From assembly GCF_023093535.1 (NCBI RefSeq), contig NZ_CP095757.1, positions 2,728,001 through 2,792,000 of the forward strand: a stretch of DNA of 64,000 nucleotides. The letters are read 5' to 3'. The stretch comes from Halovivax limisalsi (lineage in GTDB: Archaea; Halobacteriota; Halobacteria; Halobacteriales; Natrialbaceae). The stretch's first letter is position 1; each line of letters starts with the position of its first letter. The position numbers and the translations under genes were made by a program. Of the stretch, positions 1 through 64,000 are shown piece after piece. Under the pieces are notes generated by a model that saw nothing but the letters and a program-made list of their open reading frames with translations, did not search any database and was not told the origin of the DNA.

Positions 1-250
1 GGCCGTGGTCGTCGACGACCCTGTCGACGACGCGTTCGACGGCGGCCTCGTCGGTCAGGTCCGCTCGATAGAAGTGCCGGCGATCGCCCTCGAACGTCCC
101 ATCCGCTGGGTCCGGTTCGGCGACGTCGATCCCGCAGACCGTCGCGCCGGCGTCGTGAAAGCGATCGACGACGGCACCGCCGAGCGTGCCCGTCGCCCCG
201 GTGACGATCGCGACCGTCTCCTCGAAGTCGAAGTTCGCGGTTCCTGGCAT
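1..250 (-). CDS. SDR-family oxidoreductase, N-terminal part (truncated by window edge)
   Basis: Reading leftward from an ATG at 248-250, the frame stays open to the window edge. It begins MPGTANFDFEETVAIVTG and carries the nucleotide-binding motif TGATGTLG at residues 17-24, followed by a βαβ pattern with an Asp (GIDVAE) at the end of β2. This is the Rossmann N-terminus of a short-chain dehydrogenase/reductase, an NAD(P)-dependent oxidoreductase. Asp at the end of β2 usually favours NAD over NADP. The catalytic Tyr-x3-Lys lies outside the window, so substrate cannot be judged. Confidence 0.8.
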   Translation of the reverse strand, partial: MPGTANFDFEETVAIVTGATGTLGGAVVDRFHDAGATVCGIDVAEPDPADGTFEGDRRHFYRADLTDEAAVERVVDRVVDDHG

Positions 251-376
251 GGGTGGACGTAGGGCGCTCGGCCGCATCAATATCGGGGGTCCGCCCTCAC
301 TGCCGACGCGGACGACCACCGATGACGTGAGACGGACAACGAAACGTTGATTATATTACACCATCTCGCCGTCAGT

Positions 377-883
377 ATGGGATGTGACAGCGCCGCCGTC
401 GATCGGCGTCGACTCCTCGGCGGGGTCGCAACCGTTGCGGCCGGTAGCGTGGCCGGTTGCTCGGACCTCGTCAACTGGATCGGCGATCAGGTGCTCGGCG
501 ACGTCAACGTTTTCAACGAGACGACGAATCGCCTCGATGGCTCGATCGTGATCACGGCCCCGAGCGGCGAGTCCGCGCTCGACACCACCTTCGACCTGCC
601 GCCCGGCGGGGAGAACGGTGACGGCTCGACGGCCTCGACCGACGAAGATGGAGCCAGCGTCTTCGAGGACGTCTGGACCGACGCGGGTACCTACGACGTG
701 CGGGTCGCCCTGGCCGACGGCCACGAGGTGGATGGCGAATCCGCGGCCTCGGTCTCGGCGACCATCGAGAAGCCGGACGACGAGATGCTCGCCGTCGTCA
801 TCGGTGCGGCAGACGTCGAGGATCCGATCGCGTTCGCGACGGGAACCGAGATGACCGATTTCCAGAATAATCTCCTCGAATGA
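377..883 (+). CDS. Tat-type lipoprotein, haloarchaeal, function unknown
   Basis: The 168-residue protein starts at the ATG at 377, since the in-frame upstream codons add only ten unlikely residues. The N-terminus has twin arginines (DRRRLLGG) followed by a hydrophobic stretch and the lipobox VAGC near residue 28, so it should be exported folded by Tat and lipid-anchored outside the membrane. The mature part contains a β-rich segment resembling a carboxypeptidase-regulatory or Ig-like fold (SIVITAPSGESALDTTFDL, then FEDVWTDAGTYDVRVAL). An AT-rich TATA-like stretch (TTGATTATATTA) lies about 30 bp upstream of the start. No specific function is recognised. Confidence 0.75.
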   Translation: MGCDSAAVDRRRLLGGVATVAAGSVAGCSDLVNWIGDQVLGDVNVFNETTNRLDGSIVITAPSGESALDTTFDLPPGGENGDGSTASTDEDGASVFEDVWTDAGTYDVRVALADGHEVDGESAASVSATIEKPDDEMLAVVIGAADVEDPIAFATGTEMTDFQNNLLE

Positions 884-941
884 CGGCGCGGTTCGCGGTC
901 CCGCACCGGGAGGGCGGCGCGCCGAGATCGCACGCCACCCG

Positions 942-1331
942 TTACCCCTCCAGGACAGTGAGCGACAGCCGTCGCGTGCGCGGGCCGTCGCACTCGACCA
1001 GCAGGATCGACTGCCAGGTGCCGAGCGCGAGGGATCCGTCCCGGATCGGCACGGAGACGGACGGTCCCAGTATCGTCGCGCGCAGGTGGGCGTCCGCGTT
1101 ATTGTCGAGTCGATCGTGGGCGTGGCCCTCGTCGGGGACGAGGTCGGCGAGAAACCCCTCGATATCCTCGCGTAGCCGCGGTTCGTTCTCCTGGATCGCG
1201 AGCGCCGCCGTCGTGTGCTCGACGAAGACCGTACAGGTACCCGTATCACAGTCCGGCGAGATCGCGTCGGCGACCCGGTCGGTGACGTCGACGGTCGTCG
1301 TGCGAGCGTCGGTCTCGACCCGCAGTTCCAT
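942..1331 (-). CDS. YjbQ/UPF0047 family protein (secondary thiamine-phosphate synthase type)
   Basis: This 129-residue protein begins MELRVETDARTTTVDVTD. It has both family hallmarks: the VEHTTAAL segment near residue 38-45 and the DRLDNNADAHLRATILGPS segment, whose His and Asp residues line the presumed metal/active site. YjbQ members are small trimeric proteins with weak thiamine-phosphate synthase activity, but their physiological role is unsettled. The ATG at 1331 was chosen over a GTG 27 bp upstream because it matches the usual family start. The gene is monocistronic and lies downstream of the spoVR operon on the same strand. Confidence 0.85.
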   Translation of the reverse strand: MELRVETDARTTTVDVTDRVADAISPDCDTGTCTVFVEHTTAALAIQENEPRLREDIEGFLADLVPDEGHAHDRLDNNADAHLRATILGPSVSVPIRDGSLALGTWQSILLVECDGPRTRRLSLTVLEG

Positions 1332-1490
1332 ACGGCTGCCGGCGACTCCCACGCACAAATTCGTTCCGCCGGAACGGTGGTCCGACGACGGACCCGTCGT
1401 CGTAACGGCGATCGGCCGATTCCGCGCCTCATGTGGCGACTCGACGCTCCCGACGAGTCGTCGGACCGTCGAACCGGTGCGTCGTGCGGG

Positions 1491-3569
1491 TCAGGCGAGC
1501 CAGTCCTCGGGCTTGGTGTCGTAGTCGACGTCGTCCGCGGCGAGGTGCTCGACCTCGTCCCAGGAGACCCGCTCCGCACTCGCCTCCTCGCCGTCGTAGC
1601 GGAGTTTGATCCCGCGCTCCTCCGGTTCGGGTTCTCGGTTGCGACGCTTTGCGACCTCCACGTCGTGGTCGTCGATCTCCTTGCGAATGGTCAGCAGGTT
1701 CACCGGGCGCCCCCAGAGTTCGAAGAGGCGTTCGAGGACGTCCTGGGCCTGGGCGAAGTCGAGTTCGATGCCGTTGTACTCGTGTTCGAGCAGGAGTTCG
1801 CCCGCGTTGGCGTAGTTGCCGTCGGCGACCGTGATCGTCGGCTTGCCGAAGTTGGTAAACTGCAAGAGGAGTTTGCGTTTGACGTCCGCGGGGTCCGTGC
1901 TGGCGACGTGGAACTCCCCGGTCGCCCGCGAGTACTCGTAGGTGAAGTAGTCGTTCGTCCGGATGAACTCGGGCGTCAGGAACTCGTCGAGGAACGTCAC
2001 GTCGTTGTGGCTCTCGCGGACGTCGTAGAGGCGGTCCCAGCCCGCGGTGTAGGTCACGTTATCGAGCGCCTCCTCGACGCTGGCGTAGCGGTCGTCCTCG
2101 AAGAGGTAGCGATCGATGCGTTCGAGCTGGTCGCGCGAGACGCGCGAGAGGACCGACCGGTTGGCCCGCTTGACCAACGAGTAGTGCCGGCGGGCCAGAC
2201 CCTCGTACGTGAGCACGCGCCAGGGATACCGATCGACGTCGACCTCGCCCGCGCGGGCCGCCTCCAGCGCCTCCCGATCGACCCACGCGTCGGGGACCGA
2301 TTCGAGGGCGTCGAGCGAGTCGGCGGAGATCGACGCGATCGCCTCGGGCGGCTCCAGGCGCTCGAGGACGTCGGCGAAGTCGACGTCGTCGAGCAGCGAC
2401 CGCCAGGTAAGGCCCTCGACGCGGAGCAACTGTTCGAGGACGTCGCGGCGGTTGGTGACGTTTTCGATGTACTGCCAGAGTTCGAACCCGAGGCTGTACG
2501 GGTTCAGACCGGGCGAGGCGAGCACCTTCGCCATGTGGTCCGCGTACGCCAGCACCTCGTCGTCGCCGGCGAAGGCCTCGTCGGTCATCATCCGCGACTC
2601 CCAGAGGGCGGCCCAGCCCTCGTTCATCACCTTCGTCATCTTCTGGGGCGCGAAGTAGTAGGCCTCCTCGCGCAGCAGCTCCAGAACGTCCTGCTGCCAG
2701 TCGGTCATCTCGACCGCCCGGTCCTCCTCGCGGTCGTACTGCATGCCGTACTCGCGGACGAACCCGAGCACGTCGGACTCTGGTGCTGCGGAGTCGGGCC
2801 CCCGTTCGGCTTCGGCCTCGCGGGCGTCGAGCCACTCGTCGTCGAAGACCTGCTCGGTCACCTCCGCGGATATCTCGAGCTCGTCGAGTTTCTCGCGGAG
2901 GTCGTCGTCCACGTCCTCGTCGTCGGCGTCGCGAACCAGCCGGTCGCGGTACACGCGGTGCTGGTCGATCGTGTCCTCCAGGGTGAGGACGTGGTCGATC
3001 CAGCGTTCGACCTCGGTGCGGTCGATCTCCGGGTCGGCCATGTAGTTCTCGATCGTGCGAGCGTGGCGTTCGAGCATCGCCGCGGCGTCGACCGCGTCGT
3101 CGCCCGACCGGCGCTCGGTAAAGAGGCCGAACCAGTCGTTGTTCGCGAAGAAGTCGGCGTGGGCCTCGACGTGGGTGATGACGGCCTTCTGGTCGGCCAT
3201 CGCGTTCGACTCCTGGAGGAACGCGTGGGACGGGTTATCGTTGTTGACGATCTCGAAGGCTCGCGCACCCGTGTAGCGATCCTGCTTGCGCTGGCGATCG
3301 TACTGCATCCCCCAGCGCCAGTGCGGATAGCGTCGCTGGAACCCGCCGTAGGCGATGAGTTCGTTCATCTCGTCGTAGTCGACGACCCAGTACCGCACGG
3401 GGTAGGGTGACAGGCCCAGTTTCGTCGCCAGGGCTCGCGCGGCCGACACCGGCTCCTCGAGGTCGGTCGCGATCGCGCGCTTGCGGACGGTGTCCGAAAG
3501 CGGCGCCGTCTCGGTTCGGTCGGTAGTCGCGTCTCGGTCCGTCGTGTCGGTCTCGTCGGTCTCACTCAT
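1491..3569 (-). CDS. spoVR: SpoVR family protein
   Basis: A 692-residue protein of the SpoVR/YcgB family. The core includes the characteristic segments [20 protein letters not shown] and [17 protein letters not shown] near the N-terminus, and the conserved [14 protein letters not shown] segment. A His/Glu-rich helical region follows, and the C-terminal region contains [19 protein letters not shown]. SpoVR is tied to cortex formation in Bacillus, but in bacteria and archaea it normally travels with PrkA kinase and YeaH/DUF444, as here, and probably acts in stress signalling. The ATG at 3569 overlaps the stop of the upstream DUF444 gene by 8 bp. A GTG nine bases earlier is possible. It is the last gene of the four-gene operon. 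Confidence 0.92.
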
Positions 3570-4884
3570 CCGTCTCACCCTCCGTGCTCAGGATCTCGTA
3601 GATGGCGTCGGCCACGTCGTCGGCCGAATTGACGTACGTGACGGCGACGTCCTCGGCGTCGGTGCCGAAGTGCTTCTCGAGTTCCTCGGCGTGGGTCGCG
3701 TTGATCGCGTTCCCGCTGGGCTGGGTCTCGACGTAGGCGTGGAGGTTGGCGTCGATCTCCTCCATCATCGGGATGACGCGCTCTTCCGTGTCGTTCGAGG
3801 AGTTCTCGGAGTCGCCCGCCGCGAAGACGTAGCGATTCCAGTCGCTCCAGGGGTACTCCGAGAGGACCTCGTCGGCCAGTTCGTACGCGCTCGAGATCTT
3901 CGTCCCGCCGCCCGATCGGATGCCGAAGAAGTCGCCGCGGTCGACCCGCCAGGCCTCGGCGTCGTGGGCGATGTAGACGAACTCCGCGTTGTCGTACTTG
4001 CCCGTCAGGTACCAGTCCAGCGGCGTGAACACGCGTTCGACGAGTTCGCGCTTGGTCTCGCGCATCGAACCGGAGACGTCGCGGATGTTGACGACGACGA
4101 CGTTCTTCTCCTTCTCCTCGATGATCTCGGGGTGGCGATAGCGTTCGTCCTCTCGGCGCAGCGGGACGTGGTCGATGCCGTCGCGACGGATCCGGCGGCT
4201 CACCGGTTCGCGCTCGACGTTCGCCTCGACCTCGGCGATCGAGTCCCAGGCGCCGCGTTCGTCCGCCACCTCCTCGTGCGCGCGTTCGATCCAGGCCATC
4301 GAGACCGGGAGTCGCTCGTCCCGGGCCCACTCGAACACCTCGCGCGGGGTGATGCCCTCGACCTTGCAGAGCTCCCGGAGGAAGTTCTCGTCGAACGCCA
4401 TCGCGAGCTTTCGCTTCAATCCCTCGCGGAACATCCGCTCGACGTCGAGCGTGCTGTCGGGACCGGATCGCGTGAGGTCGGTGAAGGGACCCTCCGTCTC
4501 CTCGACGACGGTCTTGCCCTTCGGGTCGAGGTCGAGCCCGAGTTCCTCGTCGAGTTCCTCGGCGAACTCCTCGGGGTCCATCTCGTAGTACTCGTGTTCG
4601 CCGCCCTCCTCGCCGGGTTCGCCCTCCTCGTCGCCGTCGCCCGGCTGTGGCTGGGGCGGGCCGACGGGCTGGCCGACGTCGGGCGTGTCGCCGTCGCCCT
4701 GCCCGACGCCGCCCCGATCGCGCTGATCGTACTCGAACTCCGGGAGGTCGACGATCTTGACGGGGATCTTGATGTCGGTGGCGCCGCTCCGGCCGAGGTC
4801 GCCGTACTGGATGAAGTCGGACAGATCCTCGCGGTTCGACTCGCCGACCATCCGGAACCGCTCGAGGTCGTCTCTCAGTCCCAT
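3562..4884 (-). CDS. yeaH: YeaH/YhbH family (DUF444) von Willebrand-type protein
   Basis: 440 residues starting [21 protein letters not shown] proline/glycine/acidic linker occupies residues about 58-100. The C-terminal half is a VWA-like domain with the MIDAS motif DVSGSM at residues 269-274, inside [16 protein letters not shown]444 proteins partner PrkA and SpoVR in a conserved stress-response module. The E. coli YeaG/YeaH pair is induced by nitrogen starvation and stationary phase. The start overlaps the end of prkA2 by 10 bp, and the stop overlaps the spoVR start, so translational coupling is likely. Confidence 0.92.
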
Positions 4885-7163
4885 CTCGAACTCACCCGGT
4901 TCATCACCTCGCGGCTCGTCAGCTCGGCCGAGGCCTCGGTGTAGCCGTAGGAGTCGACCAGTCGCTCGATCGCGTTCTCCTTCACGCGCTCCGTCTCGGT
5001 CGAACTCGGCGGATCGTCCCACGCGTCGGGGTCGAAGTCGGGGTAGTGCCGGCGGACGTCGTCCCAGTCGGTCCGCTCTAAGACGTCGGTCAGGACGGGG
5101 ATCTCCGTCAGATCGACGTCGGCGGCCGAGAACTCCTCGTCGCGGTGCTCCCAGGCGTAGCGGTTCAGCGCCGTGATCACGTTCTCGCGGCGGAACGACT
5201 CGACGGCCTCGCTCGGCTGGTTGCCCGCGTACTCGGTCTCGTCGAAGCTTCCGAGTTCCTCGACCTCGAAGAGCTTCATCTTCAGCGGATCGGGTTCGAT
5301 CTCCTCGCCGCGCTCGTCGGTCAGGGACTCGCCGGTCTCCCAGGCGTAGACGTGGGCGACGTACTCCTCGACGGAGTCGCGGTCGACGCGGTGGTCGTGC
5401 ATGATCGCCTCTAGCACGTCTTCGGCCTGACGCTCCTCGACGTAGGACAGCACGGGCGTGATCCGGGATTCGAACTCGGATTGCTCGCCCGTCGAGAACA
5501 GCGGGTCGTCGGCCAGGCCCTCCACCATCGCGTCCAGCACGTCCCGCGGCAGGAGGACGTCCTCGACGGCTAACTCCGGGTGGTGCCGGTCGGTCTCGGC
5601 CTGGACGAGTTCGGCGATCACGTCGCGGGTGTACGTCACCGGAATGCCGTGCGTCCCGTCGGGGGCCTCGTCGTCGAAGTCGAAGTCGTCCGTCTCGTGA
5701 CGCTCGTCGCCCAGCTGGAGGTAGCCCTGGTCGAAGAGCAACGCCTTCTCGACGAGGTCGAGGTCGCTCGGCAGGTCGTCGATGGCCAGTCGCGTCACCA
5801 CCGCGTAGAGGGCGGCCGCGTCGATCGCGTGGGGCGCGAGTTCGCGCTCGCGACCGCCGCTCGACCCGTCGGAGACGGTCACGGAGAGCGGTTCGCGCAC
5901 CTTCTGGGCGATCGCCTCCGGGTCCGTCGTCGTCCAGACGCGCGTCTCGTCGGTGAGTTCGCGCCGGAGCAGCTGGACCTCCATCGAGCGGTTGGTGAGG
6001 TAGTGAAAGCGCCGTTTGTTGAGCCGGCGCTTCAGCGCCTTCAGCGGATCCATGCCGTTTCGGTCGGCGTGCTGGTCGAGCTGGGCCTCCAGGTCCGGGT
6101 TCGAGATGATGAGCAGCTGCGTGTCGACGTCCATCCCGATGCCCTTGTCCAGCTTGACCGTCCGCTCGTCGGGGACGTTGAGTAGCTTCTGCAGCAGGTC
6201 GGCGTGCTGGGCGGCGTCCTCGACGATCGTCAGGACGCCGTTGCCCTGCGAGAGGACGCCGTCGTAGGAGAACGCCTGCGGGTTCTTCCGCCCGCGCGAG
6301 TCGAGTTCCTGGAGCATGCCGTGCATCCAGGAGCCGACGAGGCGCTCCTTCGGCGTGCCGTCGTCCTCGGCGTGGAGGACGCCGATGCCCTGCCCGACGT
6401 CGACGACGTAGTTCTTCACCCGGAGGTGACTCTCGTCGGTGATCGACGAGAACAGGGACTCCGCGCCCTGCCGGCGGTACTTCTCCTCCAGGTACTCGTA
6501 GGCCTCCCGCGAGAACGGATCGAGCCCCGCCTCGACCCGGATCGGCACGTGATCGTCGCTCGCGTCGTTCAGTCGGGCGAGGAGGTCCTCGCGGACGGGT
6601 TCGGGAAAGACCGAGAGCGGGTGCGTCTGCACCGGGCTCTCGAACCAGTGTTCGTCGTCCGTCGCGGTCGGGTCGACGCCGTAACTCAGACCCCGCTCCT
6701 CCGCGCCGGCCGTCCGGATGTTCCACTCGACGGTGTACCGACGCCCCTCGGGCGTCTTCGAGTACTCACGGAGCCCGTTGACGAGACAGCGCTTGAACTC
6801 GGACTTGCCGGTCGCCGTCGGGCCCTCGAACCAGACGATCGTCTCCTCCTTGCCGCGGCCGGCGGCGATCGAGCGCAGGTCGTCGACGAAGGCGTTCAAC
6901 ACCGGCGTGTTGCCGAGGACGGCGTGTTCGCCGTCGTTGTACGGATCGTCGAAGAAGCGGTAGCGCTCGCGGTGCTCGCCCTCTTCGAGGACCGTCCGCG
7001 TCCCGGCGGCCTCGATCGCGTCGAGGAGGTACTTCGAGGCGTGGGCGCCCACCGTCGGCTGCTCGAAGAGGTGATCGACGAACGCCTCGAGGCTCCGCGG
7101 CTCCTCGTAGGTCTCTTCGAGGGTGCGGTCGGCCGCCGAGACGTAGTCGGTTCCGCGGCTCAT
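4875..7163 (-). CDS. prkA2: PrkA-like serine protein kinase, divergent paralogue
   Basis: 762 residues starting [17 protein letters not shown]. An AAA-type ATPase half contains Walker A GPTATGKS at residues 114-121. It is followed by the PrkA-specific region, including [20 protein letters not shown] and [14 protein letters not shown]. The C-terminal half is kinase-like/helical. PrkA proteins are Hanks-unrelated serine kinases or AAA proteases acting in stress and sporulation pathways. It is longer and more divergent than the neighbour prkA1. The ATG overlaps the prkA1 stop (ATGA arrangement, 4 bp), and its 3′ end overlaps yeaH. Two tandem PrkA paralogues followed by DUF444 and SpoVR is the haloarchaeal form of this module. 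Confidence 0.9.
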
Positions 7164-9235
7164 TGCTCTTCGATCTCGTCGCGGGCGACTTCTGCGCCCG
7201 CGAACTCGAGCACCTCCTTTGCGCCGTCCTCGGAGTAGCCCTGTTCGACGAGCGCGTCGATCCACGCCGAGCGCTCCTCGTCGTCGATCTCCCCGGCGCT
7301 GACCAGCGCCGAGAAGTTGATGTTGTGCTTCTTGTCCTCCCAGAGCTTGCGCTCGAGGGCGCGGCGCAGCCGTTCGTTGTCGGTCGGGTCGAACGCCTCG
7401 CCCTCGCGGGCGCGTCGGGACACCCAGTTCGAGACCTCCTGGCGGAAGTCGTCCTTGCGGTCCGAGGGGATGTCGAGTTCCTCCTCGACGGCTCGCAGGA
7501 ACGTCTCGTCGGGGTCCTGCTCGCGGCCGGTGAGTTCGTCCTCGATGGTGGCGTCGTCGATGTACGCCATGACGTGGTCCATGTACTTCTCGCCCTGGCG
7601 CTTGATCTCCTCGACGTCGTAGGCCAGCGCGTTGCGGACGTCCTCGATGGCCCGTTCGCGGTACTCCTCGCGGACCTGCTCGAGGTAGCGGTAGTACGTT
7701 TCGAACTGCGCTTCGGCGATCGAGCCGTGGTGTTCGAGGTTCTCCTCGAAGAAGTTGAACACCGTCAGCGGCGAGAGGTAGCCCCGGCTCCGGTGTTTCG
7801 AATCCATGATCGCCTCGGCGATCTCGTCGCCGATGAAGCGCGGGGAGACGCCCTCCATCCCCTCGCCGATCTCGGCGACCTGGTCGGCCTCCTCGCGGAG
7901 TTTCTTGACGTCGACGTCCTCGCTCTCGTCGATCTCGCCGTTGTAGGCCTTTGCCTTCGAGAGCAGGTCGACGCGGTCGGAGTCGGGCTCCTCGATCCGG
8001 GTGAGGACGCCGAACAGGCCGGCCATCTCCAGGGTGTGGGGCTCGACGTGGATGTCGGGGACGTCGGCGTTGTCGAGCATCTTCTGGTAGATGCGCGACT
8101 CGTCCTCGTAGGAGAGGACGTACGGGAAGTCGATCCGCTTCGTGCGGTCGTTGAACGCCTCCATCTTCTCGTCGCCCTTCTTGTCCTTGTACTCGGGCAT
8201 GTTCGTCCGCCCGACGATCACCTGGTCGATGTCGATCCGCGGGTTGTTCTTCGGCTTGATCGTCTGCTCCTGAGTCGCGTGCAGGAAGTCGTAGAGGAAT
8301 TCGCGCTGGAGTTTCAGTAGCTCCTCGCCGGAGAAGATGCCGCGATTGGCGTTACAGAACGCCCCCGAATAGTCGAACGCGCGCGGGTCGGATTCGCCGT
8401 AGACGGCGATCTTCGAGTAGTTGACGTCGCCGGTCAGCTCGGTCTCGTCCTGGTTCTTCTTGTCCTTGGGCTCGAACGTCTCCAGGCCCTGTCGCTTGTT
8501 CTCGTCGGCGACGAACCGGACGACCTCGACGTGGTTCTCGAGGACGGCCTTCAGATCGTCGTCGTACTGGGCGAGCAGGCGATCCATGTAGAACTCGCTC
8601 TCTGGGTCGAGCGCCTGCTCGTTCTGGATGGTGTAGGGCGCCTCCAGCGCCTCGTTCATCGCGTCGACGACCTCCTGGCGCTGTTCGAGGGGCAGGAGGA
8701 CGAGCGGATCCTGGTTCATCGGCGAGCGAACGACGTCGTCGGCCGGATCCTGGTCCTTGATCACGTCGCAGAGGTTGGTCCAGCGGAAGGTGTACATCCG
8801 GCCCTCCTCGGTCATCGTGTAGTCCTCGAAGTAGCGCCTGATCTGGCGGTCGAAGTGGGACTTCCCGGAGCCGACGGGGCCGAGGAGGAGCTTGATCCGT
8901 CGCTCGGGGCCGAGCCGGCGGGATCCGGATTTAACCTTGTTGACGAACTCGTGGATCGCCTGGTGGACGACCCGACCGTAGAAGGTGTTCTCGCCGTCGC
9001 CGAGCGGGTCCAGCGAGGCGAGGTGGTACTCGACGACGCCGCGGGACTCGTCGTAGGTCGTCCCGTAGTAGTCGAACATGTCCGCGACACGCTGGTGGGC
9101 GTTGCGCGCGATCTTCGGATCGGCGGTGAGTTCGTCGAGATACCAGTCGAAGGACTTCGCCTCGCGAAGGTCGGCCGGCATCGACTGTTGGTAAGCGGTG
9201 CTGAGTTGTTCGAGCGTGTCGGTGTCACTGGTCAT
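7160..9235 (-). CDS. prkA1: PrkA serine protein kinase
   Basis: 691 residues starting MTSDTDTLEQLSTAYQQSMP, close to the usual length of about 640-690 for PrkA. The Walker A motif GPVGSGKS is at residues 119-126. Further family segments are FDYSGAFCNANRGIFSGEELLKL and IVGRTNMPEYKDKKGDEKMEAF. The C-terminal domain includes the SPRFIGDEIAEAIMDSKHRSRGYLSP region. It is the first gene of the operon prkA1-prkA2-yeaH-spoVR and is separated from its likely promoter by a leader of roughly 270 nt. Confidence 0.93.
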   Translation of the reverse strand: MTSDTDTLEQLSTAYQQSMPADLREAKSFDWYLDELTADPKIARNAHQRVADMFDYYGTTYDESRGVVEYHLASLDPLGDGENTFYGRVVHQAIHEFVNKVKSGSRRLGPERRIKLLLGPVGSGKSHFDRQIRRYFEDYTMTEEGRMYTFRWTNLCDVIKDQDPADDVVRSPMNQDPLVLLPLEQRQEVVDAMNEALEAPYTIQNEQALDPESEFYMDRLLAQYDDDLKAVLENHVEVVRFVADENKRQGLETFEPKDKKNQDETELTGDVNYSKIAVYGESDPRAFDYSGAFCNANRGIFSGEELLKLQREFLYDFLHATQEQTIKPKNNPRIDIDQVIVGRTNMPEYKDKKGDEKMEAFNDRTKRIDFPYVLSYEDESRIYQKMLDNADVPDIHVEPHTLEMAGLFGVLTRIEEPDSDRVDLLSKAKAYNGEIDESEDVDVKKLREEADQVAEIGEGMEGVSPRFIGDEIAEAIMDSKHRSRGYLSPLTVFNFFEENLEHHGSIAEAQFETYYRYLEQVREEYRERAIEDVRNALAYDVEEIKRQGEKYMDHVMAYIDDATIEDELTGREQDPDETFLRAVEEELDIPSDRKDDFRQEVSNWVSRRAREGEAFDPTDNERLRRALERKLWEDKKHNINFSALVSAGEIDDEERSAWIDALVEQGYSEDGAKEVLEFAGAEVARDEIEEQ

Positions 9236-9494
9236 GCTATCACGGTGGGTGGGTCGTCGATCGGAGCTGATCGCGGGAAACGGAGCGGGCCCGGACGGTT
9301 CGCCGCGCCCGGGTTCGGTCGATCGAGGCGGATCGCTCGTCGACCGACCTCCGGCGCAGGAACTCCACCTGCGACGGACGACGGCGCGTGCGACGGTTGA
9401 CGGTCCATGCTGATCGGCCATCCCCCGGGCGTCGGCCCGCAGCGGGGATCGGTACCAGTCGGCAAACGATTCCGATGGTGTTTAATATGGTTGT

Positions 9495-9540
9495 ATTCAG
9501 ATGGCATAAGCTTAACCCCAAAAGGTATTTATTAGGACTA
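9495..9540 (-). promoter_or_regulatory. Likely promoter of the prkA operon; long leader follows
   Basis: In an otherwise GC-rich gap (9236-9802) this block is AT-rich. Read on the minus strand it gives CCTAATAAATACC, a good archaeal TATA-like element centred near 9530, so transcription would start around 9504. That leaves a leader of about 270 nt before the prkA1 ATG at 9235. No confident gene was found in the gap. Upstream of the TATA-like element, a minus-strand frame ending at 9538 encodes MTDPVEMSAKLAAE with haloarchaeal-looking codons, but its meaning is unknown. Confidence 0.4.
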
Positions 9541-9802
9541 CTCGGCGGCGAGTTTCGCCGACATTTCTACCGGGTCGGTCATCCGTCTTTCGTCAATCAG
9601 ATACACGCGTAAAAGCCGGGCGCCTGCAGCGGCAAGGTTCGCTCGCGCGCGGACGAGTTTCGGTCTCCTGCGGGGCCAAAGAACTCGCCGCAATCCGGCC
9701 ATCCGAGCAGGACTGGATCGGCCGACCGGCGTGATCGACTCGGTCGCGACCGCTCGCCCCACGACCGGAGTCGCTATAGGACGCGAGCAGGTAGGCGTTA
9801 GC

Positions 9803-10204
9803 ATGAGTGAGGCCGCCGACCCGCCCGAGGGCTGGACCGTCTGGTCGGACGAGGCGGATCGAACCATCTACGCCTTCCGTCCGGACGTCTTCGACGCCGC
9901 CGACTTTCCCGCACCCTGTCTGCCGGTCTGTTATCTCACACGCGGCGAGCGGACCCGCCGGCCGGGGCGCCACCCCGCGAGTCGGACGACGACGGACGAC
10001 TGGTTCGTCACGCTCTACCTCGAGCCCGAGGTCGTGGTCGGCGACGTCCACCGCTTCGCGGCGCGTGCAGACGCCGAGGCGTTCGCACTCGAGCTCGCCG
10101 AGCGCTTCGCCACCGGCGAGCTCGACTACCGCGACGCCTATCAGGTGCCCCGCGAGCGCTACCTCGACCGGCTCGACGAACTGACCAACCGTACGACGGA
10201 CTGA
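9803..10204 (+). CDS. Conserved haloarchaeal protein (DUF5820-like)
   Basis: 133 residues starting MSEAADPPEGWTVWSDEAD. It is soluble and acidic, with no membrane segment or signal. The sequence FVTLYLEPEVVVGDVHRFAARADAEAFALELAERF shows a β-strand then helix pattern, and the protein ends in a charged helix. It resembles the small haloarchaeal family DUF5820, assigned from memory. No function is known. The ATG at 9803 was chosen because codon bias begins there and the longer frame adds a non-typical N-terminus. Confidence 0.65.
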   Translation: MSEAADPPEGWTVWSDEADRTIYAFRPDVFDAADFPAPCLPVCYLTRGERTRRPGRHPASRTTTDDWFVTLYLEPEVVVGDVHRFAARADAEAFALELAERFATGELDYRDAYQVPRERYLDRLDELTNRTTD

Positions 10205-10351
10205 CCGATCGGGCGAGGACTGATCGGTCGCGCCCGACCGATCGCTCCACCGACGACGAACTGGCCGGCCGGTCCCTGACCGAAGCTGCGAATCGACGCC
10301 CGATCCCGGAGACGCGTGCTTCCGAGGGCTCGATCCACAATCTGTCCCATC

Positions 10352-10579
10352 ATGTACCGATGCACCCGCTGCGACGACCCGGTCGCCCCCGACGCCGACG
10401 CCTGCCCGGCCTGCGGCTACAATCCGGGCCGGACGGCGATGGACGCGGGGGCGGTCTGTCTCGCGATCGGCCTCCCGCTGCTCTACGCCGTGACGCCTGC
10501 GGGCGTTCTCTGCTGGTTCGTCGCGCTCCTCGCGTTCGGCTACGGCCTGCTGGCGACGCCGGGCGAACGCGTCGCCTGA
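10352..10579 (+). CDS. Small zinc-ribbon membrane protein
   Basis: 75 residues starting MYRCTRCDDPVAPDADACPACG. Two CxxC pairs (residues 4-7 and 18-21) form a zinc ribbon. It is followed by a hydrophobic region, AVCLAIGLPLLYAV and then GVLCWFVALLAFGYGLL, consistent with two transmembrane helices. This zinc-ribbon plus membrane-hairpin architecture is common in haloarchaea but has no assigned role. It lies between the preceding gene and the UPF0179 gene, all on the same strand. Confidence 0.7.
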   Translation: MYRCTRCDDPVAPDADACPACGYNPGRTAMDAGAVCLAIGLPLLYAVTPAGVLCWFVALLAFGYGLLATPGERVA

Positions 10580-10667
10580 CCCAGCAGTCGATGCGTGGCC
10601 CGCGCTGGCGGGCGTGACCCGCGCCCGACCCACTGTGCTTAACCGCTCGGGACGACTACGACAGTAC

Positions 10668-11114
10668 ATGTCGACGATCACCCTCGTCGGTGATCGCCTC
10701 GCGGCGCCGGGGACCGAGTTCGTCTACGACGGCGAAGCCGACGGGTGCGCGGGCTGTCCCTACCGGAGTCAGTGCCTCGATCTGGAGGTTGGCCGGCGCT
10801 ACCGTATCACCGACGTCAGAGAGAACGGCCAGTTGCTCGAGTGTGCGCTCCACGACGATGGCGTCCGAGCGGTCGAGGTGGAGCCGGCCACCGTCCGGGC
10901 GAACGTCCCGAGCGACGGGGCCTTCGCCGGCAGCGAGGCGACGCTCGCGGGCTCGTGTCCCCACGTCGAGTGCCCGAGCCACAGCCTCTGTGAACCGAAC
11001 GGCGTCGAGCAGGGCGAGCGAGCCCGGATCGCCAGCGTCGAGGGGGACCCGCCCCACGACGTCTGTCACCTCGACCGATCGTTGACCACGGTCGAACTCG
11101 ACCCCGACGGCTGA
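10668..11114 (+). CDS. UPF0179 family protein
   Basis: 148 residues starting MSTITLVGDRLAAPGTEFVY. It belongs to the archaeal cysteine-rich UPF0179 family, with Cys clusters DGCAGCPYRSQCLDL near residues 25-38 and SCPHVECPSHSLCEP near residues 101-114. These suggest metal or iron-sulfur binding. Function is unknown. A TTAA element about 30 bp upstream (TGTGCTTAACC) fits a promoter with a short leader, which supports the ATG at 10668. Confidence 0.85.
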   Translation: MSTITLVGDRLAAPGTEFVYDGEADGCAGCPYRSQCLDLEVGRRYRITDVRENGQLLECALHDDGVRAVEVEPATVRANVPSDGAFAGSEATLAGSCPHVECPSHSLCEPNGVEQGERARIASVEGDPPHDVCHLDRSLTTVELDPDG

Positions 11115-11369
11115 CCGTCGCCCGTTCCCGTCTCGATTTCCAACAGCGCTTTTCCTCCCGAATCTCGGTCACGCCGCTCAAATTCGATCACCTCCTGGCA
11201 CGGTATGAACCGCGGTTTCAACCCGTCTCCGCTCGCCATCCCGGGAGGATTCCCGCCCGTCGGCTGACTTAAACCCGAAAGCTGGACACCCCGATCTGTT
11301 TCACGATACCTCGACCAGCCATCTACGCGGACCGCGGGACGTGGACACCGACCCCGCGGCCGCAGCCCC

Positions 11370-11822
11370 ATGATCCCGGACGTCGCCCTCCTGCTCGTCG
11401 CGCTCGCCGGGGGCGTCGGCGCCGGCCTCCTCGCTCACGAGGGGGTCCACGCCGTCGTCCTCCGAGCGACCGGTACCGCCTGTTCGATGACGATCGCCCC
11501 CCGTCACGACTCGACCGGTCGCCGGCTCGCGATCCCCCTGGCCGCGGTCCACCCGCGGCCGACCGAGTCGACGAGTCCGCACTCGCTCCGACTCGCCGCC
11601 CTGGCACCGCTGGTCCTCGCAGTGCCCCCCTTCGCGCTCGGCTCCCTCGGCGTCGCGCCGACGCTCGAGCAGCCGCTCCTCCTCGGTGGGATCGTCGGGT
11701 GGCTGGCCTGCGCGATTCCGAGCCCCCAGGATTTTGCCGTCGCCTTCTACGCACGCCGCGCGATCGATTCGGATATCCGATCCGCCGACCCGAGCCCCGC
11801 TGACGCGACCCCTCCCCGCTGA
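11370..11822 (+). CDS. Predicted membrane zincin metalloprotease (DUF3267/M50-like)
   Basis: 150 residues. Hydrophobic helices occupy residues about 3-20, 70-90 and 102-116. The first is followed by the zinc-binding motif HEGVH at residues 23-27, and a later IPSPQDF segment supplies an Asp in the position typical of site-2/DUF3267 membrane proteases. It likely cleaves within or near the membrane. The identification rests on the HExxH-in-helix plus P-x-D pattern only, so activity is inferred. The 255 bp upstream gap holds a TTAAA promoter-like element near 11267 but no convincing gene. Confidence 0.6.
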   Translation: MIPDVALLLVALAGGVGAGLLAHEGVHAVVLRATGTACSMTIAPRHDSTGRRLAIPLAAVHPRPTESTSPHSLRLAALAPLVLAVPPFALGSLGVAPTLEQPLLLGGIVGWLACAIPSPQDFAVAFYARRAIDSDIRSADPSPADATPPR

Positions 11823-12070
11823 CGACTGCCACCCGGACGGCGCTGCCGACCTGTGGCCCCCTCGTCCGATCGAATCGCCGACCTTCGCTTCCCCCGTCCG
11901 GTCGACCGCACCGCACCAGCGTCGGCCGACCGCCGCCCTGCCATCGCTGTCGACGGACCAATCTTCCGCCTTCGGCCGAATCTCCGCTGCTCCGGCACCT
12001 CGAGGAGCGGTCGAGATCGCGGTTCGGGACGCGATCGTGGGTTGTGTTCACACGCCCGTCCCACTCACGG

Positions 12071-12086
12071 AACCCTTATACGTGTC
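12071..12086 (+). promoter_or_regulatory. TATA box of the cold-shock gene
   Basis: ACCCTTATACG lies about 30 bp upstream of the cspA ATG at 12108. This places the transcription start a few bases before the start codon, so the message is leaderless or nearly so. The rest of the 285-bp gap (11823-12107) contains nothing recognised. Confidence 0.55.
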
Positions 12087-12107
12087 CCACCGCTCTCTAT
12101 AGTTGCA

Positions 12108-12302
12108 ATGGCGAAAGGAAACGTTGATTTCTTCAACGACACAGGCGGCTACGGTTTCATTTCGACGGACGACGCGGACGATGACGTATTCTTCCACATG
12201 GAAGACGTCGGCGGCCCGGACCTCGAAGAAGGCACAGAGATCGAATTCAGTATCGAACAGGCCCCCAAGGGCCCCCGCGCGACGAACGTCGAACGCCTGT
12301 AA
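12108..12302 (+). CDS. cspA: Cold-shock domain protein
   Basis: 64 residues starting MAKGNVDFFNDTGGYGFIST. The RNP1 motif GYGFIS and RNP2-like VFFHMEDV are both present, covering the complete five-stranded OB-fold of a CspA-type RNA chaperone that binds single-stranded RNA. Halobacterial cold-shock proteins are usually this length, and the acidic replacements are typical. The gene is monocistronic with its own TATA box, and a T-rich stretch follows the stop (ATCTTCAATTTTC, near 12330). Confidence 0.95.
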   Translation: MAKGNVDFFNDTGGYGFISTDDADDDVFFHMEDVGGPDLEEGTEIEFSIEQAPKGPRATNVERL

Positions 12303-12411
12303 TACGGCCGCTTTGAGCGTTTAACGCGATCTTCAATTTTCAACCACCGGCGAGCGACGGCTGGTGCACTCGACGGAAACGACGGTAGTGTGACGTCCGG
12401 ACGGCAGCCAG

Positions 12412-12786
12412 CTACGGGTCCGCCGTCCGGTCCGGAACGCCCGTCAGCAACTGGCCAACGTCGTGGACGTTCCGCGTTTCGAGTAACAGCTCGGCGGCCG
12501 TTCGCAGGGAAAACGACGCGTCGAGCTCGACGCCCGTCGCCCGCGCGTAACACGCGAGCCAGTCGTTCATCGCGCCCTCGAGCGCGTCGTACTCGGCCGG
12601 CGAGAACTGGACGAAGCGTCCGCCGGTACGACCCTCGACGTAGAGCCAGATCGCTCGACCGGCCCCCTCGCGCAAGTACGTCCGTTCGGGGTCGTCGGCC
12701 GCCTCGCCGGGGGACGATTCGCACCGCTCGCGATCGCGTTCGGCCTGCCGAGCCAGCGCCAGTACGCGTGCTCCGGTCCGTTCCAT
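12412..12786 (-). CDS. Conserved haloarchaeal hypothetical protein
   Basis: 124 residues starting MERTGARVLALARQAERDRE. It is soluble and mixed α/β, with segments RAIWLYVEGRTGGRFVQFSP and DASFSLRTAAELLLETRNVHDVGQLL. The latter is a helical end that could mediate dimerisation. No motif, signal or membrane helix is seen, and I do not recognise a functional family. It lies 40 bp downstream of fixCX on the same strand and could be co-transcribed. It converges on cspA. Confidence 0.6.
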   Translation of the reverse strand: MERTGARVLALARQAERDRERCESSPGEAADDPERTYLREGAGRAIWLYVEGRTGGRFVQFSPAEYDALEGAMNDWLACYARATGVELDASFSLRTAAELLLETRNVHDVGQLLTGVPDRTADP

Positions 12787-12826
12787 GGTTACGTGCGGAC
12801 TGTTGTGCGGGCGAACGGTCCCGCCG

Positions 12827-14506
12827 TCAGCCCTGCTTGAACTCGACGCCCTTGCCGCCGCTCGGGTGCTCCCACTCGGTGTCGGCGACGATGGCGCAGG
12901 TGCCACACTCGACGCAGGGCTGGGTGTCGAGACTCACCAGTCGCTCGCTGGAACCGTTGGTCTCGACGACCTCCGAGCGATAGCAGCCGCCGCCGAAGTC
13001 CTCGGCGCTGACCGGACACGCGCTGACGGCGGCGCCGCTTTCCTCGTAGGACGGATCGACGAGTTCGATGTGCGGATTGCCGACGTCGGTGTCGTACGTG
13101 AGGTCGCCGATGCGCTCCTCGAGGCTCGGCGGTTCGACCTCGTTCTCCCACTGGATCGTCCGGCCGAGTTCCTCGCCGAGAACCGTCGGCAGCGTCACGT
13201 ACCCCGTCTTCGTGTCGGGCAACATTCCGACCATGAACGGCGAGTTGTACGCTCGCTCGAGGAGCTTTCGCGAGAGCCGATTCGTCGCGGCGAAGCGACC
13301 GACGCGCGAGGTGAGCACGCCGTCGACGACGCGGGTCACCAGGTCGCGCTCGGCGAGGACGCTCGTCGCCCGGTAGCGCCGGGGGCGCAGCTTGCCCATC
13401 GTGCCGGACTGTTCGAGCATGTCGACGTAGCGTTCGCCGGCCGCGCCGACGGCGGGGCTCGAACGCGTGGTCGCGAACGCGTCGGCCGCGAGCGCCCCCG
13501 CCGTGACCGCGTGGTTCATCCCCTTGATGATGGGGCCCTGGGCCTGCATCTGCCCGGCCGCGTCGCCGACGAGCAGCAGGCGACCGCGGTAGGGCGAGGG
13601 GTGGGCGACCTTCTTCGAGTCGGGTACCAGCTTCGCGCTGTACTCTCGCTCGCGGTAGTCCTCGCCGAGCCACTGCGAGAGCAGCGGGTGGGTGAGCAGC
13701 GAGTCGAGTAACTCGTGCGGTTCGGCCTGCTCCGCGACGAGGCTGTCGAGGTGGAAGACGGTGCCGATGGAGACCGACTCCTCGTTCGTGTAGAGGAAGC
13801 CCCCGCCGCGGACGTCCTCGAAGAGGTCGCCCGAGAAGAGGTGCGCGACGCCCTCGTCCTCGCTCACGTCGAAGCGATCCGCGATCACCTCGGGGTCCAT
13901 CTCGACGACGGCCTTGACCCCCTGGAACCACTCGTCGGGCTCCTCCCAGTCCATCAACCCGGCGTCGCGCGCGAGCTCCGAGTTGACGCCGTCCGCGGCG
14001 ATGACCACGTCGGCGGTGATCGGATCGAGTTCGTCGCACGTGACGCCGACGATCTTGCCGTTCTCGCGCAGCAGGCCGTTGACGCGGACGTCCGTCAGGA
14101 CCCCGCCGCCGGTCTCGGCGGTCCGCTCGTGGACCCGCGCTTCGAGCCAGGAGTCCATCTTCCGGCGCAAGACGGCGTCGCACCAGTCGGTGTCGTGTTC
14201 GTGGAGGTCGGTGAGCGGGAACGACTTGACCTTGTTGCCCGCGATGTTGTGGATCTCGTACTCCGTCACCGGCCGCTCGGCGGCCTCCTCGCGGAAGCCG
14301 TCGAAGAGGTCGTCGATGGTGTATGGTGCGGACTCCTCCCCGTAGATGAGGCCGCCCGAGACGTTCTTCGATCCGGCCTCGACGCCGCGTTCGAGGACGA
14401 GCGTCTCGACGCCGTGATCCGCGAGTCGCGCCGCGGCGGCCGCCCCGCCGGGGCCGCAGCCGACGACGAGCGCCTCGTAGTGCTCGTACTCGCCGTTTCC
14501 GGCCAT
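12827..14506 (-). CDS. fixCX: FixC electron-transfer flavoprotein:quinone oxidoreductase fused to FixX ferredoxin
   Basis: 559 residues starting MAGNGEYEHYEALVVGCGPGG. The FAD dinucleotide-binding motif GCGPGG is at residues 16-21, and the second FAD segment is GRLLLVGDAAGQ. The last 65 residues form a ferredoxin domain like FixX, with ACPVSAEDFGGGC and PCVECGTCAI giving Cys at about 497, 508, 531, 534 and 537 for a [4Fe-4S] cluster. In diazotrophs FixC and FixX are separate proteins. Here they form one chain resembling mitochondrial ETF-QO. It accepts electrons from the FixAB flavoprotein and passes them to quinone or ferredoxin. The start overlaps the fixB stop (TGATG). Confidence 0.92.
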   Translation of the reverse strand: MAGNGEYEHYEALVVGCGPGGAAAAARLADHGVETLVLERGVEAGSKNVSGGLIYGEESAPYTIDDLFDGFREEAAERPVTEYEIHNIAGNKVKSFPLTDLHEHDTDWCDAVLRRKMDSWLEARVHERTAETGGGVLTDVRVNGLLRENGKIVGVTCDELDPITADVVIAADGVNSELARDAGLMDWEEPDEWFQGVKAVVEMDPEVIADRFDVSEDEGVAHLFSGDLFEDVRGGGFLYTNEESVSIGTVFHLDSLVAEQAEPHELLDSLLTHPLLSQWLGEDYREREYSAKLVPDSKKVAHPSPYRGRLLLVGDAAGQMQAQGPIIKGMNHAVTAGALAADAFATTRSSPAVGAAGERYVDMLEQSGTMGKLRPRRYRATSVLAERDLVTRVVDGVLTSRVGRFAATNRLSRKLLERAYNSPFMVGMLPDTKTGYVTLPTVLGEELGRTIQWENEVEPPSLEERIGDLTYDTDVGNPHIELVDPSYEESGAAVSACPVSAEDFGGGCYRSEVVETNGSSERLVSLDTQPCVECGTCAIVADTEWEHPSGGKGVEFKQG

Positions 14507-16080
14507 CAGTCCCCACCTCCGTCGGTCATCGCCTCGGTCTCCAACTCGCCGCGCTCGACCGCCTCGGTCACCCGTGGTAACACCTCGAAGAGGTCGCCCT
14601 CGATGAAGTAATCCGAGAAGTCGCGGATCCGGGCGTCGGGATCCGTGTTGATCGCCACGATCGTGTCCGATTCGTCCATCCCGACCTTGTGCTGGACCGC
14701 GCCGGAGACGCCGGCGGCGATGTAGAGGTCGGGCGCGACGACCTGGCCCGTCTCGCCGATCTGGCGCTCCTCGGCCGTGTAGTCCTCGACGTGGCCGTCG
14801 AACTGGTACGAGGAGGTCACGATCCCCCGGGTGATGCCGAACGCCGCGTCGTCGAACGCGTCGACCAGGTCGAGCCCGAGTTCGATTCCCTCGGTCGGGT
14901 CGTCGCCGATGCCGCGTCCCAGGCAGACGACCACCTCGTGGCCTGTCAGGTCGACGCCCTCCGCCAGCGTGTCGTGCTCGGTCACCGAGACGACGAACCA
15001 CTCGTCCTCGAGGTCCAGTTCATGTTCGACGACCTGGCCCTCGCGACCGGGATCCGGATCCGGGACGTCGAACGTCCCCGGGATGACCGACGCGCCCTGC
15101 GGGTGGAAGTCCCGGTCGGGGTTGTCGATACAGAGGATCGTCGAGTACTCGAACCCGGAGAAGTCCGGCCGCTTCATGTGCAAGATCCGATCGAACACCT
15201 TCTTCACGCCGGGTTCGCCGGTCTTGACCGGGTTCGAGATCTCCTCTTCCTCGATGAAGAGGTCCGAACAGTCCGAGGCGAGCCCGGAGTCCAGTTCCGC
15301 CTGCACGGTCGCCGAGAGGTCGCGGCCGTTGTTCGTCGCCGGGAAGAGGACGTACCGCGGCTTGTCGTACGTCCGCCAGTCCGTGCTCTCGGCGCTACCC
15401 TCGCCGCGGGCCATCCGGGCCATGATCTCCGTATAGGGCGTGTTGAGGAAGCGATCCAGACGGTCGTCCTCGTGGTAGAGTGCGACGTCGGCGCCGTAGT
15501 GGATCGTCTCCTCGGCGAGATCGGCACACTCGTCACCGATGACGACCGCGACCACGTTCTCCTCGTCCCCGTAGTCCGCCGCGTACTGGTCCATCAGTTC
15601 GCGGGCCTTCCCGAGCATCTCCTTCGAGACGTCCAGCAGTTCGCCCTGCTGGGTCTCGCAGTAGACCCACATGTCCGCGTAGTCGCCGCCCTGGAGCGCC
15701 CGGACGTGCTTCTTGTCTCGCGTCGGGTGCGAAAGGCCGTCGTCCTCCTCGTCGGCGTCGTCATCCGCCGGCGCGTCGGCCTCGTCGTCCGCGTCCCCTT
15801 CGTCCTCGGTAGCGTCCTCCGCATCGTCTCCACCTGTGGTGGATTCAGCGTCTTCGCCCGTGTCTTCGGCCGTCTCTTCGTACTCGCCTTCGGTCTCCGA
15901 CTCGTCGACCTCGCCCGCCTCGCGAAGCTCGTCCATCCGCGCCTCGATCGCCTCGCGGGCCGTCTTGCGGTCCTGTCCCTCGCGTTCGGCGTCGAGGACG
16001 TCCGCCAGTTCGTCGAGGTCGTCGACGTCGGAAAGCGCGTCTCGAAGCTCCGAGACCGTGTGGTCATCCGGGTCCACCAT
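14506..16080 (-). CDS. fixB: FixB, electron transfer flavoprotein alpha subunit with acidic N-terminal extension
   Basis: 524 residues starting MVDPDDHTVSELRDALSD. The first 125 or so residues are an added acidic, partly coiled segment. It contains a long E/D-rich linker after a helical SAP/Rho-N-like stretch (TVSELRDALSDVDDLDELADVL). The ETF-alpha body starts at MWVYCETQQGELLDVSKEML. The C-terminal FAD-binding domain is clear (DLYIAAGVSGAVQHKVGM, DTIVAINTDPDARI). It pairs with FixA as the heterodimer that bifurcates electrons from NADH or feeds FixC. It is 2 bp downstream of fixA. Confidence 0.92.
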   Translation of the reverse strand: MVDPDDHTVSELRDALSDVDDLDELADVLDAEREGQDRKTAREAIEARMDELREAGEVDESETEGEYEETAEDTGEDAESTTGGDDAEDATEDEGDADDEADAPADDDADEEDDGLSHPTRDKKHVRALQGGDYADMWVYCETQQGELLDVSKEMLGKARELMDQYAADYGDEENVVAVVIGDECADLAEETIHYGADVALYHEDDRLDRFLNTPYTEIMARMARGEGSAESTDWRTYDKPRYVLFPATNNGRDLSATVQAELDSGLASDCSDLFIEEEEISNPVKTGEPGVKKVFDRILHMKRPDFSGFEYSTILCIDNPDRDFHPQGASVIPGTFDVPDPDPGREGQVVEHELDLEDEWFVVSVTEHDTLAEGVDLTGHEVVVCLGRGIGDDPTEGIELGLDLVDAFDDAAFGITRGIVTSSYQFDGHVEDYTAEERQIGETGQVVAPDLYIAAGVSGAVQHKVGMDESDTIVAINTDPDARIRDFSDYFIEGDLFEVLPRVTEAVERGELETEAMTDGGGD

Positions 16081-16082
16081 CG

Positions 16083-16946
16083 TCACTCACCCCCCGCGAA
16101 CGGGGCCATTTCGTCGACGACCTGCGACATCCCGTCCGGGTCCGCCGGATCCACCATCGTCGCTTCGCGTTCGGATGGCGCCTTCGGAATCGGATCGACC
16201 GACGAGACGATCGTCGGCGAGCCGTCGAGGCCGATGTAGTCCGGGTCGAGGTTGAGGTCCTGGTGGTCCCACACCGTCAGGTGATCCTCGTAGTTCGCCG
16301 CACGTTCGCGCGTCTCCCGTCGGAGGCGCTTGTGTTCGAGTCGGTGGGAGGCCTTGCGATAGGTCGGTTCGAACTCCGGATCCGCGACGACCAGGCTCGG
16401 GGTCGGCCCCTCGACGGTCTCGATCTCGTCGACGTCGCCCTCGACGAGTCGTTTCGCGCGGATCCGACCGTCGTCGGGGTCGATGTCGAGCGCGGCAGCG
16501 TGGGTGATCATCGGCCAGCCCATCGCCCAGGCCGTTTGCGGGCCGGTGTGGCCCGTCTCGCCGTCGGCGGTCTTGAAGCCCGCAAAGAGGAGGTCGATCT
16601 CGCCGACCTCCTCCTGGAGCTTCTCGAGACCGGCGCTCAGGGTGATGGCAGTCGCCCAGGTGTCGGCCGCCGCGCACTCGCGGTCTGACAGCAAGTAGAG
16701 TTCGTCGGCGTAGACCGATTCCATCGCCTCCTCGAGGACCTCCTTGTACCCCGGCGGGCCCATGCTCATCACGGAGACCGTCCCGCCGTGGCGGACGCGC
16801 GTCTGCAGCGCGGCCTCGAGCGCGAACGCGTCGTTCGGGTTCATCACCGTCGGCGTCTTGCCCCGTTCGAGGTGGCCCTCCTCGTTGAACGAGACTGCCC
16901 CCTCGCTGAAGTCGGGGACGCCCTTCGTGAGCACGACCGATCGCAT
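16083..16946 (-). CDS. fixA: FixA, electron transfer flavoprotein beta subunit
   Basis: 287 residues starting MRSVVLTKGVPDFSEGAVSF. It contains the ETF-beta signature elements TPTVMNPNDAFALEAALQTR, GFKTADGETGHTGPQTAWAMGWP and VVADPEFEPTYRKA. It forms the ETF heterodimer with FixB. The ATG at 16946 is preceded by GAGGTG at a good spacing. A GTG at 16997 would add 17 residues and lies close to the predicted transcription start (TATA-like TATCTTATTA near 17020 on the minus strand). The gene is first of fixA-fixB-fixCX. The 180 bp upstream, shared with the bactofilin-like gene end, holds this promoter only. Confidence 0.92.
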   Translation of the reverse strand: MRSVVLTKGVPDFSEGAVSFNEEGHLERGKTPTVMNPNDAFALEAALQTRVRHGGTVSVMSMGPPGYKEVLEEAMESVYADELYLLSDRECAAADTWATAITLSAGLEKLQEEVGEIDLLFAGFKTADGETGHTGPQTAWAMGWPMITHAAALDIDPDDGRIRAKRLVEGDVDEIETVEGPTPSLVVADPEFEPTYRKASHRLEHKRLRRETRERAANYEDHLTVWDHQDLNLDPDYIGLDGSPTIVSSVDPIPKAPSEREATMVDPADPDGMSQVVDEMAPFAGGE

Positions 16947-17178
16947 CACGCCCACCTCGTTCGATCCGTGTTCGCTTGTCCCATGTTCATCCTCCACGTT
17001 CGGAGGAATCGGTAATAAGATACGGGGGTGACAATCGGCTCACCGAACGGGTTTTCGCGGGTGAATCGTCAAAAACGGCTTCGTCCGATCCACGAATCGA
17101 CTCGCACCCGCCAGAACTCTTCGGAGACCGACAGTTCCCGACGACGAAAACCCGTCGCTCAACCGTCGCCAGCCCGTC

Positions 17179-18039
17179 TCACTCCATCCGTCCGGGATCC
17201 GTCTGCATCGTGATCCGGCCGGCGGCCCGCATCGTGCCGTCGACGGCCGCTTCCGTCCCGAGTTCGAGCGCGCCACAGGAGAGGTCGCCGAGGACGCGCA
17301 CGTCGTCGCCGAGCGTGATGGTCCCCTCGCTCGTCGTGACGTCGCCGTGGACGGTCGTTCCCGCCGCGATCTCGATGTCGTCCTGCGCGCGAAGGCTCCC
17401 GAAGATTTCGGTGTTCTCGCCGACGGTCATCGACGTCGCGCGGATGTTGCCGTGGAGCCGACAGTCGTCGCCGATCGTCGCCGGGGTCGAGACCCGCCAG
17501 GCGTCGTCGCTGACCGTCGCGCCGGCGGGGACGACCAGCGGGTCGACGGACGGCTCGTCGCTCGATTCGTCGTCGACGAGTTCGTCGATAAAGCGCTGGG
17601 CCGCTTCCTCGTCGCCCACCACGAGCAGGTGTTTCAGGTAGACGAACAGCAGCACGATCGTCGGCATCGGGTTCCGAATGACGATCCAGCCGTTGGCCTC
17701 GAACCCCTCCTCGATGTCGACGTCGTCGCCGATGTCGAGGTCGCCGGCCACTTTCAACTCGCCGCCGATGTGGACGCGCTCGCCGAGGTAGGCGTCGCCG
17801 CCGACGAGGACCGACTCCGCGACGTCGCACCACATGTCGAGGCGACAATCGCCCTCGGCCTCGATCCCGCCGCCGAATCGCACGCCCTCGCCCGCGACCA
17901 CGGTCCCGCCACGGATCCCGAACTCGATCGTCGCCCGCCCGCCGACGAGGACGTCCCCCTCGGTGACCAGATCGCGCTCCTGAGCCTCCGTTCCGTCGGG
18001 CACGACCAGCGTCTCGAGCGGATCGCCGTGGCGAGTCAC
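17179..18039 (-). CDS. Bactofilin-like / polymer-forming β-helix protein with central hydrophobic segment
   Basis: 286 residues starting MTRHGDPLETLVVPDGTEAQ. Two blocks of short glycine/aspartate-spaced β-strand repeats resemble bactofilin (DUF583) right-handed β-helix rungs, at residues about 25-115 (VLVGGDAYLGERVHIGGELK) and about 170-275 (GENTEIFGSLRAQDDIEI). They are separated by a hydrophobic stretch near 125-140 (PMPTIVLLFVYLKHLLVV) and an acidic linker. Bactofilins polymerise at the membrane as cytoskeletal scaffolds. The hydrophobic insert may give membrane attachment. The gene is monocistronic, and its role in archaea is not established. Confidence 0.75.
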   Translation of the reverse strand: MTRHGDPLETLVVPDGTEAQERDLVTEGDVLVGGRATIEFGIRGGTVVAGEGVRFGGGIEAEGDCRLDMWCDVAESVLVGGDAYLGERVHIGGELKVAGDLDIGDDVDIEEGFEANGWIVIRNPMPTIVLLFVYLKHLLVVGDEEAAQRFIDELVDDESSDEPSVDPLVVPAGATVSDDAWRVSTPATIGDDCRLHGNIRATSMTVGENTEIFGSLRAQDDIEIAAGTTVHGDVTTSEGTITLGDDVRVLGDLSCGALELGTEAAVDGTMRAAGRITMQTDPGRME

Positions 18040-18220
18040 AGTCGATCGGAGTGCGTCGGTCCTCTTAAACGCCCGTCAGACGCCCGGCAGACGCAGCAGG
18101 AGGGGTTCGAGGACCCGCCGAACCCGGTCAGGCGAGAGTACTGGCGACGGAATGGCGGCCCGCTCCCGGTGGGCCCGCCGAGACGACTGGTTTTTCACCA
18201 CACCCCCCATAGCCGGCGGT

Positions 18221-18418
18221 ATGACTTCGCTCGCGTTCGACGACAAGGGCGTCGACGTCGTCTACGAGGGAACCGAGTTCCGCCTCGAGAAGTCGTTGAT
18301 CGAGGAGGCGACCGAGAAATCCTATCACGACGTGACCGACCACGAAGTGCTGCAGATGGTGGCCGAGCATCCCGACCTCGGCGGTGAGCCGCGCCGAATC
18401 GGCGATATCCTCGACTAG
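18221..18418 (+). CDS. Small conserved haloarchaeal protein (DUF5800-like)
   Basis: 65 residues starting MTSLAFDDKGVDVVYEGTEF. It is a single small α/β domain (RLEKSLIEEATEKSYHDVTDHEVLQMVAEHP) resembling haloarchaeal DUF5800, assigned from memory. No catalytic motif is visible. Its stop codon overlaps the stop of the converging downstream gene within the tetranucleotide CTAG at 18415-18418. Confidence 0.75.
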   Translation: MTSLAFDDKGVDVVYEGTEFRLEKSLIEEATEKSYHDVTDHEVLQMVAEHPDLGGEPRRIGDILD

Positions 18419-18972
18419 TTCGATCCGGACTCCTCGCGTCGGGTCGCCGCGGACTCGAAGGACAGTTCCGCCTGCTCGCGACTGCGGCGGTCCTCCCGCG
18501 CCGCGATCGCCTCGGGATCCGGGTTGACGTCGTCGGTCAGTCTGGCCCACGAGTCGTGGATTTTGGCGTGACACCACCGACAGAGGTAGACCGTGATCTC
18601 GTGATCGGTTTCCACGCCGGTGTCGTAGGAGAGGTGGTGTTCCTCGAGGAGCGGGCGCTCGTCGGAGTGGGCGTCGCGATGCTCCTCGAGGCCGCAACGA
18701 ACGCAGACGCGATCGCGTCGCCGACAGCGAAAGTGCGGACACCGCTCCCACTCCGGTTCGGCGTCGTCATCGTCCGTCGCCGTCGCGTCCTGCTCGTCGG
18801 CGAAGACGCACTGGTACTCCGCTTCCGCGCGGTCGCGGGCGAACGACGGGTCCCGCTGTGGCCGTTCGACGGCCAATCGACACCGCCCCTCGTCGGTGAG
18901 ATGATCGCACCGATCGACGAACGCGTAGGGGTCGTCGACGCCGACTGACGTCCCCCGTGGCGTCTTCTTCAT
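18415..18972 (-). CDS. HNH-like zinc protein, haloarchaeal
   Basis: 185 residues starting MKKTPRGTSVGVDDPYAFVD. Cys/His clusters lie at residues 22-31 (CDHLTDEGRC), 78-84 and 90-93 (CVRC). The segment EEHHLSYDTG (His 112-113) is followed by LCRWCHAKIHD with Cys131, Cys134, His135 and His139. The CxxC, HH, CxxCH-x3-H arrangement is that of an HNH/ββα-metal fold, so a nucleic-acid-binding or nuclease role is possible but unproven. N-terminal and middle acidic regions are family-specific. It converges with the DUF5800-like gene. Confidence 0.7.
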   Translation of the reverse strand: MKKTPRGTSVGVDDPYAFVDRCDHLTDEGRCRLAVERPQRDPSFARDRAEAEYQCVFADEQDATATDDDDAEPEWERCPHFRCRRRDRVCVRCGLEEHRDAHSDERPLLEEHHLSYDTGVETDHEITVYLCRWCHAKIHDSWARLTDDVNPDPEAIAAREDRRSREQAELSFESAATRREESGSN

Positions 18973-19149
18973 TCGTCGACGCGTTCGCCGTCGACGCCTA
19001 TCTTCGTTTCGACGTCGGTCGATCCGTTCACTGCTTCCGAGCCCCGACGATCCGTTCCCGGCGGCGATAAAGGGAAAAATTCCTTACACATGTGAGGGAG
19101 GAGCGTGCCAGTCGGCCGATGACGTCCTCGTAGGAGGCGGAAATTCGAC

Positions 19150-19202
19150 CGGAACGGCCGCAACATTCCGGCATTCCGGAAATTATTGGCCGAAACGTTT
19201 TC
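19150..19202 (+). promoter_or_regulatory. Chemoreceptor promoter with ATTCCGG direct repeat
   Basis: Upstream of the chemoreceptor the repeat ATTCCGG occurs twice in CATTCCGGCATTCCGGAA, the second copy overlapping the palindrome TTCCGGAA. It sits directly before GAAATTATTGG, which is a plausible TATA box near 19182. The predicted start of transcription is then about 19208. Further upstream, the 8-bp palindrome CACATGTG lies in CCTTACACATGTGAGGG near 19090. Function as operator sites is inference. Confidence 0.35.
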
Positions 19203-19244
19203 ATGCTTGAAACAACCTCCTCCAATCAGTATACTGGGGGACTC

Positions 19245-21824
19245 ATGATCGGAAAGTTACGTACCGTCGTTCCGACGCCCGTTCGTCGGAGCTATGCACT
19301 CAAATTTGGAATCGCACTCCTCGTTCTCGGCCTCTCGGTGGGACTGATCGGGCTGGTCGGAACGACGATGATCACGGATAGTGTCGAAGAACGAACGTTG
19401 CAAACGCAGGAGGAACAGGCGGCTCAGGAGGCGATGCGCCTCGACTCCTGGGACGAGCAAAACTCCCAGGTAACGTACGACATCGCCCGGACGCCAGTCT
19501 TGCAATCCGATGATCCGGCGGCCATCCAGGACTTCCTCGACGAACTGACGTTCGACTTCGAGGGCGCACACTACGTCGACGGGACCACCCACGAGATCCT
19601 CGCCTCGACGACGTCCAGCGCCGAGACGCTCGACGACATCAACTTCACGGCGTCGTCCGCGCTCGCCCCGGGCGAGACCCTCAACGTGAAACGGACCGAG
19701 CCATACATGAACGATCCGCAGGGCCAGTACGAAGACCCGCAGCCCGTCGTGGCCTATCACGTCGGGATCACCGGGTCGGACGCCGTCCTGATCGTGACGA
19801 TGAACCTCGCCGACTACGGCAGTGAGACGTCGGACGATACCGTCGTCACCGTCGTCGACGACGAAAACCGCATCGTCGCCGACGATCTCCTGCCCGGGTT
19901 CGACCGGAGCAAGTCGGAGTTGGAACTCACGTACCCGGCGTTCCTCCGGGCGTACGACGATCCGGACGACTTCCTCGCCGACGCGACGGCGGGCGACGCC
20001 GCAAACCGGAGCGGGGCCGCCGTCTACAGCGGTAGCGGGAGCAGCGCGCTGCAGGGCCACCCGTACAACTTCACCTCCGACGAGTACGTCGGCGCCTATC
20101 ACGGGACCGAGATGGGCTGGACCGTCCTGACGCACACGCCGACGGAGAGCGCCTACGGGTTCGTCGACACGGTCAACACCTACGGCCTCTACGCGACGAT
20201 CGGCGGCGTCTTGCTCATCGGCCTCTTCGGGGTCGTCCTCGGGCGCAACACGGCGACGTCGATCGACCGGCTGACGGACAAGGTCGCAGAGATGGAGTCC
20301 GGCAACCTGGACGTCGAATTCGAGAGTCCCCGCATCGACAACATCGGACGGCTCTACGACGGCTTCGCGGAGATGCGCGACCAGCTCAAATCCCAGATCA
20401 CCGAAGCCGAGGAGGCGCGAGCCGAGGCCGAGGCCGAACGCGAACGCGTGGAGGCGATCAACGAGGACCTCCAGCGAACGGCGGCGAGTTACTGCGACGT
20501 GATGGCCGAGGCATCGGACGGCGATCTGACCGTTCGGATGGATCCGGACGAGACGGACAACGAGACGATGGCCGACATCGGTCGCGACTTCAACGCGATG
20601 CTCACCGAGATCGAGGCGACCGTCGAGAACCTCAACCGCTTCGCGAGCGAGGTCGCGACGGCCAGCGAGCAGGTGACCGCCTCGAGCGAGGAGGTTCGCT
20701 CGGCCAGCGAGCAGGTCAGCGAGTCCGTCCAGGAGATCTCCGACGGCGCGAGCGAGCAGTACGACTCGCTGCGGTCGGTCGACAACGAGATGAACAACCT
20801 CTCGACGACGACCGAGGAGATCGCCGCCTCCTCGAACGAGGTCGCGGACGTCGCCGAGCGAACGGCCAGAACCGGCCGCGAGGGCCGCGATTCGGCCCGC
20901 GAGGCGATCGACGCGGTCGAGCAACTCGAAGCGGAGCGAGAATCCGTCGTCGAGGAGTTCGAACGGCTCAGGTCCGACGTCGGCGAGATCGACCAGCTTG
21001 TCGATCGCGTCTCGGAGATCGCAGAGCAGACCAACATGCTCGCGCTCAACGCCAACATCGAGGCCTCCCGGTCGGCCGGCGGAGACGACGACGGCGGCTT
21101 CGCGGCCGTCGCCGCGGAGGTCAAGGAGCTCTCCCAGGACGTCAAGGCGGCGACCGAGGAGATCGACGAGCAACTGGAGGACATCCAGACCCAGACCGAA
21201 CGGTCCGCCGACGAGGTCGAACGCACGAGCGAGGAGATCACGCGCGTCGGCGACCTCGTCGGCGAGACGGTCGACGCGCTCGAGGAGATCGCCGAGTACG
21301 CCCAGGAGACCAACGACGGCGTCCAGGAGATCTCCGCGGCGACCGAAGAACAGGCCGCCTCGACCGAGGAGGTCGTCGCGATGGTCGACGAGGTGGCGAC
21401 GATCTCCGAGCAGACGACCGAAGAGGCCGAAAGCGTGGCCGCGGCCGCGGAGGAGCAGACGACCGCGATGACCGAGGTGTCCAATTCCGCGGATCAGCTC
21501 ACCGAGCAGGCGATGACGCTCTCGGAGGCCCTCGATCGATTCGAGACGGACGCCGATCCGGATGCGTCGACGCTCGAACCCGACGGACGTGACGACAGCG
21601 CGGACGAACCGGACGACGGGGAGACGTTCTCCTTCGAGACCTCGACGGCGACCGAGACCGACTCGCCCGACGGTGACGCGGACGCTGACGCCGAAGCCGA
21701 CGCCGACGAGGTGGACGCGACCGGAGACGAATCAGCGTCGGACGACCCAGCCGACGACGATGGCGAGGCGACCTGGGAACTCGCGGACGACGACGAGGGA
21801 GAAACCTTCTCGCTCGACGGCTGA
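19245..21824 (+). CDS. htr: Membrane methyl-accepting chemotaxis transducer (Htr type)
   Basis: 859 residues. The first transmembrane helix is FGIALLVLGLSVGLIGLVG. An extracellular double-Cache-like sensor of about 260 residues follows, ending in AYGFVDTVNTYGLYATIG and the second membrane helix GGVLLIGLFGVVLGR. HAMP segments come next (SIDRLTDKVAEMESGNLDVEF). A long coiled-coil signalling domain has the hairpin EIAEQTNMLALNANIEASRS and flanking Glu-rich methylation helices. The last 90 or so residues are an acidic disordered tail. It relays extracellular signals to CheA/CheW to steer the archaellum. The start is either 19203 or 19245. The TATA position and GGGGG eight bases ahead favour 19245. 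Confidence 0.93.
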   Translation: MIGKLRTVVPTPVRRSYALKFGIALLVLGLSVGLIGLVGTTMITDSVEERTLQTQEEQAAQEAMRLDSWDEQNSQVTYDIARTPVLQSDDPAAIQDFLDELTFDFEGAHYVDGTTHEILASTTSSAETLDDINFTASSALAPGETLNVKRTEPYMNDPQGQYEDPQPVVAYHVGITGSDAVLIVTMNLADYGSETSDDTVVTVVDDENRIVADDLLPGFDRSKSELELTYPAFLRAYDDPDDFLADATAGDAANRSGAAVYSGSGSSALQGHPYNFTSDEYVGAYHGTEMGWTVLTHTPTESAYGFVDTVNTYGLYATIGGVLLIGLFGVVLGRNTATSIDRLTDKVAEMESGNLDVEFESPRIDNIGRLYDGFAEMRDQLKSQITEAEEARAEAEAERERVEAINEDLQRTAASYCDVMAEASDGDLTVRMDPDETDNETMADIGRDFNAMLTEIEATVENLNRFASEVATASEQVTASSEEVRSASEQVSESVQEISDGASEQYDSLRSVDNEMNNLSTTTEEIAASSNEVADVAERTARTGREGRDSAREAIDAVEQLEAERESVVEEFERLRSDVGEIDQLVDRVSEIAEQTNMLALNANIEASRSAGGDDDGGFAAVAAEVKELSQDVKAATEEIDEQLEDIQTQTERSADEVERTSEEITRVGDLVGETVDALEEIAEYAQETNDGVQEISAATEEQAASTEEVVAMVDEVATISEQTTEEAESVAAAAEEQTTAMTEVSNSADQLTEQAMTLSEALDRFETDADPDASTLEPDGRDDSADEPDDGETFSFETSTATETDSPDGDADADAEADADEVDATGDESASDDPADDDGEATWELADDDEGETFSLDG

Positions 21825-21945
21825 CGGGGCCGCAACCGACGACCGACGCTTGCGGTCTTCGATTCGGCGCACGTATCGGACCGACGGCAACCGAGTACCG
21901 GAGACGGACAGTACGTTTATTCGATCGGCGGCCGGATCGATCGGT

Positions 21946-22296
21946 GTGCGCCTCGTCCACGAACCGAAATCGGGAGCGCCGACGACGCTCGCGGCGGACG
22001 TCGAGACGGCCGACGGCTGGATGCGGAAACTTCGCGGACTGATGTTTCGACGGTCCCTCCCCGCGTCCTACGCCCTGGCGTTCCGGTTCGACGCCGTCAA
22101 GGCCCGCGACGTCCACATGCTGTTCGTCTTCGTTCCGCTCGACGTCGTCTGGGTGGCCGACGGCGTCGTCCAACGGGTCGAACGGCTCCCGCCGTGGCGC
22201 GGCTACGCGCGCGAAGCGTGCGACCTCATCGTCGAACTCCCCGCGGGGGCCGCTGCGGACGTCGAACCCGGCGACGCGGTCGAACTCGAGTCCTGA
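21946..22296 (+). CDS. DUF192 family protein
   Basis: 116 residues from a GTG at 21946 (reading MRLVHEPKSGAPTTLAADVE). It has the complete DUF192 β-barrel fold with GWMRKLRGLMFRRSLPASYAL, VHMLFVFVPLDVVWVADG and the closing LPAGAAADVEPGD. The family is widespread, often secreted in bacteria, and has no settled biochemical role. A GTTTATTCG TATA-like element about 30 bp upstream puts transcription at or next to this GTG, supporting a leaderless GTG start. The longer open frame upstream overlaps the chemoreceptor and is not credible. Confidence 0.85.
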   Translation: MRLVHEPKSGAPTTLAADVETADGWMRKLRGLMFRRSLPASYALAFRFDAVKARDVHMLFVFVPLDVVWVADGVVQRVERLPPWRGYAREACDLIVELPAGAAADVEPGDAVELES

Positions 22297-22297
22297 G

Positions 22298-22504
22298 TCA
22301 CTCGCTCGATTCGAACGGATTCCGGCTGGCGACCCCCCACGGGTCGAGCAGGTAGACGAATCCGAGGAAGACCGACAGCCCGATCGCGACGACGCGCGCC
22401 CCGAATTCGATCGTCGAATCGACGCCGCCCGTCGCCGTCGTCGCGATCAGGGCCGCCACGACGAACCAGAGCGCGGCGAGGATCACTCGCTTTCGCGGTT
22501 CCAT
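22298..22504 (-). CDS. Small two-helix membrane protein
   Basis: 68 residues starting MEPRKRVILAALWFVVAALI. Two hydrophobic helices (VILAALWFVVAALIATTATGG and VVAIGLSVFLGFVYLLDPWG) are separated by a short loop, with positive charge at the N-terminus. No family is recognised. It converges on the DUF192 gene, with the stops 2 bp apart. The AT-poor upstream region toward the tRNA remnant gives no clear TATA. Confidence 0.65.
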   Translation of the reverse strand: MEPRKRVILAALWFVVAALIATTATGGVDSTIEFGARVVAIGLSVFLGFVYLLDPWGVASRNPFESSE

Positions 22505-22579
22505 GACGGAGCGTTTCGAGTCGGTCGGCGAAAAAGGATCGATTCCGATCGCGTCGTTGACGGAATAGCTTCCGGAACG

Positions 22580-22600
22580 CGCCGAGAGGGAGAGTTGAAC
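22580..22600 (-). repeat. Partial copy of the tRNA-Ser 3′ end
   Basis: These 21 bases match the 3′ terminal part of the tRNA-Ser gene at 22717-22737 in the same orientation at 20 of 21 positions (GCCGAGAGGGAGAGTTGAAC against GCCGAGAGGGAGATTTGAAC). A further inverted T-arm-like piece, GGTTCAAATCTCC, lies at 22648-22660. The rest of the tRNA is not recognisable here. It looks like the scar of a tRNA duplication or of an element that integrated at the tRNA 3′ end. Confidence 0.6.
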
Positions 22601-22716
22601 CACGGGCAGACGACGCCCTCGCCGTGCTCGGGGACTGGGACGTCCCTGGTTCAAATCTCCGTGGGGGATTTCGCGGTTCAGCGACGCGCTCCGCTCGTCG
22701 GTTGGGACCGTGAAAA

Positions 22717-22801
22717 CGCCGAGAGGGAGATTTGAACTCCCGTGTCCGTGAGGACAGCAGATTTCGAATCTGCCGCCTTGGCCGGGCTAGGCTATCTCGG
22801 C
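22717..22801 (-). tRNA. tRNA-Ser (anticodon CGA)
   Basis: An 85-nt class II tRNA folds completely on the minus strand. The acceptor stem is GCCGAGA/TCTCGGC with discriminator G. The three-pair D stem has a large D loop. The anticodon stem is GCAGA/TCTGC around loop TTCGAAA, giving anticodon CGA (Ser, UCG). The long variable arm has stem GTCC/GGAC. The T arm is GGGAG/CTCCC around TTCAAAT. There is no intron, and CCA is not encoded. Confidence 0.95.
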
Positions 22802-22938
22802 TCACGCTGACGTAGTCGACTCCGGATGTTATTGGTTTCGATTCGACGCGGTCGGCCGGTTCGCCGTCGCCGGATCCGGGTTCGGTTAGGAACCTGGCGA
22901 ATCGGAAGGAATATCTGTCAACGCTCCGATCGGCCGGT

Positions 22939-23889
22939 ATGGACGTCTCACAGGCGAGCGCCGAGTGCGAAACCGTCATCGAGCGGGTTGGCGAGGCGGT
23001 GATCTCCGACCGGCGCTTCTTCGAAGACGTACTCCTGGGCGTCGTCGGCCGCGGTCACGTGCTGCTCGAGGACGTTCCCGGCACCGGGAAGACGCTGACC
23101 GCTCGCTCGATCGCGGACGCGCTCGGCCTCTCGTTCTCGCGGATCCAGTTCACGCCGGACCTGCTGCCCTCCGACGTGACCGGGACACACATCTACGACG
23201 AGGGCGACGGCAGCTTCGAGTTCACCGAGGGACCGATCTTCGCCAACATCGTCCTCGCCGACGAGATCAATCGCGCACCGCCGAAGACCCAGGCGGCGCT
23301 GCTCGAGGCGATGGAGGAAGGGCAGGTCACCGTCGCCGGCGAAACGCGGACGCTGCCCCGGCCGTTTTTCGTTATCGCCACGCAGAACCCGGTCGAACAG
23401 GAGGGGACGTTCCCGCTCCCTGAGGCCCAGGTCGATCGCTTCCTCGTCAAAACCTCGCTCGGGTATCCCGGCGCGGACGGCGAGGTCGAACTGCTCGAAC
23501 GGCGCGCCGATCGCGAAGCGCGCAGCCCCTCGGTCGAACGGGTGTTCGAGCGAGAGCACGTCGAGACGCTGCGGCGCGTCCCCGAATCGGTCCGCGTCGA
23601 CCCGGACCTGCTCGAGTACATCGCCTCCCTCGCACGCGAAACGCGCCGCGACGGCCGCGTCGAGATCGGCGTCTCGCCGCGAGGGACCCAGCGGCTCTTC
23701 GAGGCCGCCCGCGCCTACGCCACCATCGTCGGGAGCGAGTTCGTCACGCCGGACCACATCAAACGCGTGGCAACGCCCGTGCTGGCCCACCGACTGGTTC
23801 TCACACCGGACGCGACGGTCAGCGACGTCGAGAAAGCCCAGATCATCGAGAGCGTCCTGGAGTCGGTCCCCGTCCCGACCGTCGATTGA
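22939..23889 (+). CDS. MoxR-family AAA+ ATPase
   Basis: 316 residues starting MDVSQASAECETVIERVGEA. Walker A VPGTGKT is at about residues 46-52, Walker B VLADEINR at about 108-115, and the sensor region IATQNPVEQEGTFPLPEAQVDRF is present. The C-terminal lid ends in ISPRG-type sequence (GVSPRGTQRLFEAAR). MoxR ATPases are chaperone-like and normally sit beside DUF58 and VWA genes to activate metal or membrane complexes. No such partner follows here, so its client is unknown. GvpN of gas vesicle clusters is a distant relative, and the cluster at 42-47 kb lacks gvpN. Confidence 0.9.
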   Translation: MDVSQASAECETVIERVGEAVISDRRFFEDVLLGVVGRGHVLLEDVPGTGKTLTARSIADALGLSFSRIQFTPDLLPSDVTGTHIYDEGDGSFEFTEGPIFANIVLADEINRAPPKTQAALLEAMEEGQVTVAGETRTLPRPFFVIATQNPVEQEGTFPLPEAQVDRFLVKTSLGYPGADGEVELLERRADREARSPSVERVFEREHVETLRRVPESVRVDPDLLEYIASLARETRRDGRVEIGVSPRGTQRLFEAARAYATIVGSEFVTPDHIKRVATPVLAHRLVLTPDATVSDVEKAQIIESVLESVPVPTVD

Positions 23890-24102
23890 GGGAGACGGAA
23901 TCGGACGACCCTGCCGATCGTCCCGCAAGGCGCCGGCAGGACCGAGGGCCATCGCGTCGCCGACCCGCAACGCCGGCGGGAGATTCCGCCGGCGGAAATG
24001 TCGCCGGACTCCAACACGGTCGATCGAACGGAGCACTCGACCCCCGGCTTCGGGTTCGCCCGTACCGATACGTTCATTCGTCGCCGATTCCAAGGCGAAC
24101 GT

Positions 24103-24654
24103 ATGCGGATTCGAGAGTGGAACGACCTGCTGGCCGACGTCACCGATCGGTCGGTCGAACCCGGATCCTGGCGCGCCGTCGCCGGTGATCGCGCCGGCGG
24201 GATCGGGGAGGATCTCTACCTCGCGCACCCCGACGCCGGCGTCTACCTCCTGAAGACGTACGCGAAGAACCCGTACCAGGTCGACGGCTACGGCGCCAGA
24301 GTCGCCCGTCGGATCGACGACGAGATCGACGACTACCTTCCCGCCGACGACCCGGGCGGTCGCTTCGCCGTCCAGACGCCGCCGGAGGACGAATCCCACG
24401 CCGAAACCGTCACGAATCGCCTCCAGACCGTGATCGAGACCCACGCCGACGCGCCGACGACGCCGCAGGACTTCTTCGACGACGTGATGGACGCCGTCGA
24501 GAGCCCGGCGTTCGGCCCGATGGACTACGATCAGTTCGACCGACCAGACGAGCTCGACGAACTCAGCGACACGTTCGAAGACGAGGAGGACCTCCTCGAC
24601 GCCGAACTCGACGATCTGATCGAGACCGACGACGTCGATCGCGGCTTCATGTGA
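24103..24654 (+). CDS. Acidic haloarchaeal protein of unknown function
   Basis: 183 residues starting MRIREWNDLLADVTDRSVEP. The N-terminal half looks globular (GIGEDLYLAHPDAGVYLLKT, NPYQVDGYGARVARRIDDEI). The C-terminal third is strongly acidic (DELDELSDTFEDEEDLLDAE) and probably extended. No motif, signal or membrane helix is seen, and I do not recognise the family. It lies 213 bp after moxR on the same strand and may share its transcript. Confidence 0.65.
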   Translation: MRIREWNDLLADVTDRSVEPGSWRAVAGDRAGGIGEDLYLAHPDAGVYLLKTYAKNPYQVDGYGARVARRIDDEIDDYLPADDPGGRFAVQTPPEDESHAETVTNRLQTVIETHADAPTTPQDFFDDVMDAVESPAFGPMDYDQFDRPDELDELSDTFEDEEDLLDAELDDLIETDDVDRGFM

Positions 24655-24855
24655 CGGGCGTCTCTACCGACCGGAGAGGCGACGACCGATCCCGTAGCGG
24701 AGCGTGAAGCTGGTCGCGGGGGGATCGTGCGGCGCGCGGGAATCGACGGAGTCCGAGCGGTCGACAGTCACCGCGGGCGACGTCGACAGCGCTGCCGCTC
24801 TGACGGCAGGATTCGTCGAAAAATGGCGGGTTGTATCCCGCCGATGTCAGAGGCA

Positions 24856-24926
24856 GGCACCCCACTACTGGTGCCAGATACGTCTAAGCCCCTCTACTAC
24901 GTAGTAGTACCACCTAATCGTTTAGG
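24856..24926. promoter_or_regulatory. Cluster of three palindromes in a convergent gene gap
   Basis: The 311-bp gap between two convergent genes contains, within 71 bp, three symmetric elements. They are a stem-loop GGCACC/GGTGCC (24856-24875), a perfect 14-bp palindrome CTACTACGTAGTAG (24894-24907), and CCTAATCGTTTAGG with 5-bp arms (24913-24926). There is no coding sequence. They could be transcript ends for the two genes, binding sites, or part of a small RNA. The AT content is well above that of the surroundings. Confidence 0.45.
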
Positions 24927-24965
24927 AAACCGGATTCTGGGCGCGTCACGCCGCCTCGAACGCCG

Positions 24966-25925
24966 TCACGTCGATTCCAGTCGGTCGATCCATGCCACCG
25001 GATCGTCGAGTTCGGTCGTCGTCGGCAATCGGTCGGGTCCCTCCCAGACGCGGCTCGCGAACGCGAGGTCGCGGCGCTCGGCGACCGTCTCGAAGAAGCG
25101 CTTGCCCCGCTCGTACTGGCGGCGCTTGAGACCGAGTCCGAGTAGCCGACGGACCAGCCGTTGCAGGGGCGAGCCGCCCGAGCGACGCTCGTCGAGTTTC
25201 CGGCGGAGGTCGGCGTACTCGTCGTCGAACGCATGGTCCATCAACAACTCTGCGTAGCCCTCGACGACGGTCATGGCGGTATCGAGCGTGCGCAAGGCGT
25301 CGGTGTCGAACGAGCCCGTCGACAGCGACTCGATCCCGGCCTCGACGTGGCGTTCGAGGTGGTCCGTGAGCCAGGGAGCGGTGGAGAACTCCGCCGCGTG
25401 GGTGACCTCGTGGAACGCGATCCAGCGGCGGAACCGGTCGTAGTCGATCGAGAGTTCCTCGGCGACGCGGACGATGTTCGGCCGAACGAAGTAGAGCGCG
25501 TGCGCCCGATCCGGGCGCTCCGCCAGCAGGAGCGGGTCGTACTGGCCGAGGACGTTCCGGCCGAGATAGGAGAGCAGGACGGTCATCGTCCCCGTGTTGA
25601 TCGTCCGGGAGAGCTGGGGGAAGCCGCCGACGTGGCGCTCGACCGGCGACATGACCCGGCCGAACGTCTCGACGTTCGCGTCGATCCAGTGGTGGCGGTT
25701 CTGGATCTGGACGGCGTCGGGGAGGTCGACGTCGATCGCGGTGACGCGCTCGATGCCAGCGCGGGCCGCGCGCACGTCGCGCCGATAGCCGTCGCGTTCG
25801 CCCGGCTCGAGGTCGATCGCGCCCGGCGGCGTCGCCGATTTCGCCGCGTCCGCCGCGGCCGCCCAGTCGATCGCGCCGTTCCCGGACGCGCTCGCGACCA
25901 CGCGAGCAGTTCGATACAGATTCAC
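24966..25925 (-). CDS. Zinc-dependent metalloprotease-like protein (DUF2342, F420-associated family)
   Basis: 319 residues from a GTG (reading MNLYRTARVVASASGNGAID). The zincin motif HEVTHAAEF is at residues 172-180, with an upstream conserved region (NRHHWIDANVETF) and the family-typical segment QLSRTINTGTMTVLLSYLGRNVLGQYDPLLL. It matches the family annotated as coenzyme F420 biosynthesis-associated or DUF2342 hydrolases. The link to F420 is by phylogenetic co-occurrence, and no catalytic activity is known. The gene is monocistronic. Confidence 0.85.
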   Translation of the reverse strand: MNLYRTARVVASASGNGAIDWAAAADAAKSATPPGAIDLEPGERDGYRRDVRAARAGIERVTAIDVDLPDAVQIQNRHHWIDANVETFGRVMSPVERHVGGFPQLSRTINTGTMTVLLSYLGRNVLGQYDPLLLAERPDRAHALYFVRPNIVRVAEELSIDYDRFRRWIAFHEVTHAAEFSTAPWLTDHLERHVEAGIESLSTGSFDTDALRTLDTAMTVVEGYAELLMDHAFDDEYADLRRKLDERRSGGSPLQRLVRRLLGLGLKRRQYERGKRFFETVAERRDLAFASRVWEGPDRLPTTTELDDPVAWIDRLEST

Positions 25926-25965
25926 ACCCTGGCTACGCGGAGGGTTCTCAAAAGGGTTCGGAGAC

Positions 25966-26250
25966 TCAGCCGACGACGACCTCGCGATCCTCGGTGGTCG
26001 GTTCCTCGTCGGTCCCGCGAACCTTCTTCACGGCGACGGCCAGCCCGGCGAGCGCGACCAGTCCCACGAGCAGTGCCAGGACGGATCGACCGCCGTCCGA
26101 TTCCGACTCCTCCGCCGTCGACGACCTCGCGTCGGCCGCCTCCACGTCGCTCTCGTCGTCGGTGCCGACCACGCTCGAGAGGGTGCGCGGGCCCAACTGC
26201 GTGTCGCCGTCGAGGTGCAACTCGAACAGAGTGACCTTCGTTTCACCCAT
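25966..26250 (-). CDS. Small haloarchaeal protein with C-terminal membrane anchor
   Basis: 94 residues starting MGETKVTLFELHLDGDTQLG. An N-terminal conserved stretch is followed by an acidic/serine linker and one hydrophobic helix (SVLALLVGLVALAGLAVAV) with a short positively charged tail (KKVRG), so it should be tail-anchored with the N-terminus outside or inside undetermined. The family appears restricted to haloarchaea, with no known role. It lies 40 bp before the metalloprotease-like gene and could be its operon partner. Confidence 0.7.
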   Translation of the reverse strand: MGETKVTLFELHLDGDTQLGPRTLSSVVGTDDESDVEAADARSSTAEESESDGGRSVLALLVGLVALAGLAVAVKKVRGTDEEPTTEDREVVVG

Positions 26251-26471
26251 ACGCAGCCGGTCAATGGAGAGGAACTTAGCCGTTTTGTTCGTTCGAGCGT
26301 CCGCACGGACCGGGAGGGTAAAACGAACCCTGACGGTCCGCGGTGTCGAATCCTCGAGGATTCGGATCTGCGTCTTCGATCGGTCCTCCCGCCCGAAATC
26401 GAACGCTGGTGGAGAAATTTCGACCGGTGTCGACCGGTATCGTTAAGTGACCGGTACATGCCCTGTTGGGT

Positions 26472-26687
26472 ATGAGCGGCCGACCACTCGACGTCCTCGA
26501 GGCGGCACTCGGGGAACACGTCACCGTCCGGTTGAAAAGCGGCGAGGAGTACGCCGGCGAACTGACGGGCTATGACCAGCACATGAACCTCGTGCTCTCG
26601 GGCGGCGAGAGGACGACCGACGCGGACGCATCGGGCGAAGACACAACGATTATACGCGGCGATAACGTCGTGTCGATCACTCCATGA
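26472..26687 (+). CDS. lsm: LSm / snRNP Sm-like archaeal protein
   Basis: 71 residues starting [20 protein letters not shown]. Sm1 motif ([27 protein letters not shown]) and Sm2 motif ([12 protein letters not shown]) are intact, so it should form the RNA-binding heptameric ring. The insertion between the motifs ([12 protein letters not shown]) is acidic, as in other haloarchaea. Its stop overlaps the start of rpl37e (ATGA), a pairing conserved through archaea. A TTAAG promoter-like element lies about 28 bp upstream. Confidence 0.95.
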
Positions 26688-26860
26688 CTGGTTCAGGAAC
26701 CCCGAGTCAGGGCAAGAAGAACAAGACCGTTCACGTGACGTGCCGTCGCTGTGGCGAAGCCTCGTACCACACGAAAAAGGAACGCTGTTCGGCCTGTGGG
26801 TTCGGCAAATCGGCCAAACGCCGGGACTACAACTGGGAATCGAAGGCCGGCGACAACTGA
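26684..26860 (+). CDS. rpl37e: 50S ribosomal protein L37e
   Basis: 58 residues starting [20 protein letters not shown]. It is a complete L37Ae/L37e zinc protein with CRRCGE and CSACGF giving the four zinc ligands (two CxxC pairs), and the conserved basic end [13 protein letters not shown]. It is part of the large ribosomal subunit. The start is fixed by the ATGA overlap with lsm. The 300 bp that follow (26861-27162) hold no gene, only the promoter region of the next one. Confidence 0.97.
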
Positions 26861-27107
26861 ACGGGGCTGTTTCTCGCAGTCGCGCGAACGACCCGTTCTC
26901 TTCTACCGCGGCCGAACGATTGTCCGAGCCGCTCACCCATCCGTCGGTTTCTACTCGACGGTCGTCGGTTCCGTACCGGTTCAGTCTTCGTCCGGACCGG
27001 CCTGTAGCACGCTCTATACGGATGTTCACCGGCAGCATATGTTCCGCCTCAGAAGTAGCCCGGTTCAACCCGGAAAACCGGCATCCACCTCGGTGAGTAA
27101 TAATATC

Positions 27108-27135
27108 CTATTGTTAGCAATAGAAACATTTATTC
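27108..27135 (+). promoter_or_regulatory. Hairpin operator-like site and TATA box of the Tat-secreted protein gene
   Basis: A perfect inverted repeat CTATTG-TTAG-CAATAG (27108-27123) directly abuts AAACATTTATT (27125-27135), a TATA-like element about 30 bp before the ATG at 27163. A symmetric site at the position of the archaeal BRE/upstream element would be well placed for a regulator. The surrounding 80 bp are unusually AT-rich. Confidence 0.4.
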
Positions 27136-27162
27136 CAAACGAATTAGAATACTGTCTTGTAT

Positions 27163-28383
27163 ATGTCACCATCACAGCAGGTCCCGACCCGCCGAACGGT
27201 GTTACGATCGCTCGCCGCCGGTACCGTATTCGGGATCGGCGGCACGACTGCCGCCGCAGCCGGGACTGGCGCCCGGTCGAGCCGGTCGACCACCGACGAG
27301 GCCGGTGGCGAGTGTGGCGACGAAACCGAGACGACCACCGAAACAGGCTTTCTTTCGTGGTGGAACGAGGGCGACGTGTACACGTATTCGACAACCACAA
27401 GCGAGCCCTGCGGCATCGAGATCGAACTCGACGGGCCGGGTGAGTTCGCGAACGTCGACCTGTACGTTACCTACGACGGGCGCGAACCGACCACAGGCGA
27501 CTACGACGATCGGTCCACCGGACCGAGTGACGACGAAGTGATCGAATCCGACCTCGATGGTCAGACGGACGTCGGTATCCTCGTCCACGACGCCCAGGGC
27601 TGGGGCGAGTACACGCTCACCGTCACGGAAACGGGTGAGAGCGACGAACTCGGGAAACGACGGTTCGAAATCGCCGCGGAGGCGACGATACAGGCGGACC
27701 CGGTCGAGGAAACGACGTTCGAAACGGGGTGGATGGAACTCGGTCCCCACCTCCAGGTGCAGTGCTCCGGGCCGGCGTACGACCAGGGGACCGTCTACGT
27801 CGACGGACTCACCCGGAACGATGAGATGGTCGAGGACTTCACGGACGTACCGACCGGACCGCTCGAGGACGCCGAGGAATGGGAAATCACGAAAGGTGAC
27901 GGGGGCGATCCCGCCGAGTTCACAGTGATCGAAGACGAAGACCGGGCCCTCGCCGGATCGAAGCTCCTCGAGATCGATGTCGGAACGGCCACGAGTGCCG
28001 TCGCGAGACCGGCCTTCGATCCGTCCTCCGTCGAGGTCGGGGACAGACTGGGGGCTCGCTTCCGCCACGAAGGGACCGGGGGCGACGACGCGGCCACGCC
28101 GGTCGTTCGCTGGTTCACGGACGAACCGACGGACGGCCACTTCGGGTTCGGAACCGGCGTGTACGAGGCCGGTCACGGGCAGTACTGGGGCGGGACCTCC
28201 CAGGCTCGAGCCTGGGGCCAGGAGCAAGTCGAGGAGTACGGGGCCGGCACCCGCGGCTGGCAACCGGGCGAGTCGACGACCGCACCCGGTCGTGCGGCTC
28301 TGACGGATATCGACGTCGACGACGGCGTGTGGTACGGAATACGTCTCGAAATCCTCGATATCGAGCACGAGGGCGACGGCTGA
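27163..28383 (+). CDS. Tat-exported β-sandwich protein, haloarchaeal
   Basis: 406 residues starting MSPSQQVPTRRTVLRSLAAG. The twin-arginine signal (TRRTVLR, hydrophobic stretch, then TAAAAG) directs Tat export. Residues about 50-155 look like a pre-peptidase C-terminal (PPC) β-sandwich (DVYTYSTTTSEPCGIEIELD, VGILVHDAQGWGEYTLTV). Residues about 165-400 resemble a concanavalin-like/laminin-G jelly roll (TFETGWMELGPHLQVQ, WYGIRLEILDIEH). The protein ends abruptly after a strand (EHEGDG), shorter than expected for that second fold, so the gene may be 3′ truncated. Substrate is unknown, and carbohydrate binding is possible. Confidence 0.7.
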   Translation: MSPSQQVPTRRTVLRSLAAGTVFGIGGTTAAAAGTGARSSRSTTDEAGGECGDETETTTETGFLSWWNEGDVYTYSTTTSEPCGIEIELDGPGEFANVDLYVTYDGREPTTGDYDDRSTGPSDDEVIESDLDGQTDVGILVHDAQGWGEYTLTVTETGESDELGKRRFEIAAEATIQADPVEETTFETGWMELGPHLQVQCSGPAYDQGTVYVDGLTRNDEMVEDFTDVPTGPLEDAEEWEITKGDGGDPAEFTVIEDEDRALAGSKLLEIDVGTATSAVARPAFDPSSVEVGDRLGARFRHEGTGGDDAATPVVRWFTDEPTDGHFGFGTGVYEAGHGQYWGGTSQARAWGQEQVEEYGAGTRGWQPGESTTAPGRAALTDIDVDDGVWYGIRLEILDIEHEGDG

Positions 28384-28483
28384 GGAGAGAATCCAAACCG
28401 TATCGAGGTGTCACCGCCGGGAGCAGCGAACCGGCCGGGCCGAATACGGAGCCTTTTATCGCCTCGACTCGCAAGGGTCTCGT

Positions 28484-29992
28484 ATGACTGACGGGCGGGG
28501 CGAGACACCCCTCCGGGCGGGACCGACGGAGAAGTGTGGCGTCGTCGGAGTGAGCCTCGACGATCGCGTTGCGGTGCGTCCGCTGTACTACGCGCTCTAC
28601 GCCCTGCAACACCGGGGCCAGGAGTCGGCCGGAATCGTCACCCACGACGGCTTCCAGCAACACAGCCACGTGGAGATGGGCCTCGTCGGCGACGCGTTCG
28701 ACGAGGAAGATCTCGACGGCCTCAAGGGCTCGGCCGGCATCGGCCACGTGCGCTACCCGACCGCCGGGAGCGTCGACAAGGGCTGTGCCCAGCCCTTCTC
28801 CGTCTCGTTCAAGAGCGGGTCGCTCGGCCTCTCGCACAACGGCAACCTCGTCAACGCCGACGAACTGCGCGACGAACTGGCCGGACTCGGCCACGCCTTC
28901 ACCAGCGACGGCGACACGGAGGTCATCGCGCACGACCTGGCGCGCAACCTGCTCGAGGCGGACCTCATCCGCGCCGTCAAGCGGACGATGAGCCGGATCC
29001 ACGGCTCGTACGCGCTGACGATCTGTCACGACGACACCGTCCTCGGCGTGCGCGATCCGCGGGGCAATCGACCGCTCTGTATCGGAGCGGTCGAGGACGG
29101 CTACGTGCTCGCCTCCGAGTCGGCGGCGATCGACACCCTCGACGGCGACCTCGTCAGGGACGTCCGACCGGGCGAGCTGATCGTCCTCGAACCCGACGGC
29201 TCGGGATTCGACTCCTACCAGCTCGTCGACGCTGACGACACCGCCCACTGCTTCTTCGAGCACGTCTACTTCGCGCGTCCGGACTCCGTGATCGACGGTC
29301 ACCTCGTCTACGAGGTGCGTCGCGAACTCGGCCGGCAACTGTGGGCCGAGAGCGGCGTCGAGACGGACGTCGTGATGCCGGTACCCGACTCCGGGCGCGC
29401 GTTCGCGAGCGGCTACGCGGAGGCGGCGACCGAGACGACGCCGGCGGGCAACGGGCGCGGAGACGGCGAAACCGGTCCGGAGTTCGCCGAGGGGTTGATG
29501 AAGAACCGCTACGTCGGCCGGACGTTCATCATGCCGACCCAGGACGAGCGCGAGCGAGCCGTCCGCCTGAAGCTCAACCCGATCAAGAGTACCGTCGAGA
29601 ACAAGACGGTGACGCTGATCGACGACTCGATCGTCCGCGGGACGACCTCCACGCAGCTCGTCGACCTGCTCAAAGACTGCGGTGCCGAAGAGGTCCACAT
29701 GCGCATCGGCGCCCCGCCGATCGTCGCGCCCTGCTACATGGGCATCGACATGGCCACGCGCGAGGAACTCATCGCGGCCGAGAAGAGCGTCGAGGAGATC
29801 GCCGCGACCATCGACGCCGACAGCCTCGCGTACCTCTCGACGGGCGCCATCGCGGACGCGCTCGAATCGTCCCGATCGGACCTCTGCATGGGCTGTGTCA
29901 CCGGCGAGTACCCCTACGACATCGAGGGCGAGGAGACCGACCGCGAGGTCGTTCGGCCGTCCGTCGGGACGAGCGCGCCGGCGGACGATTGA
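28484..29992 (+). CDS. purF: Amidophosphoribosyltransferase
   Basis: 502 residues. A 17-residue propeptide precedes the catalytic Cys18 (EKCGVVGVS), which must be freed for glutamine hydrolysis. The class II glutaminase domain covers residues about 18-250 (YALQHRGQESAGI, HNGNLVN). The phosphoribosyltransferase domain has the PRPP motif VTLIDDSIVRGTTSTQLV. Cys residues in the C-terminal region (CYMGIDMATR, LCMGCVTGEYPYD) fit the iron-sulfur form of PurF. It makes 5-phosphoribosylamine, the first step of purine synthesis. A CTTTTATCG TATA box lies about 30 bp upstream. Confidence 0.97.
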   Translation: MTDGRGETPLRAGPTEKCGVVGVSLDDRVAVRPLYYALYALQHRGQESAGIVTHDGFQQHSHVEMGLVGDAFDEEDLDGLKGSAGIGHVRYPTAGSVDKGCAQPFSVSFKSGSLGLSHNGNLVNADELRDELAGLGHAFTSDGDTEVIAHDLARNLLEADLIRAVKRTMSRIHGSYALTICHDDTVLGVRDPRGNRPLCIGAVEDGYVLASESAAIDTLDGDLVRDVRPGELIVLEPDGSGFDSYQLVDADDTAHCFFEHVYFARPDSVIDGHLVYEVRRELGRQLWAESGVETDVVMPVPDSGRAFASGYAEAATETTPAGNGRGDGETGPEFAEGLMKNRYVGRTFIMPTQDERERAVRLKLNPIKSTVENKTVTLIDDSIVRGTTSTQLVDLLKDCGAEEVHMRIGAPPIVAPCYMGIDMATREELIAAEKSVEEIAATIDADSLAYLSTGAIADALESSRSDLCMGCVTGEYPYDIEGEETDREVVRPSVGTSAPADD

Positions 29993-30051
29993 GTCCGTCG
30001 GCCGGGCAGACCCGCAACCCGCCTCACTGTTTCGGTCTCAGCGTCCGGCCG

Positions 30052-30615
30052 TCAGTAGAGCACACGATTGAGGAGGTAGACGACGATCCCGAGACCGAAC
30101 GATACCATCCACAGCGGCGCGACGACGCGACCGACCCGGGCGTGAGCCGTCTCGCGAAGGGCCCGGACCTCGTGGCTCAACGCGAGCAGTAGCGCGTAGT
30201 ACAGCAGCGGAATGCACACCATCGCCAGGCCGACGTGACCGATCAGGATCGGCAGGTAGACGGACCGGTAGACGGCCTCCGGGCCGGAAAACCCCGCCGC
30301 GCCGCCGGTAGCGACGAGCCGGTAGAGGTACAGCGACAGGAAGAGCGCGAACAGGGCGACCGAGAGGCCCATCAGTCGGCGGTGCCGGGAGACGTCACCG
30401 CGACGGATGGCGCGCCAGCCTGCCGCGATGGTCCCGATCGCCACGGCGCTAATGGCGACGTTGGCGGTCGGAATCGCCGACAGCAGCGCTTCGGGTGCTG
30501 CGGGCACCGTCGACGAGGGGATGCGACCGCCGGCGGCCGCGACCACCAGCGCCAGCGAGCAAATCGAGAGGAGCGCGGCGAGCGCGGGCACGTGACGGGG
30601 CGCGAGACGTGTCAT
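30052..30615 (-). CDS. DUF420 family membrane protein
   Basis: 187 residues starting MTRLAPRHVPALAALLSICS. About five transmembrane helices are predicted (ALLSICSLALVVAAAGG, VAISAVAIGTIAAGW, LMGLSVALFALFLSLYLYRL, YLPILIGHVGLAMVCIPLLYYAL, VVAPLWMVSFGLGIVVYLL). Conserved His residues within or near the membrane (RHRRLMG, GHVGLAM) are typical of DUF420, a relative of cytochrome oxidase assembly proteins. It lies on the minus strand, converging on purF. Confidence 0.85.
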   Translation of the reverse strand: MTRLAPRHVPALAALLSICSLALVVAAAGGRIPSSTVPAAPEALLSAIPTANVAISAVAIGTIAAGWRAIRRGDVSRHRRLMGLSVALFALFLSLYLYRLVATGGAAGFSGPEAVYRSVYLPILIGHVGLAMVCIPLLYYALLLALSHEVRALRETAHARVGRVVAPLWMVSFGLGIVVYLLNRVLY

Positions 30616-30781
30616 CGGGTGGAACCTGCGGTCGAACGGCCAAATTCGTTGCCGTTTGGCTCGAGCGGTCCCCGGCTTGCCACGCCGGCGGCCTCGCCAT
30701 ACCTCGGAGTTATCGCCCGTCGGCCCGACATACATTATGAGCATGGGTAATCTTTTGGGGACCCAGTGCGTACCGTCTTCC

Positions 30782-30919
30782 ATGGCGACGAACCAGCGAC
30801 CCTCCGCGTCCGGTCCAGAATCGCCGCCCGAACCGGCGGACGGGGCGGGAATGGCCCACCCGACGGTCGTCCCGACGAACTTCGACGGACCGTCGTCTCG
30901 AACGTCGGACGACGAGTGA
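30782..30919 (+). CDS. Possible 45-residue haloarchaeal protein
   Basis: A short frame starting MATNQRPSASGPESPPEPAD and ending THE-like with SSRTSDDE. It is proline/acidic in its first half, and the second half contains GMAHPTVVPTNFDGPSS. An AT-rich patch with a TATA-like TACATTATG lies about 45 bp upstream. Codon choice is compatible with coding. There is no recognisable domain, so this may also be leader sequence of no coding value. It lies between DUF420 and the phosphodiesterase gene. Confidence 0.3.
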   Translation: MATNQRPSASGPESPPEPADGAGMAHPTVVPTNFDGPSSRTSDDE

Positions 30920-31053
30920 CGGGATCGATTCCGGCAAGAATCGACGTCGCTTCGGACGAGACACCGCCGGGACCTCGGACCGACTCAACTACGATTCTCG
31001 AAATCAGTCTCCGGAGACGAACCTTCTTGTAGCCGGTCGAACTACGCCCCCGC

Positions 31054-32397
31054 ATGGGTCTGTTCGACCGGTTGCGAGGAGACGGCGATCCGCGGGTCGC
31101 CTTCATCGGAATCGACGGCGTGCCGTACAGTCTGCTCGACGGACACCCCGATCGATTCCCGAACTTTGCGGCGATCGCCCGCGAAGGGTCGGCCGGCGAG
31201 ATTTCGAGTATCGTCCCGCCCGAATCGAGCGCCTGCTGGCCGTCGCTGACGACCGGCGTCAACCCCGGTTCGACCGGCGTCTACGGCTTTCAGGACCGCG
31301 AAACGGGAACGTACGACACCTACGTGCCGATGGGCCAGGACGTCCAGGCCACCCGCATCTGGGATCGCGTCACGGAGGACGGTCGGTCGGCGAACGTGTT
31401 CAACGTCCCGGTCACGTTCCCGCCGCAGCGCAACGTCGACCGGATGGTCTCGGGCTTTCTCTCTCCCGAACTCGACGCCGCGGCCTACCCCGACGACGTG
31501 GCCGACTACCTCGAATCGATCGGGTACCGCATCGACGTCGACCCGAAACTCGGGCACGACGACGACAAGACCGAGTTCATCGAGGACGCTCACGAGACGC
31601 TCGACGCCCGGTTCGAGGCGTTCGATCACTACCTCTCGGCCGACGACTGGGACCTCTTCATGGGCGTCTTCATGACGACCGATCGCGTCAATCACTTCCT
31701 GTATCGCGACTACGAGCGCGACGGCGAGTACGTCGAGGACTTTCTCGCCTTCTACGAGAAAGTCGACGAGTACGTCGGGCGCATCCGCGAGCTCCTCCCG
31801 GACGACGTGACCCTCGTGGTCGCGTCGGATCACGGCTTCACCAGCCTCGACTACGAGGTCCACTGCAACCGGTGGCTCGAGGAGGAGGGCTGGCTCAGCT
31901 ACCGCACCGACGACCCGGAGGAGTTGAACGACATCGCCGACGAGTCGCGCGCGTACTCGTTCATTCCGGGTCGGTTCTACCTCAACCTGGAGGGCCGCGA
32001 ACCGCGCGGAACGGTGTCGCCCGAGAAGTACGACGACGTGCGCGACGAACTCGCCGCGATGCTCGAATCGCTCGAGGGGCCGAACGGCGAGGCCGTGGTC
32101 GAGCGCGTCGTCGAGAAGGAGTCGGCGTTCCGCGGCGATCACGACGCCATCGCGCCCGATCTCGTCGCGATCCCGGCGAACGGCTTCGACCTCAAGTCGG
32201 GGTTCAACGGCGACGGGCCCGTCTTCGACACCGGCCCGCGAATCGGCATGCACAGTTTCGACGACGCGTCGCTCTACATCGACGACCCGGACGCCTCGAT
32301 CGGCGAGGCGGACCTGTTCGACATCGCCCCCACGATCCTCGACCTGATGGACGTCGAGTTCCGCCGCGGCGAATTCGACGGCGCCAGCCTGGTCTGA
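31054..32397 (+). CDS. Alkaline phosphatase superfamily / type I phosphodiesterase
   Basis: 447 residues starting MGLFDRLRGDGDPRVAFIGI. Metal-ligand Asp lies in IGIDGVPYSLLD (residue 20 region), the nucleophile region in CWPSLTTGVNPGSTGVYGF, and further ligands in TTDRVNHFLY and VASDHGFTSLDYEVH. A C-terminal DIAPTILDLMDVE segment is as in nucleotide pyrophosphatase/phosphodiesterase-like enzymes. It is cytoplasmic, with no signal. These haloarchaeal enzymes are often near glycosylation or nucleotide-sugar genes, but none is next to it here, so the substrate is unknown. Confidence 0.88.
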   Translation: MGLFDRLRGDGDPRVAFIGIDGVPYSLLDGHPDRFPNFAAIAREGSAGEISSIVPPESSACWPSLTTGVNPGSTGVYGFQDRETGTYDTYVPMGQDVQATRIWDRVTEDGRSANVFNVPVTFPPQRNVDRMVSGFLSPELDAAAYPDDVADYLESIGYRIDVDPKLGHDDDKTEFIEDAHETLDARFEAFDHYLSADDWDLFMGVFMTTDRVNHFLYRDYERDGEYVEDFLAFYEKVDEYVGRIRELLPDDVTLVVASDHGFTSLDYEVHCNRWLEEEGWLSYRTDDPEELNDIADESRAYSFIPGRFYLNLEGREPRGTVSPEKYDDVRDELAAMLESLEGPNGEAVVERVVEKESAFRGDHDAIAPDLVAIPANGFDLKSGFNGDGPVFDTGPRIGMHSFDDASLYIDDPDASIGEADLFDIAPTILDLMDVEFRRGEFDGASLV

Positions 32398-32508
32398 TCC
32401 CGCCGTCCGGGCCGCGGGCGCCACGTTCAGATCGATCGACGACGGCGAGTGATTCGGTCCGCGACTGCCATCGATTTCGTTTTCCCCTCGCCGGTCGCAG
32501 GCTGTGGT

Positions 32509-32961
32509 ATGAGCGATCCAGCGGACGCCGCGAGCGACGGACGGGCGACCGAGACGATCCGGGCGCGCGGACACGAACACGTCACCGCCCGCCACGCGAG
32601 TACGCTCGAAATCACGACGGACGACTTCCTCACCCCGGCGGGCGACTGCATCCTCGCCATCGAGGCCGATCGCGCGCCCGCCGACTTCGACCCCGCGTTC
32701 GTCGCGGCGGCGCGGGACGAGGGCGCGACGATCACGGTGACCGTCGCCGCGGGCGGGCACGAAACCACGATCACCGGTCGCGGCGATCCGCGGCTGTCGT
32801 TCGAGAGCGACCGGAGCGCCGTCTGCCGGACGAGCGATTACGTCGACGACCGAACGATCCTCGTCGAGGCCGACGCCGCGGCGGCCGATCTCGATCGCGC
32901 CCTCGTCGACGCGCTCGCCGACGGCGCCGCGGCCCGCGCGTCCGTCGCCGTCGAACGATGA
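32509..32961 (+). CDS. DUF371 family protein
   Basis: 150 residues starting MSDPADAASDGRATETIRAR. The DUF371 core is clear: GHEHVTARHASTLEITTDD, then LTPAGDCILAIEADRAP, and SDYVDDRTILVEADAAAADL. It is an archaeal β-barrel family with no assigned function. The N-terminal 20 residues are a family-variable acidic tail. There is a gap of about 110 bp from the phosphodiesterase gene on the same strand. Confidence 0.9.
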   Translation: MSDPADAASDGRATETIRARGHEHVTARHASTLEITTDDFLTPAGDCILAIEADRAPADFDPAFVAAARDEGATITVTVAAGGHETTITGRGDPRLSFESDRSAVCRTSDYVDDRTILVEADAAAADLDRALVDALADGAAARASVAVER

Positions 32962-33040
32962 GCCGCGCTCGTCGCCAGCGCGCAGGCGGGCCCGCCGCGA
33001 CCGGCCCGTTCGACCGACCGGCGAACGACAAGATTCAAGT

Positions 33041-33055
33041 TTAGATTGGATCTAA
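33041..33055 (+). promoter_or_regulatory. DtxR/MntR-like operator in front of the CDF gene
   Basis: TTAGATTGGATCTAA is a perfect inverted repeat with 6-bp arms around TGG, ending 7 bp before the CDF start codon, so it covers the expected transcription start. The half-site resembles the TTAGGT-type half-sites of metal-dependent DtxR/IdeR/SirR family repressors. Binding here would couple exporter expression to metal level. Confidence 0.5.
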
Positions 33056-33062
33056 TGCCATC

Positions 33063-34001
33063 ATGACCAGCGACGGTGCCCGAACGCGCTTCGTCCGGGC
33101 GGCGTGGGCGAACGTCCTCGCGAACGTGGCGAAGATCGTGGTCGAAGGCGTCGCCGGGTTCGCCTTCGGGAGCGTCGCCTTGCTGGCCGACGCGGCTCAC
33201 TCGGTCGGCGACCTCGTCGCGAGCGTGGTGGTGCTCGTCTGGGGCGACCGCCGCTTCGCGGATCCGGACGCGAATCATCCCCACGGCCACGAGCGGATCG
33301 AACCCCTGACGGCGCTCTTCGTCGGGGCGACGATCGTCGTCCTCGGCGGCAGTCTCCTCTACCGATCGATCCAGGGGTTACTCACCACGTCCGAAGGCAC
33401 GTTCAGTTACGTGTTGCTCGGCGCGATCGCGTTCGCCCTCGTCTCGATGTACGCGACCTATCGGTACACGGTGGCGATGAACGCGTCGCTGGGATCGACC
33501 GCGCTGGCGGCGCTGGCCGCCGACTGTCGGAACGACCTCTACACCTCGGTCGCCGCGCTCGTCGGCATCGTCGGGCTCATGGCCGACGTTCCGATACTCG
33601 ATCCGATCGCCGGCACCCTGGTGAGCGGCCTCGTCGTCTACCAGGGCATCTCGATCGCCCGCGAGAACCTCGAGTACCTCGCCGGCGCCGCCCCGCCCGA
33701 GGACCTCCGCGAGCGCGTTCGGGAGACGCTTCTGGCACACCCGGCCGTCGAGGGCGTCCACGATCTCGTCGTCTTCTACGACGGGACCGATCTCGAAGTC
33801 GAGACCCACGTCGAGGTCGACGGCGACCTGCCGCTCCGGGCGGCCCACGACATCGAGACGGAACTGGTGACACAGACCCGGGCGCTCGACTCCGTCGGCG
33901 ACGTCCACGTCCACCTGGACCCCTCGGGCGTCGGCGAGTGGAAAGACGCGAGCGACGACGGGCTCGATCGGTCGGGCGGGTCGACGTCGCCGGGCAGGTA
34001 A
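33063..34001 (+). CDS. Cation diffusion facilitator family metal exporter
   Basis: 312 residues with six membrane helices and a cytoplasmic C-terminal domain (about residues 215-290, ending DVHVHLDPSG). Transport-site residues are HSVGD (46-50) in helix 2 and DCRND (154-158) in helix 5. The latter is D-x3-D rather than the H-x3-D of zinc exporters, a pattern reported for manganese/iron members. A loop with HPHGHERIEP follows helix 2. Together with the DtxR/MntR-like operator overlapping its promoter, the likely substrate is Mn(II) or Fe(II) pumped out of the cell. Confidence 0.9.
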   Translation: MTSDGARTRFVRAAWANVLANVAKIVVEGVAGFAFGSVALLADAAHSVGDLVASVVVLVWGDRRFADPDANHPHGHERIEPLTALFVGATIVVLGGSLLYRSIQGLLTTSEGTFSYVLLGAIAFALVSMYATYRYTVAMNASLGSTALAALAADCRNDLYTSVAALVGIVGLMADVPILDPIAGTLVSGLVVYQGISIARENLEYLAGAAPPEDLRERVRETLLAHPAVEGVHDLVVFYDGTDLEVETHVEVDGDLPLRAAHDIETELVTQTRALDSVGDVHVHLDPSGVGEWKDASDDGLDRSGGSTSPGR

Positions 34002-34107
34002 GCGCCGAAAACGGAAGACGCCGCACCGTCGCGACGGCAGTCGACCTCGCGGCTCCCGCCCGATCGAGAGCGGAGCATCCATTGGCCTCGGGGCCCTTCC
34101 GGCCGGT

Positions 34108-35013
34108 ATGAGCGAACAGCCGCGGGCCGGAACCGGCGACGACGGCGCGGCCGAGACGGACGATGGATCGTCGACCCGGGGAGACGGATCTCACGACAAC
34201 GCGGCGACCGAACCCGCCGAGAACATAAGCGGGGGCGAGGCGGGTGGCGGGTCGCCCGACCGGTTCGAGCCGGTGACGGCCGACACCGACGCCGAACGGG
34301 TCGTCGACCGGCTCGGCGAACTGTACTGGCAGAAGACCTACGGCGGCCGAGACGCCTTCCCGTGTCTCGTTCGGACCATCCTCAGTCAGAACACGAGCGA
34401 CGTCGCCAGCCAGCCGGCCTACGACGCGCTCATGGAACGCTACGACGATCCGTCGTCGGACCTCGCGGACGCGCTCGCGGCGGCCGATCGCGAACGACTC
34501 GCGGAGACGATCCGCCCCGCTGGCCTCTACAATCAGAAGGCGCGGATGATCCAAGACGCGGCGGCGTGGGTCCTCGACCGATTCGGGTCGGCCGCGGCGT
34601 TCGACGACTACGTCACCGAAACCGACGCGGAGACCGTTCGCGCCGATCTGCTCGACGTCCGCGGCGTCGGGCCGAAGACGGCCGACTGCGTCCTGCTGTT
34701 CGCGGGCGGTCGAGCGGGCGTCTTCCCCGTCGACACGCACGTCCACCGGATCGCCAGGCGGCTCGGGCTCGCCCCGGCCGACGCCGACCACGAGGGCGTT
34801 CGCGAGGCGCTCGAGCGCGACGTCCCCGGATCCAAGTGCGGCTTCGGCCACACCGCGGTGATCCAGTTCGGGCGGGAGTACTGTTCGGCCCGTGCGCCCG
34901 CCTGTCTAGACGGCCCCGACGCCTGCCCGCTGTACGAGGAGTGCGACCGCGTCGGCGTCGACCCGGACGCGGGGACCGTCGTCGACCCGGCGGCGGCCGG
35001 CTCGTCGACGTGA
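34108..35013 (+). CDS. nth: Endonuclease III-type DNA glycosylase
   Basis: 301 residues. An N-terminal acidic disordered extension of about 55 residues precedes the HhH-GPD fold. The catalytic Lys and Asp are in LDVRGVGPKTADCVLLFAG and FPVDTHVHR. The [4Fe-4S] loop is supplied by Cys residues in YCSARAPACLDGPDACPLYEEC. It removes oxidised pyrimidines and nicks abasic sites in base excision repair. The length beyond the usual 215-230 residues is due to the acidic N-terminus, common in haloarchaeal proteins. Confidence 0.93.
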   Translation: MSEQPRAGTGDDGAAETDDGSSTRGDGSHDNAATEPAENISGGEAGGGSPDRFEPVTADTDAERVVDRLGELYWQKTYGGRDAFPCLVRTILSQNTSDVASQPAYDALMERYDDPSSDLADALAAADRERLAETIRPAGLYNQKARMIQDAAAWVLDRFGSAAAFDDYVTETDAETVRADLLDVRGVGPKTADCVLLFAGGRAGVFPVDTHVHRIARRLGLAPADADHEGVREALERDVPGSKCGFGHTAVIQFGREYCSARAPACLDGPDACPLYEECDRVGVDPDAGTVVDPAAAGSST

Positions 35014-35048
35014 CGCGACGGGCCCACCGCCGCGCGGGGCCGCGGAAC

Positions 35049-36227
35049 TCACTCCGCTCGCGGGTCGAGTAACTCGCCGATCCGATCCCCGACGAGGAAC
35101 AGACAGAGGATCAACGAGGTCAGCGCGAGCGCGGGGATGACGGGATGCCACCAGACGTACCACCACTTGCCGTAGGGCTGGTCGAACCCCGTCGCGATCT
35201 CCTCGCCCAGCGAGACGGTGTACATCTGGGTGTGCAGGAGGCCCAGATACGAGAGCGCGGCCTCCGCGAGCATGTAGACGGGGATCAGCGTGACGAGCGG
35301 GACGAACACGCCGACGCCGACGTTCGGGATCACGTGCCGGCGGACGATGAACCACGGCGAAGCGCCGGCCGCCCGCGCCGACCGGACGTACGCTTCGGTC
35401 CGGACCTGTTTCACTTCCGCGCGGATCAGCCGCGCGAGGCCGCCCCAGCTGAACAGGCCGAACAGCGCGACGAGGAGGACGTGGGCGCGACCCGTTCCGA
35501 GCGCGAGCATCGTCAGCGCGTAGGCGAAAAACGCCGGGACGGAGCTCACGACGTCGACCAGCCGCATCGAAACCGCGTCGACCCAGCCCCCGAACGAGCC
35601 GGCCGCGAGGCCGACCGCCGTGCCGAGGCCGCCGGCGACGACCGCGGTCGTGAGGCCGACCTGCAGGCTCGTCAGCGTCCCCTGCATCACCGCGTGGGCG
35701 ATATCGCGACCGGAGCTGTCCGTCCCGAGGGGGTACTCGAGGGTCCCGTAACACCGCTCGTCGGTCAGGGTCCCCGCGCAGTCGTTCGGGATCCAGAACT
35801 CCGCCGAGAAGCCGTAGGGCGGGTTGTCCATCACCGCGGGATCGAACACCACCGCCCGCCCCACGACGAATTCCCCGTACAGCGCCGCGAGGGTCAACGC
35901 CGCGAGGCCGACGAGGCCGAGGAGGGCGAGCCGATCCCGGGCGAATCGCCCCGCGAACGACCGAACGGCAGCCGGATTTCGAAGCGCCGATGGCACAACC
36001 ACCAGCGCCACGATCGCGAGCGAGCACAGCGTGAGCCAGTCGAGTAACGCGACCTCGACGAGACCGAGCTCGACGACGCTCTCGGTCTCGGGATCGTACC
36101 AGATCGGGATGCTCGCGAGGAGGGCCGCGTAGGTCGCGACGATCAGCGCCGGACGGGCGGCCGAACGGACGCGTCCCACCCCCGGATCCTCGAACATCTC
36201 GTCCGATACGTCGGTCACGTCTACCAT
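35049..36227 (-). CDS. ABC transporter permease, DppC/OppC type
   Basis: 392 residues. Two extra N-terminal hydrophobic segments (PALIVATYAALLASIPIWY, WLTLCSLAIVALVVVPSAL) precede the canonical permease: LGTDSSGRDIAHAVMQGTLTSLQVG, then the EAA-loop EAYVRSARAAGASPWFIVRRHVIPN that contacts the ATPase. It belongs to the peptide/nickel permease family. It has no ATPase or solute-binding gene beside it. A TATAAATATG element near 36260 on the minus strand fits a start at 36227. Confidence 0.9.
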   Translation of the reverse strand: MVDVTDVSDEMFEDPGVGRVRSAARPALIVATYAALLASIPIWYDPETESVVELGLVEVALLDWLTLCSLAIVALVVVPSALRNPAAVRSFAGRFARDRLALLGLVGLAALTLAALYGEFVVGRAVVFDPAVMDNPPYGFSAEFWIPNDCAGTLTDERCYGTLEYPLGTDSSGRDIAHAVMQGTLTSLQVGLTTAVVAGGLGTAVGLAAGSFGGWVDAVSMRLVDVVSSVPAFFAYALTMLALGTGRAHVLLVALFGLFSWGGLARLIRAEVKQVRTEAYVRSARAAGASPWFIVRRHVIPNVGVGVFVPLVTLIPVYMLAEAALSYLGLLHTQMYTVSLGEEIATGFDQPYGKWWYVWWHPVIPALALTSLILCLFLVGDRIGELLDPRAE

Positions 36228-36477
36228 TCGCGTCCGATTGAGCGAGGCCGCTCACGGTATAAATATGTTCTGTAGGTTGAGCAGTTATTCACGGTGATAG
36301 TATGCCAGCAGATCACCCGCCGGTGGCGTGATTTGCGAGATCGGTCGGGCGCGAATCCCTTCGTCCGGGCGAATCGAGCAGCAGGGGAGCGACTCAGCCG
36401 CCGATCCGTCAGTCGGTCGCCACGGCGGCACCCGTGACACCGACACATATTTACGAAATATGACGCAAGTAGGATCG
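36228..36477. promoter_or_regulatory. Divergent promoter region between two ABC permease genes
   Basis: This 250-bp gap carries a TATA-like box for each side. GGTATAAATATG (about 36255-36266) lies on the minus side for the DppC-like gene. CACATATTTACG (about 36443-36453) lies on the plus side for the DppB-like gene, predicting transcription around 36475. No gene is seen between them. Confidence 0.5.
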
Positions 36478-37452
36478 ATGACGCGGCTGCGATCGATCCT
36501 GTCGTCGCTCGTGGGCCGGGTACTCTGGGCGTTCGGGCTCGTCTTCGTCGTCGTCTCCGCGATGTTCGTCCTGATCTATCACACGACACCCCCGGAAGCG
36601 CGCGGGTACAGGCCACCGCCGCCGGATATTCTCAACCCGCCACCGGTCCACGAGCAGTACGTCGAGTTCCTCGGATCGTTCCTGCGACTGGACTGGGGAA
36701 CGTCGGAGACGGCAGCTCGCTGGACGAGCGACCCGCTGATCGGGTCCGACGGGTCGAACGTCGGAGCCGTCGTCGAGGCCCTGCCGGTGACGCTCGCGTA
36801 CGTCGTTCCGTCGGCGATCCTGGCGTTCGCGCTCGCCCTGGGACTTGGCTACGTCGCGGCCAACCGACCGCGCTCGATCGGGACGCGCTTCTCGGCGACG
36901 AGTCTGTATCTGCTCTTCAGCCTGCCGAACTTCTTCCTCGCCGCCCTCATCGCCTTCACGTTGCGCGACCTCGATCCCGGCTGGTTTCCCTCGGAGTACG
37001 CCGGCGGCTCGCCGCTCGATCCGTCGAATCTGCTCTGGCTCACCCTCCCGACGTTCGTCCTGACGACCCACCTCGTCGCCGGCTTCTTCCGGTACGCCCG
37101 CGCCGAAACGCGCGAGACGCTCGAAGCGCAGTTCGTGACGCTCGTCAAGGCGAAAGGCCGCGGGCCGGTGCGCACCGCGAGACACGTCTTCCGAAGCGTC
37201 GCTCTGCCGCTCGTGAGCCTCTTCGTCGCGGAGATGATCGCCATCTTGCTCGTCGCCGTCTTCGTCATCGAGGTCGTCTTCGAAGTGCCGGGCATCGGCT
37301 TGCTCACCTACGAGGCAATCCGTAATCGGGAGATCGAACTGGCGATGGTACTCACGGCGGGCTTCTCGACCGCGACGATCCTGGCGAATCTCGCGGAAGA
37401 TCTGCTCGCGGAGACGCTCGATCCCCGCCTGGGAGCCGACGGGCCGGGGTAG
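36478..37452 (+). CDS. ABC transporter permease, DppB/OppB type
   Basis: 324 residues from the ATG at 36478 (MTRLRSILSSLVGRVLWAFG). Another ATG at 36460 adds six residues, but the TATA at about 36448 favours the downstream one as a leaderless start. Six membrane helices are predicted, with the EAA loop at ETRETLEAQFVTLVKAKGRGPVRTARHVFR and the DppB-like end VFEVPGIGLLTYEAIRNREIELAM. A periplasm-facing loop (EARGYRPPPPDILNPPPVHEQYV) is typical. It probably pairs with the divergent DppC-like protein, and their ATPase and binding protein must come from elsewhere. Confidence 0.9.
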   Translation: MTRLRSILSSLVGRVLWAFGLVFVVVSAMFVLIYHTTPPEARGYRPPPPDILNPPPVHEQYVEFLGSFLRLDWGTSETAARWTSDPLIGSDGSNVGAVVEALPVTLAYVVPSAILAFALALGLGYVAANRPRSIGTRFSATSLYLLFSLPNFFLAALIAFTLRDLDPGWFPSEYAGGSPLDPSNLLWLTLPTFVLTTHLVAGFFRYARAETRETLEAQFVTLVKAKGRGPVRTARHVFRSVALPLVSLFVAEMIAILLVAVFVIEVVFEVPGIGLLTYEAIRNREIELAMVLTAGFSTATILANLAEDLLAETLDPRLGADGPG

Positions 37453-37476
37453 GATCGCGAGCGAACCGTCGACGCT

Positions 37477-39414
37477 TCAGAGGAAGCGGAACGTCTCCAG
37501 GTTCTTCGGTGCAAAGGTCCGCATGTTGTACTCGTGGTAGAGCGCGGAGGAGAGGTCCTGGACCGAGCGTTCGTCGCCGTGGACGCAGAGGACCTTCTCC
37601 GGGCGCGGGTTCATCGTCTTGACGAAGTTCTCGAGGCCGGCGCGGTCGGCGTGGCCCGAGAAGCCGTCGACGGTGTCGACGTGCATGTTGAGCGAGAGGG
37701 TGCCGCGTCCGTTCGCCCCGCGGTCGTGGCGACCGATGTCGGAGACGGGAATCTCGTCCCAGCCGTTCTGGATGCGCCGACCGAGCGTCCCCTGGGCCTG
37801 GTAGCCGACGAACACCAGCGTCGAATCCGGATCGGGGCCGAGGTGGCTGAGCCAGGACATGATCGGGCCGCCGGTGACCATCCCCGAGGTCGAGAGGATG
37901 ATGCAGGGGCCGCCGTCGGCGACGTCCTGGCGTTCGTCCTCGCCGGCGTCGATGTGATTGAACTGATCGGCGAGGAAGGGGTTCTCGTCGTCGTGGAAGA
38001 TCCGATCCCGCAGGTCGTCGCGGAGGTACTCGGGGTAGGTCGTGTGGATCGCCGTCGCCTCCCAGATCATGCCGTCCAGGTGGACCGGCATCTCCGGGAT
38101 GTCGCCCTCACGCATGGCCTCCTCGAGGACGAGCATGATCTCCTGGGACCGCCCCACAGCGAACGCGGGGATCAGCACCTTGCCGTCGCGCTCGTAGGTC
38201 TCGTTGATGACCTCCGTGAGTTTGCGTTCCGAATCCGCCTGGTCGGTCTGGTAGTCGTTCCGCCCGCCGTAGGTCGACTCCATGACGAGCGTCTCGACGC
38301 GCGGGAAGTCGTTGACCGCGCCGTTGAACAGCCGGGTGTCGTCGTAGTGGATGTCGCCGGAGAAGGCGACGTTGTAGAGGCCGTCGCCGATGTGAAAGTG
38401 CGTCACCGCGGAGCCGAGGATGTGTCCGGCGTTGTGGAACGTCACCTTGACGTCGGGCGCGATGTCGGTGACGTCGCCGTACTCGATCGGGATGCAGTGT
38501 TTGATCGCCTCGCGGACCTGTTCGGACTCGTAGGGCGGCGTGCGACCCTCCTTCGCCGCGACGTCGAGGTAGTCGAGCGTGAGCAGGCCCATCAGGTCGC
38601 GCGTGGGTTCCGTACAGTAGATCGGACCGTCGTAGCCGTACTTGAAGAGCAGCGGGATGAACGCGGAGTGATCCAGGTGGGCGTGCGTGAGGACCACCGC
38701 GTCGATACTCTGGGGGCCGGCACCGAACGCCTCCGGCGCGTGGAGGTAGGGGACCTCGCCTTCGGCGCCGGGTTTGTCGCCGCAGTCGATGAGGATCCGC
38801 GTCTCCGGGGTCGACAGGATGAAGGCGGCGCGGCCGACCTCGCGACAGCACCCGAGCGTCGAGATGCGGACGTACTCGTCGTCCGACATCTCCTCGCGGT
38901 GGATCTGGCGACCGATCCGTTCGAGGATGTCGCGCCGGTCCTCGCGCTCTTGCTTGAGGAAGTTCCGGACGTTCGAGACGGTCGAGGACTCGATCGGCGG
39001 CGTCCGCACGACTTCGGGCGTCCAGCCGACGGATTTGGTGATCTCGCGCAGCGTCGAGCCGTGGCGGCCGATCACCATCCCCGGCTTGGCCGCCTCGATG
39101 ACGACTTCGCCGGTATCTTCGTGGAAGTCGAGATCCTCGACGCCGGCATCCTCCGGGATGATGTCGTGGATCTTCGAGCGCGCCTCGTCGGGGCGCGAGA
39201 GGACGCTCGGGTCGGGACGGATGCTGATTCGCTTGCGGAGTTTGCTCGCGAGTTTGCGGACGAGGTCGCCCTGCCTGGCGAACTTCTTCGGGTCGTGGGT
39301 GTAAACGACGAGTTCGGGGCCTTCGTACTTCACCGACGAGACCGAGATGTCGTCCGGAATCTCGCTGGTGATCTCTGCTTTCAGATCGTCGAGTTGCTGC
39401 TCTACAGTACTCAT
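37477..39414 (-). CDS. fttA: Archaeal CPSF1 ribonuclease / transcription termination factor
   Basis: 645 residues starting MSTVEQQLDDLKAEITSEIP. Two N-terminal KH domains include the GxxG loop VIGRHGS (114-120). The metallo-β-lactamase core has HAHLDH at 244-249 and later His/Asp ligands (AGHILGSAVTHFHIGD, SGDIHYDD). The β-CASP domain contains ESTYGGRND, AFAVGRSQEIM and GFSGHAD. aCPSF1/FttA is the conserved archaeal endo/exonuclease that cleaves nascent RNA and terminates transcription. It is monocistronic and ends 24 bp after the convergent DppB-like gene. Confidence 0.96.
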   Translation of the reverse strand: MSTVEQQLDDLKAEITSEIPDDISVSSVKYEGPELVVYTHDPKKFARQGDLVRKLASKLRKRISIRPDPSVLSRPDEARSKIHDIIPEDAGVEDLDFHEDTGEVVIEAAKPGMVIGRHGSTLREITKSVGWTPEVVRTPPIESSTVSNVRNFLKQEREDRRDILERIGRQIHREEMSDDEYVRISTLGCCREVGRAAFILSTPETRILIDCGDKPGAEGEVPYLHAPEAFGAGPQSIDAVVLTHAHLDHSAFIPLLFKYGYDGPIYCTEPTRDLMGLLTLDYLDVAAKEGRTPPYESEQVREAIKHCIPIEYGDVTDIAPDVKVTFHNAGHILGSAVTHFHIGDGLYNVAFSGDIHYDDTRLFNGAVNDFPRVETLVMESTYGGRNDYQTDQADSERKLTEVINETYERDGKVLIPAFAVGRSQEIMLVLEEAMREGDIPEMPVHLDGMIWEATAIHTTYPEYLRDDLRDRIFHDDENPFLADQFNHIDAGEDERQDVADGGPCIILSTSGMVTGGPIMSWLSHLGPDPDSTLVFVGYQAQGTLGRRIQNGWDEIPVSDIGRHDRGANGRGTLSLNMHVDTVDGFSGHADRAGLENFVKTMNPRPEKVLCVHGDERSVQDLSSALYHEYNMRTFAPKNLETFRFL

Positions 39415-39773
39415 AGTCGCAGGTATTCGGTTGATAGGGGCGGGACGGCGATCCCGGAATCGCGGTCGACCCTCGCCCGATGGCGGGGCCGCCGGCACGG
39501 GTATCCGGGCGATCGTGCGGATCCGATCCGCGGTGGACGGATCGTAACGGGATGGGCGGTGTCGGAGCGACGCGGCGCCGACGAAGCCGACGCCACGTCA
39601 GTGCACCCTTCTCGAATCATCGTGTCACTATCGTCGAACGGTGACGAATACGTTCACAGGGTTCGGTCCTTTCCGCACGGGAGGACGAACGAGAACCCGC
39701 TTACCGGAGATAGTCAACCCGTCCTATAAAAGCCTTCGCAAACGTGAGGAGCCCTCGGCACGGACCCACGCGC

Positions 39774-40268
39774 ATGGAACTCACGCCGGCCCGCGTCGAA
39801 GCCGAACGCGACTGGATCCGCGAGCGCGCCCCGCGCACGGTCGCGCTCATCAACGAGGTCCGCGCCGACCTGACCACCCAGTTCGAGACCGAGGTCGAGC
39901 CGGTCGACGAATCAACCTACCGCAGTGCCGTCGACGACGTCTTCGCCGACGGCGACCGCGCCGTCAACGTCGCCGCGCTGGTCGGGCTGTTGCGAACCCT
40001 CGACGTCGAGGGGGACTACCCCGGATTCGTCGTCGACGAGCTGCTCGGTCGGGAGCTAGCCGCGACCATCGCCGGCACGCAACCGCTTCGAACGCTCGGC
40101 GAGGCGACCTTCCACTACGCCGACGTCCGAACCCGCGGCACCGACGGCGACGCGGCCGGCCTCGACGACCTCGACGCCGCCCTCGCGGCGGGCTTCCAGA
40201 CGCGACTGCCCGGCTGGTCGTGGACGGCGACGGAGAGTCCGTTCGCCCTCGAGCCGGGTCGAGACTAA
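39774..40268 (+). CDS. Conserved haloarchaeal hypothetical protein
   Basis: 164 residues starting MELTPARVEAERDWIRERAP. It is soluble and mostly helical (TVALINEVRADLTTQFETEV, AVNVAALVGLLRTLDVEGDY, LDDLDAALAAGFQTRLPGWS). No catalytic motif or domain of known function was recognised. It is transcribed divergently from fttA, with a TATAAAAG-like element about 45 bp upstream (CCTATAAAAGCC near 39722-39731). Confidence 0.65.
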   Translation: MELTPARVEAERDWIRERAPRTVALINEVRADLTTQFETEVEPVDESTYRSAVDDVFADGDRAVNVAALVGLLRTLDVEGDYPGFVVDELLGRELAATIAGTQPLRTLGEATFHYADVRTRGTDGDAAGLDDLDAALAAGFQTRLPGWSWTATESPFALEPGRD

Positions 40269-40384
40269 CCGACCCATCCCCCTGCGCCCGCGAACCGTGT
40301 CGGACGGCGACGATACCGCCACTCCACCGGGACGCGATAGCAGAAAGCACTTTAGGGGTGATGGAGAACGTCGGTTCGATAGTC

Positions 40385-41797
40385 ATGTCTCGGGCGTTAC
40401 TGGGTTTCGAGATCGTCCGCCCGTTCGTGGTGCTCCTCGCCTGTTGCACCCTGCTCACGGCCGGCGTCGCGACCGCAACCGGCGACACCGGGACCGCGGT
40501 CGCCGACGGCTCGACGATCGAGCGCCCCGCCGACCTCGTCGACGACGCGACTGACGAACTCGATTCCGGTGGCGACGAGACGGCCGAAGACGCCGGTGAG
40601 ACGGACGCCAACGAAACCGACGGAGACGCCGACGACGGAGCGTCGACCCTCGATCCGACGGACGGTTCATCCGGGGAGCTCCTGATCGACGCCCCGGACG
40701 GACGCGACGGTGGGCTAGATCCGTTGACCGACTCCGAGGGGACGCAGGAACCGGCTGTCCCCTCCGGTTCCGTGACCGACCGGATCGACGGCTCCGCTGC
40801 TCGGGTCGATCAAACGGACGATACCGGGGTTCGATCCAGGTTCGGATCCACCCTGTCCGTTCGATTCGTCGTCGGTTCGAACGCGACGCTCCTGGTCGGT
40901 ACTGGTACCGAAAGCACGCTTCGCGTCGACCTCGCCGACCCGACGTCGCCTCGGCTGCAACTCGACGCGTCGAATTCGGCCGACGCACCCGAGGAACGGA
41001 CCGGTCGTGACGAATCCGCGGCGCCGGACGATACGGACGACGAACGCGGCGTCGCGGCCGACCACGCCGAGACTCGCTCGTCGATCACCGCGGGGCTCGT
41101 CGGCGTTCTGGGGGTGAGCGCCATCGCCGGCGGCGCGTCGGCGGTGGGCGGCGGTTCCGGGGCGGCCGCCGGATCGCCGGCCGTTCTCGGTCGCCTCCTG
41201 CACATCCTGGGGCAATTTGGCTCGCTCACGTCGCTCCTCGCGAAGAAGCTCCCGCTCTCGCTCCTCCGGTACAGCCGGTACGACGATTCCGACCCGCTCG
41301 ACCACGAGACGCGCCGGTCGATCTACGAGACGATCGAGGCGGAGCCCGGTCGGTACCTCTCGGCGATCGAGGCCGACTCCGACGTCTCGCTCTCGACGGT
41401 TCGCCACCACCTCGACGTCCTCGAGGCGGAGTCGCTGATCGTCGCCGAGAAGCGAAACGGCAAGCGCCGCTTCTATCCGGTCGCCTCAGAGCGTCGCGAC
41501 CTCGCTGCGGCGATGGACGAGCCCGCAAGGGCCCGCCTCATCGAGGCGCTCGTCTCGAACGGCCCGATGACGAACGGCGAACTCGCCGACCGGCTGGATC
41601 GCGATCCGAGTACGATCTCTCACCACGTCGCCGCCCTGGCTGACGACGAACTGCTCACCCGAACCCGCGAGGGGCGGACGATCGTCAACGCACTCGCGCC
41701 GGGCGTCGAAGCGGCCTACCGCGAACGGGTCGGCCACGAACATAGCGTACCGTCGGTGGACGGTGTCAGGCCCGTCGGTGTCGAAGGCGCCGATTAA
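40385..41797 (+). CDS. Membrane-anchored two-winged-helix transcription regulator
   Basis: 470 residues. A signal-like helix (PFVVLLACCTLLTAGVATAT) is followed by about 240 acidic extracytoplasmic residues, with one β-rich patch (LSVRFVVGSNATLLVGTGTE). Then comes a membrane helix (SSITAGLVGVLGVSAIAGGA, plus a Gly/Ala stretch). The cytoplasmic end has two ArsR/MarR-like winged helices, SAIEADSDVSLSTVRHHLDV and TNGELADRLDRDPSTISHHV. This looks like a one-component sensor that binds DNA at the membrane. An ATG at 40361 is also possible. The TTTAGG near 40350 favours 40385. Confidence 0.75.
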   Translation: MSRALLGFEIVRPFVVLLACCTLLTAGVATATGDTGTAVADGSTIERPADLVDDATDELDSGGDETAEDAGETDANETDGDADDGASTLDPTDGSSGELLIDAPDGRDGGLDPLTDSEGTQEPAVPSGSVTDRIDGSAARVDQTDDTGVRSRFGSTLSVRFVVGSNATLLVGTGTESTLRVDLADPTSPRLQLDASNSADAPEERTGRDESAAPDDTDDERGVAADHAETRSSITAGLVGVLGVSAIAGGASAVGGGSGAAAGSPAVLGRLLHILGQFGSLTSLLAKKLPLSLLRYSRYDDSDPLDHETRRSIYETIEAEPGRYLSAIEADSDVSLSTVRHHLDVLEAESLIVAEKRNGKRRFYPVASERRDLAAAMDEPARARLIEALVSNGPMTNGELADRLDRDPSTISHHVAALADDELLTRTREGRTIVNALAPGVEAAYRERVGHEHSVPSVDGVRPVGVEGAD

Positions 41798-41839
41798 CCC
41801 GCCGGGCAGACGGACGGGACGCCAGTGACGCACTCGCGG

Positions 41840-42178
41840 CTAGTCCTCGGGCTCGAAGTACAGATCGCGATGCGACGCGCAGTCGGGGTTGAACGGAGAC
41901 GCACACGCCGGACACCGGTGATCGGCTTCGACGTACGTCGGCGGCGTGAACTGGCTCCCACAGGCGCCACAGAGGACGGCCGGTTCGTCGAACCGGGAGC
42001 GAGGCCAGGGCGCGGATTCGTGCTCGGTTCGTTCGTCGTGACAGCGGTGACAGGCGAAGTAGGTATCACAGCAGCCAAACCGGAGCGCGACGACGTCGCG
42101 GGGGCTATCGTAGTGGGCACAGCGAGTCGCGTCGTCCAGGCCGACCCCGTCGACGGTGACGCCGCCGACGTCGATCAC
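41840..42178 (-). CDS. CHY zinc-finger protein
   Basis: 112 residues from a GTG (reading MIDVGGVTVDGVGLDDATRC). The CHY-type finger includes RCAHYDSPRDVVALRFGCCDTYFACHRCHDE with paired Cys/His, and two later CxxC pairs (LCGACG, RCPACA). It belongs to the Hot13-like family that binds zinc and may be redox active. The ATG-initiated frame 22 bp upstream stops after eight codons, so the GTG is the likely start. The 200 bp between it and gvpO hold nothing recognised. Confidence 0.85.
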   Translation of the reverse strand: MIDVGGVTVDGVGLDDATRCAHYDSPRDVVALRFGCCDTYFACHRCHDERTEHESAPWPRSRFDEPAVLCGACGSQFTPPTYVEADHRCPACASPFNPDCASHRDLYFEPED

Positions 42179-42380
42179 GCTCGGCCACCCGCGTCGATCA
42201 TGCCCGGAGCGTGACGGGCGCGATCCCTGAATCTACCGGTGTCGTACGTTCGGAAAAACAGGCCGTCGATAGTACGCGAGCGGTGTAGCGTCGCCTCGCT
42301 CACCGCCCGGCAGGGCCCGGACGCCGCCACCGCCGCGAACCGAACGCGGACGGCACTCGCGGCTCGCCCGACCACTGTCC

Positions 42381-43019
42381 TCATTCGAAGGAGGTCGTAT
42401 CGCCGCGGCGGTAGCGATCGATCCGCCGGTACCCGACGACCGTCCCGTCCGCATTGAGATCGATCCGATATCGGCCGATCACGTCCTGCGTGTCCGGGAC
42501 CGCTTCGCGCTCGACCACCTCGACGACGGCCTGCCAGCCGTCGTCGTCGGCGGTGATCTCGGAGACGCCGTCGAAGGGGTGGCCGACGAGGTCCGAGGCG
42601 GTCGACTTGACGGTCCGGCGAATCGAGAGGATCCCCTCGATCTGTTCGTCGTCGACGTCGGCGGTGACCTCGACCTCGTCCAGTTCGGGGTCGACTTCGT
42701 CCGAACGCGTCTCCTCCCCGGTGCTCCCCTCCAGATCCTCCCCGGTGCTCCCCTCCAGATCCTCCCCGGTGCTCCCCTCTCGGTCCGCCTCGGTGCTCCC
42801 TTCCCGCTCCTGTTCAGTCGCCTCCTGTTCCTTGAGACGCTCTCCCGAACGTTGCTTTTCGCTCGATTCCTCCGCTTCGGGCTGTTCTGCGTCGCTCACG
42901 GTCGGATCACTGTCGTCGTGTTGGTAGCAAAAGTCGTCTTCGCCCGCCGAACGCCCACAGCGCTCACCGTCCGCGGTGAGCGCGATGCAGCGATCGTCCG
43001 ACGCGGCTGTCTGTGCCAT
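42381..43019 (-). CDS. gvpO: Gas vesicle protein GvpO with cysteine-rich N-terminus
   Basis: 212 residues starting MAQTAASDDRCIALTADGER. The GvpO domain is C-terminal (IEGILSIRRTVKSTASDLVG, DGWQAVVEVVEREAVPDTQD, IGRYRIDLNADGTVVGYRRI). The N-terminus adds a small Cys/His motif (CIALTADGERCGRSAGED then CYQH) that could bind zinc. An acidic linker follows with tandem EGSTGEDL repeats. GvpO is essential for gas vesicle formation in Halobacterium. It lies 22 bp after gvpA, so an operon gvpA-gvpO is likely. Most GvpO proteins are about 120-140 residues, and the extra length is the N-terminal part. Confidence 0.9.
   Translation of the reverse strand: MAQTAASDDRCIALTADGERCGRSAGEDDFCYQHDDSDPTVSDAEQPEAEESSEKQRSGERLKEQEATEQEREGSTEADREGSTGEDLEGSTGEDLEGSTGEETRSDEVDPELDEVEVTADVDDEQIEGILSIRRTVKSTASDLVGHPFDGVSEITADDDGWQAVVEVVEREAVPDTQDVIGRYRIDLNADGTVVGYRRIDRYRRGDTTSFE
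42713..42780 (-). repeat. 24-bp tandem repeat inside gvpO
   Basis: Two exact copies of a 24-bp unit (42713-42736, 42737-42760) and a third, 20 bp long before divergence (42761-42780), are followed by weaker copies to about 42804. In frame they encode EGSTGEDL repeats in the acidic linker of GvpO. The copy number is likely to vary between strains by slippage, keeping frame because 24 is divisible by 3. Confidence 0.85.
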
Positions 43020-43041
43020 TGTTGCGTGTCCCCCGAACGGA

Positions 43042-43335
43042 TCAGGACGTCTCCGGTGGCGGCCTCGGCGAGGACTCAAGGCGGCGTGCAATCTCGAGTT
43101 CCTCGATATCTGCGAGCTCGCCCTCGGAGACCGTCCGCTCGATCTTGGCGATCTCCGAGGCGTAGTGGAGGAACGTATCGACGGAGGCCACCACGACGCG
43201 AGCCTCGACGGTGAGGAGTTCGATCCCGACGACGGAGATGCGCGCCCAGACGTCGATGACGACGCCCTTGTCGAGAATCCGGTCGAGGACTTCCGCGAGA
43301 CTCGACGAATCAGGCCGGCGCTGGGGGGATGCCAT
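43042..43335 (-). CDS. gvpA: Major gas vesicle shell protein GvpA
   Basis: 97 residues with the near-invariant core [20 protein letters not shown] followed by [20 protein letters not shown] and [16 protein letters not shown]. This forms the ribbed amphipathic shell of the gas vesicle. It is longer than the usual 70-76 residues, with a few extra residues at the N-terminus (PQRRP) and about 20 more at the C-terminus ([20 protein letters not shown]). It is divergent from gvpF and followed by gvpO. Confidence 0.97.
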
Positions 43336-43405
43336 GCATCACAACTGCCCCAGCCGACCGTATGATCGTTGACGTGGCGATTGCAGGCAGTATGGTAAGG
43401 GGCCG

Positions 43406-43467
43406 TCACGTGGGATTCTGCCCGTGACTCACCGCCAGCCGCTCCGCCCCGGCGATTCGCCGGGGCG
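43406..43467. promoter_or_regulatory. Two inverted repeats in the gvpA-gvpF divergent control region
   Basis: The 261-bp gap between the divergent gvpA and gvpF starts contains two symmetric elements. The first is GTCACGTGGG...CCCGTGAC (43406-43429, one base bulged). The second is a perfect 10-bp-arm palindrome, CGCCCCGGCG-ATT-CGCCGGGGCG in two arms (43445-43467). A weak TATA-like ATCATAC lies about 25-30 bp before gvpA. The usual regulators gvpD/gvpE are not in this cluster, so what reads these sites is unknown. The second element could also be a transcriptional insulator hairpin. Confidence 0.5.
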
Positions 43468-43596
43468 ATCACCGAGGCGGCCCTTACAGATGAACCGACG
43501 TCACGTTCGCCACGGAAGTCAGCCGGATCGACGCCACGATTGGGACGGTCGCGATTCGCCGATCGGCTCGCGCGACGGATCGGCGAGAGGTGGCGG

Positions 43597-44223
43597 ATGA
43601 GCCGCCCCTACGCCTACGGCGTCGTCGATATCGACGAGACGATCGAGCGCTCCGTCGACGGCGTCGGCGACGGGGATCGCGTCTACCCGATCGACAACGG
43701 GGCCATCGCGGCGCTCGTCTCCGACATCGAGACGGCCGAACCGGATCGGTCCGACGAGAACGTTCGCCGCCACGACGAGGTGCTTCGGGCGCTGATGACC
43801 GCCGACGGCGGCCGGACCGTCGTACCGATGCGCTACGGGATGGTCTTCCGGGACGCGGAGACGGTGCGGAACGTCCTCGACGGAGCCGCGTCGGCGTTCA
43901 GGGCGTCGCTCGCGGAGATCGAGGGGGCGGAAGAACTCGGCGTCTCGGTGGTTCGCCCGCCGGAGGGGCCGGTCGACGACGAAGCGATCCGGAGCACCGT
44001 CTCCGACGAACTGGACGGCCTCGCCCGCGACGTCGCGGAGAACGGGCTGTTCAGCGACCGACTGGTTCTCAATCGATCGTATCTCGTCGCGCGCGACGAG
44101 CGAGGCGAGTTCGACGAAGCGGTCGGCCGGGTCGAGGACCGCCACGAGGGCGTCATCGTGCGCTACACCGGCCCCTACGCGCCGTACAGCTTCGTCGACG
44201 TGAAAATCGGAGCGCAGGCATGA
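43597..44223 (+). CDS. gvpF: Gas vesicle protein GvpF
   Basis: 208 residues starting MSRPYAYGVVDIDETIERSV. It is a GvpL/GvpF-family protein, with the N-terminal ferredoxin-like half (NGAIAALVSDIETAEPD, RRHDEVLRALMTADGGRTVV, PMRYGMVFRD) and the C-terminal closing GPYAPYSFVDVKIG. GvpF contacts GvpA and acts in vesicle nucleation. The ATG is preceded by GAGAGGTGG, a Shine-Dalgarno-like stretch. It is the first gene of the right-hand operon and overlaps gvpG by 4 bp (ATGA). Confidence 0.95.
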   Translation: MSRPYAYGVVDIDETIERSVDGVGDGDRVYPIDNGAIAALVSDIETAEPDRSDENVRRHDEVLRALMTADGGRTVVPMRYGMVFRDAETVRNVLDGAASAFRASLAEIEGAEELGVSVVRPPEGPVDDEAIRSTVSDELDGLARDVAENGLFSDRLVLNRSYLVARDERGEFDEAVGRVEDRHEGVIVRYTGPYAPYSFVDVKIGAQA

Positions 44224-44474
44224 TCGTCGTCGACGACCTCCTGTTCCGGCCGATCGTCAGCATCGCCAACGCGTTGCACGCGACCGCGTTGAACGAACTG
44301 TACGACGTCGAGGAGATCCAGGACGAGCTGTCGGAAAATCGGCTGCTCTACGAGCTCGGCGAACGGTCGGAGGAGGAGTACGAACGCAGGCGGGAGGAAC
44401 TGGAAGCGGAACTCGAGGCCGCCCGCGAAGTCAGGGAGTGGATTTCGGGCGGCCGCGTGGAGGTGAAGACGTGA
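44220..44474 (+). CDS. gvpG: Gas vesicle protein GvpG
   Basis: 84 residues starting MIVVDDLLFRPIVSIANALH. The family pattern is a short N-terminal hydrophobic helix followed by a long charged coiled-coil (DELSENRLLYELGERSEEEY, then RRREELEAELEAAREV). GvpG is one of the accessory assembly proteins indispensable for vesicles. Both ends overlap neighbours: ATGA with gvpF and TGATG with the next small frame. Confidence 0.93.
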   Translation: MIVVDDLLFRPIVSIANALHATALNELYDVEEIQDELSENRLLYELGERSEEEYERRREELEAELEAAREVREWISGGRVEVKT

Positions 44475-44650
44475 TGGCAATCGCCTCGCTCTGCGATTCG
44501 TCGGCGGCCGACGATCGTGGCGCGTTGCGAGCGACCGACGACCGAGGCGTATTGCCGGTCGCTGCCGACCGAATCGAGATGGCGACGACCGGCCGGGCTG
44601 ACGCTCACCGGCCAAGACCACCGCGATCGATCGAGGAACGAGACCAATGA
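44474..44650 (+). CDS. Possible 58-residue gas-vesicle-cluster protein, no known family
   Basis: The frame starts at ATG 44474, sharing bases with the gvpG stop (TGATG), and ends at TGA 44650, sharing bases with the next start (ATGA). It reads MAIASLCDSSAADDRGALRA and continues basic (RPRPPRSIEERDQ). The junction geometry is exactly that of every other gene in this operon, which argues for translation. Against it, about a third of its third codon positions are A or T, more than its neighbours, and no family is recognised. It might instead be spacer left after loss of gvpH or gvpI. Confidence 0.4.
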   Translation: MAIASLCDSSAADDRGALRATDDRGVLPVAADRIEMATTGRADAHRPRPPRSIEERDQ

Positions 44651-45438
44651 CGGACGACAGCACGGACACCGACGAATCGGCGGTCGAATCACTCGCCGCG
44701 GCCGTCAGCGGCGACGACTCGAACGAGGACGGCTCGCTGGGCGACGACGTCGGGGCGGTCGTGACCATGCTGCAGGAGGCGGAGGAAATCATCGACGCGA
44801 TCGACGTCTCGGAGCTTCCCGAAGCGGTCGACGCCGATCAGGTCCGCGAGGCCATCGAAGTCGGCGAGGTGCCCGACGCGCTCCGGGACGACGAGAACGC
44901 CGTGGTCGTCAAACTCAGACGGGTGATCCGGGCGATCGATCTCGGCCAGACGCTCGCATCGATGGACGTCACCGACGTCTGGGAGTCCACGCGCTCGATC
45001 GACGACGCGACGGACGAGCTCGACGACTCGGACGGCGACCTCACCGACGCCGATCTCGACCGGGCGATGGACGTCGCCGCTGAGGAGCTGAAAGAGGGCG
45101 TCGACGTCCGGAGCGGCGACATGGCCGCGTATCAGGCGGTGATCCAGCAGCGGGCCATGGAGGGCGTCGACGCCTTCCGCGAGGCGCTCCTGCGAACGCA
45201 CGGTCAGTTCGAGCGAATCGTGGAGGCGAACCGCGAGCGGATGCGCCAGCGGGATCGCCAACCCAGCTCCCGGAATCCGACGGCCGTCTCGACGATCCCC
45301 TCGGGTCGATCCGACGTTTCGTCGGTCCCCAACTACGCCACGATGCCCCGACCCGTTCGCCACTCCGACGCGCCGACGCGGACGCACATCTACGGCGATC
45401 GGTTCAGACGGGAGCGCGAGAAACGGGGGTACGACTAA
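44647..45438 (+). CDS. Gas-vesicle-operon protein of unknown family (in the gvpH-gvpI position)
   Basis: 263 residues starting MTDDSTDTDESAVESLAAAV. An acidic helical first half contains two similar segments (EEIIDAIDVSELPEAVDADQ and VREAIEVGEVPDALRD). A central region follows (AVVVKLRRVIRAIDLGQTLASMDVTDVWEST). A helix holds AYQAVIQQRAMEGVDAFREA. The tail is basic, Ser/Pro/Arg-rich (PSSRNPTAVSTIPSGRSD ... HIYGDRFRREREKRGYD). It is not the Hsp20-like GvpH, though the basic tail recalls GvpI. It overlaps both neighbours, so co-translation is likely. Its function is inferred only from position. Confidence 0.75.
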   Translation: MTDDSTDTDESAVESLAAAVSGDDSNEDGSLGDDVGAVVTMLQEAEEIIDAIDVSELPEAVDADQVREAIEVGEVPDALRDDENAVVVKLRRVIRAIDLGQTLASMDVTDVWESTRSIDDATDELDDSDGDLTDADLDRAMDVAAEELKEGVDVRSGDMAAYQAVIQQRAMEGVDAFREALLRTHGQFERIVEANRERMRQRDRQPSSRNPTAVSTIPSGRSDVSSVPNYATMPRPVRHSDAPTRTHIYGDRFRREREKRGYD

Positions 45439-45914
45439 TGGGCGACTTTCAGCCCAGTCGGCAGCAAGCCGACCTGGCCGACGTCCTCGAACTCCTGCTG
45501 GAGAAGGGGATCGTGATCAACGCCGACATCGCCGTCTCGATCGGCGACACGCAACTGCTCGGCGTCCAACTGCGCGCGGCCATCGCCTCGTTCGAGACGG
45601 CGGCGAAGTACGGGCTCGCCTTCCCGGAGGGAACCGACGTGGAGCGCCTCGCCGCCGCGGTCGACGAGCCCGAACTGGCCGAGGGCGATCGACCAAACAT
45701 CCCCGTCGACGCGACTCGCGGGGTGAACGTGACGCCCGGCGGGCACGCCGAACCGGCAGAGGAAGCCGCCGAAACGTCCGAGAGCGCCGACGACGGCGAT
45801 CTCCCCCGCGACGAGCAGTCGGCGCGCCTCGACGAGTTCGACGAGATTGCGGTCGCGGAGCGAGACGAGGGTGGAGCCGCCGACGACGAGCCCTCCGCGG
45901 AGGGCGAGGAATGA
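45438..45914 (+). CDS. gvpJ: Gas vesicle protein GvpJ (GvpA paralogue)
   Basis: 158 residues. The GvpA-like core is at residues about 10-65 (ADLADVLELLLEKGIVINAD, then IAVSIGDTQLLGVQLRAAIA and SFETAAKYGL), with an acidic tail of about 90 residues that makes it longer than the usual 100-115. GvpJ is a minor shell or tip protein required for assembly. The start shares bases with the preceding stop (TAATG) and the end overlaps gvpK by 4 bp. Confidence 0.95.
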   Translation: MGDFQPSRQQADLADVLELLLEKGIVINADIAVSIGDTQLLGVQLRAAIASFETAAKYGLAFPEGTDVERLAAAVDEPELAEGDRPNIPVDATRGVNVTPGGHAEPAEEAAETSESADDGDLPRDEQSARLDEFDEIAVAERDEGGAADDEPSAEGEE

Positions 45915-46270
45915 CGACGATCGACGTCGACGGCGAGTCGGCAGCCGACGGCCTCCTGACGCTCGTCGTGGCCGTCGTCGAGATACTGGTCGACGCGCTC
46001 GAGCGCGAGGCGATCAGGCGGATGGAGTCCGGCCGCCTCACCGACGAGGAAGTCGACCGGCTCGGCCGCCAGCTCGCCGCGATCGACGAACAGCTCGAGG
46101 CGATCAAAGGCGACCAGGAGATCACCGAGGACGTCGCGGACCTCCGCGGCGAACTCGACGGCATCGTTCGAAACGCCGTCGAGCGGCTGGAAGAAGGGGC
46201 AGCGGCCGAGCGACGCGAGGCCGAAACCGATCACCCCGCGGACCGATTCACGGGAGGTGAATTTCCGTGA
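45911..46270 (+). CDS. gvpK: Gas vesicle protein GvpK
   Basis: 119 residues starting MTTIDVDGESAADGLLTLVV. The conserved GvpK helix is GLLTLVVAVVEILVDALERE followed by AIRRMESGRLTDEEVDRLGR and a coiled-coil QLAAIDEQLEAIKGDQ. It is one of the essential accessory proteins. It overlaps gvpJ (ATGA) and gvpL (GTGA). Confidence 0.95.
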   Translation: MTTIDVDGESAADGLLTLVVAVVEILVDALEREAIRRMESGRLTDEEVDRLGRQLAAIDEQLEAIKGDQEITEDVADLRGELDGIVRNAVERLEEGAAAERREAETDHPADRFTGGEFP

Positions 46271-47208
46271 GCAATCGGGCGGAGACTCCCGCGGCCGAGG
46301 GGACGACCCCGGATCTCTCCGACGGCCGGTACCTCTACTGCGTCGTGGGGCTCGGTTGCGCCGACGAGGCGCCCACGCTCGAAACGGACGGCGTCGACGA
46401 CGAGCCCGTCTCGGTACTCGCGGCCGCGGGTGAGCGGGCGGACGGGGATCCGGCCGGCCCGGAGCAAATTGCTGCCGTCGTCCACGACTGTGCGGAACTG
46501 TACGACGCCGCGGATCCGCGGCTCGTCAAGCGGTGGCTCGTCCAGCACCAGCGCGTCGTCGACGCGGCCACGGAGCGTTTCGGCACGCCGATTCCGTTCC
46601 AGTTCGACACGATCCTGCGCGGTGGCGACGAGGGCGTCCGGGAGTGGTTACGGTCCGAGCGGGAGACGCTTCGGGACGCGCTCGAGGCGCTCGCTGGAAC
46701 CCATGAGTACCGGATCGACGTCGTGCGAACCGATCCGATCCCGGAATCGGCGATCGTAGACGGCGACGACGACCTTCAGGCGCTTCAGACGAAGATCGAC
46801 GACGCCAGCGAGGGGCGTGCGCACCTCCTCGAGAAGCAGTTCGAGCAACGACTCGCTAAGCGCCGTCGGGAACGGGGTCGCGCCCTCGCGGCCGACGTGG
46901 AGGCGGGCATCGACGAGTTCGTCGAGGCGGTACAACCGCTCGAGCCGTCGCCGTCGATCTCCCTCGAAGGCCTGGAGGGGGCAAGCTCCGGGCCGGACGA
47001 GGCGGGAGACGATACCGGCGACTCGGGCCCCGATACCGGCGAACCGGTCTGTCGCTTCGCCGTCCTCGCCACGGACGAGGGCGTCGACGACCTGGGATCG
47101 TACCTCGACACGGTCGCCGACCGGGACGGCATCACGGTCCGGTTCACCGGCCCCTGGCCACCGTACTCGTTCGTCCCCTCGCTCGGATCGGAGGAGGGGG
47201 TGACCTAG
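46267..47208 (+). CDS. gvpL: Gas vesicle protein GvpL
   Basis: 313 residues from a GTG overlapping the gvpK stop (GTGA). GvpL/GvpF family: N-terminal RYLYCVVGLG, central KRWLVQHQRVVDAATERFGT and PIPFQFDTILRGGDEGVREWL, coiled-coil EKQFEQRLAKRRRERGRALA, and family-typical end VRFTGPWPPYSFVPSL, the same closure as in GvpF. An acidic insert (GPDEAGDDTGDSGPDTGEP) lies before the last strand. GvpL binds many accessory Gvp proteins and is thought to be the assembly platform. Confidence 0.95.
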   Translation: MSNRAETPAAEGTTPDLSDGRYLYCVVGLGCADEAPTLETDGVDDEPVSVLAAAGERADGDPAGPEQIAAVVHDCAELYDAADPRLVKRWLVQHQRVVDAATERFGTPIPFQFDTILRGGDEGVREWLRSERETLRDALEALAGTHEYRIDVVRTDPIPESAIVDGDDDLQALQTKIDDASEGRAHLLEKQFEQRLAKRRRERGRALAADVEAGIDEFVEAVQPLEPSPSISLEGLEGASSGPDEAGDDTGDSGPDTGEPVCRFAVLATDEGVDDLGSYLDTVADRDGITVRFTGPWPPYSFVPSLGSEEGVT

Positions 47209-47212
47209 CGCC

Positions 47213-47539
47213 GTGGAGCCGACGAGCGACGACGCCCTGGTCGATCTCGTCGACGTGCTGTTGCGAGACGGGGCCGTTCTCAGGGCCGACGTGATCGTCA
47301 CCGTCGCGGACGTCCCGCTGGTGGGCATCAGTCTGTCCGCGGCAATCGCCGGGATGGAGACGATGAACGAGTACGGGCTGTTCGAGGAGTGGGACGGCTC
47401 GAAGCGGGCGAGGGTCGTCGCGAGGCGTCAGTACACGGACAACGGGCGGCCACGCCACCAGAGAAGGCAACAACGAAGGGAGAACGGGACGACGGGAGTC
47501 ATGCCGCGGCCGAGCGGCGCGGACCGGAACGAGACGTGA
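47213..47539 (+). CDS. gvpM: Gas vesicle protein GvpM (GvpA paralogue)
   Basis: 108 residues from a GTG 4 bp after the gvpL stop (reading MEPTSDDALVDLVDVLLRDG). The GvpA-like core (AVLRADVIVTVADVPLVGIS, then LSAAIAGMETMNEYGLF) covers residues about 9-60. It is followed by a basic tail (RQQRRENGTTG) longer than in the canonical GvpM of about 84 residues. It is the last gene of the cluster and is required for vesicle formation in Halobacterium. Confidence 0.93.
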   Translation: MEPTSDDALVDLVDVLLRDGAVLRADVIVTVADVPLVGISLSAAIAGMETMNEYGLFEEWDGSKRARVVARRQYTDNGRPRHQRRQQRRENGTTGVMPRPSGADRNET

Positions 47540-47591
47540 TCGCCGTACGCGGCCGCCACACGTAACTCGGGGCAACCGTGCGGGAGCCGTT

Positions 47592-47804
47592 TCAGGCGTA
47601 CTTTGGTCGTTCCGTGGTCACCGTGATCTCGCCCGAGACCTCCACGTCGTTCTCGTTCGAGCGTTCGTAGGTCCCCGTCGCGTTACAGAGGGTGCACTCG
47701 TAGCGCTCGGAGATCTCGTTGATCACCTCCCCGTCCTCGAAGTAGACCCGGCTCCTGACGATCTGGAGGAACTGGGCGGTTTCGCAGTTCGTACACTCGA
47801 TCAT
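47592..47804 (-). CDS. Small zinc-ribbon protein
   Basis: 70 residues starting MIECTNCETAQFLQIVRSRV. Two CxxC pairs (residues 4-7 and 36-39, CTNC and CTLC) form a zinc ribbon. The middle is FEDGEVINEISERYECTLC and the C-terminus is a β-strand end (DVEVSGEITVTTERPKY). It is a soluble haloarchaeal family of unknown role, possibly RNA or protein binding. It converges on gvpM. Confidence 0.75.
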   Translation of the reverse strand: MIECTNCETAQFLQIVRSRVYFEDGEVINEISERYECTLCNATGTYERSNENDVEVSGEITVTTERPKYA

Positions 47805-48205
47805 GGCAGGATGGAGGCCGACTCGCTACGTAGTTATCCCCCGGGTACGCCCGCGCGGTCGGGCGAAAGGGGGCGATTACCGGCGACTCCGGAGCCCGCA
47901 GGAGGGTCCGATCCCGGTTCTGCCCGCGTCACACCGGTCCCAGCGCCGATCGACGGTCGCCCGTTACGCGGCGGGGCTATGGACCGCATACCGACGACAA
48001 ACGGTCGGCTACTCGCGCAGTCGGCGTGGCGGCGCTATCGGCTGGCGTGGAACGGAGACGAAACGGATCGATTCGGGTGAAATCGGGACGCGGTACGGTC
48101 GAGGAACCGAACGCGGTCGGCTGACCGAGAAGGGAGAGACGAGCGAGCGCGTCGGTTGGGGTCGGCTACGATCCGAGCGCAATCACCAGCCGACTCATAA
48201 CAATA
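47805..48205. other. Non-coding gap before the structured element
   Basis: These 400 bp lie between the small zinc-ribbon gene and the structured element. Several open frames cross it, but none has a start with a promoter or a recognisable protein. A frame with MDRIPTTNGRLLAQSAWRRY at 47979 is the best of them and is not convincing. No repeat, tRNA or rRNA was found. Confidence 0.4.
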
Positions 48206-48400
48206 GGGCGGGCCGGAATGAGACAGCGTGCGGGGCGGATGCCCCGCGTCGGGTGCGACCTCGGCTCCGCCCACCATGCGCCCACCGGCCCGCCAGGGGT
48301 CCGTACCCAGGTGCTCAAAGTGGACTCGCCCCCCGCTTCGAGTGCGCTCATGTCTCTCACGCCGGGGCGGGCACCAACCCGCCCATTCCCCGACCCGCCC
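48206..48400. ncRNA. Candidate structured RNA of about 195 nt, no known family
   Basis: The two ends pair over 11 bp with one mismatch (GGGCGGGCCGG at 48206-48216 with CCGACCCGCCC at 48390-48400). Inside, GAGACA (48220-48225) pairs with TGTCTC (48351-48356), and GCG (48226-48228) with CGC (48345-48347). Two perfect 7-bp hairpins are present: GCGGGGC-GGAT-GCCCCGC (48230-48247) and GGGCGGG-CACCAA-CCCGCCC (48365-48384). A smaller one is GGGT/ACCC (48297-48308). Nested closure of this kind suggests one compact RNA. The strand is unclear. The minus strand ends in TATTGTTAT after the terminal stem, terminator-like. It lacks RNase P and SRP RNA hallmarks. Confidence 0.45.
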
Positions 48401-48485
48401 GGTGCCGCTGACGAGCCGCGTCAGTACGCCGACCGCCGCGGACGGATCCAATCACGTTTGTACCAGGACGCCCGTAGCCACGGGC

Positions 48486-50264
48486 ATGCGACTGGAGGAG
48501 TACTGGGGCGTCGGGCCGAAAACCCGCGCTCGACTCGTCGACGAACTCGGGGCCGAGCGGGCCAGCAGCGCCATCGAACGGGGTGACGTCCGCGCGCTGA
48601 CCGACGCCGGCCTCACGCGCGGGCGCGCAACACACATTCTCCGTCGAGCCACGGGCGGCGCCGGCATGGAGACGCTCGCCACGCCGGACGCCCGCGAAGC
48701 GTACAAGGACGTTCTCGAAGTCGTCGTCGAACACGCCCTCACCCAGCGCGCCGCCGACCGGATCCGGGTTCTCACACCGCTTTCGACCCGCGAGGCGATG
48801 GCGGGGCGCCTCGACGACGTCTTCGACGCGGTCGAGATCTGGGACGGGCTGGACGAGGCCGAGCAGGCCGAGATCTGCGAGGCCTACGAGCGCTACGACG
48901 CGAACGACGGGACGGAGAAGGCCGCGGTCGAGGCGGCGCTCGAACTGCGCGAACTCGACCACGCAGCGGGCCCGTTCGAACCGCTCGCGTCCCTCGACGC
49001 CGACACCCTCGAAACCGCCGCCGACGCCCTCGGCGCGGTCGACGGCCACCGACTGGGGACCGGCGCCGACGACGAGCTCGATCGACTGCGCTCGGCCCTC
49101 GGCGCGGTCGAGGATCTGGACGCCAGCGCGACGGAGCTGGTCGAAGAACTGCGGTCCGAGGGCGTCCACGACGTCGACGGCTTTCGCGACGCGTTCGAGG
49201 ATCGCATCCTCTCGGAGACCGACGTCACGATCGAGCAAGTGCGCGAGGCGATGCCCCGCGACGCGACGGACGCCGGCGACTTCGTCGCGGAAACGCTTCG
49301 CTCGCTGCGGATCGACCTCCAGGAACGCGTCGACGAGCGCGAGGAGCGAATCGGCGCCGAGTTGCGAGCGACGATCGAGGAATCGCGCGACGCGATCGAT
49401 CGGGCCGTCGAAATCGTCGACGAAATCGCCCTCGCGCTCTCGCTCGCCCGCTTCGCGATCGCGTACGACTGTACGCGCCCGACGTTCGCCGACGCCGACG
49501 CGCCGGCCGTCTCGGTCGTCGACGCGAGAAACCTCCGGCTGGCGGCGGCTGACGGGTCCGTCCAGCCGATAACGTACGCGCTCGGCGCTCACGACGTCGA
49601 CTCCGGACCCGAGACCGCCGGGACACCCGGGCAGGAACGCGTCTCGGTGCTCACCGGGGCCAACAGCGGCGGGAAGACGACGCTGCTGGAGACCCTGTGT
49701 CAGATCCACGTCCTGGCCAGCATGGGCCTGCCGGTCCCCGCCGAGCGCGCGACGGTGACGCTCGTCGACGCCATCGTCTTTCACCGCCGCCACGCCAGCT
49801 TCAACGCGGGCGTGCTCGAGTCCACGCTGCAGTCGATCGTCCCGCCGCTGTCGGACGGCGGGCGGACCCTGATGCTCGTCGACGAGTTCGAGGCCATCAC
49901 CGAACCGGGGAGCGCGGCCGACCTGCTCCACGGGCTCGTCAGGCTCACAGTCGACCGCGACGCACTGGGCGTCTTCGTCACCCACCTCGCGGAGGACCTC
50001 GAACCGCTCCCCGAGGCCGCCCGCGTCGACGGCATCTTCGCGGAGGGACTGAATCCCGACCTCGAGTTACGCGTCGATTACCAGCCCCGGTTCGACACGA
50101 TCGGGCGCTCGACGCCCGAGTTCATCGTCTCCCGCCTCGTCGCGAACGCCGGGGGCCGGAGCGAGCGCGCCGGCTTCGAGACGCTGGCGGAGGCCGTCGG
50201 GCGAGAGGTCGTCCAGCGAACCCTGGCCGACGCGAAGTGGCACGACGCCGCGGAAGGCGATTGA
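48486..50264 (+). CDS. MutS-family ATPase, archaeal MutS-like (HhH plus MutS core/ATPase)
   Basis: 592 residues starting MRLEEYWGVGPKTRARLVDE. The N-terminus carries a helix-hairpin-helix (GVGPKTRARL, then ALTDAGLTRGRATHIL). The middle is a long helical MutS lever (DEREERIGAELRATIEESRD). The ABC-type ATPase has Walker A TGANSGGKTT near residue 390, signature-like segment HASFNAGVLESTLQSI and Walker B TLMLVDEFEAIT. The mismatch-recognition domain is absent, and no C-terminal Smr nuclease is seen. It may act in recombination or branched-DNA processing. It follows the structured element by 85 bp. Confidence 0.9.
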   Translation: MRLEEYWGVGPKTRARLVDELGAERASSAIERGDVRALTDAGLTRGRATHILRRATGGAGMETLATPDAREAYKDVLEVVVEHALTQRAADRIRVLTPLSTREAMAGRLDDVFDAVEIWDGLDEAEQAEICEAYERYDANDGTEKAAVEAALELRELDHAAGPFEPLASLDADTLETAADALGAVDGHRLGTGADDELDRLRSALGAVEDLDASATELVEELRSEGVHDVDGFRDAFEDRILSETDVTIEQVREAMPRDATDAGDFVAETLRSLRIDLQERVDEREERIGAELRATIEESRDAIDRAVEIVDEIALALSLARFAIAYDCTRPTFADADAPAVSVVDARNLRLAAADGSVQPITYALGAHDVDSGPETAGTPGQERVSVLTGANSGGKTTLLETLCQIHVLASMGLPVPAERATVTLVDAIVFHRRHASFNAGVLESTLQSIVPPLSDGGRTLMLVDEFEAITEPGSAADLLHGLVRLTVDRDALGVFVTHLAEDLEPLPEAARVDGIFAEGLNPDLELRVDYQPRFDTIGRSTPEFIVSRLVANAGGRSERAGFETLAEAVGREVVQRTLADAKWHDAAEGD

Positions 50265-50364
50265 GCGCGGTCGGGTTCGGCCGGAGTGGGTCGCTCGAGG
50301 ACTCCGCCGTCAGCTCGGCGAGCGCCGCAACACCGATACACCTCCGCGCTCTAGACGCGTCCGA

Positions 50365-51021
50365 ATGCAGGCGTACGACGCTCTCATCTTCGACAACGAC
50401 GGCGTGTTGACGACCCCGACGGATCACGACACGCTCGAACGCGCGATCGCGACGGCGTTCGACAGCGTCGGCGTCGCGGACCCGCCGCAGGATCATTTGG
50501 AGACGCTCATCAGTCCGACGGTCGATTCCCTCCACGAGATCGCCCGAACCCACGCGGTCGAGCCGGACGAGCTCTGGAACGCCCGAGAGCGGGCGGCCAT
50601 CGAGGCCCAGCTGGAGGCGATCCGCGCGGGCGAGAAGCACCTCTACGACGACGTCGCGGCGGTCGAATCGCTCTCGATCCCTCGGGCGATCGTCAGCAAC
50701 AACCAGCACGAGACGATCGGCAACATCGTCGAGCACTTCGAGCTCCACGACTTCGAGCCCTGGATCGGTCGCGAGCCGACGCTCGAGGGGATCCGGCGAA
50801 AGAAGCCCCGACCCTACTACCTCGATCGGGCGGTCGAACGCCTCGGCGCGGCAAATCCGCTCTACGTCGGCGACAGCAGAGTAGACGTCGCCGCCGCGAA
50901 CGCGGTCGGGATCGACGCCGCGTTCGTCCGCCGGGAGCACCGACGCGGGTACGAGCTCGAGGACGTCCCGGCCCACGAGATCGACTCGCTGACCGAACTC
51001 GACCGGCTGGTCGCCGACTGA
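50365..51021 (+). CDS. HAD-superfamily hydrolase
   Basis: 218 residues starting MQAYDALIFDNDGVLTTPTD. The catalytic motif I is FDNDGVLT (nucleophile Asp10; the second Asp at 12), motif II is AIVSNNQHET, motif III Lys lies in RRKKPRPYYL, and motif IV is PLYVGDSRVDVAAANAVG. The helical cap lies after motif I. It is a phosphoglycolate-phosphatase-like hydrolase of small phosphate esters, with substrate unknown. It stands 100 bp after the MutS-like gene. Confidence 0.88.
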   Translation: MQAYDALIFDNDGVLTTPTDHDTLERAIATAFDSVGVADPPQDHLETLISPTVDSLHEIARTHAVEPDELWNARERAAIEAQLEAIRAGEKHLYDDVAAVESLSIPRAIVSNNQHETIGNIVEHFELHDFEPWIGREPTLEGIRRKKPRPYYLDRAVERLGAANPLYVGDSRVDVAAANAVGIDAAFVRREHRRGYELEDVPAHEIDSLTELDRLVAD

Positions 51022-51141
51022 GACGGCCGTTCGAGACGCGAGCGAAGCAGTGCGGTGCAGACGAGGGTGTGACGGCAGAGAGACGAAGTGCGTGACGGAA
51101 AGAGACGTGGGATTCATAGCCGCCGGACCCGACGTCCGGGT

Positions 51142-51774
51142 ATGATCGCCGAGTGCCTCGTCGTCGAGTTCAGGGTGACGGGGGACGAGTGCCCGCTCGC
51201 CGAGGCCTCGGCGGCCGTCGACGCGCCGATCGACGCCGCGCCGCCGCTCGCGCGCGCCGACGGCACGGCGCTGCTTCGCTTCTCGACGACCGACGGCGCC
51301 GTCGCCGACGTCCTCGACGCGGACGACCGGATCCGCTACCTCCACCGCGCGGGCGACGAGACGGTCACGTTCCGGTGTCTCGCGACGGAGCGCTGCGTCG
51401 TCCACCGGCTGATCGACCGCGGCTTCCTCGTCGAATCGATCCGCTACCGCGACGGAACCGAGCGCCTCGTCGGTGCGGTCGTCGGCCAGGCGGTGCTCCA
51501 GGACGTCCTGGAGACGGCCGGCGAGACGGTCGGCGTCCAGCTCGTCCGGCTCACGCCGCTGGGCGAGACCGACGACACGCCCGTCGTCTCGCGGTGGAAC
51601 CTGACCGCGGGCCAGGCCGAGGCGCTCGAAACCGCCTACGAGATGGGGTACTTCGAGGTCCCGCGTCGGAACGACGCGGCGAGCGTCGCCGACGCGCTTG
51701 GGGTGTCGAAATCGGCGTTCCTGGAGCGCCTCCGGCGCGCTGAGGCCACGCTGCTCGAACGGGCCCTCGAGTGA
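51142..51774 (+). CDS. Bat-type helix-turn-helix transcriptional regulator
   Basis: 210 residues starting MIAECLVVEFRVTGDECPLA. The N-terminal region is a GAF/BAT-like sensory β-α domain (TERCVVHRLIDRGFLVESIR). The C-terminal HTH_10 motif is unmistakable: NLTAGQAEALETAYEMGYFEVPRR, then ASVADALGVSKSAFLERLRRAEATLLERAL. Such haloarchaeal regulators control nearby metabolic genes, and the target is unknown. The ATG is preceded by a GGGT run. Transcription is toward the convergent MaoC gene. Confidence 0.9.
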   Translation: MIAECLVVEFRVTGDECPLAEASAAVDAPIDAAPPLARADGTALLRFSTTDGAVADVLDADDRIRYLHRAGDETVTFRCLATERCVVHRLIDRGFLVESIRYRDGTERLVGAVVGQAVLQDVLETAGETVGVQLVRLTPLGETDDTPVVSRWNLTAGQAEALETAYEMGYFEVPRRNDAASVADALGVSKSAFLERLRRAEATLLERALE

Positions 51775-51817
51775 CTGGAGCGTCGGGGAGTCGGACCGAA
51801 AATCGCCCGAACCCGAC

Positions 51818-52288
51818 TTACTGGTCGGCCTCGCGCAGTTTGAACAGGAACTTCATGTCGCCCTCGAAGACCGAGCGGTCGTCCTGGGTCGTCATCGTGG
51901 CGTCGATCTCGACGTAGCCGGCGTCGTCGCGGCTGTCGAGGTCGCGTTTTTCGGTCACCTCGTACTCGCCGCTGATCGTGTCGTCGATGTACATCGGGTT
52001 CGGGATGTCCATGTAGTTCATCCCGAGGAAGGCGACGACCGTCCGCTCGACGATCCCCGTCCGCTGGAACAGGCCCGTCGCGACGATGAACGTCATCGGC
52101 CCGTGGGCGATGCGCGCGCCGAAGGGGCCGTCCTCGGAGTACTCGGCGTTCGTGTGCAGTTCCGTCCAGTCGCCGGTGAACATCGAGTGGAAGACGAAGT
52201 CCGACTCGGTGATGGTGCGCGCGGCGCTCTCGAACGTCTGGCCGACCTCGAGATCCTCGAAGTAGTGGGGTTCGTAGCTGTACGGCAT
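51818..52288 (-). CDS. MaoC-like dehydratase
   Basis: 156 residues starting MPYSYEPHYFEDLEVGQTFE. Hot-dog fold with the (R)-hydratase signature region FTGDWTELHTNAEYSEDGPFGARIAHGPM, where Asp and His are catalytic. The C-terminal strands (YVEIDATMTTQDDRSVFEGD) are complete. It would hydrate trans-2-enoyl-CoA or a related acyl-CoA in fatty or polyhydroxyalkanoate metabolism. It is monocistronic. Confidence 0.9.
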   Translation of the reverse strand: MPYSYEPHYFEDLEVGQTFESAARTITESDFVFHSMFTGDWTELHTNAEYSEDGPFGARIAHGPMTFIVATGLFQRTGIVERTVVAFLGMNYMDIPNPMYIDDTISGEYEVTEKRDLDSRDDAGYVEIDATMTTQDDRSVFEGDMKFLFKLREADQ

Positions 52289-52467
52289 GTCTCGACAGAA
52301 TTCTCCGGCCGTGATAATACTTGCCGAAACCTCTGCGGCCGGTGAAACGGCCGCCGGCGCCCACCAACCGTCCGTCCGAGGCCGGGAAACTACCGCCGCT
52401 GCCGACCAGCGGGCGTTCGAGGCTGCGAAATCACCCCGGGTGCCGACCGCCGGCGTGCCCGGACGCG

Positions 52468-53460
52468 TTACGCCGAGGGTGCGAGCGGTTCGTCGGTGGC
52501 CAGCCGGTCCCGGTCGTGCGGGGCCTCGAGGTCGAGGTCCGGCCCGCGAGCGACGATGCGGTGCGGGTTCACGTTCGGGTGCGTCGTGTAGTAGTGCTCC
52601 GCGATGTGGTCCATGCGCACCGTCTCGGCGACGCCCGGCGTCTGGTAGACGTCGCGGAGGTACGGCCAGAGGTGATCGTAGTCGACGATCCGCTTGACGT
52701 TACACATGAAGTGGGTGTGATAGACCCGATCGAAGCGGATCAGCGTCGTGAACATCGCGACGTCGGCCTCCGTGAGGCGATCGCCGGCGAGGTAGCGCCG
52801 GTCGGCCAGGACCGAGTCCCAGCGTTCCAGCGCCCCGAAGAGGTCGTCGATGGCCTCGTCGTAGGGCTCCTGCTCGGTGGCGAAGCCGGCGCGGTAGACG
52901 CCGTTGTTGATGGGCTCGTAGATCTCGTCGAGGATTTCGTCGACCCGCTCCTCGCTGGCGTCCGGGAGGAGCGTGCGGTCGGCCGTCGCGTACTCGTCGA
53001 ACGCCGTGTCGAGCATTCGCATGATCTCGCGCGATTCGTTGTTCACGATCGTCTCCGTCTCCGTATCCCAGAGGACGGGGACCGTCACGCGCCCGGTCAT
53101 CGCTGGGTCGGCGCGGACGTAGAGTTCGCGCAGGTAGTCGGCGTCGTGGACGTGATCGACGGTACAGCCGTCCTTCTCCGGGGTGAACTGCCAGCCGCCG
53201 TCGTCCCTAAAGGGGTCGACGACCGACACCGAGATCGCGTCTTCGAGCCCGCGCAGCGTGCGCGTGATCAGCGTCCGGTGGGCCCACGGACAGGCGTAGG
53301 ACACGTAGAGGTGATATCGCCCCGGCTCTGGCTGGAACTGCGCGTCCGGATCGTCGCGAATCCGGTCGCGAAAGGACGTCGTCTGCCGCTCGAACGAGCC
53401 CGATTCGTCCGTCGTTTCGAACGCGTCTGTTCGCCACTCGCCGTCGACGAGCATGTTCAT
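52468..53460 (-). CDS. Glutathionyl-hydroquinone reductase-like (Xi-class) glutathione S-transferase
   Basis: 330 residues starting MNMLVDGEWRTDAFETTDES. The N-terminal thioredoxin-like domain has the active Cys57 in SYACPWAHRT. The α-helical domain carries ERWDSVLADRRYLAGDRLTEADVAMFTTLIRFD, the Xi-class signature. These enzymes reduce glutathionyl-hydroquinones with a second thiol. Haloarchaea generally use γ-glutamylcysteine instead of glutathione, so the natural cofactor is in doubt. It is monocistronic. The 205 bp between its start and the next gene hold no recognised feature. Confidence 0.92.
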   Translation of the reverse strand: MNMLVDGEWRTDAFETTDESGSFERQTTSFRDRIRDDPDAQFQPEPGRYHLYVSYACPWAHRTLITRTLRGLEDAISVSVVDPFRDDGGWQFTPEKDGCTVDHVHDADYLRELYVRADPAMTGRVTVPVLWDTETETIVNNESREIMRMLDTAFDEYATADRTLLPDASEERVDEILDEIYEPINNGVYRAGFATEQEPYDEAIDDLFGALERWDSVLADRRYLAGDRLTEADVAMFTTLIRFDRVYHTHFMCNVKRIVDYDHLWPYLRDVYQTPGVAETVRMDHIAEHYYTTHPNVNPHRIVARGPDLDLEAPHDRDRLATDEPLAPSA

Positions 53461-53665
53461 CGACGGGGATACGGGCTCGACGCATATAGGCACCCGAGGA
53501 ACATCGATGTAACCGGTCGAGACCGAGCGTTCGCGAGGGGTCGGTCGTCCCCCGCTTCGAGCAGATGCCGTCACTCGCGTCGATCGGGACGAATCGTTCG
53601 CTCGCTGCGCTCGCGAAGACACCGGAGCGGTGGCGACTACCGAGACTTGGCGGCGAACTGACCCG

Positions 53666-54730
53666 TCAGGCGTCTCGATCCCAGGGGACATCGATACCGC
53701 GTTCTTCAAAATTCTCGGTCTGGTACGCCGAAGGAGCCGCGTCATCGAGGTCGAACTCGGCGTCCCCCGCGCCGGGTTCCCATCCCGGGATCGGACCGAT
53801 CGCTTTCCCGTAATATCTATCGAAGTACGCGGCGATACGACCGCCGCGTTCGCCCGACACGCCGTCGGCTACAAACTCGGGTGAGAAGCGTTCTTCGTGG
53901 CCCAAAAACACCTGGGCCGTTACCGTCCCTTCCATCTCGTTTCCGACGAGGACCACGACGAGATCGACGTCGCCGTCGAACGCTCGCGGCCCGAACGGGA
54001 GCGACACTCCGCGGTTGGTAATTCCGTCGCCTCTGAGGGGGAGTGTCGCCCGGACACTGGTCTCCGCCTCGGCGGCGGGTTCTTCGTAGGTCACGCCGAT
54101 CGGTCCGTCGGTCACCCAGGGGCGATCGAGTAACGGCGTATCCGGATCCAGAAGCAGCCCCGAGTCGGCGAGTTCGTCCTCGAGCCACGTTTTGAAGCGG
54201 TCGGGGTCGTCAGTTTCGACGACGAGACGGATCCAGAATCCGTTCTCACTCACGACGAACGGGGGTTCCGGTGGCTGATCCACGAGCGCTCGTTCCGGCG
54301 GCTCGATCTGGGCGAACGCCCGAGCCGGCTCGAACGGTGCTCGTGACAGATACGGCCCCGCGGAGTCGACCACGACGCCGTGGAACCGTTCGAGGTACGC
54401 TTCCGTATCCAGCCCGGCGAGAGCTTCGTCCCCTCGAAACGTATCGATCCGCTCGTGGCCGTCGTATATCCACGCGTGAACGCCGACCTGTTCGTCGAGG
54501 GCGCACATCAGGACGCTCCAGTCGACTGGACCGATCGTTCCGTCCTCCAGCACCTCCGTGAAGAAGTTCTCCGCCCACCGAGGAACCTCGAGTCGGATCC
54601 GCCCGGCAGACGCCTCCCGCGGCGTTCCGAACTCGACGGGAAGATCCTCGGGAAGGCCGGCCAGCAACTCGTCAGTGAACGCCTCCGGTCGGGGTGACTC
54701 CGCGACGAGTGCGGTAACGGCCCGAGGCAT
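53666..54730 (-). CDS. Haloarchaeal protein of unknown function
   Basis: 354 residues starting MPRAVTALVAESPRPEAFTD. It is soluble, without signal or membrane helix. The first half contains RLEVPRWAENFFTEVLEDG, VLMCALDEQVGVHAWIYDGH and ETDDPDRFKTWLEDELADSG. The second half is β-rich (VDLVVVLVGNEMEGTVTAQVFLG) and ends with GKAIGPIPGWEPGAGDAEFD. I do not recognise a family. The start is the first ATG after codon bias begins. It is divergent from the DNA methyltransferase-like gene. Confidence 0.7.
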   Translation of the reverse strand: MPRAVTALVAESPRPEAFTDELLAGLPEDLPVEFGTPREASAGRIRLEVPRWAENFFTEVLEDGTIGPVDWSVLMCALDEQVGVHAWIYDGHERIDTFRGDEALAGLDTEAYLERFHGVVVDSAGPYLSRAPFEPARAFAQIEPPERALVDQPPEPPFVVSENGFWIRLVVETDDPDRFKTWLEDELADSGLLLDPDTPLLDRPWVTDGPIGVTYEEPAAEAETSVRATLPLRGDGITNRGVSLPFGPRAFDGDVDLVVVLVGNEMEGTVTAQVFLGHEERFSPEFVADGVSGERGGRIAAYFDRYYGKAIGPIPGWEPGAGDAEFDLDDAAPSAYQTENFEERGIDVPWDRDA

Positions 54731-54941
54731 ATCGGGCGATCCGAGCGACAGAAACCTAAAACCAGTGATCCATCGACCGGCCGAGATCACCCACTCGCAG
54801 CCAGATTCGCTCGCGCCCGTCGACGCTATCGCGTCCCCGCGATCGAAGGACTGCCAATCGCGGATGGCCAGAATCGAAGCGTCCCGTAACCGGCGGCCGC
54901 CGGGACGCAGCGTTTTTAGCGGATGCGCCGCCACACGGGGT

Positions 54942-55958
54942 ATGGACGAGGGGGAGCGCGACCAGGCGCGTCGCGATACCGGAGAGACCGATCGATCGGC
55001 GACCGAAACGGGCCGGCGCGAACACGCACTCCCCGTCACCGACGGCGGAGACGTCGATACCGACGAATTGAGCGATCACCAGACCTACCTCGAGGGGCGG
55101 GGGATCTACGACGAACGGAACCGGGTCAACGATCTCACCGGCCGCGAGTGGAAGTTCGCCACCAAGTCGGTCATCACCGAGCGGTACCCGCCCGATCTCC
55201 AGCACGACCTGCGGAGCGAACACGGCGGGCAGAAGCCCCCGCGGCTCTGCGCCGACCTGATCGAGCGATTCAGCAAGGCCGGCGATCGCGTACTCGACCC
55301 GTTCGCCGGGGTCGGCGGCACCCTCCTCGGCGCGAGCCTCTGCGAACACGAGGGGACCGGCCGGCGCGAGGCGATCGGGTTCGAACGAACAGCCCGGTGG
55401 ATCGAGATCTTCCGGACCGTGCTGGAGCGAGAGAACGCGGAGCGACGTGAGCGTGGAGACGAACCGCTCGCCGAACAGGACCTCCGTCACGGCCACTGTG
55501 CGACGCTGATCGACGACGTCGCGGCCGACGCGGTCGACCTCCTGCTCACCGACGTGCCGTTCTGGCACATGGACGAACTCGAACAGACCAGAAACCGAAA
55601 CGAAACGCGCGAGAGCAAGCTGGATTCGTTCGACGAAACGGAGGACGGCCCGGCCGCGTGGGCGGACAAGGACGACTGGCTGGCCGACATGGGCACCTGG
55701 TTCGATCGATTCACCGACGCGCTCGTCACCGACGGTTACGCCGTCGTCTTCATCGGCGACATGTACCGCGAGCAGTCCTACGAGTTCCTCTCGGCGGACC
55801 TGGCTCGCCGTCTCGAACGGGAGACGTCGCTGACGCTCAAGGCGAACCTGATCTGGTACGACCCCCTGAAGGATCTGCACGTCTACGGCTACCCCTACGC
55901 GTTCGTCCCCTCGATGGTCCACCAGAACGTCCTCGTGTTCCAGAACGACGGTGACTGA
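54942..55958 (+). CDS. DNA methyltransferase-like protein with altered motif IV
   Basis: 338 residues starting MDEGERDQARRDTGETDRSA. The SAM-binding motif I DPFAGVGG is at residues 119-126, with EAIGFERTARW after it as motif II. Motif IV reads TDVPFW (203-208) where N-methyltransferases have (D/N/S)PP(Y/F/W), so Val stands in place of the first Pro. The C-terminal KANLIWYDPLKDLHVYGYPYAFVPSMVHQNVLVFQ is typical of orphan haloarchaeal N4/N6-type methylases. No restriction partner is nearby. A TTTTTAGC TATA-like stretch lies about 28 bp upstream. Confidence 0.82.
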   Translation: MDEGERDQARRDTGETDRSATETGRREHALPVTDGGDVDTDELSDHQTYLEGRGIYDERNRVNDLTGREWKFATKSVITERYPPDLQHDLRSEHGGQKPPRLCADLIERFSKAGDRVLDPFAGVGGTLLGASLCEHEGTGRREAIGFERTARWIEIFRTVLERENAERRERGDEPLAEQDLRHGHCATLIDDVAADAVDLLLTDVPFWHMDELEQTRNRNETRESKLDSFDETEDGPAAWADKDDWLADMGTWFDRFTDALVTDGYAVVFIGDMYREQSYEFLSADLARRLERETSLTLKANLIWYDPLKDLHVYGYPYAFVPSMVHQNVLVFQNDGD

Positions 55959-56056
55959 CAGCGCCGGTCGGCCGTGTTCGAGCGGCTTCGCCGTTCGGCT
56001 CGATCCGACCGGCCGTCGATCCGCGTCAGCAAACCAGTAAGGTCGACCCGGACAGG

Positions 56057-56716
56057 TCAGGTCGCGGCCGAGAACTGACTCCGGACCGCGTCGGCGGACT
56101 CGACGTCGAGGATCATCGCGAGTTCGTCACCCGCCCGGAGTTCCGTTCCCGGCAGCGGGATCGTCAGCGCGTCCGGATCGCGTCCGTGAGCGTATATCTT
56201 GACGTTCTCGGGGAGGTCGAGTTCGCTCAGCCGACGGCCGACGGCCGGCGCGCCGTCGGCGACTTCGAGGACGCGTAACTGGAGGTTCGCCGCGAGATCC
56301 GCGATCGCGTTGAAGTCGCCGCCGAGCATCGCCGTCTTCGCCCCCGCGGCGCCGAGGCGTTCCGGGTAGACGATCTCGTCGACGTTCTCGGCGTACTTCT
56401 CGTAGATCTCTTCCCGGTAATCCTCGTCGATCCGGAGGACGGTCCGGCAACCGTGGTGGTCGCCGACCATGCAGGCGGCGAAGTTGGCGTTGAGGTCGGG
56501 CGTGAACGCGCCGACCGCGTCGGCCGACTCGACGCCGGCCTCGCGGAGGACCGACTCCTCCTCGCCGTTGCCCTCGACCACCTCGAATCCGGCCGAGCGC
56601 GCCCGCTCCGCTCGATCGGGATCGCGCTCGACGAGTACGCACTCGTGACCCTCTTCCGAGAGGATCCGGGCGGTGCGACGACCGACCCGGCCGTATCCGA
56701 CGACGATGACCCGCAT
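56057..56716 (-). CDS. TrkA-N/TrkA-C potassium channel regulatory protein
   Basis: 219 residues starting MRVIVVGYGRVGRRTARILS. The RCK/TrkA-N Rossmann domain has GYGRVG at residues 7-12 and ECVLVERD ending β2 for NAD(H). The C-terminal TrkA-C domain starts near residue 135 (LQLRVLEVADGAPAVGRRLS ... LRAGDELAMIL). It gates a K+ channel or Trk transporter in response to nucleotides, important for a salt-in haloarchaeon. No channel gene is adjacent. Confidence 0.92.
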   Translation of the reverse strand: MRVIVVGYGRVGRRTARILSEEGHECVLVERDPDRAERARSAGFEVVEGNGEEESVLREAGVESADAVGAFTPDLNANFAACMVGDHHGCRTVLRIDEDYREEIYEKYAENVDEIVYPERLGAAGAKTAMLGGDFNAIADLAANLQLRVLEVADGAPAVGRRLSELDLPENVKIYAHGRDPDALTIPLPGTELRAGDELAMILDVESADAVRSQFSAAT

Positions 56717-56876
56717 GCCACGGGATACGGTAGCGTCACGCATATAGGTTTATGCCGTCGTGTCGGTCTGAGGTACCGACGTGCCGTCGACTCCCCTCGC
56801 CAACCGACCCGCCGGCGGTCGATCCGCCTCGACGCCAGCAGACGGGGTTCGACCGGGCTTAGGCAGGAAATTAAAG

Positions 56877-56887
56877 ATTAATAGGGC
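56877..56887 (+). promoter_or_regulatory. ATTAATAGGGC motif upstream of pilin-like gene 1
   Basis: ATTAATAGGGC lies 110 bp upstream of the first pilin-like start. The same 11 bases occur at 58761-58771, 118 bp upstream of the second pilin-like start. The 100 bp that follow are AT-rich, and an AATAAAATG stretch near 56936 could supply the basal promoter. The motif is a candidate shared regulatory element. Confidence 0.45.
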
Positions 56888-56986
56888 CAATTTACCATAT
56901 TATTCTGTGTATCAGGATAATTTCAACGTCTGAAATAAAATGTAACCCGCATATGACTTATGCTTCTGGGTACCAGTATCGGTAGT

Positions 56987-58498
56987 ATGGACCCCCACAC
57001 CGATCGCGATAGCGCGTCGAACGGAACCTCGGTTCGGGGCCAGTCAGCAGTCCTCGGCGTCGTCATGCTGCTCGGTCTGGTGATGATCACGGCGATCGGG
57101 CTGTTGTTGGTCGGGGGGAGCGTCGTTTCGGAAACCCAATCCAACGCGGAGAAAGAGCGGATCGAACAGTCCTTCGTCGAACTGAGCAACGTGATGGCGT
57201 CGTCGACGGTCGACGCCGAGATGGGCCGGGAAGTCGACTTCGACGCGGGGAACTCGGGGGCGATCACGAAGACCGAGGCCGGGCACGTCTCCATCTCCTG
57301 GGGCGGTCGGGAACACATCAATCGGACGATCGGTGCGATCGAGTACGAGCACGCTGACGGATCGATCGTCGCCTACCAGGCGGGTGGCGTCTGGGCCGAG
57401 CGCGGCAACGAAACGCGCATGCTGTCGAGTCCCCGGATCGACTACGATTTCGAGTCTGAGACGCTCACCCTCCCGCTCACGACTGTGAGCGAGGAGAACG
57501 AACTCACCAACGGACCGGTCTCGATCCGACACGCGAAAACGGACCCGGTCCCGAAGGCGAACGTCGTCGAGAACGAAACCGTCGAGTTGACGGTGACGAG
57601 CCCGTACTACCGGGGCTGGGAGCGGTTCTTCAGATCCCAGGGCGGCGACGGCGCCGTCCGCGAGGTCGACCACGCGAACCAGTCCGTCAGGGTCTCCTTC
57701 GGCCAGATGGAACTGGGTGACGCGATCGATCGAGGGGCGACGTACACCACGGAACCGGGCGGAAATCACCCGGGAGAAATCAGCGAGAACGGTCAGATCG
57801 GGCACCTTCCGCCGATGGATCCCCTCATCGAAGAGTTGCTCGCCGACGCCCGGTCGGGGTCGCTCGACGTCGATCGGACCTACGGCGATATCGACTCCGA
57901 CGTCACGTTCACGAACGGCACCTACCTGGCCGACGAAATCGAGGGTGGATCGCACACGGTCGACCTCGGCACCGGTGACGTGACGATCCTCGTCGACGGC
58001 GACGTGGCCTCGAACGGCGTGACGGAGTTCATCACGGTCACCAACCACAGCGACGACCACCAGCTGAAACTCTACATGACGGGCGACCTCGACATCCAGA
58101 ACGGGGGGAACATCTGCGTCGATCCGTGCGCAGACGACGTCGACGCCTCGCTGATTCAGGTCTACGGGACGTCCACATCGACGGTGAACATCAATCAGGG
58201 GAGCCCTCGGTACGAGGGGGTCATCTACGTCGCGAGCGATCGGGATCGGTGGGACTACGACAATCGTAAGGGTCGTTGTAAGTCCGAGGAGTATCAGGTC
58301 GCGTTCCAGGCCGACAGCGACTTCACCGGTTCGTTGATCGCCGCAACGGTCTGCGGCCAGAGCAGTTCGTACAGTTTCTCCCATCACGACTCGCTGAACG
58401 ACGCGGATATCGATCCCTATCCGGCTGGCTACAGTATTCCACCCCGGATCACCTACCTGAACGTCGCCCTCTACGAACTCGACGTCACCAACAAGTAG
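56987..58498 (+). CDS. Large pilin-like surface protein 1 (type IV pilin N-terminal domain)
   Basis: 503 residues starting MDPHTDRDSASNGTSVRGQS. A short charged leader precedes GQSAVLGVVMLLGLVMITAIGLLLVGG, the hydrophobic assembly helix of haloarchaeal pilin-like/archaellin-like proteins, processed by a prepilin peptidase. The exposed part is β-rich with Asn-X-Ser/Thr sites and a repeat-poor C-terminal domain of parallel-strand type (TYLADEIEGGSHTVDL, TEFITVTNHSDDHQLKLYMT). It is shorter than, and lacks the CARDB-like segments of, the two downstream paralogues. It resembles DUF7289 (from memory). Confidence 0.78.
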   Translation: MDPHTDRDSASNGTSVRGQSAVLGVVMLLGLVMITAIGLLLVGGSVVSETQSNAEKERIEQSFVELSNVMASSTVDAEMGREVDFDAGNSGAITKTEAGHVSISWGGREHINRTIGAIEYEHADGSIVAYQAGGVWAERGNETRMLSSPRIDYDFESETLTLPLTTVSEENELTNGPVSIRHAKTDPVPKANVVENETVELTVTSPYYRGWERFFRSQGGDGAVREVDHANQSVRVSFGQMELGDAIDRGATYTTEPGGNHPGEISENGQIGHLPPMDPLIEELLADARSGSLDVDRTYGDIDSDVTFTNGTYLADEIEGGSHTVDLGTGDVTILVDGDVASNGVTEFITVTNHSDDHQLKLYMTGDLDIQNGGNICVDPCADDVDASLIQVYGTSTSTVNINQGSPRYEGVIYVASDRDRWDYDNRKGRCKSEEYQVAFQADSDFTGSLIAATVCGQSSSYSFSHHDSLNDADIDPYPAGYSIPPRITYLNVALYELDVTNK

Positions 58499-58746
58499 CT
58501 CCGACGAGCCGATTCCGCTTGGCGACCACCTGCGCCCCAGATTCCGGATAGCAGTTCCGCTCGGCGCGTATCGAACGGCCCCGATGTTCGACGTGACCCG
58601 AGACAACCACGGGTCGGACACGGCGAACAGACCGGATCAAGGTACCCGTGCCTGTAACGAATCCGGACCGAAGACGCCAGTTCGACACCGATTCGGCGAA
58701 TCAATCTGGCCGCTACTTTTATTAATCCAGGTGGAACCTCGCCCAC

Positions 58747-58771
58747 ATTTGGTTTACCAAATTAATAGGGC
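58747..58771 (+). promoter_or_regulatory. Palindrome plus ATTAATAGGGC motif upstream of pilin-like gene 2
   Basis: ATTTGGT-TT-ACCAAAT (58747-58762) is a perfect 7-bp-arm palindrome whose end overlaps ATTAATAGGGC (58761-58771), the motif also present upstream of pilin-like gene 1. The 380-bp gap (58499-58878) becomes strongly AT-rich after 58710. It includes CTTTTATTAATCC near 58715 and TATTATAGTA about 30 bp before the start at 58879, which is the likely TATA. No gene is seen in the gap. Confidence 0.45.
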
Positions 58772-58878
58772 GTCTTCCCCGAATGAGGGCGTAAAAACCG
58801 CCCACAAGAATTAGAATATTAACTGATAAGGTTAGATAAGATAATATTATAGTATCCGAGTCTGTAGAGGATGGCAAC

Positions 58879-61311
58879 ATGAGCGAGGGCGGGAAACCAT
58901 CCGTCGGGGGAAGTGGATCGATCGGGGAGCGACACCGTAGCGTTTCCCCAATTATCGGCATTATCCTGTTGTTCGGGATGGTCTTCGTCGGGGCGACCGT
59001 ACTCGCCGTCTCGGGCATGGCGCTGATGGACTCGCTCGATTCCCAATCGCAGGGCGAGCAACTCGAGACCTGTCTGCAGGAGACCGATCAGCGGATCTCG
59101 ACCGTCCTGACCTACAGTAACGTCGAGGAACTCCCGTGTGAGGGCGGCGAGTACGTCGACGACGGGGAGATCTACCTGATCTGGCACGACGGAAACGCGA
59201 CGTCGGGGCAGACCCTCCCATCGCGGTACGCGAACACCTCGGTCAATGCGACCCTCGGCGCGCTCGAATTCGAGACAGACGATCGAACGTACGCCTACCA
59301 GGCCGGTGGCATCTGGGAACGTACCGACGACTACGCCCGGGCGCTCACCGCACCGCCGTTCGAGTACGACGACGAGTTGCGCGCGAACGTCATCGCGATC
59401 GACGAGGACACGAACGCCGACGAGTTGCGCAAACTGAACCGGAATCCGGACGGGGCGCTCGCGGCCGAGATCGAGGCCGCGAGCCAGCGGGCCTACGAGC
59501 AGGGCTACAGGAACCTCACGATCGCCGTCGAGAGCGACTATCACGAGGGCTGGGAACGCCACTTCGAGGAGACGATGACGAACAGTTCGGTGACGGTCTC
59601 GCGGAACGTCTCCGACCTGCCCCTCGACTCCAATTCGACCGTCAGAGTCGATGTCGCCGGCGTCTTCGATCCAGATCCGGCCCGGTTCATCGTCGAGGCC
59701 GATCGCGGACTCGACGGGCCGGCGGTGAAGGACCCCCACATCGTGAAACCGGCCGGCAACGGTTCCAACGCCGGTACCCCGAATCACACGGCCACCTTCG
59801 AAGCCGAGGTGAAAAACGTCGGCGAACAGACCGGCGACACGGACGTGACGTTATCCATCGACAACGGGACTGTCACGGAGACGAAATCCGTGACCGATCT
59901 AGACGCGGATTCGAGTAAGTCGGTGGAGTTTGAATTCACGTACAGTAACCTCAGGGATAATCTGACGACCGGTCAGTCCTACGACTACACCTACCAGATC
60001 GACGGCAAGAACGCGCTCAAAGCGACGGGCTCGTTCTTCCTCGCGGAGGAGAGTGGTCCGTATCTGGAGGTTACAGATTTACAAACAAATACTAACCCGG
60101 GTGCCACGCACCTTACCATCTCGGCCAAGGTGACGAACACGGGCGGAGAGAACGCCACTAACGGTAAACTGAAGCTAGACATCGAGGCCGACGAGTACGA
60201 AGACGCTTACAGCCCACAGAAGGAAGACGTCACTCGGGATGTCGGTGAATCCGCCCTGGTATCCTGGGAGGTGAATAAAACCAAATTGCTCACCGTCGAC
60301 CACGACTTCACGCTCACTGCCCTGGGATCGTCCGAATCCGTATCCGGATCGTTCACTATCGGTGACGGTGTCGGCGTCGCCCCTGGTGAGAGCGATCTCG
60401 AAATTCCCAAGAACACGGAAGTCAACGTCTCGGTCGTTGGGACGGAACTCGGAACGAATCCGTATGGATGGGAGGATAGAGTCGACTGGGCACCGACCTT
60501 CGCTACGTTGTATACTGCACCGATCCAGCAAGGCGATTCACTACAAATCGGTGGCCAAGAGACAGAGGGCGAGACGAACCCCGAACCGGTTCCAAGCGTC
60601 GAATGGCACGATGAGAACCTCAACCAGTGGGACGACCCTCTCCCCATTTACTCGCACAACTTCACCACGAGTGAATCTGTTAGACTGATGGTTGAGGGCC
60701 AATCGTACGAAGAATGTGGCTCGTACGAGCAAGTGGGCTCCGACGGAACGCATGCCCATTATTCCTGTCCAACTGGAGAGGAGGAGGAAAAATGGATTAC
60801 AGCATCAGCGGATCCCAACAACCCGGAGACCAATGTACGCGTCCTCAACGAGCGTAATAACATTCTTCCTGAGTTCGATCCGGGTGTCGAAGTACAACAC
60901 ACCCCAAAGGAATTATTGGATCGAGAAGGAGTGGATGTGAATGTCACGGAACGTGAAAACGGGTCCGCGGAAATCCATCTCGACGAAAACGAATTCCTGT
61001 TCGTTTTCGAACTATCTCACGAACCGGGCGACGGGCATCCCGACGAAAATTGTGACTTCCCTGAAGATATGGATCCCGAGGACTACTGGGATAGAGCGCT
61101 GAACTGCGATGGCGACCCGGACTTCAACGACATGCTCGTCCACGTCGACATCACCCGGAACGATCCAGAGAGTCCCAAATTCAAAGGTCGTTTCAACGAC
61201 GGCAACGGGAACACCGCCACGTTCGGCCCCGGCGACGGCGGTGACGACGACGGGTCGGACTACCAGCCGCCCGAGGTCGGCGTCGGCTCCGACGAACTGA
61301 TCATCTGGTAA
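58879..61311 (+). CDS. Large pilin-like surface protein 2 with CARDB-like domains
   Basis: 810 residues. A charged leader (GERHRSVSPIIG) precedes the hydrophobic helix IIGIILLFGMVFVGATVLAVSG. The middle has CARDB-like β-domains about cell adhesion (ATFEAEVKNVGEQTGDTDVT, LTISAKVTNTGGENATNGKL). The C-terminal part has VEWHDENLNQWDDPLPIYSH, several Cys, and a loop DPDFNDMLVHVDITR shared with paralogue 3. The segment 59880-61060 has many A/T-ending codons (e.g. GTT ACA GAT TTA CAA), unlike the flanks. Nearest relative is the next gene. It probably forms surface filaments or adhesins. Confidence 0.82.
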   Translation: MSEGGKPSVGGSGSIGERHRSVSPIIGIILLFGMVFVGATVLAVSGMALMDSLDSQSQGEQLETCLQETDQRISTVLTYSNVEELPCEGGEYVDDGEIYLIWHDGNATSGQTLPSRYANTSVNATLGALEFETDDRTYAYQAGGIWERTDDYARALTAPPFEYDDELRANVIAIDEDTNADELRKLNRNPDGALAAEIEAASQRAYEQGYRNLTIAVESDYHEGWERHFEETMTNSSVTVSRNVSDLPLDSNSTVRVDVAGVFDPDPARFIVEADRGLDGPAVKDPHIVKPAGNGSNAGTPNHTATFEAEVKNVGEQTGDTDVTLSIDNGTVTETKSVTDLDADSSKSVEFEFTYSNLRDNLTTGQSYDYTYQIDGKNALKATGSFFLAEESGPYLEVTDLQTNTNPGATHLTISAKVTNTGGENATNGKLKLDIEADEYEDAYSPQKEDVTRDVGESALVSWEVNKTKLLTVDHDFTLTALGSSESVSGSFTIGDGVGVAPGESDLEIPKNTEVNVSVVGTELGTNPYGWEDRVDWAPTFATLYTAPIQQGDSLQIGGQETEGETNPEPVPSVEWHDENLNQWDDPLPIYSHNFTTSESVRLMVEGQSYEECGSYEQVGSDGTHAHYSCPTGEEEEKWITASADPNNPETNVRVLNERNNILPEFDPGVEVQHTPKELLDREGVDVNVTERENGSAEIHLDENEFLFVFELSHEPGDGHPDENCDFPEDMDPEDYWDRALNCDGDPDFNDMLVHVDITRNDPESPKFKGRFNDGNGNTATFGPGDGGDDDGSDYQPPEVGVGSDELIIW

Positions 61312-61537
61312 CGCGCTCGACTTCCCGAACTCCCCTCATTTTCGCGGTCGCTCAAAGTCCGATAGCCAGCGGCTCGTCAGCACTATCGGAACTCATCTCG
61401 AGCGGACACCGGTCGCACTGACGTATTCGCCACGGCGACCCACCACCGATATTGCAATCTAATCTTACCACCCCTATTTCTTTTTTCAATGTGCCTTGAT
61501 AGCCGATAGTCTTTTACTTCGAAGGCCCATATGTTGA

Positions 61538-64000
61538 ATGAACATGGGGGATCGGGGGTTCGAACGGGGGACGAGTACCGACAGGAGTGACGAGCACCGG
61601 CGGAGCGTGTCGCCGGTCGTAGGCGTCATCTTCCTGTTCGGGATGGTAGCGGCCGGAGCGGTCGTGCTGGGCGTCTCCGGCATGGCGCTGATGGACACGC
61701 TGGAGACGGACTCGGAGGGAGAACAGCTTCGGAGTTGTCTGCAGGAGACGAATCAGCGCGCTTCGACGGCGCTGTCCTACAGCACGGCCGAGGAAGTGCC
61801 CTGCGAGGGCGGGACGTACGTCCCGGACGGTCAGCTCTATCTCGTCTGGCACAACGACACCGGCGGATCGACGGATCTTCCGGCGGATTACGCTGACACG
61901 ACCGTCCACGTCGATCCGCTCGGCGCGATCGAGTTCGGCAACGACGCGCGCACGTACGCGTATCAAGGCGGCGGTACCTGGACGGTCGCCGACGGCTACG
62001 CTCGACCGATGGCCTCGCCGCCGTTCGAGTACGCCGACGAGTTGCGCGCCGACGTCATCGCGATCGACGACGGACCGGGCTCGTCGGGGCCACAGCGTCT
62101 GGATCGGAACAGGGACGGCACCATCGGGGCGAAGATCCAGCGAGCCCAGCGCGAGGCGTACGAACGCGGGTATTCGAACCTGACGATCGTCGTCGAGAGT
62201 TCCTATCACCGGGGCTGGAAACAACACTTCCAGCGGGCGATGACGAACGGGTCGGCGGACGTCTCGACGGACCTCGACGAATTCCCGAGGGTGGACGACA
62301 ACCGCGCCGTCAGAGTCGACGTTTCGGATCTGTACGAACGCGAGCCGGCGTCGTTCGTCGTCGCGGCCGACCACGGCCTCTCGGGGAGCCTCGTCTCGAA
62401 TCACGTCATCACCCCGCCCGGGGGCGCGCCCGGTCGAAACACCGTCGAGTTCACGGCCGAGATCGAAAACGTCGGCGGCACGATCGGCGGGACGTCCGTC
62501 GAGTTCGACGTACTGGGTGCCGGCATCGATCGGGAGACGACCGTCGACGACCTCGCACCCGGCGACTCGAAGAACGTCACCTTCGACGTCCCGTACGGGG
62601 AGATAAACGGGCTTTCGACCGGCGAATCCTACGACTATACGATCACGGTCGAGGATGGGACTGGTCTGAAATCCGAGGGGTCGTTCTTCGTCGCGGAGTC
62701 CGCCGGCCCGCGCCTCGAAGTGACGAACGCGTCCGCGACGAAACGGTCCGCCGTGGCATCGCCAGGGCCGGACGAACAAATCGTGATCGAGGCGGATGTG
62801 ACGAACACCGGGGGATCGAACGCGACCGACGGCGAGATCGCGCTCTCGCTCGAGCTCCCGGAGTACGACTTCGACGATCCGTACAACCTGACCGAGATGG
62901 ACCCCTTCACCGTCGATCGGACGGTCGGTGCATCCGCACCAGTCAGGTGGACCATCAATAGCACGTCGCTGCTCGGCGCCGAACACGACTTTACGGTCTC
63001 GGCGGTCGACAATACGGATCCCGACGGTGAAGACGGTGGGACATTCGCCAACGAGAACGGCCCCGACGTCGGCGATACGGAACTGATACTGCCCGGCGGG
63101 TCGAACGTCAACGTCTCCGTGCTGGGGACCGAGATCGGGACCGAGGCCGACGCGAACAACAACGTGCGCTGGGGGGCCGCGTTTGGCAGCATCTACACCC
63201 AGCCCGTCGAGTCGGGCGACTTCGTCGGGGACTCGATCGACCCGACCGGCCCGGCGGAGCGGGTCGAGGGCGTCCCGTGGCACGATCAAAACCTCAACCG
63301 GTGGGACGATCACCGAACGATCTTTTCGCACTCCTTCACGACGGAAGAGCGCGTCAGTTTGTTGTTCCAGGCCCGATCGTACTACACGTGTTCGTACGGC
63401 GGCCCGAACAGCTACGGCGGGCACAAGTACAGCGACTCGACGACGATCGGTTCGACGCTGTATCACCACTACGACTGTCCAACAGGGTTAGAGTACGACC
63501 CGTTGGTCGAAATCGAGGCTGACGCCGGTGCCGAGAAGACGAACGTCCGCGTCCTGAGTCAAGAGGACAACGTCCTGCCGCAACTCGATCCCGGTATCGA
63601 GATACAGCAGAGTGCGAAAGACCTCCTCGAACGCCCGGAAGTGGATATCAATGTCACCGAACTGCCCGACGGCTCGGCGGAACTCGACCTCGACGACAAC
63701 GAGTACATCTTCGTCTTCGAACTGACTCACTACCCGGGCATGACGGGCACCGGTTGCTATGTCGATCCGTCCGTCTCACCGGACGAGTACTGGCAAAAGG
63801 CGTTCGACTGCCCGAACGACCCCGACTTCAACGACATGCTCGTCCACGTCGACGTCGAGTCGATGGACCCGGAACCGTACGATTTCCGGGGGACGTTCGA
63901 CGGTGGAAACGGACTCGACGCGCCCTTCGGACCCGGCGATCCGGCCGACTCTGACGAGACGATCGATCCCGGCCCCTCCGTCGAGGTCGGGTCCGGCGAA
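61538..64000 (+). CDS. Large pilin-like surface protein 3, C-terminus cut by window end
   Basis: 821 codons are open from ATG 61538 (MNMGDRGFERGTSTDRSDEH; an ATG two codons later is also possible) to the window end. The hydrophobic helix is SVSPVVGVIFLFGMVAAGAV. The layout matches paralogue 2: a CLQETNQRAS region, CARDB-like segments (VEFTAEIENVGGTIGGTSVE), PVPWHDxNLNxWDD-type motif and the DPDFNDMLVHVDVES loop. The end reads VEVGSGE, so only a few residues are missing by comparison with paralogue 2. A CTTTTACTTC TATA-like element about 25 bp upstream suggests a leaderless start. A T-rich stretch (61472-61488) precedes it. Confidence 0.85.
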   Translation, partial: MNMGDRGFERGTSTDRSDEHRRSVSPVVGVIFLFGMVAAGAVVLGVSGMALMDTLETDSEGEQLRSCLQETNQRASTALSYSTAEEVPCEGGTYVPDGQLYLVWHNDTGGSTDLPADYADTTVHVDPLGAIEFGNDARTYAYQGGGTWTVADGYARPMASPPFEYADELRADVIAIDDGPGSSGPQRLDRNRDGTIGAKIQRAQREAYERGYSNLTIVVESSYHRGWKQHFQRAMTNGSADVSTDLDEFPRVDDNRAVRVDVSDLYEREPASFVVAADHGLSGSLVSNHVITPPGGAPGRNTVEFTAEIENVGGTIGGTSVEFDVLGAGIDRETTVDDLAPGDSKNVTFDVPYGEINGLSTGESYDYTITVEDGTGLKSEGSFFVAESAGPRLEVTNASATKRSAVASPGPDEQIVIEADVTNTGGSNATDGEIALSLELPEYDFDDPYNLTEMDPFTVDRTVGASAPVRWTINSTSLLGAEHDFTVSAVDNTDPDGEDGGTFANENGPDVGDTELILPGGSNVNVSVLGTEIGTEADANNNVRWGAAFGSIYTQPVESGDFVGDSIDPTGPAERVEGVPWHDQNLNRWDDHRTIFSHSFTTEERVSLLFQARSYYTCSYGGPNSYGGHKYSDSTTIGSTLYHHYDCPTGLEYDPLVEIEADAGAEKTNVRVLSQEDNVLPQLDPGIEIQQSAKDLLERPEVDINVTELPDGSAELDLDDNEYIFVFELTHYPGMTGTGCYVDPSVSPDEYWQKAFDCPNDPDFNDMLVHVDVESMDPEPYDFRGTFDGGNGLDAPFGPGDPADSDETIDPGPSVEVGSGE

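Follow-up and report, generated by a model that had tools for sequence, protein, structure and literature searches.

A small RNA gene spread across the Natrialbaceae, with an invariant seed and a predicted antisense target at the start codon of a surface-protein gene

Does the GC-rich non-coding stretch upstream of a MutS-like gene in Halovivax limisalsi encode an RNA and, if so, what might that RNA do? The stretch lies in a 64,000-nucleotide segment of the genome (hereafter, the window), of which positions 48206–48400 had been described in an earlier note as a candidate structured RNA, maybe a new one. We used a 231-base query in blastn searches and found matches in 36 of 61 genomes, with E values of 6e-62 in the same genus (whose members include Halovivax asiaticus JCM 14624) to about 1e-13 in most family members; the best 30, all from the same family, were taken for comparison. 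When these 30 homologues were fetched and aligned in one orientation, a common block emerged that begins at 48229 and closes with the hairpin at 48384. Judged from such sequence comparisons, the stretch almost certainly holds a real, autonomous small-RNA gene that had not been catalogued before (Table 1). The idea of a structured non-coding RNA, maybe a new one, is supported, but its boundaries were wrong, the conserved block running from 48229/48230 to about 48385.

Table 1. Positions in the window of the small RNA gene, its parts and its neighbour.
Feature	Positions	Strand	Remarks
Promoter region	48145..48203	+	TATA-like element CATAACAA at 48196-48203
Small RNA gene	48229..48390	+	conserved block; probable start 48229/48230, probable 3' end ~48385; ~157 nt
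P1, 5' hairpin GCGGGGC[GGAU]GCCCCGC	48230..48247	+	paired in 98% of cells over 70 sequences; fold
P2, branched stem GGGUGCG.../...CGUACCC	48251..48308	+	covarying pairs; 3' half predicted to pair with DUF7282 mRNA in other genera
P3, stem-loop with nearly invariant loop GGACUCGCCCCC	48311..48345	+	paired in 97.5% of cells (helix 4); fold
Single-stranded invariant seed GCUCAUGUCUCUC	48346..48358	+	identical in 30/30 loci; mostly unpaired in prediction
Terminator-like hairpin GGGCGGG[CACCAA]CCCGCCC	48365..48384	+	covarying stem in alignment (helix 6); fold
MutS-like gene (MutS domain V)	48486..50264	+	Pfam MutS_V; downstream neighbour, outside the RNA unit

A covariance-model search detected the gene in 68 of the 74 Natrialbaceae genomes sampled, among them members of Natrinema, Natrialba, Natronorubrum, Natronococcus, Haloterrigena, Halopiger, Halobiforma and Halovivax, as a rule in one copy per genome. 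Two carriers, Natronorubrum bangense and Natrinema thermotolerans, have a copy on a large plasmid (L084 and L074; plasmid CP031304.1 316387-316539): the former carries the RNA both on its chromosome and on an 828-kb plasmid, and the latter has one copy on a 987-kb plasmid. Two Natrialbaceae genera lack the gene even in a permissive search. Outside the family there was no convincing covariance-model match, as the weak ones (best E 7e-5) had neither promoter nor seed, looked coding-like and were rejected as homologues. The RNA is not described in the open-access papers that we searched.

What drives the gene? An element of the CATAACAA type, with the pattern ATAAC(A/T)A, stands 32–33 nt upstream of the 5' hairpin in all 30 homologues, and further upstream of it the motifs CCTGT, CTAC and CCAA are clear in other genera and degenerate in the Halovivax window. 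The promoter pattern CTAC-N7-CAA-N7-CATAACAA also precedes a type I phosphodiesterase gene in about ten genomes (L166-L170, L173-L177, near 430-540) and a polysaccharide deacetylase lipoprotein gene in two (L171/L172), and these genes and the RNA may possibly form a small regulon. Most haloarchaeal mRNAs are leaderless. The phosphodiesterase ATG lies about 34 nt past the start of CATAACAA; if the mRNAs sharing the promoter are leaderless, this spacing and that of the RNA promoter would put the 5' end of the RNA at 48229/48230. The Haloferax RNA sRNA132 had suggested that the promoter might respond to phosphate, an idea that was dropped, since nothing was found in its favour.

For a structure test, 70 distinct RNAs were aligned by sequence only. 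The consensus structure has standard pairs in 93.5% of the cells against 35–49% when the partners are slid, a comparison favoured by the structure having been derived from the same alignment, and 12 pairs are changed on both sides where shuffles predict 7.1. The check for covariation that had been suggested was positive for P2 and the terminal hairpin, the stems overall being partly covarying. Folding the window sequence alone recovered P1, P2, P3 and the terminal hairpin. Two of these, P1 and the terminal hairpin, are the perfect 7-bp hairpins already pointed out in the earlier note, which are indeed present and conserved, and a third, the conserved stem-loop P3, had gone unnamed. The claim that the complementarity is far more ordered than chance was overstated: the fold z-score of the 195 nt of 48206-48400 is −2.3 on the plus strand (3 of 200 shuffles being as good) and −1.5 on the minus strand, and it is −1.15 for the transcript as re-delimited. 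Fold energy alone is weak evidence for an RNA; conservation is what exceeds chance by far.

Two further helices, the paired termini GGGCGGG (48206-48212) and CCCGCCC (48394-48400) and an inner GAGACA.../TGTCTC helix, exist in the sequence but are not conserved, as the 5' arm of each falls in promoter DNA, ahead of the probable start. The stretch that holds these arms is unrelated even between sister Halovivax species, and both helices were rejected as parts of the RNA because of this non-conserved location. Could the locus instead act at the DNA level, or encode a short protein? Open reading frames do cross the region mechanically, but indels between relatives shift every frame, the stems show compensatory pair changes, and the conserved block is bounded by a promoter and a terminator-like hairpin, all of which makes this explanation very improbable.

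Nor does the RNA belong to a catalogued family. In the suggested search of Rfam 15, no family exceeded its gathering threshold at the locus, both thresholds having been tried. Archaeal RNase P RNA (RF00373) and SRP RNA (RF01857) are likewise GC-rich and structured, but these sequence families do not match here and were rejected as identities of the locus; their true genes are elsewhere in the same genome (G000:C1:3830952-3831426 and G000:C1:1689593-1689904, respectively), which supports the earlier view that the RNA is neither.

The MutS-like gene raises another possibility, that the RNA acts in cis as a leader or attenuator, for instance of this downstream gene, whose start codon lies about 100 nt past the RNA on the same strand in the window. 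However, only Halovivax and a few others have the gene next to the RNA; in most relatives the two are not adjacent, and the special tie to the MutS-like gene that the earlier note had implied is not supported. The genes downstream vary by genus, often a convergent zinc-dependent dehydrogenase and otherwise unrelated genes on either strand, and the RNA itself closes with a terminator-like hairpin. Because the neighbours change between genera, the RNA is not a mutS leader, and a cis-acting leader or attenuator is largely refuted as an explanation. Fixed promoter spacing combined with changing neighbours points to an independent transcription unit with its own promoter. On one side of the RNA gene there is usually a gas-vesicle-type cluster and a gene for a 70-aa CxxC protein. 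In the window, GvpF/L and GvpA/J-like genes and the 70-aa CxxC protein gene occupy 43540-47539 and 47592-47804, and they are syntenic with the RNA across many Natrialbaceae genera.

What, then, is the function of the RNA? One of its parts is invariant, the 13-nt seed GCUCAUGUCUCUC between P3 and the terminal hairpin, identical in all 30 blastn loci although none was selected on it. The seed is retained in L178, in which an insert of about 80 nt parts it from P3, and in L179, whose P3 loop is lost or replaced. It is complementary to AUG AGC. Exact complements of the 13-mer and of an 11-mer are not enriched in the genomes relative to a reversed control, so that no target clearly shared by all genomes emerges for the invariant seed, and a universal perfect target was rejected on this ground. 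Two non-self matches to the 13-mer complement in Natrialbaceae coincide with the start codons of long genes, one encoding a subtilase in the Halovivax genome G002 and the other a DUF7282 surface protein in genome G009; such matches are not above the control number and alone mean little. The G002 gene encodes a secreted subtilase and begins with the full 13-nt seed complement (L129 1501-1513), making it a possible target in Halovivax.

The DUF7282 gene was picked solely for the 13-nt seed complement at its start codon in G009, and its orthologues were fetched afterwards. A part of the RNA other than the seed, the 3' half of P2 (GAUUGCGUGCGUUC within it), turned out to be complementary to the start region of these orthologues: GAUUGCGUGCGUUCGUG and CAUGAACGCACGCAAUC form 17 contiguous pairs including G-U, 14 of them in a row Watson-Crick, over target positions −1 to +16. 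This site of 14/17 pairs is present in G012, G021, G027 and G031 and in three Haloterrigena plasmid copies; other DUF7282 orthologues have it with wobbles or shorter runs, and in nine further Natrialbaceae records with plasmid-borne orthologues the same site or close variants occur in most. It was not found in three outgroup DUF7282 genes (Salinigranum, Halorussus). For background, 343 other gene starts sampled in G031 reach at most 11 consecutive Watson-Crick pairs when compared with the full-length RNA.

RNA and target also change in step. Of 15 genomes, 14 are concordant for GATTGC on the RNA side and GCAATC on the target side, 10 of them having both motifs and 4 (G009, G018, G023 and G028) neither; 1 is discordant. 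Where the P2 site is missing, the seed matches the DUF7282 start region over 13 nt in G009 and 12 nt in G018, and G023 combines an 11-nt seed match with a partial P2 match. In G032 the P2 segment is kept but the best DUF7282 match lacks the site, and in the RNA-less genomes G010 and G013 the DUF7282 gene starts differently, without it. Cognate P2 duplexes have better energies than permuted pairs (p = 0.0003, an optimistic value as related genomes are not independent); cognate seed duplexes are no better than permuted ones (p = 0.31). In about half of the genomes the duplex energy of the DUF7282 target ranks 2nd to 6th of 309 gene starts, and in the others far lower; this background includes one locus that overlaps the RNA itself and some that had been chosen for their seed motif. 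In the cleaner G031 sample two other gene starts equal the target's energy, one through a 19-bp G-U-rich run. A search of the G031 sample and the window for further target candidates gave nothing convincing. The site contains rare codons (AAT, 9.5% of Asn codons; GCA, 4.4% of Ala codons), early codons being generally richer in such codons. The DUF7282 mRNA itself apparently begins with a short leader, in which a small conserved hairpin, TGCCTTCACGGCA, immediately precedes the AUG (L205-L220, L254-L262), and such a leader is unusual among the mostly leaderless haloarchaea.

The conserved complementarity, like the gene, its promoter, its structure and its distribution, is established by computation. 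It exceeds background in relatives that have a DUF7282 orthologue; in Halovivax the pairing segment of P2 has diverged and no orthologous DUF7282 target, or other target with complementarity of this kind, was found. What is the mechanism of such an RNA? The best explanation, and probably the right one, is a trans-acting antisense regulator that pairs with the start regions of mRNAs. From its dedicated promoter, a transcript would be made that folds into P1, P2 and P3, exposes the 13-nt seed and closes with the terminator-like hairpin. In the DUF7282 mRNA of relatives, the AUG and the first five codons would be covered by the 3' half of P2 (GAUUGCGUGCGUUCGUG), for which the P2 stem would have to open, and pairing over the start codon should block initiation. 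In two genera the invariant seed would fit the same start codon in place of P2, and the Halovivax RNA may keep this mode of action by the seed alone, on another target. Transcription, pairing in vivo and repression as the direction of regulation are what we infer.

Alternatively, the RNA could be structural or protein-binding, either an RNP scaffold or a protein-sequestering RNA, with the seed and P3 loop as protein sites and the DUF7282 complementarity as an ancestral coincidence. Indeed, two elements of the GC-rich scaffold hardly vary and are largely unpaired, seed complements are not enriched in the genomes, and the gene is near-universal in the family, yet the DUF7282 target is missing from several genomes that bear it. 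An inherited ancestral complementarity could also persist through coding and RNA constraints, which speaks against the antisense reading. This explanation has to account for 14–17 bp of start-codon complementarity, with co-divergence, in a gene chosen on other grounds, and for the loss of the P3 loop in one genome (L179), and we regard it as unlikely, though worth keeping in mind. Under the antisense reading, a tentative extension, which we hold to be possible rather than probable, is that two alternative start-codon-pairing sites exchange roles over evolutionary time while the surface-protein target stays the same, a genome that carries both sites being an intermediate, and that the seed may address several mRNAs beginning with AUG AGC.

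How does this RNA compare with known archaeal sRNAs? Haloferax volcanii sRNA132 is a phosphate-starvation sRNA of 138 nt, intergenic, with its own basal promoter and a proposed antisense action on mRNAs; its homologues are reported in Haloferax only, and the sites predicted for it fall within ORFs or 3' UTRs (PMC6560208). Both are thus haloarchaeal intergenic sRNA genes with their own promoter and a proposed antisense action, but the Natrialbaceae RNA is family-wide and has a predicted start-codon site; the two are set apart by description. Further archaeal sRNAs are sRNA162 and sRNA154 of Methanosarcina mazei, of which sRNA162 acts via two distinct domains (PMC3510493); sRNA targets in methanogens are located near translation starts. 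These RNAs belong to a different, methanogen lineage, and what has been shown by experiment for them is predicted for the Natrialbaceae RNA.

Evolutionary support for a target exists for few archaeal sRNAs, and sRNA132, the haloarchaeal one studied in detail, is limited to one genus. The sRNA described here is Natrialbaceae-wide; its promoter is defined, its structure conserved and its seed invariant, and its predicted target co-varies with it. It offers a directly testable case of how antisense RNA might act where most mRNAs lack leaders, and of how pairs of RNA and target may be rewired.
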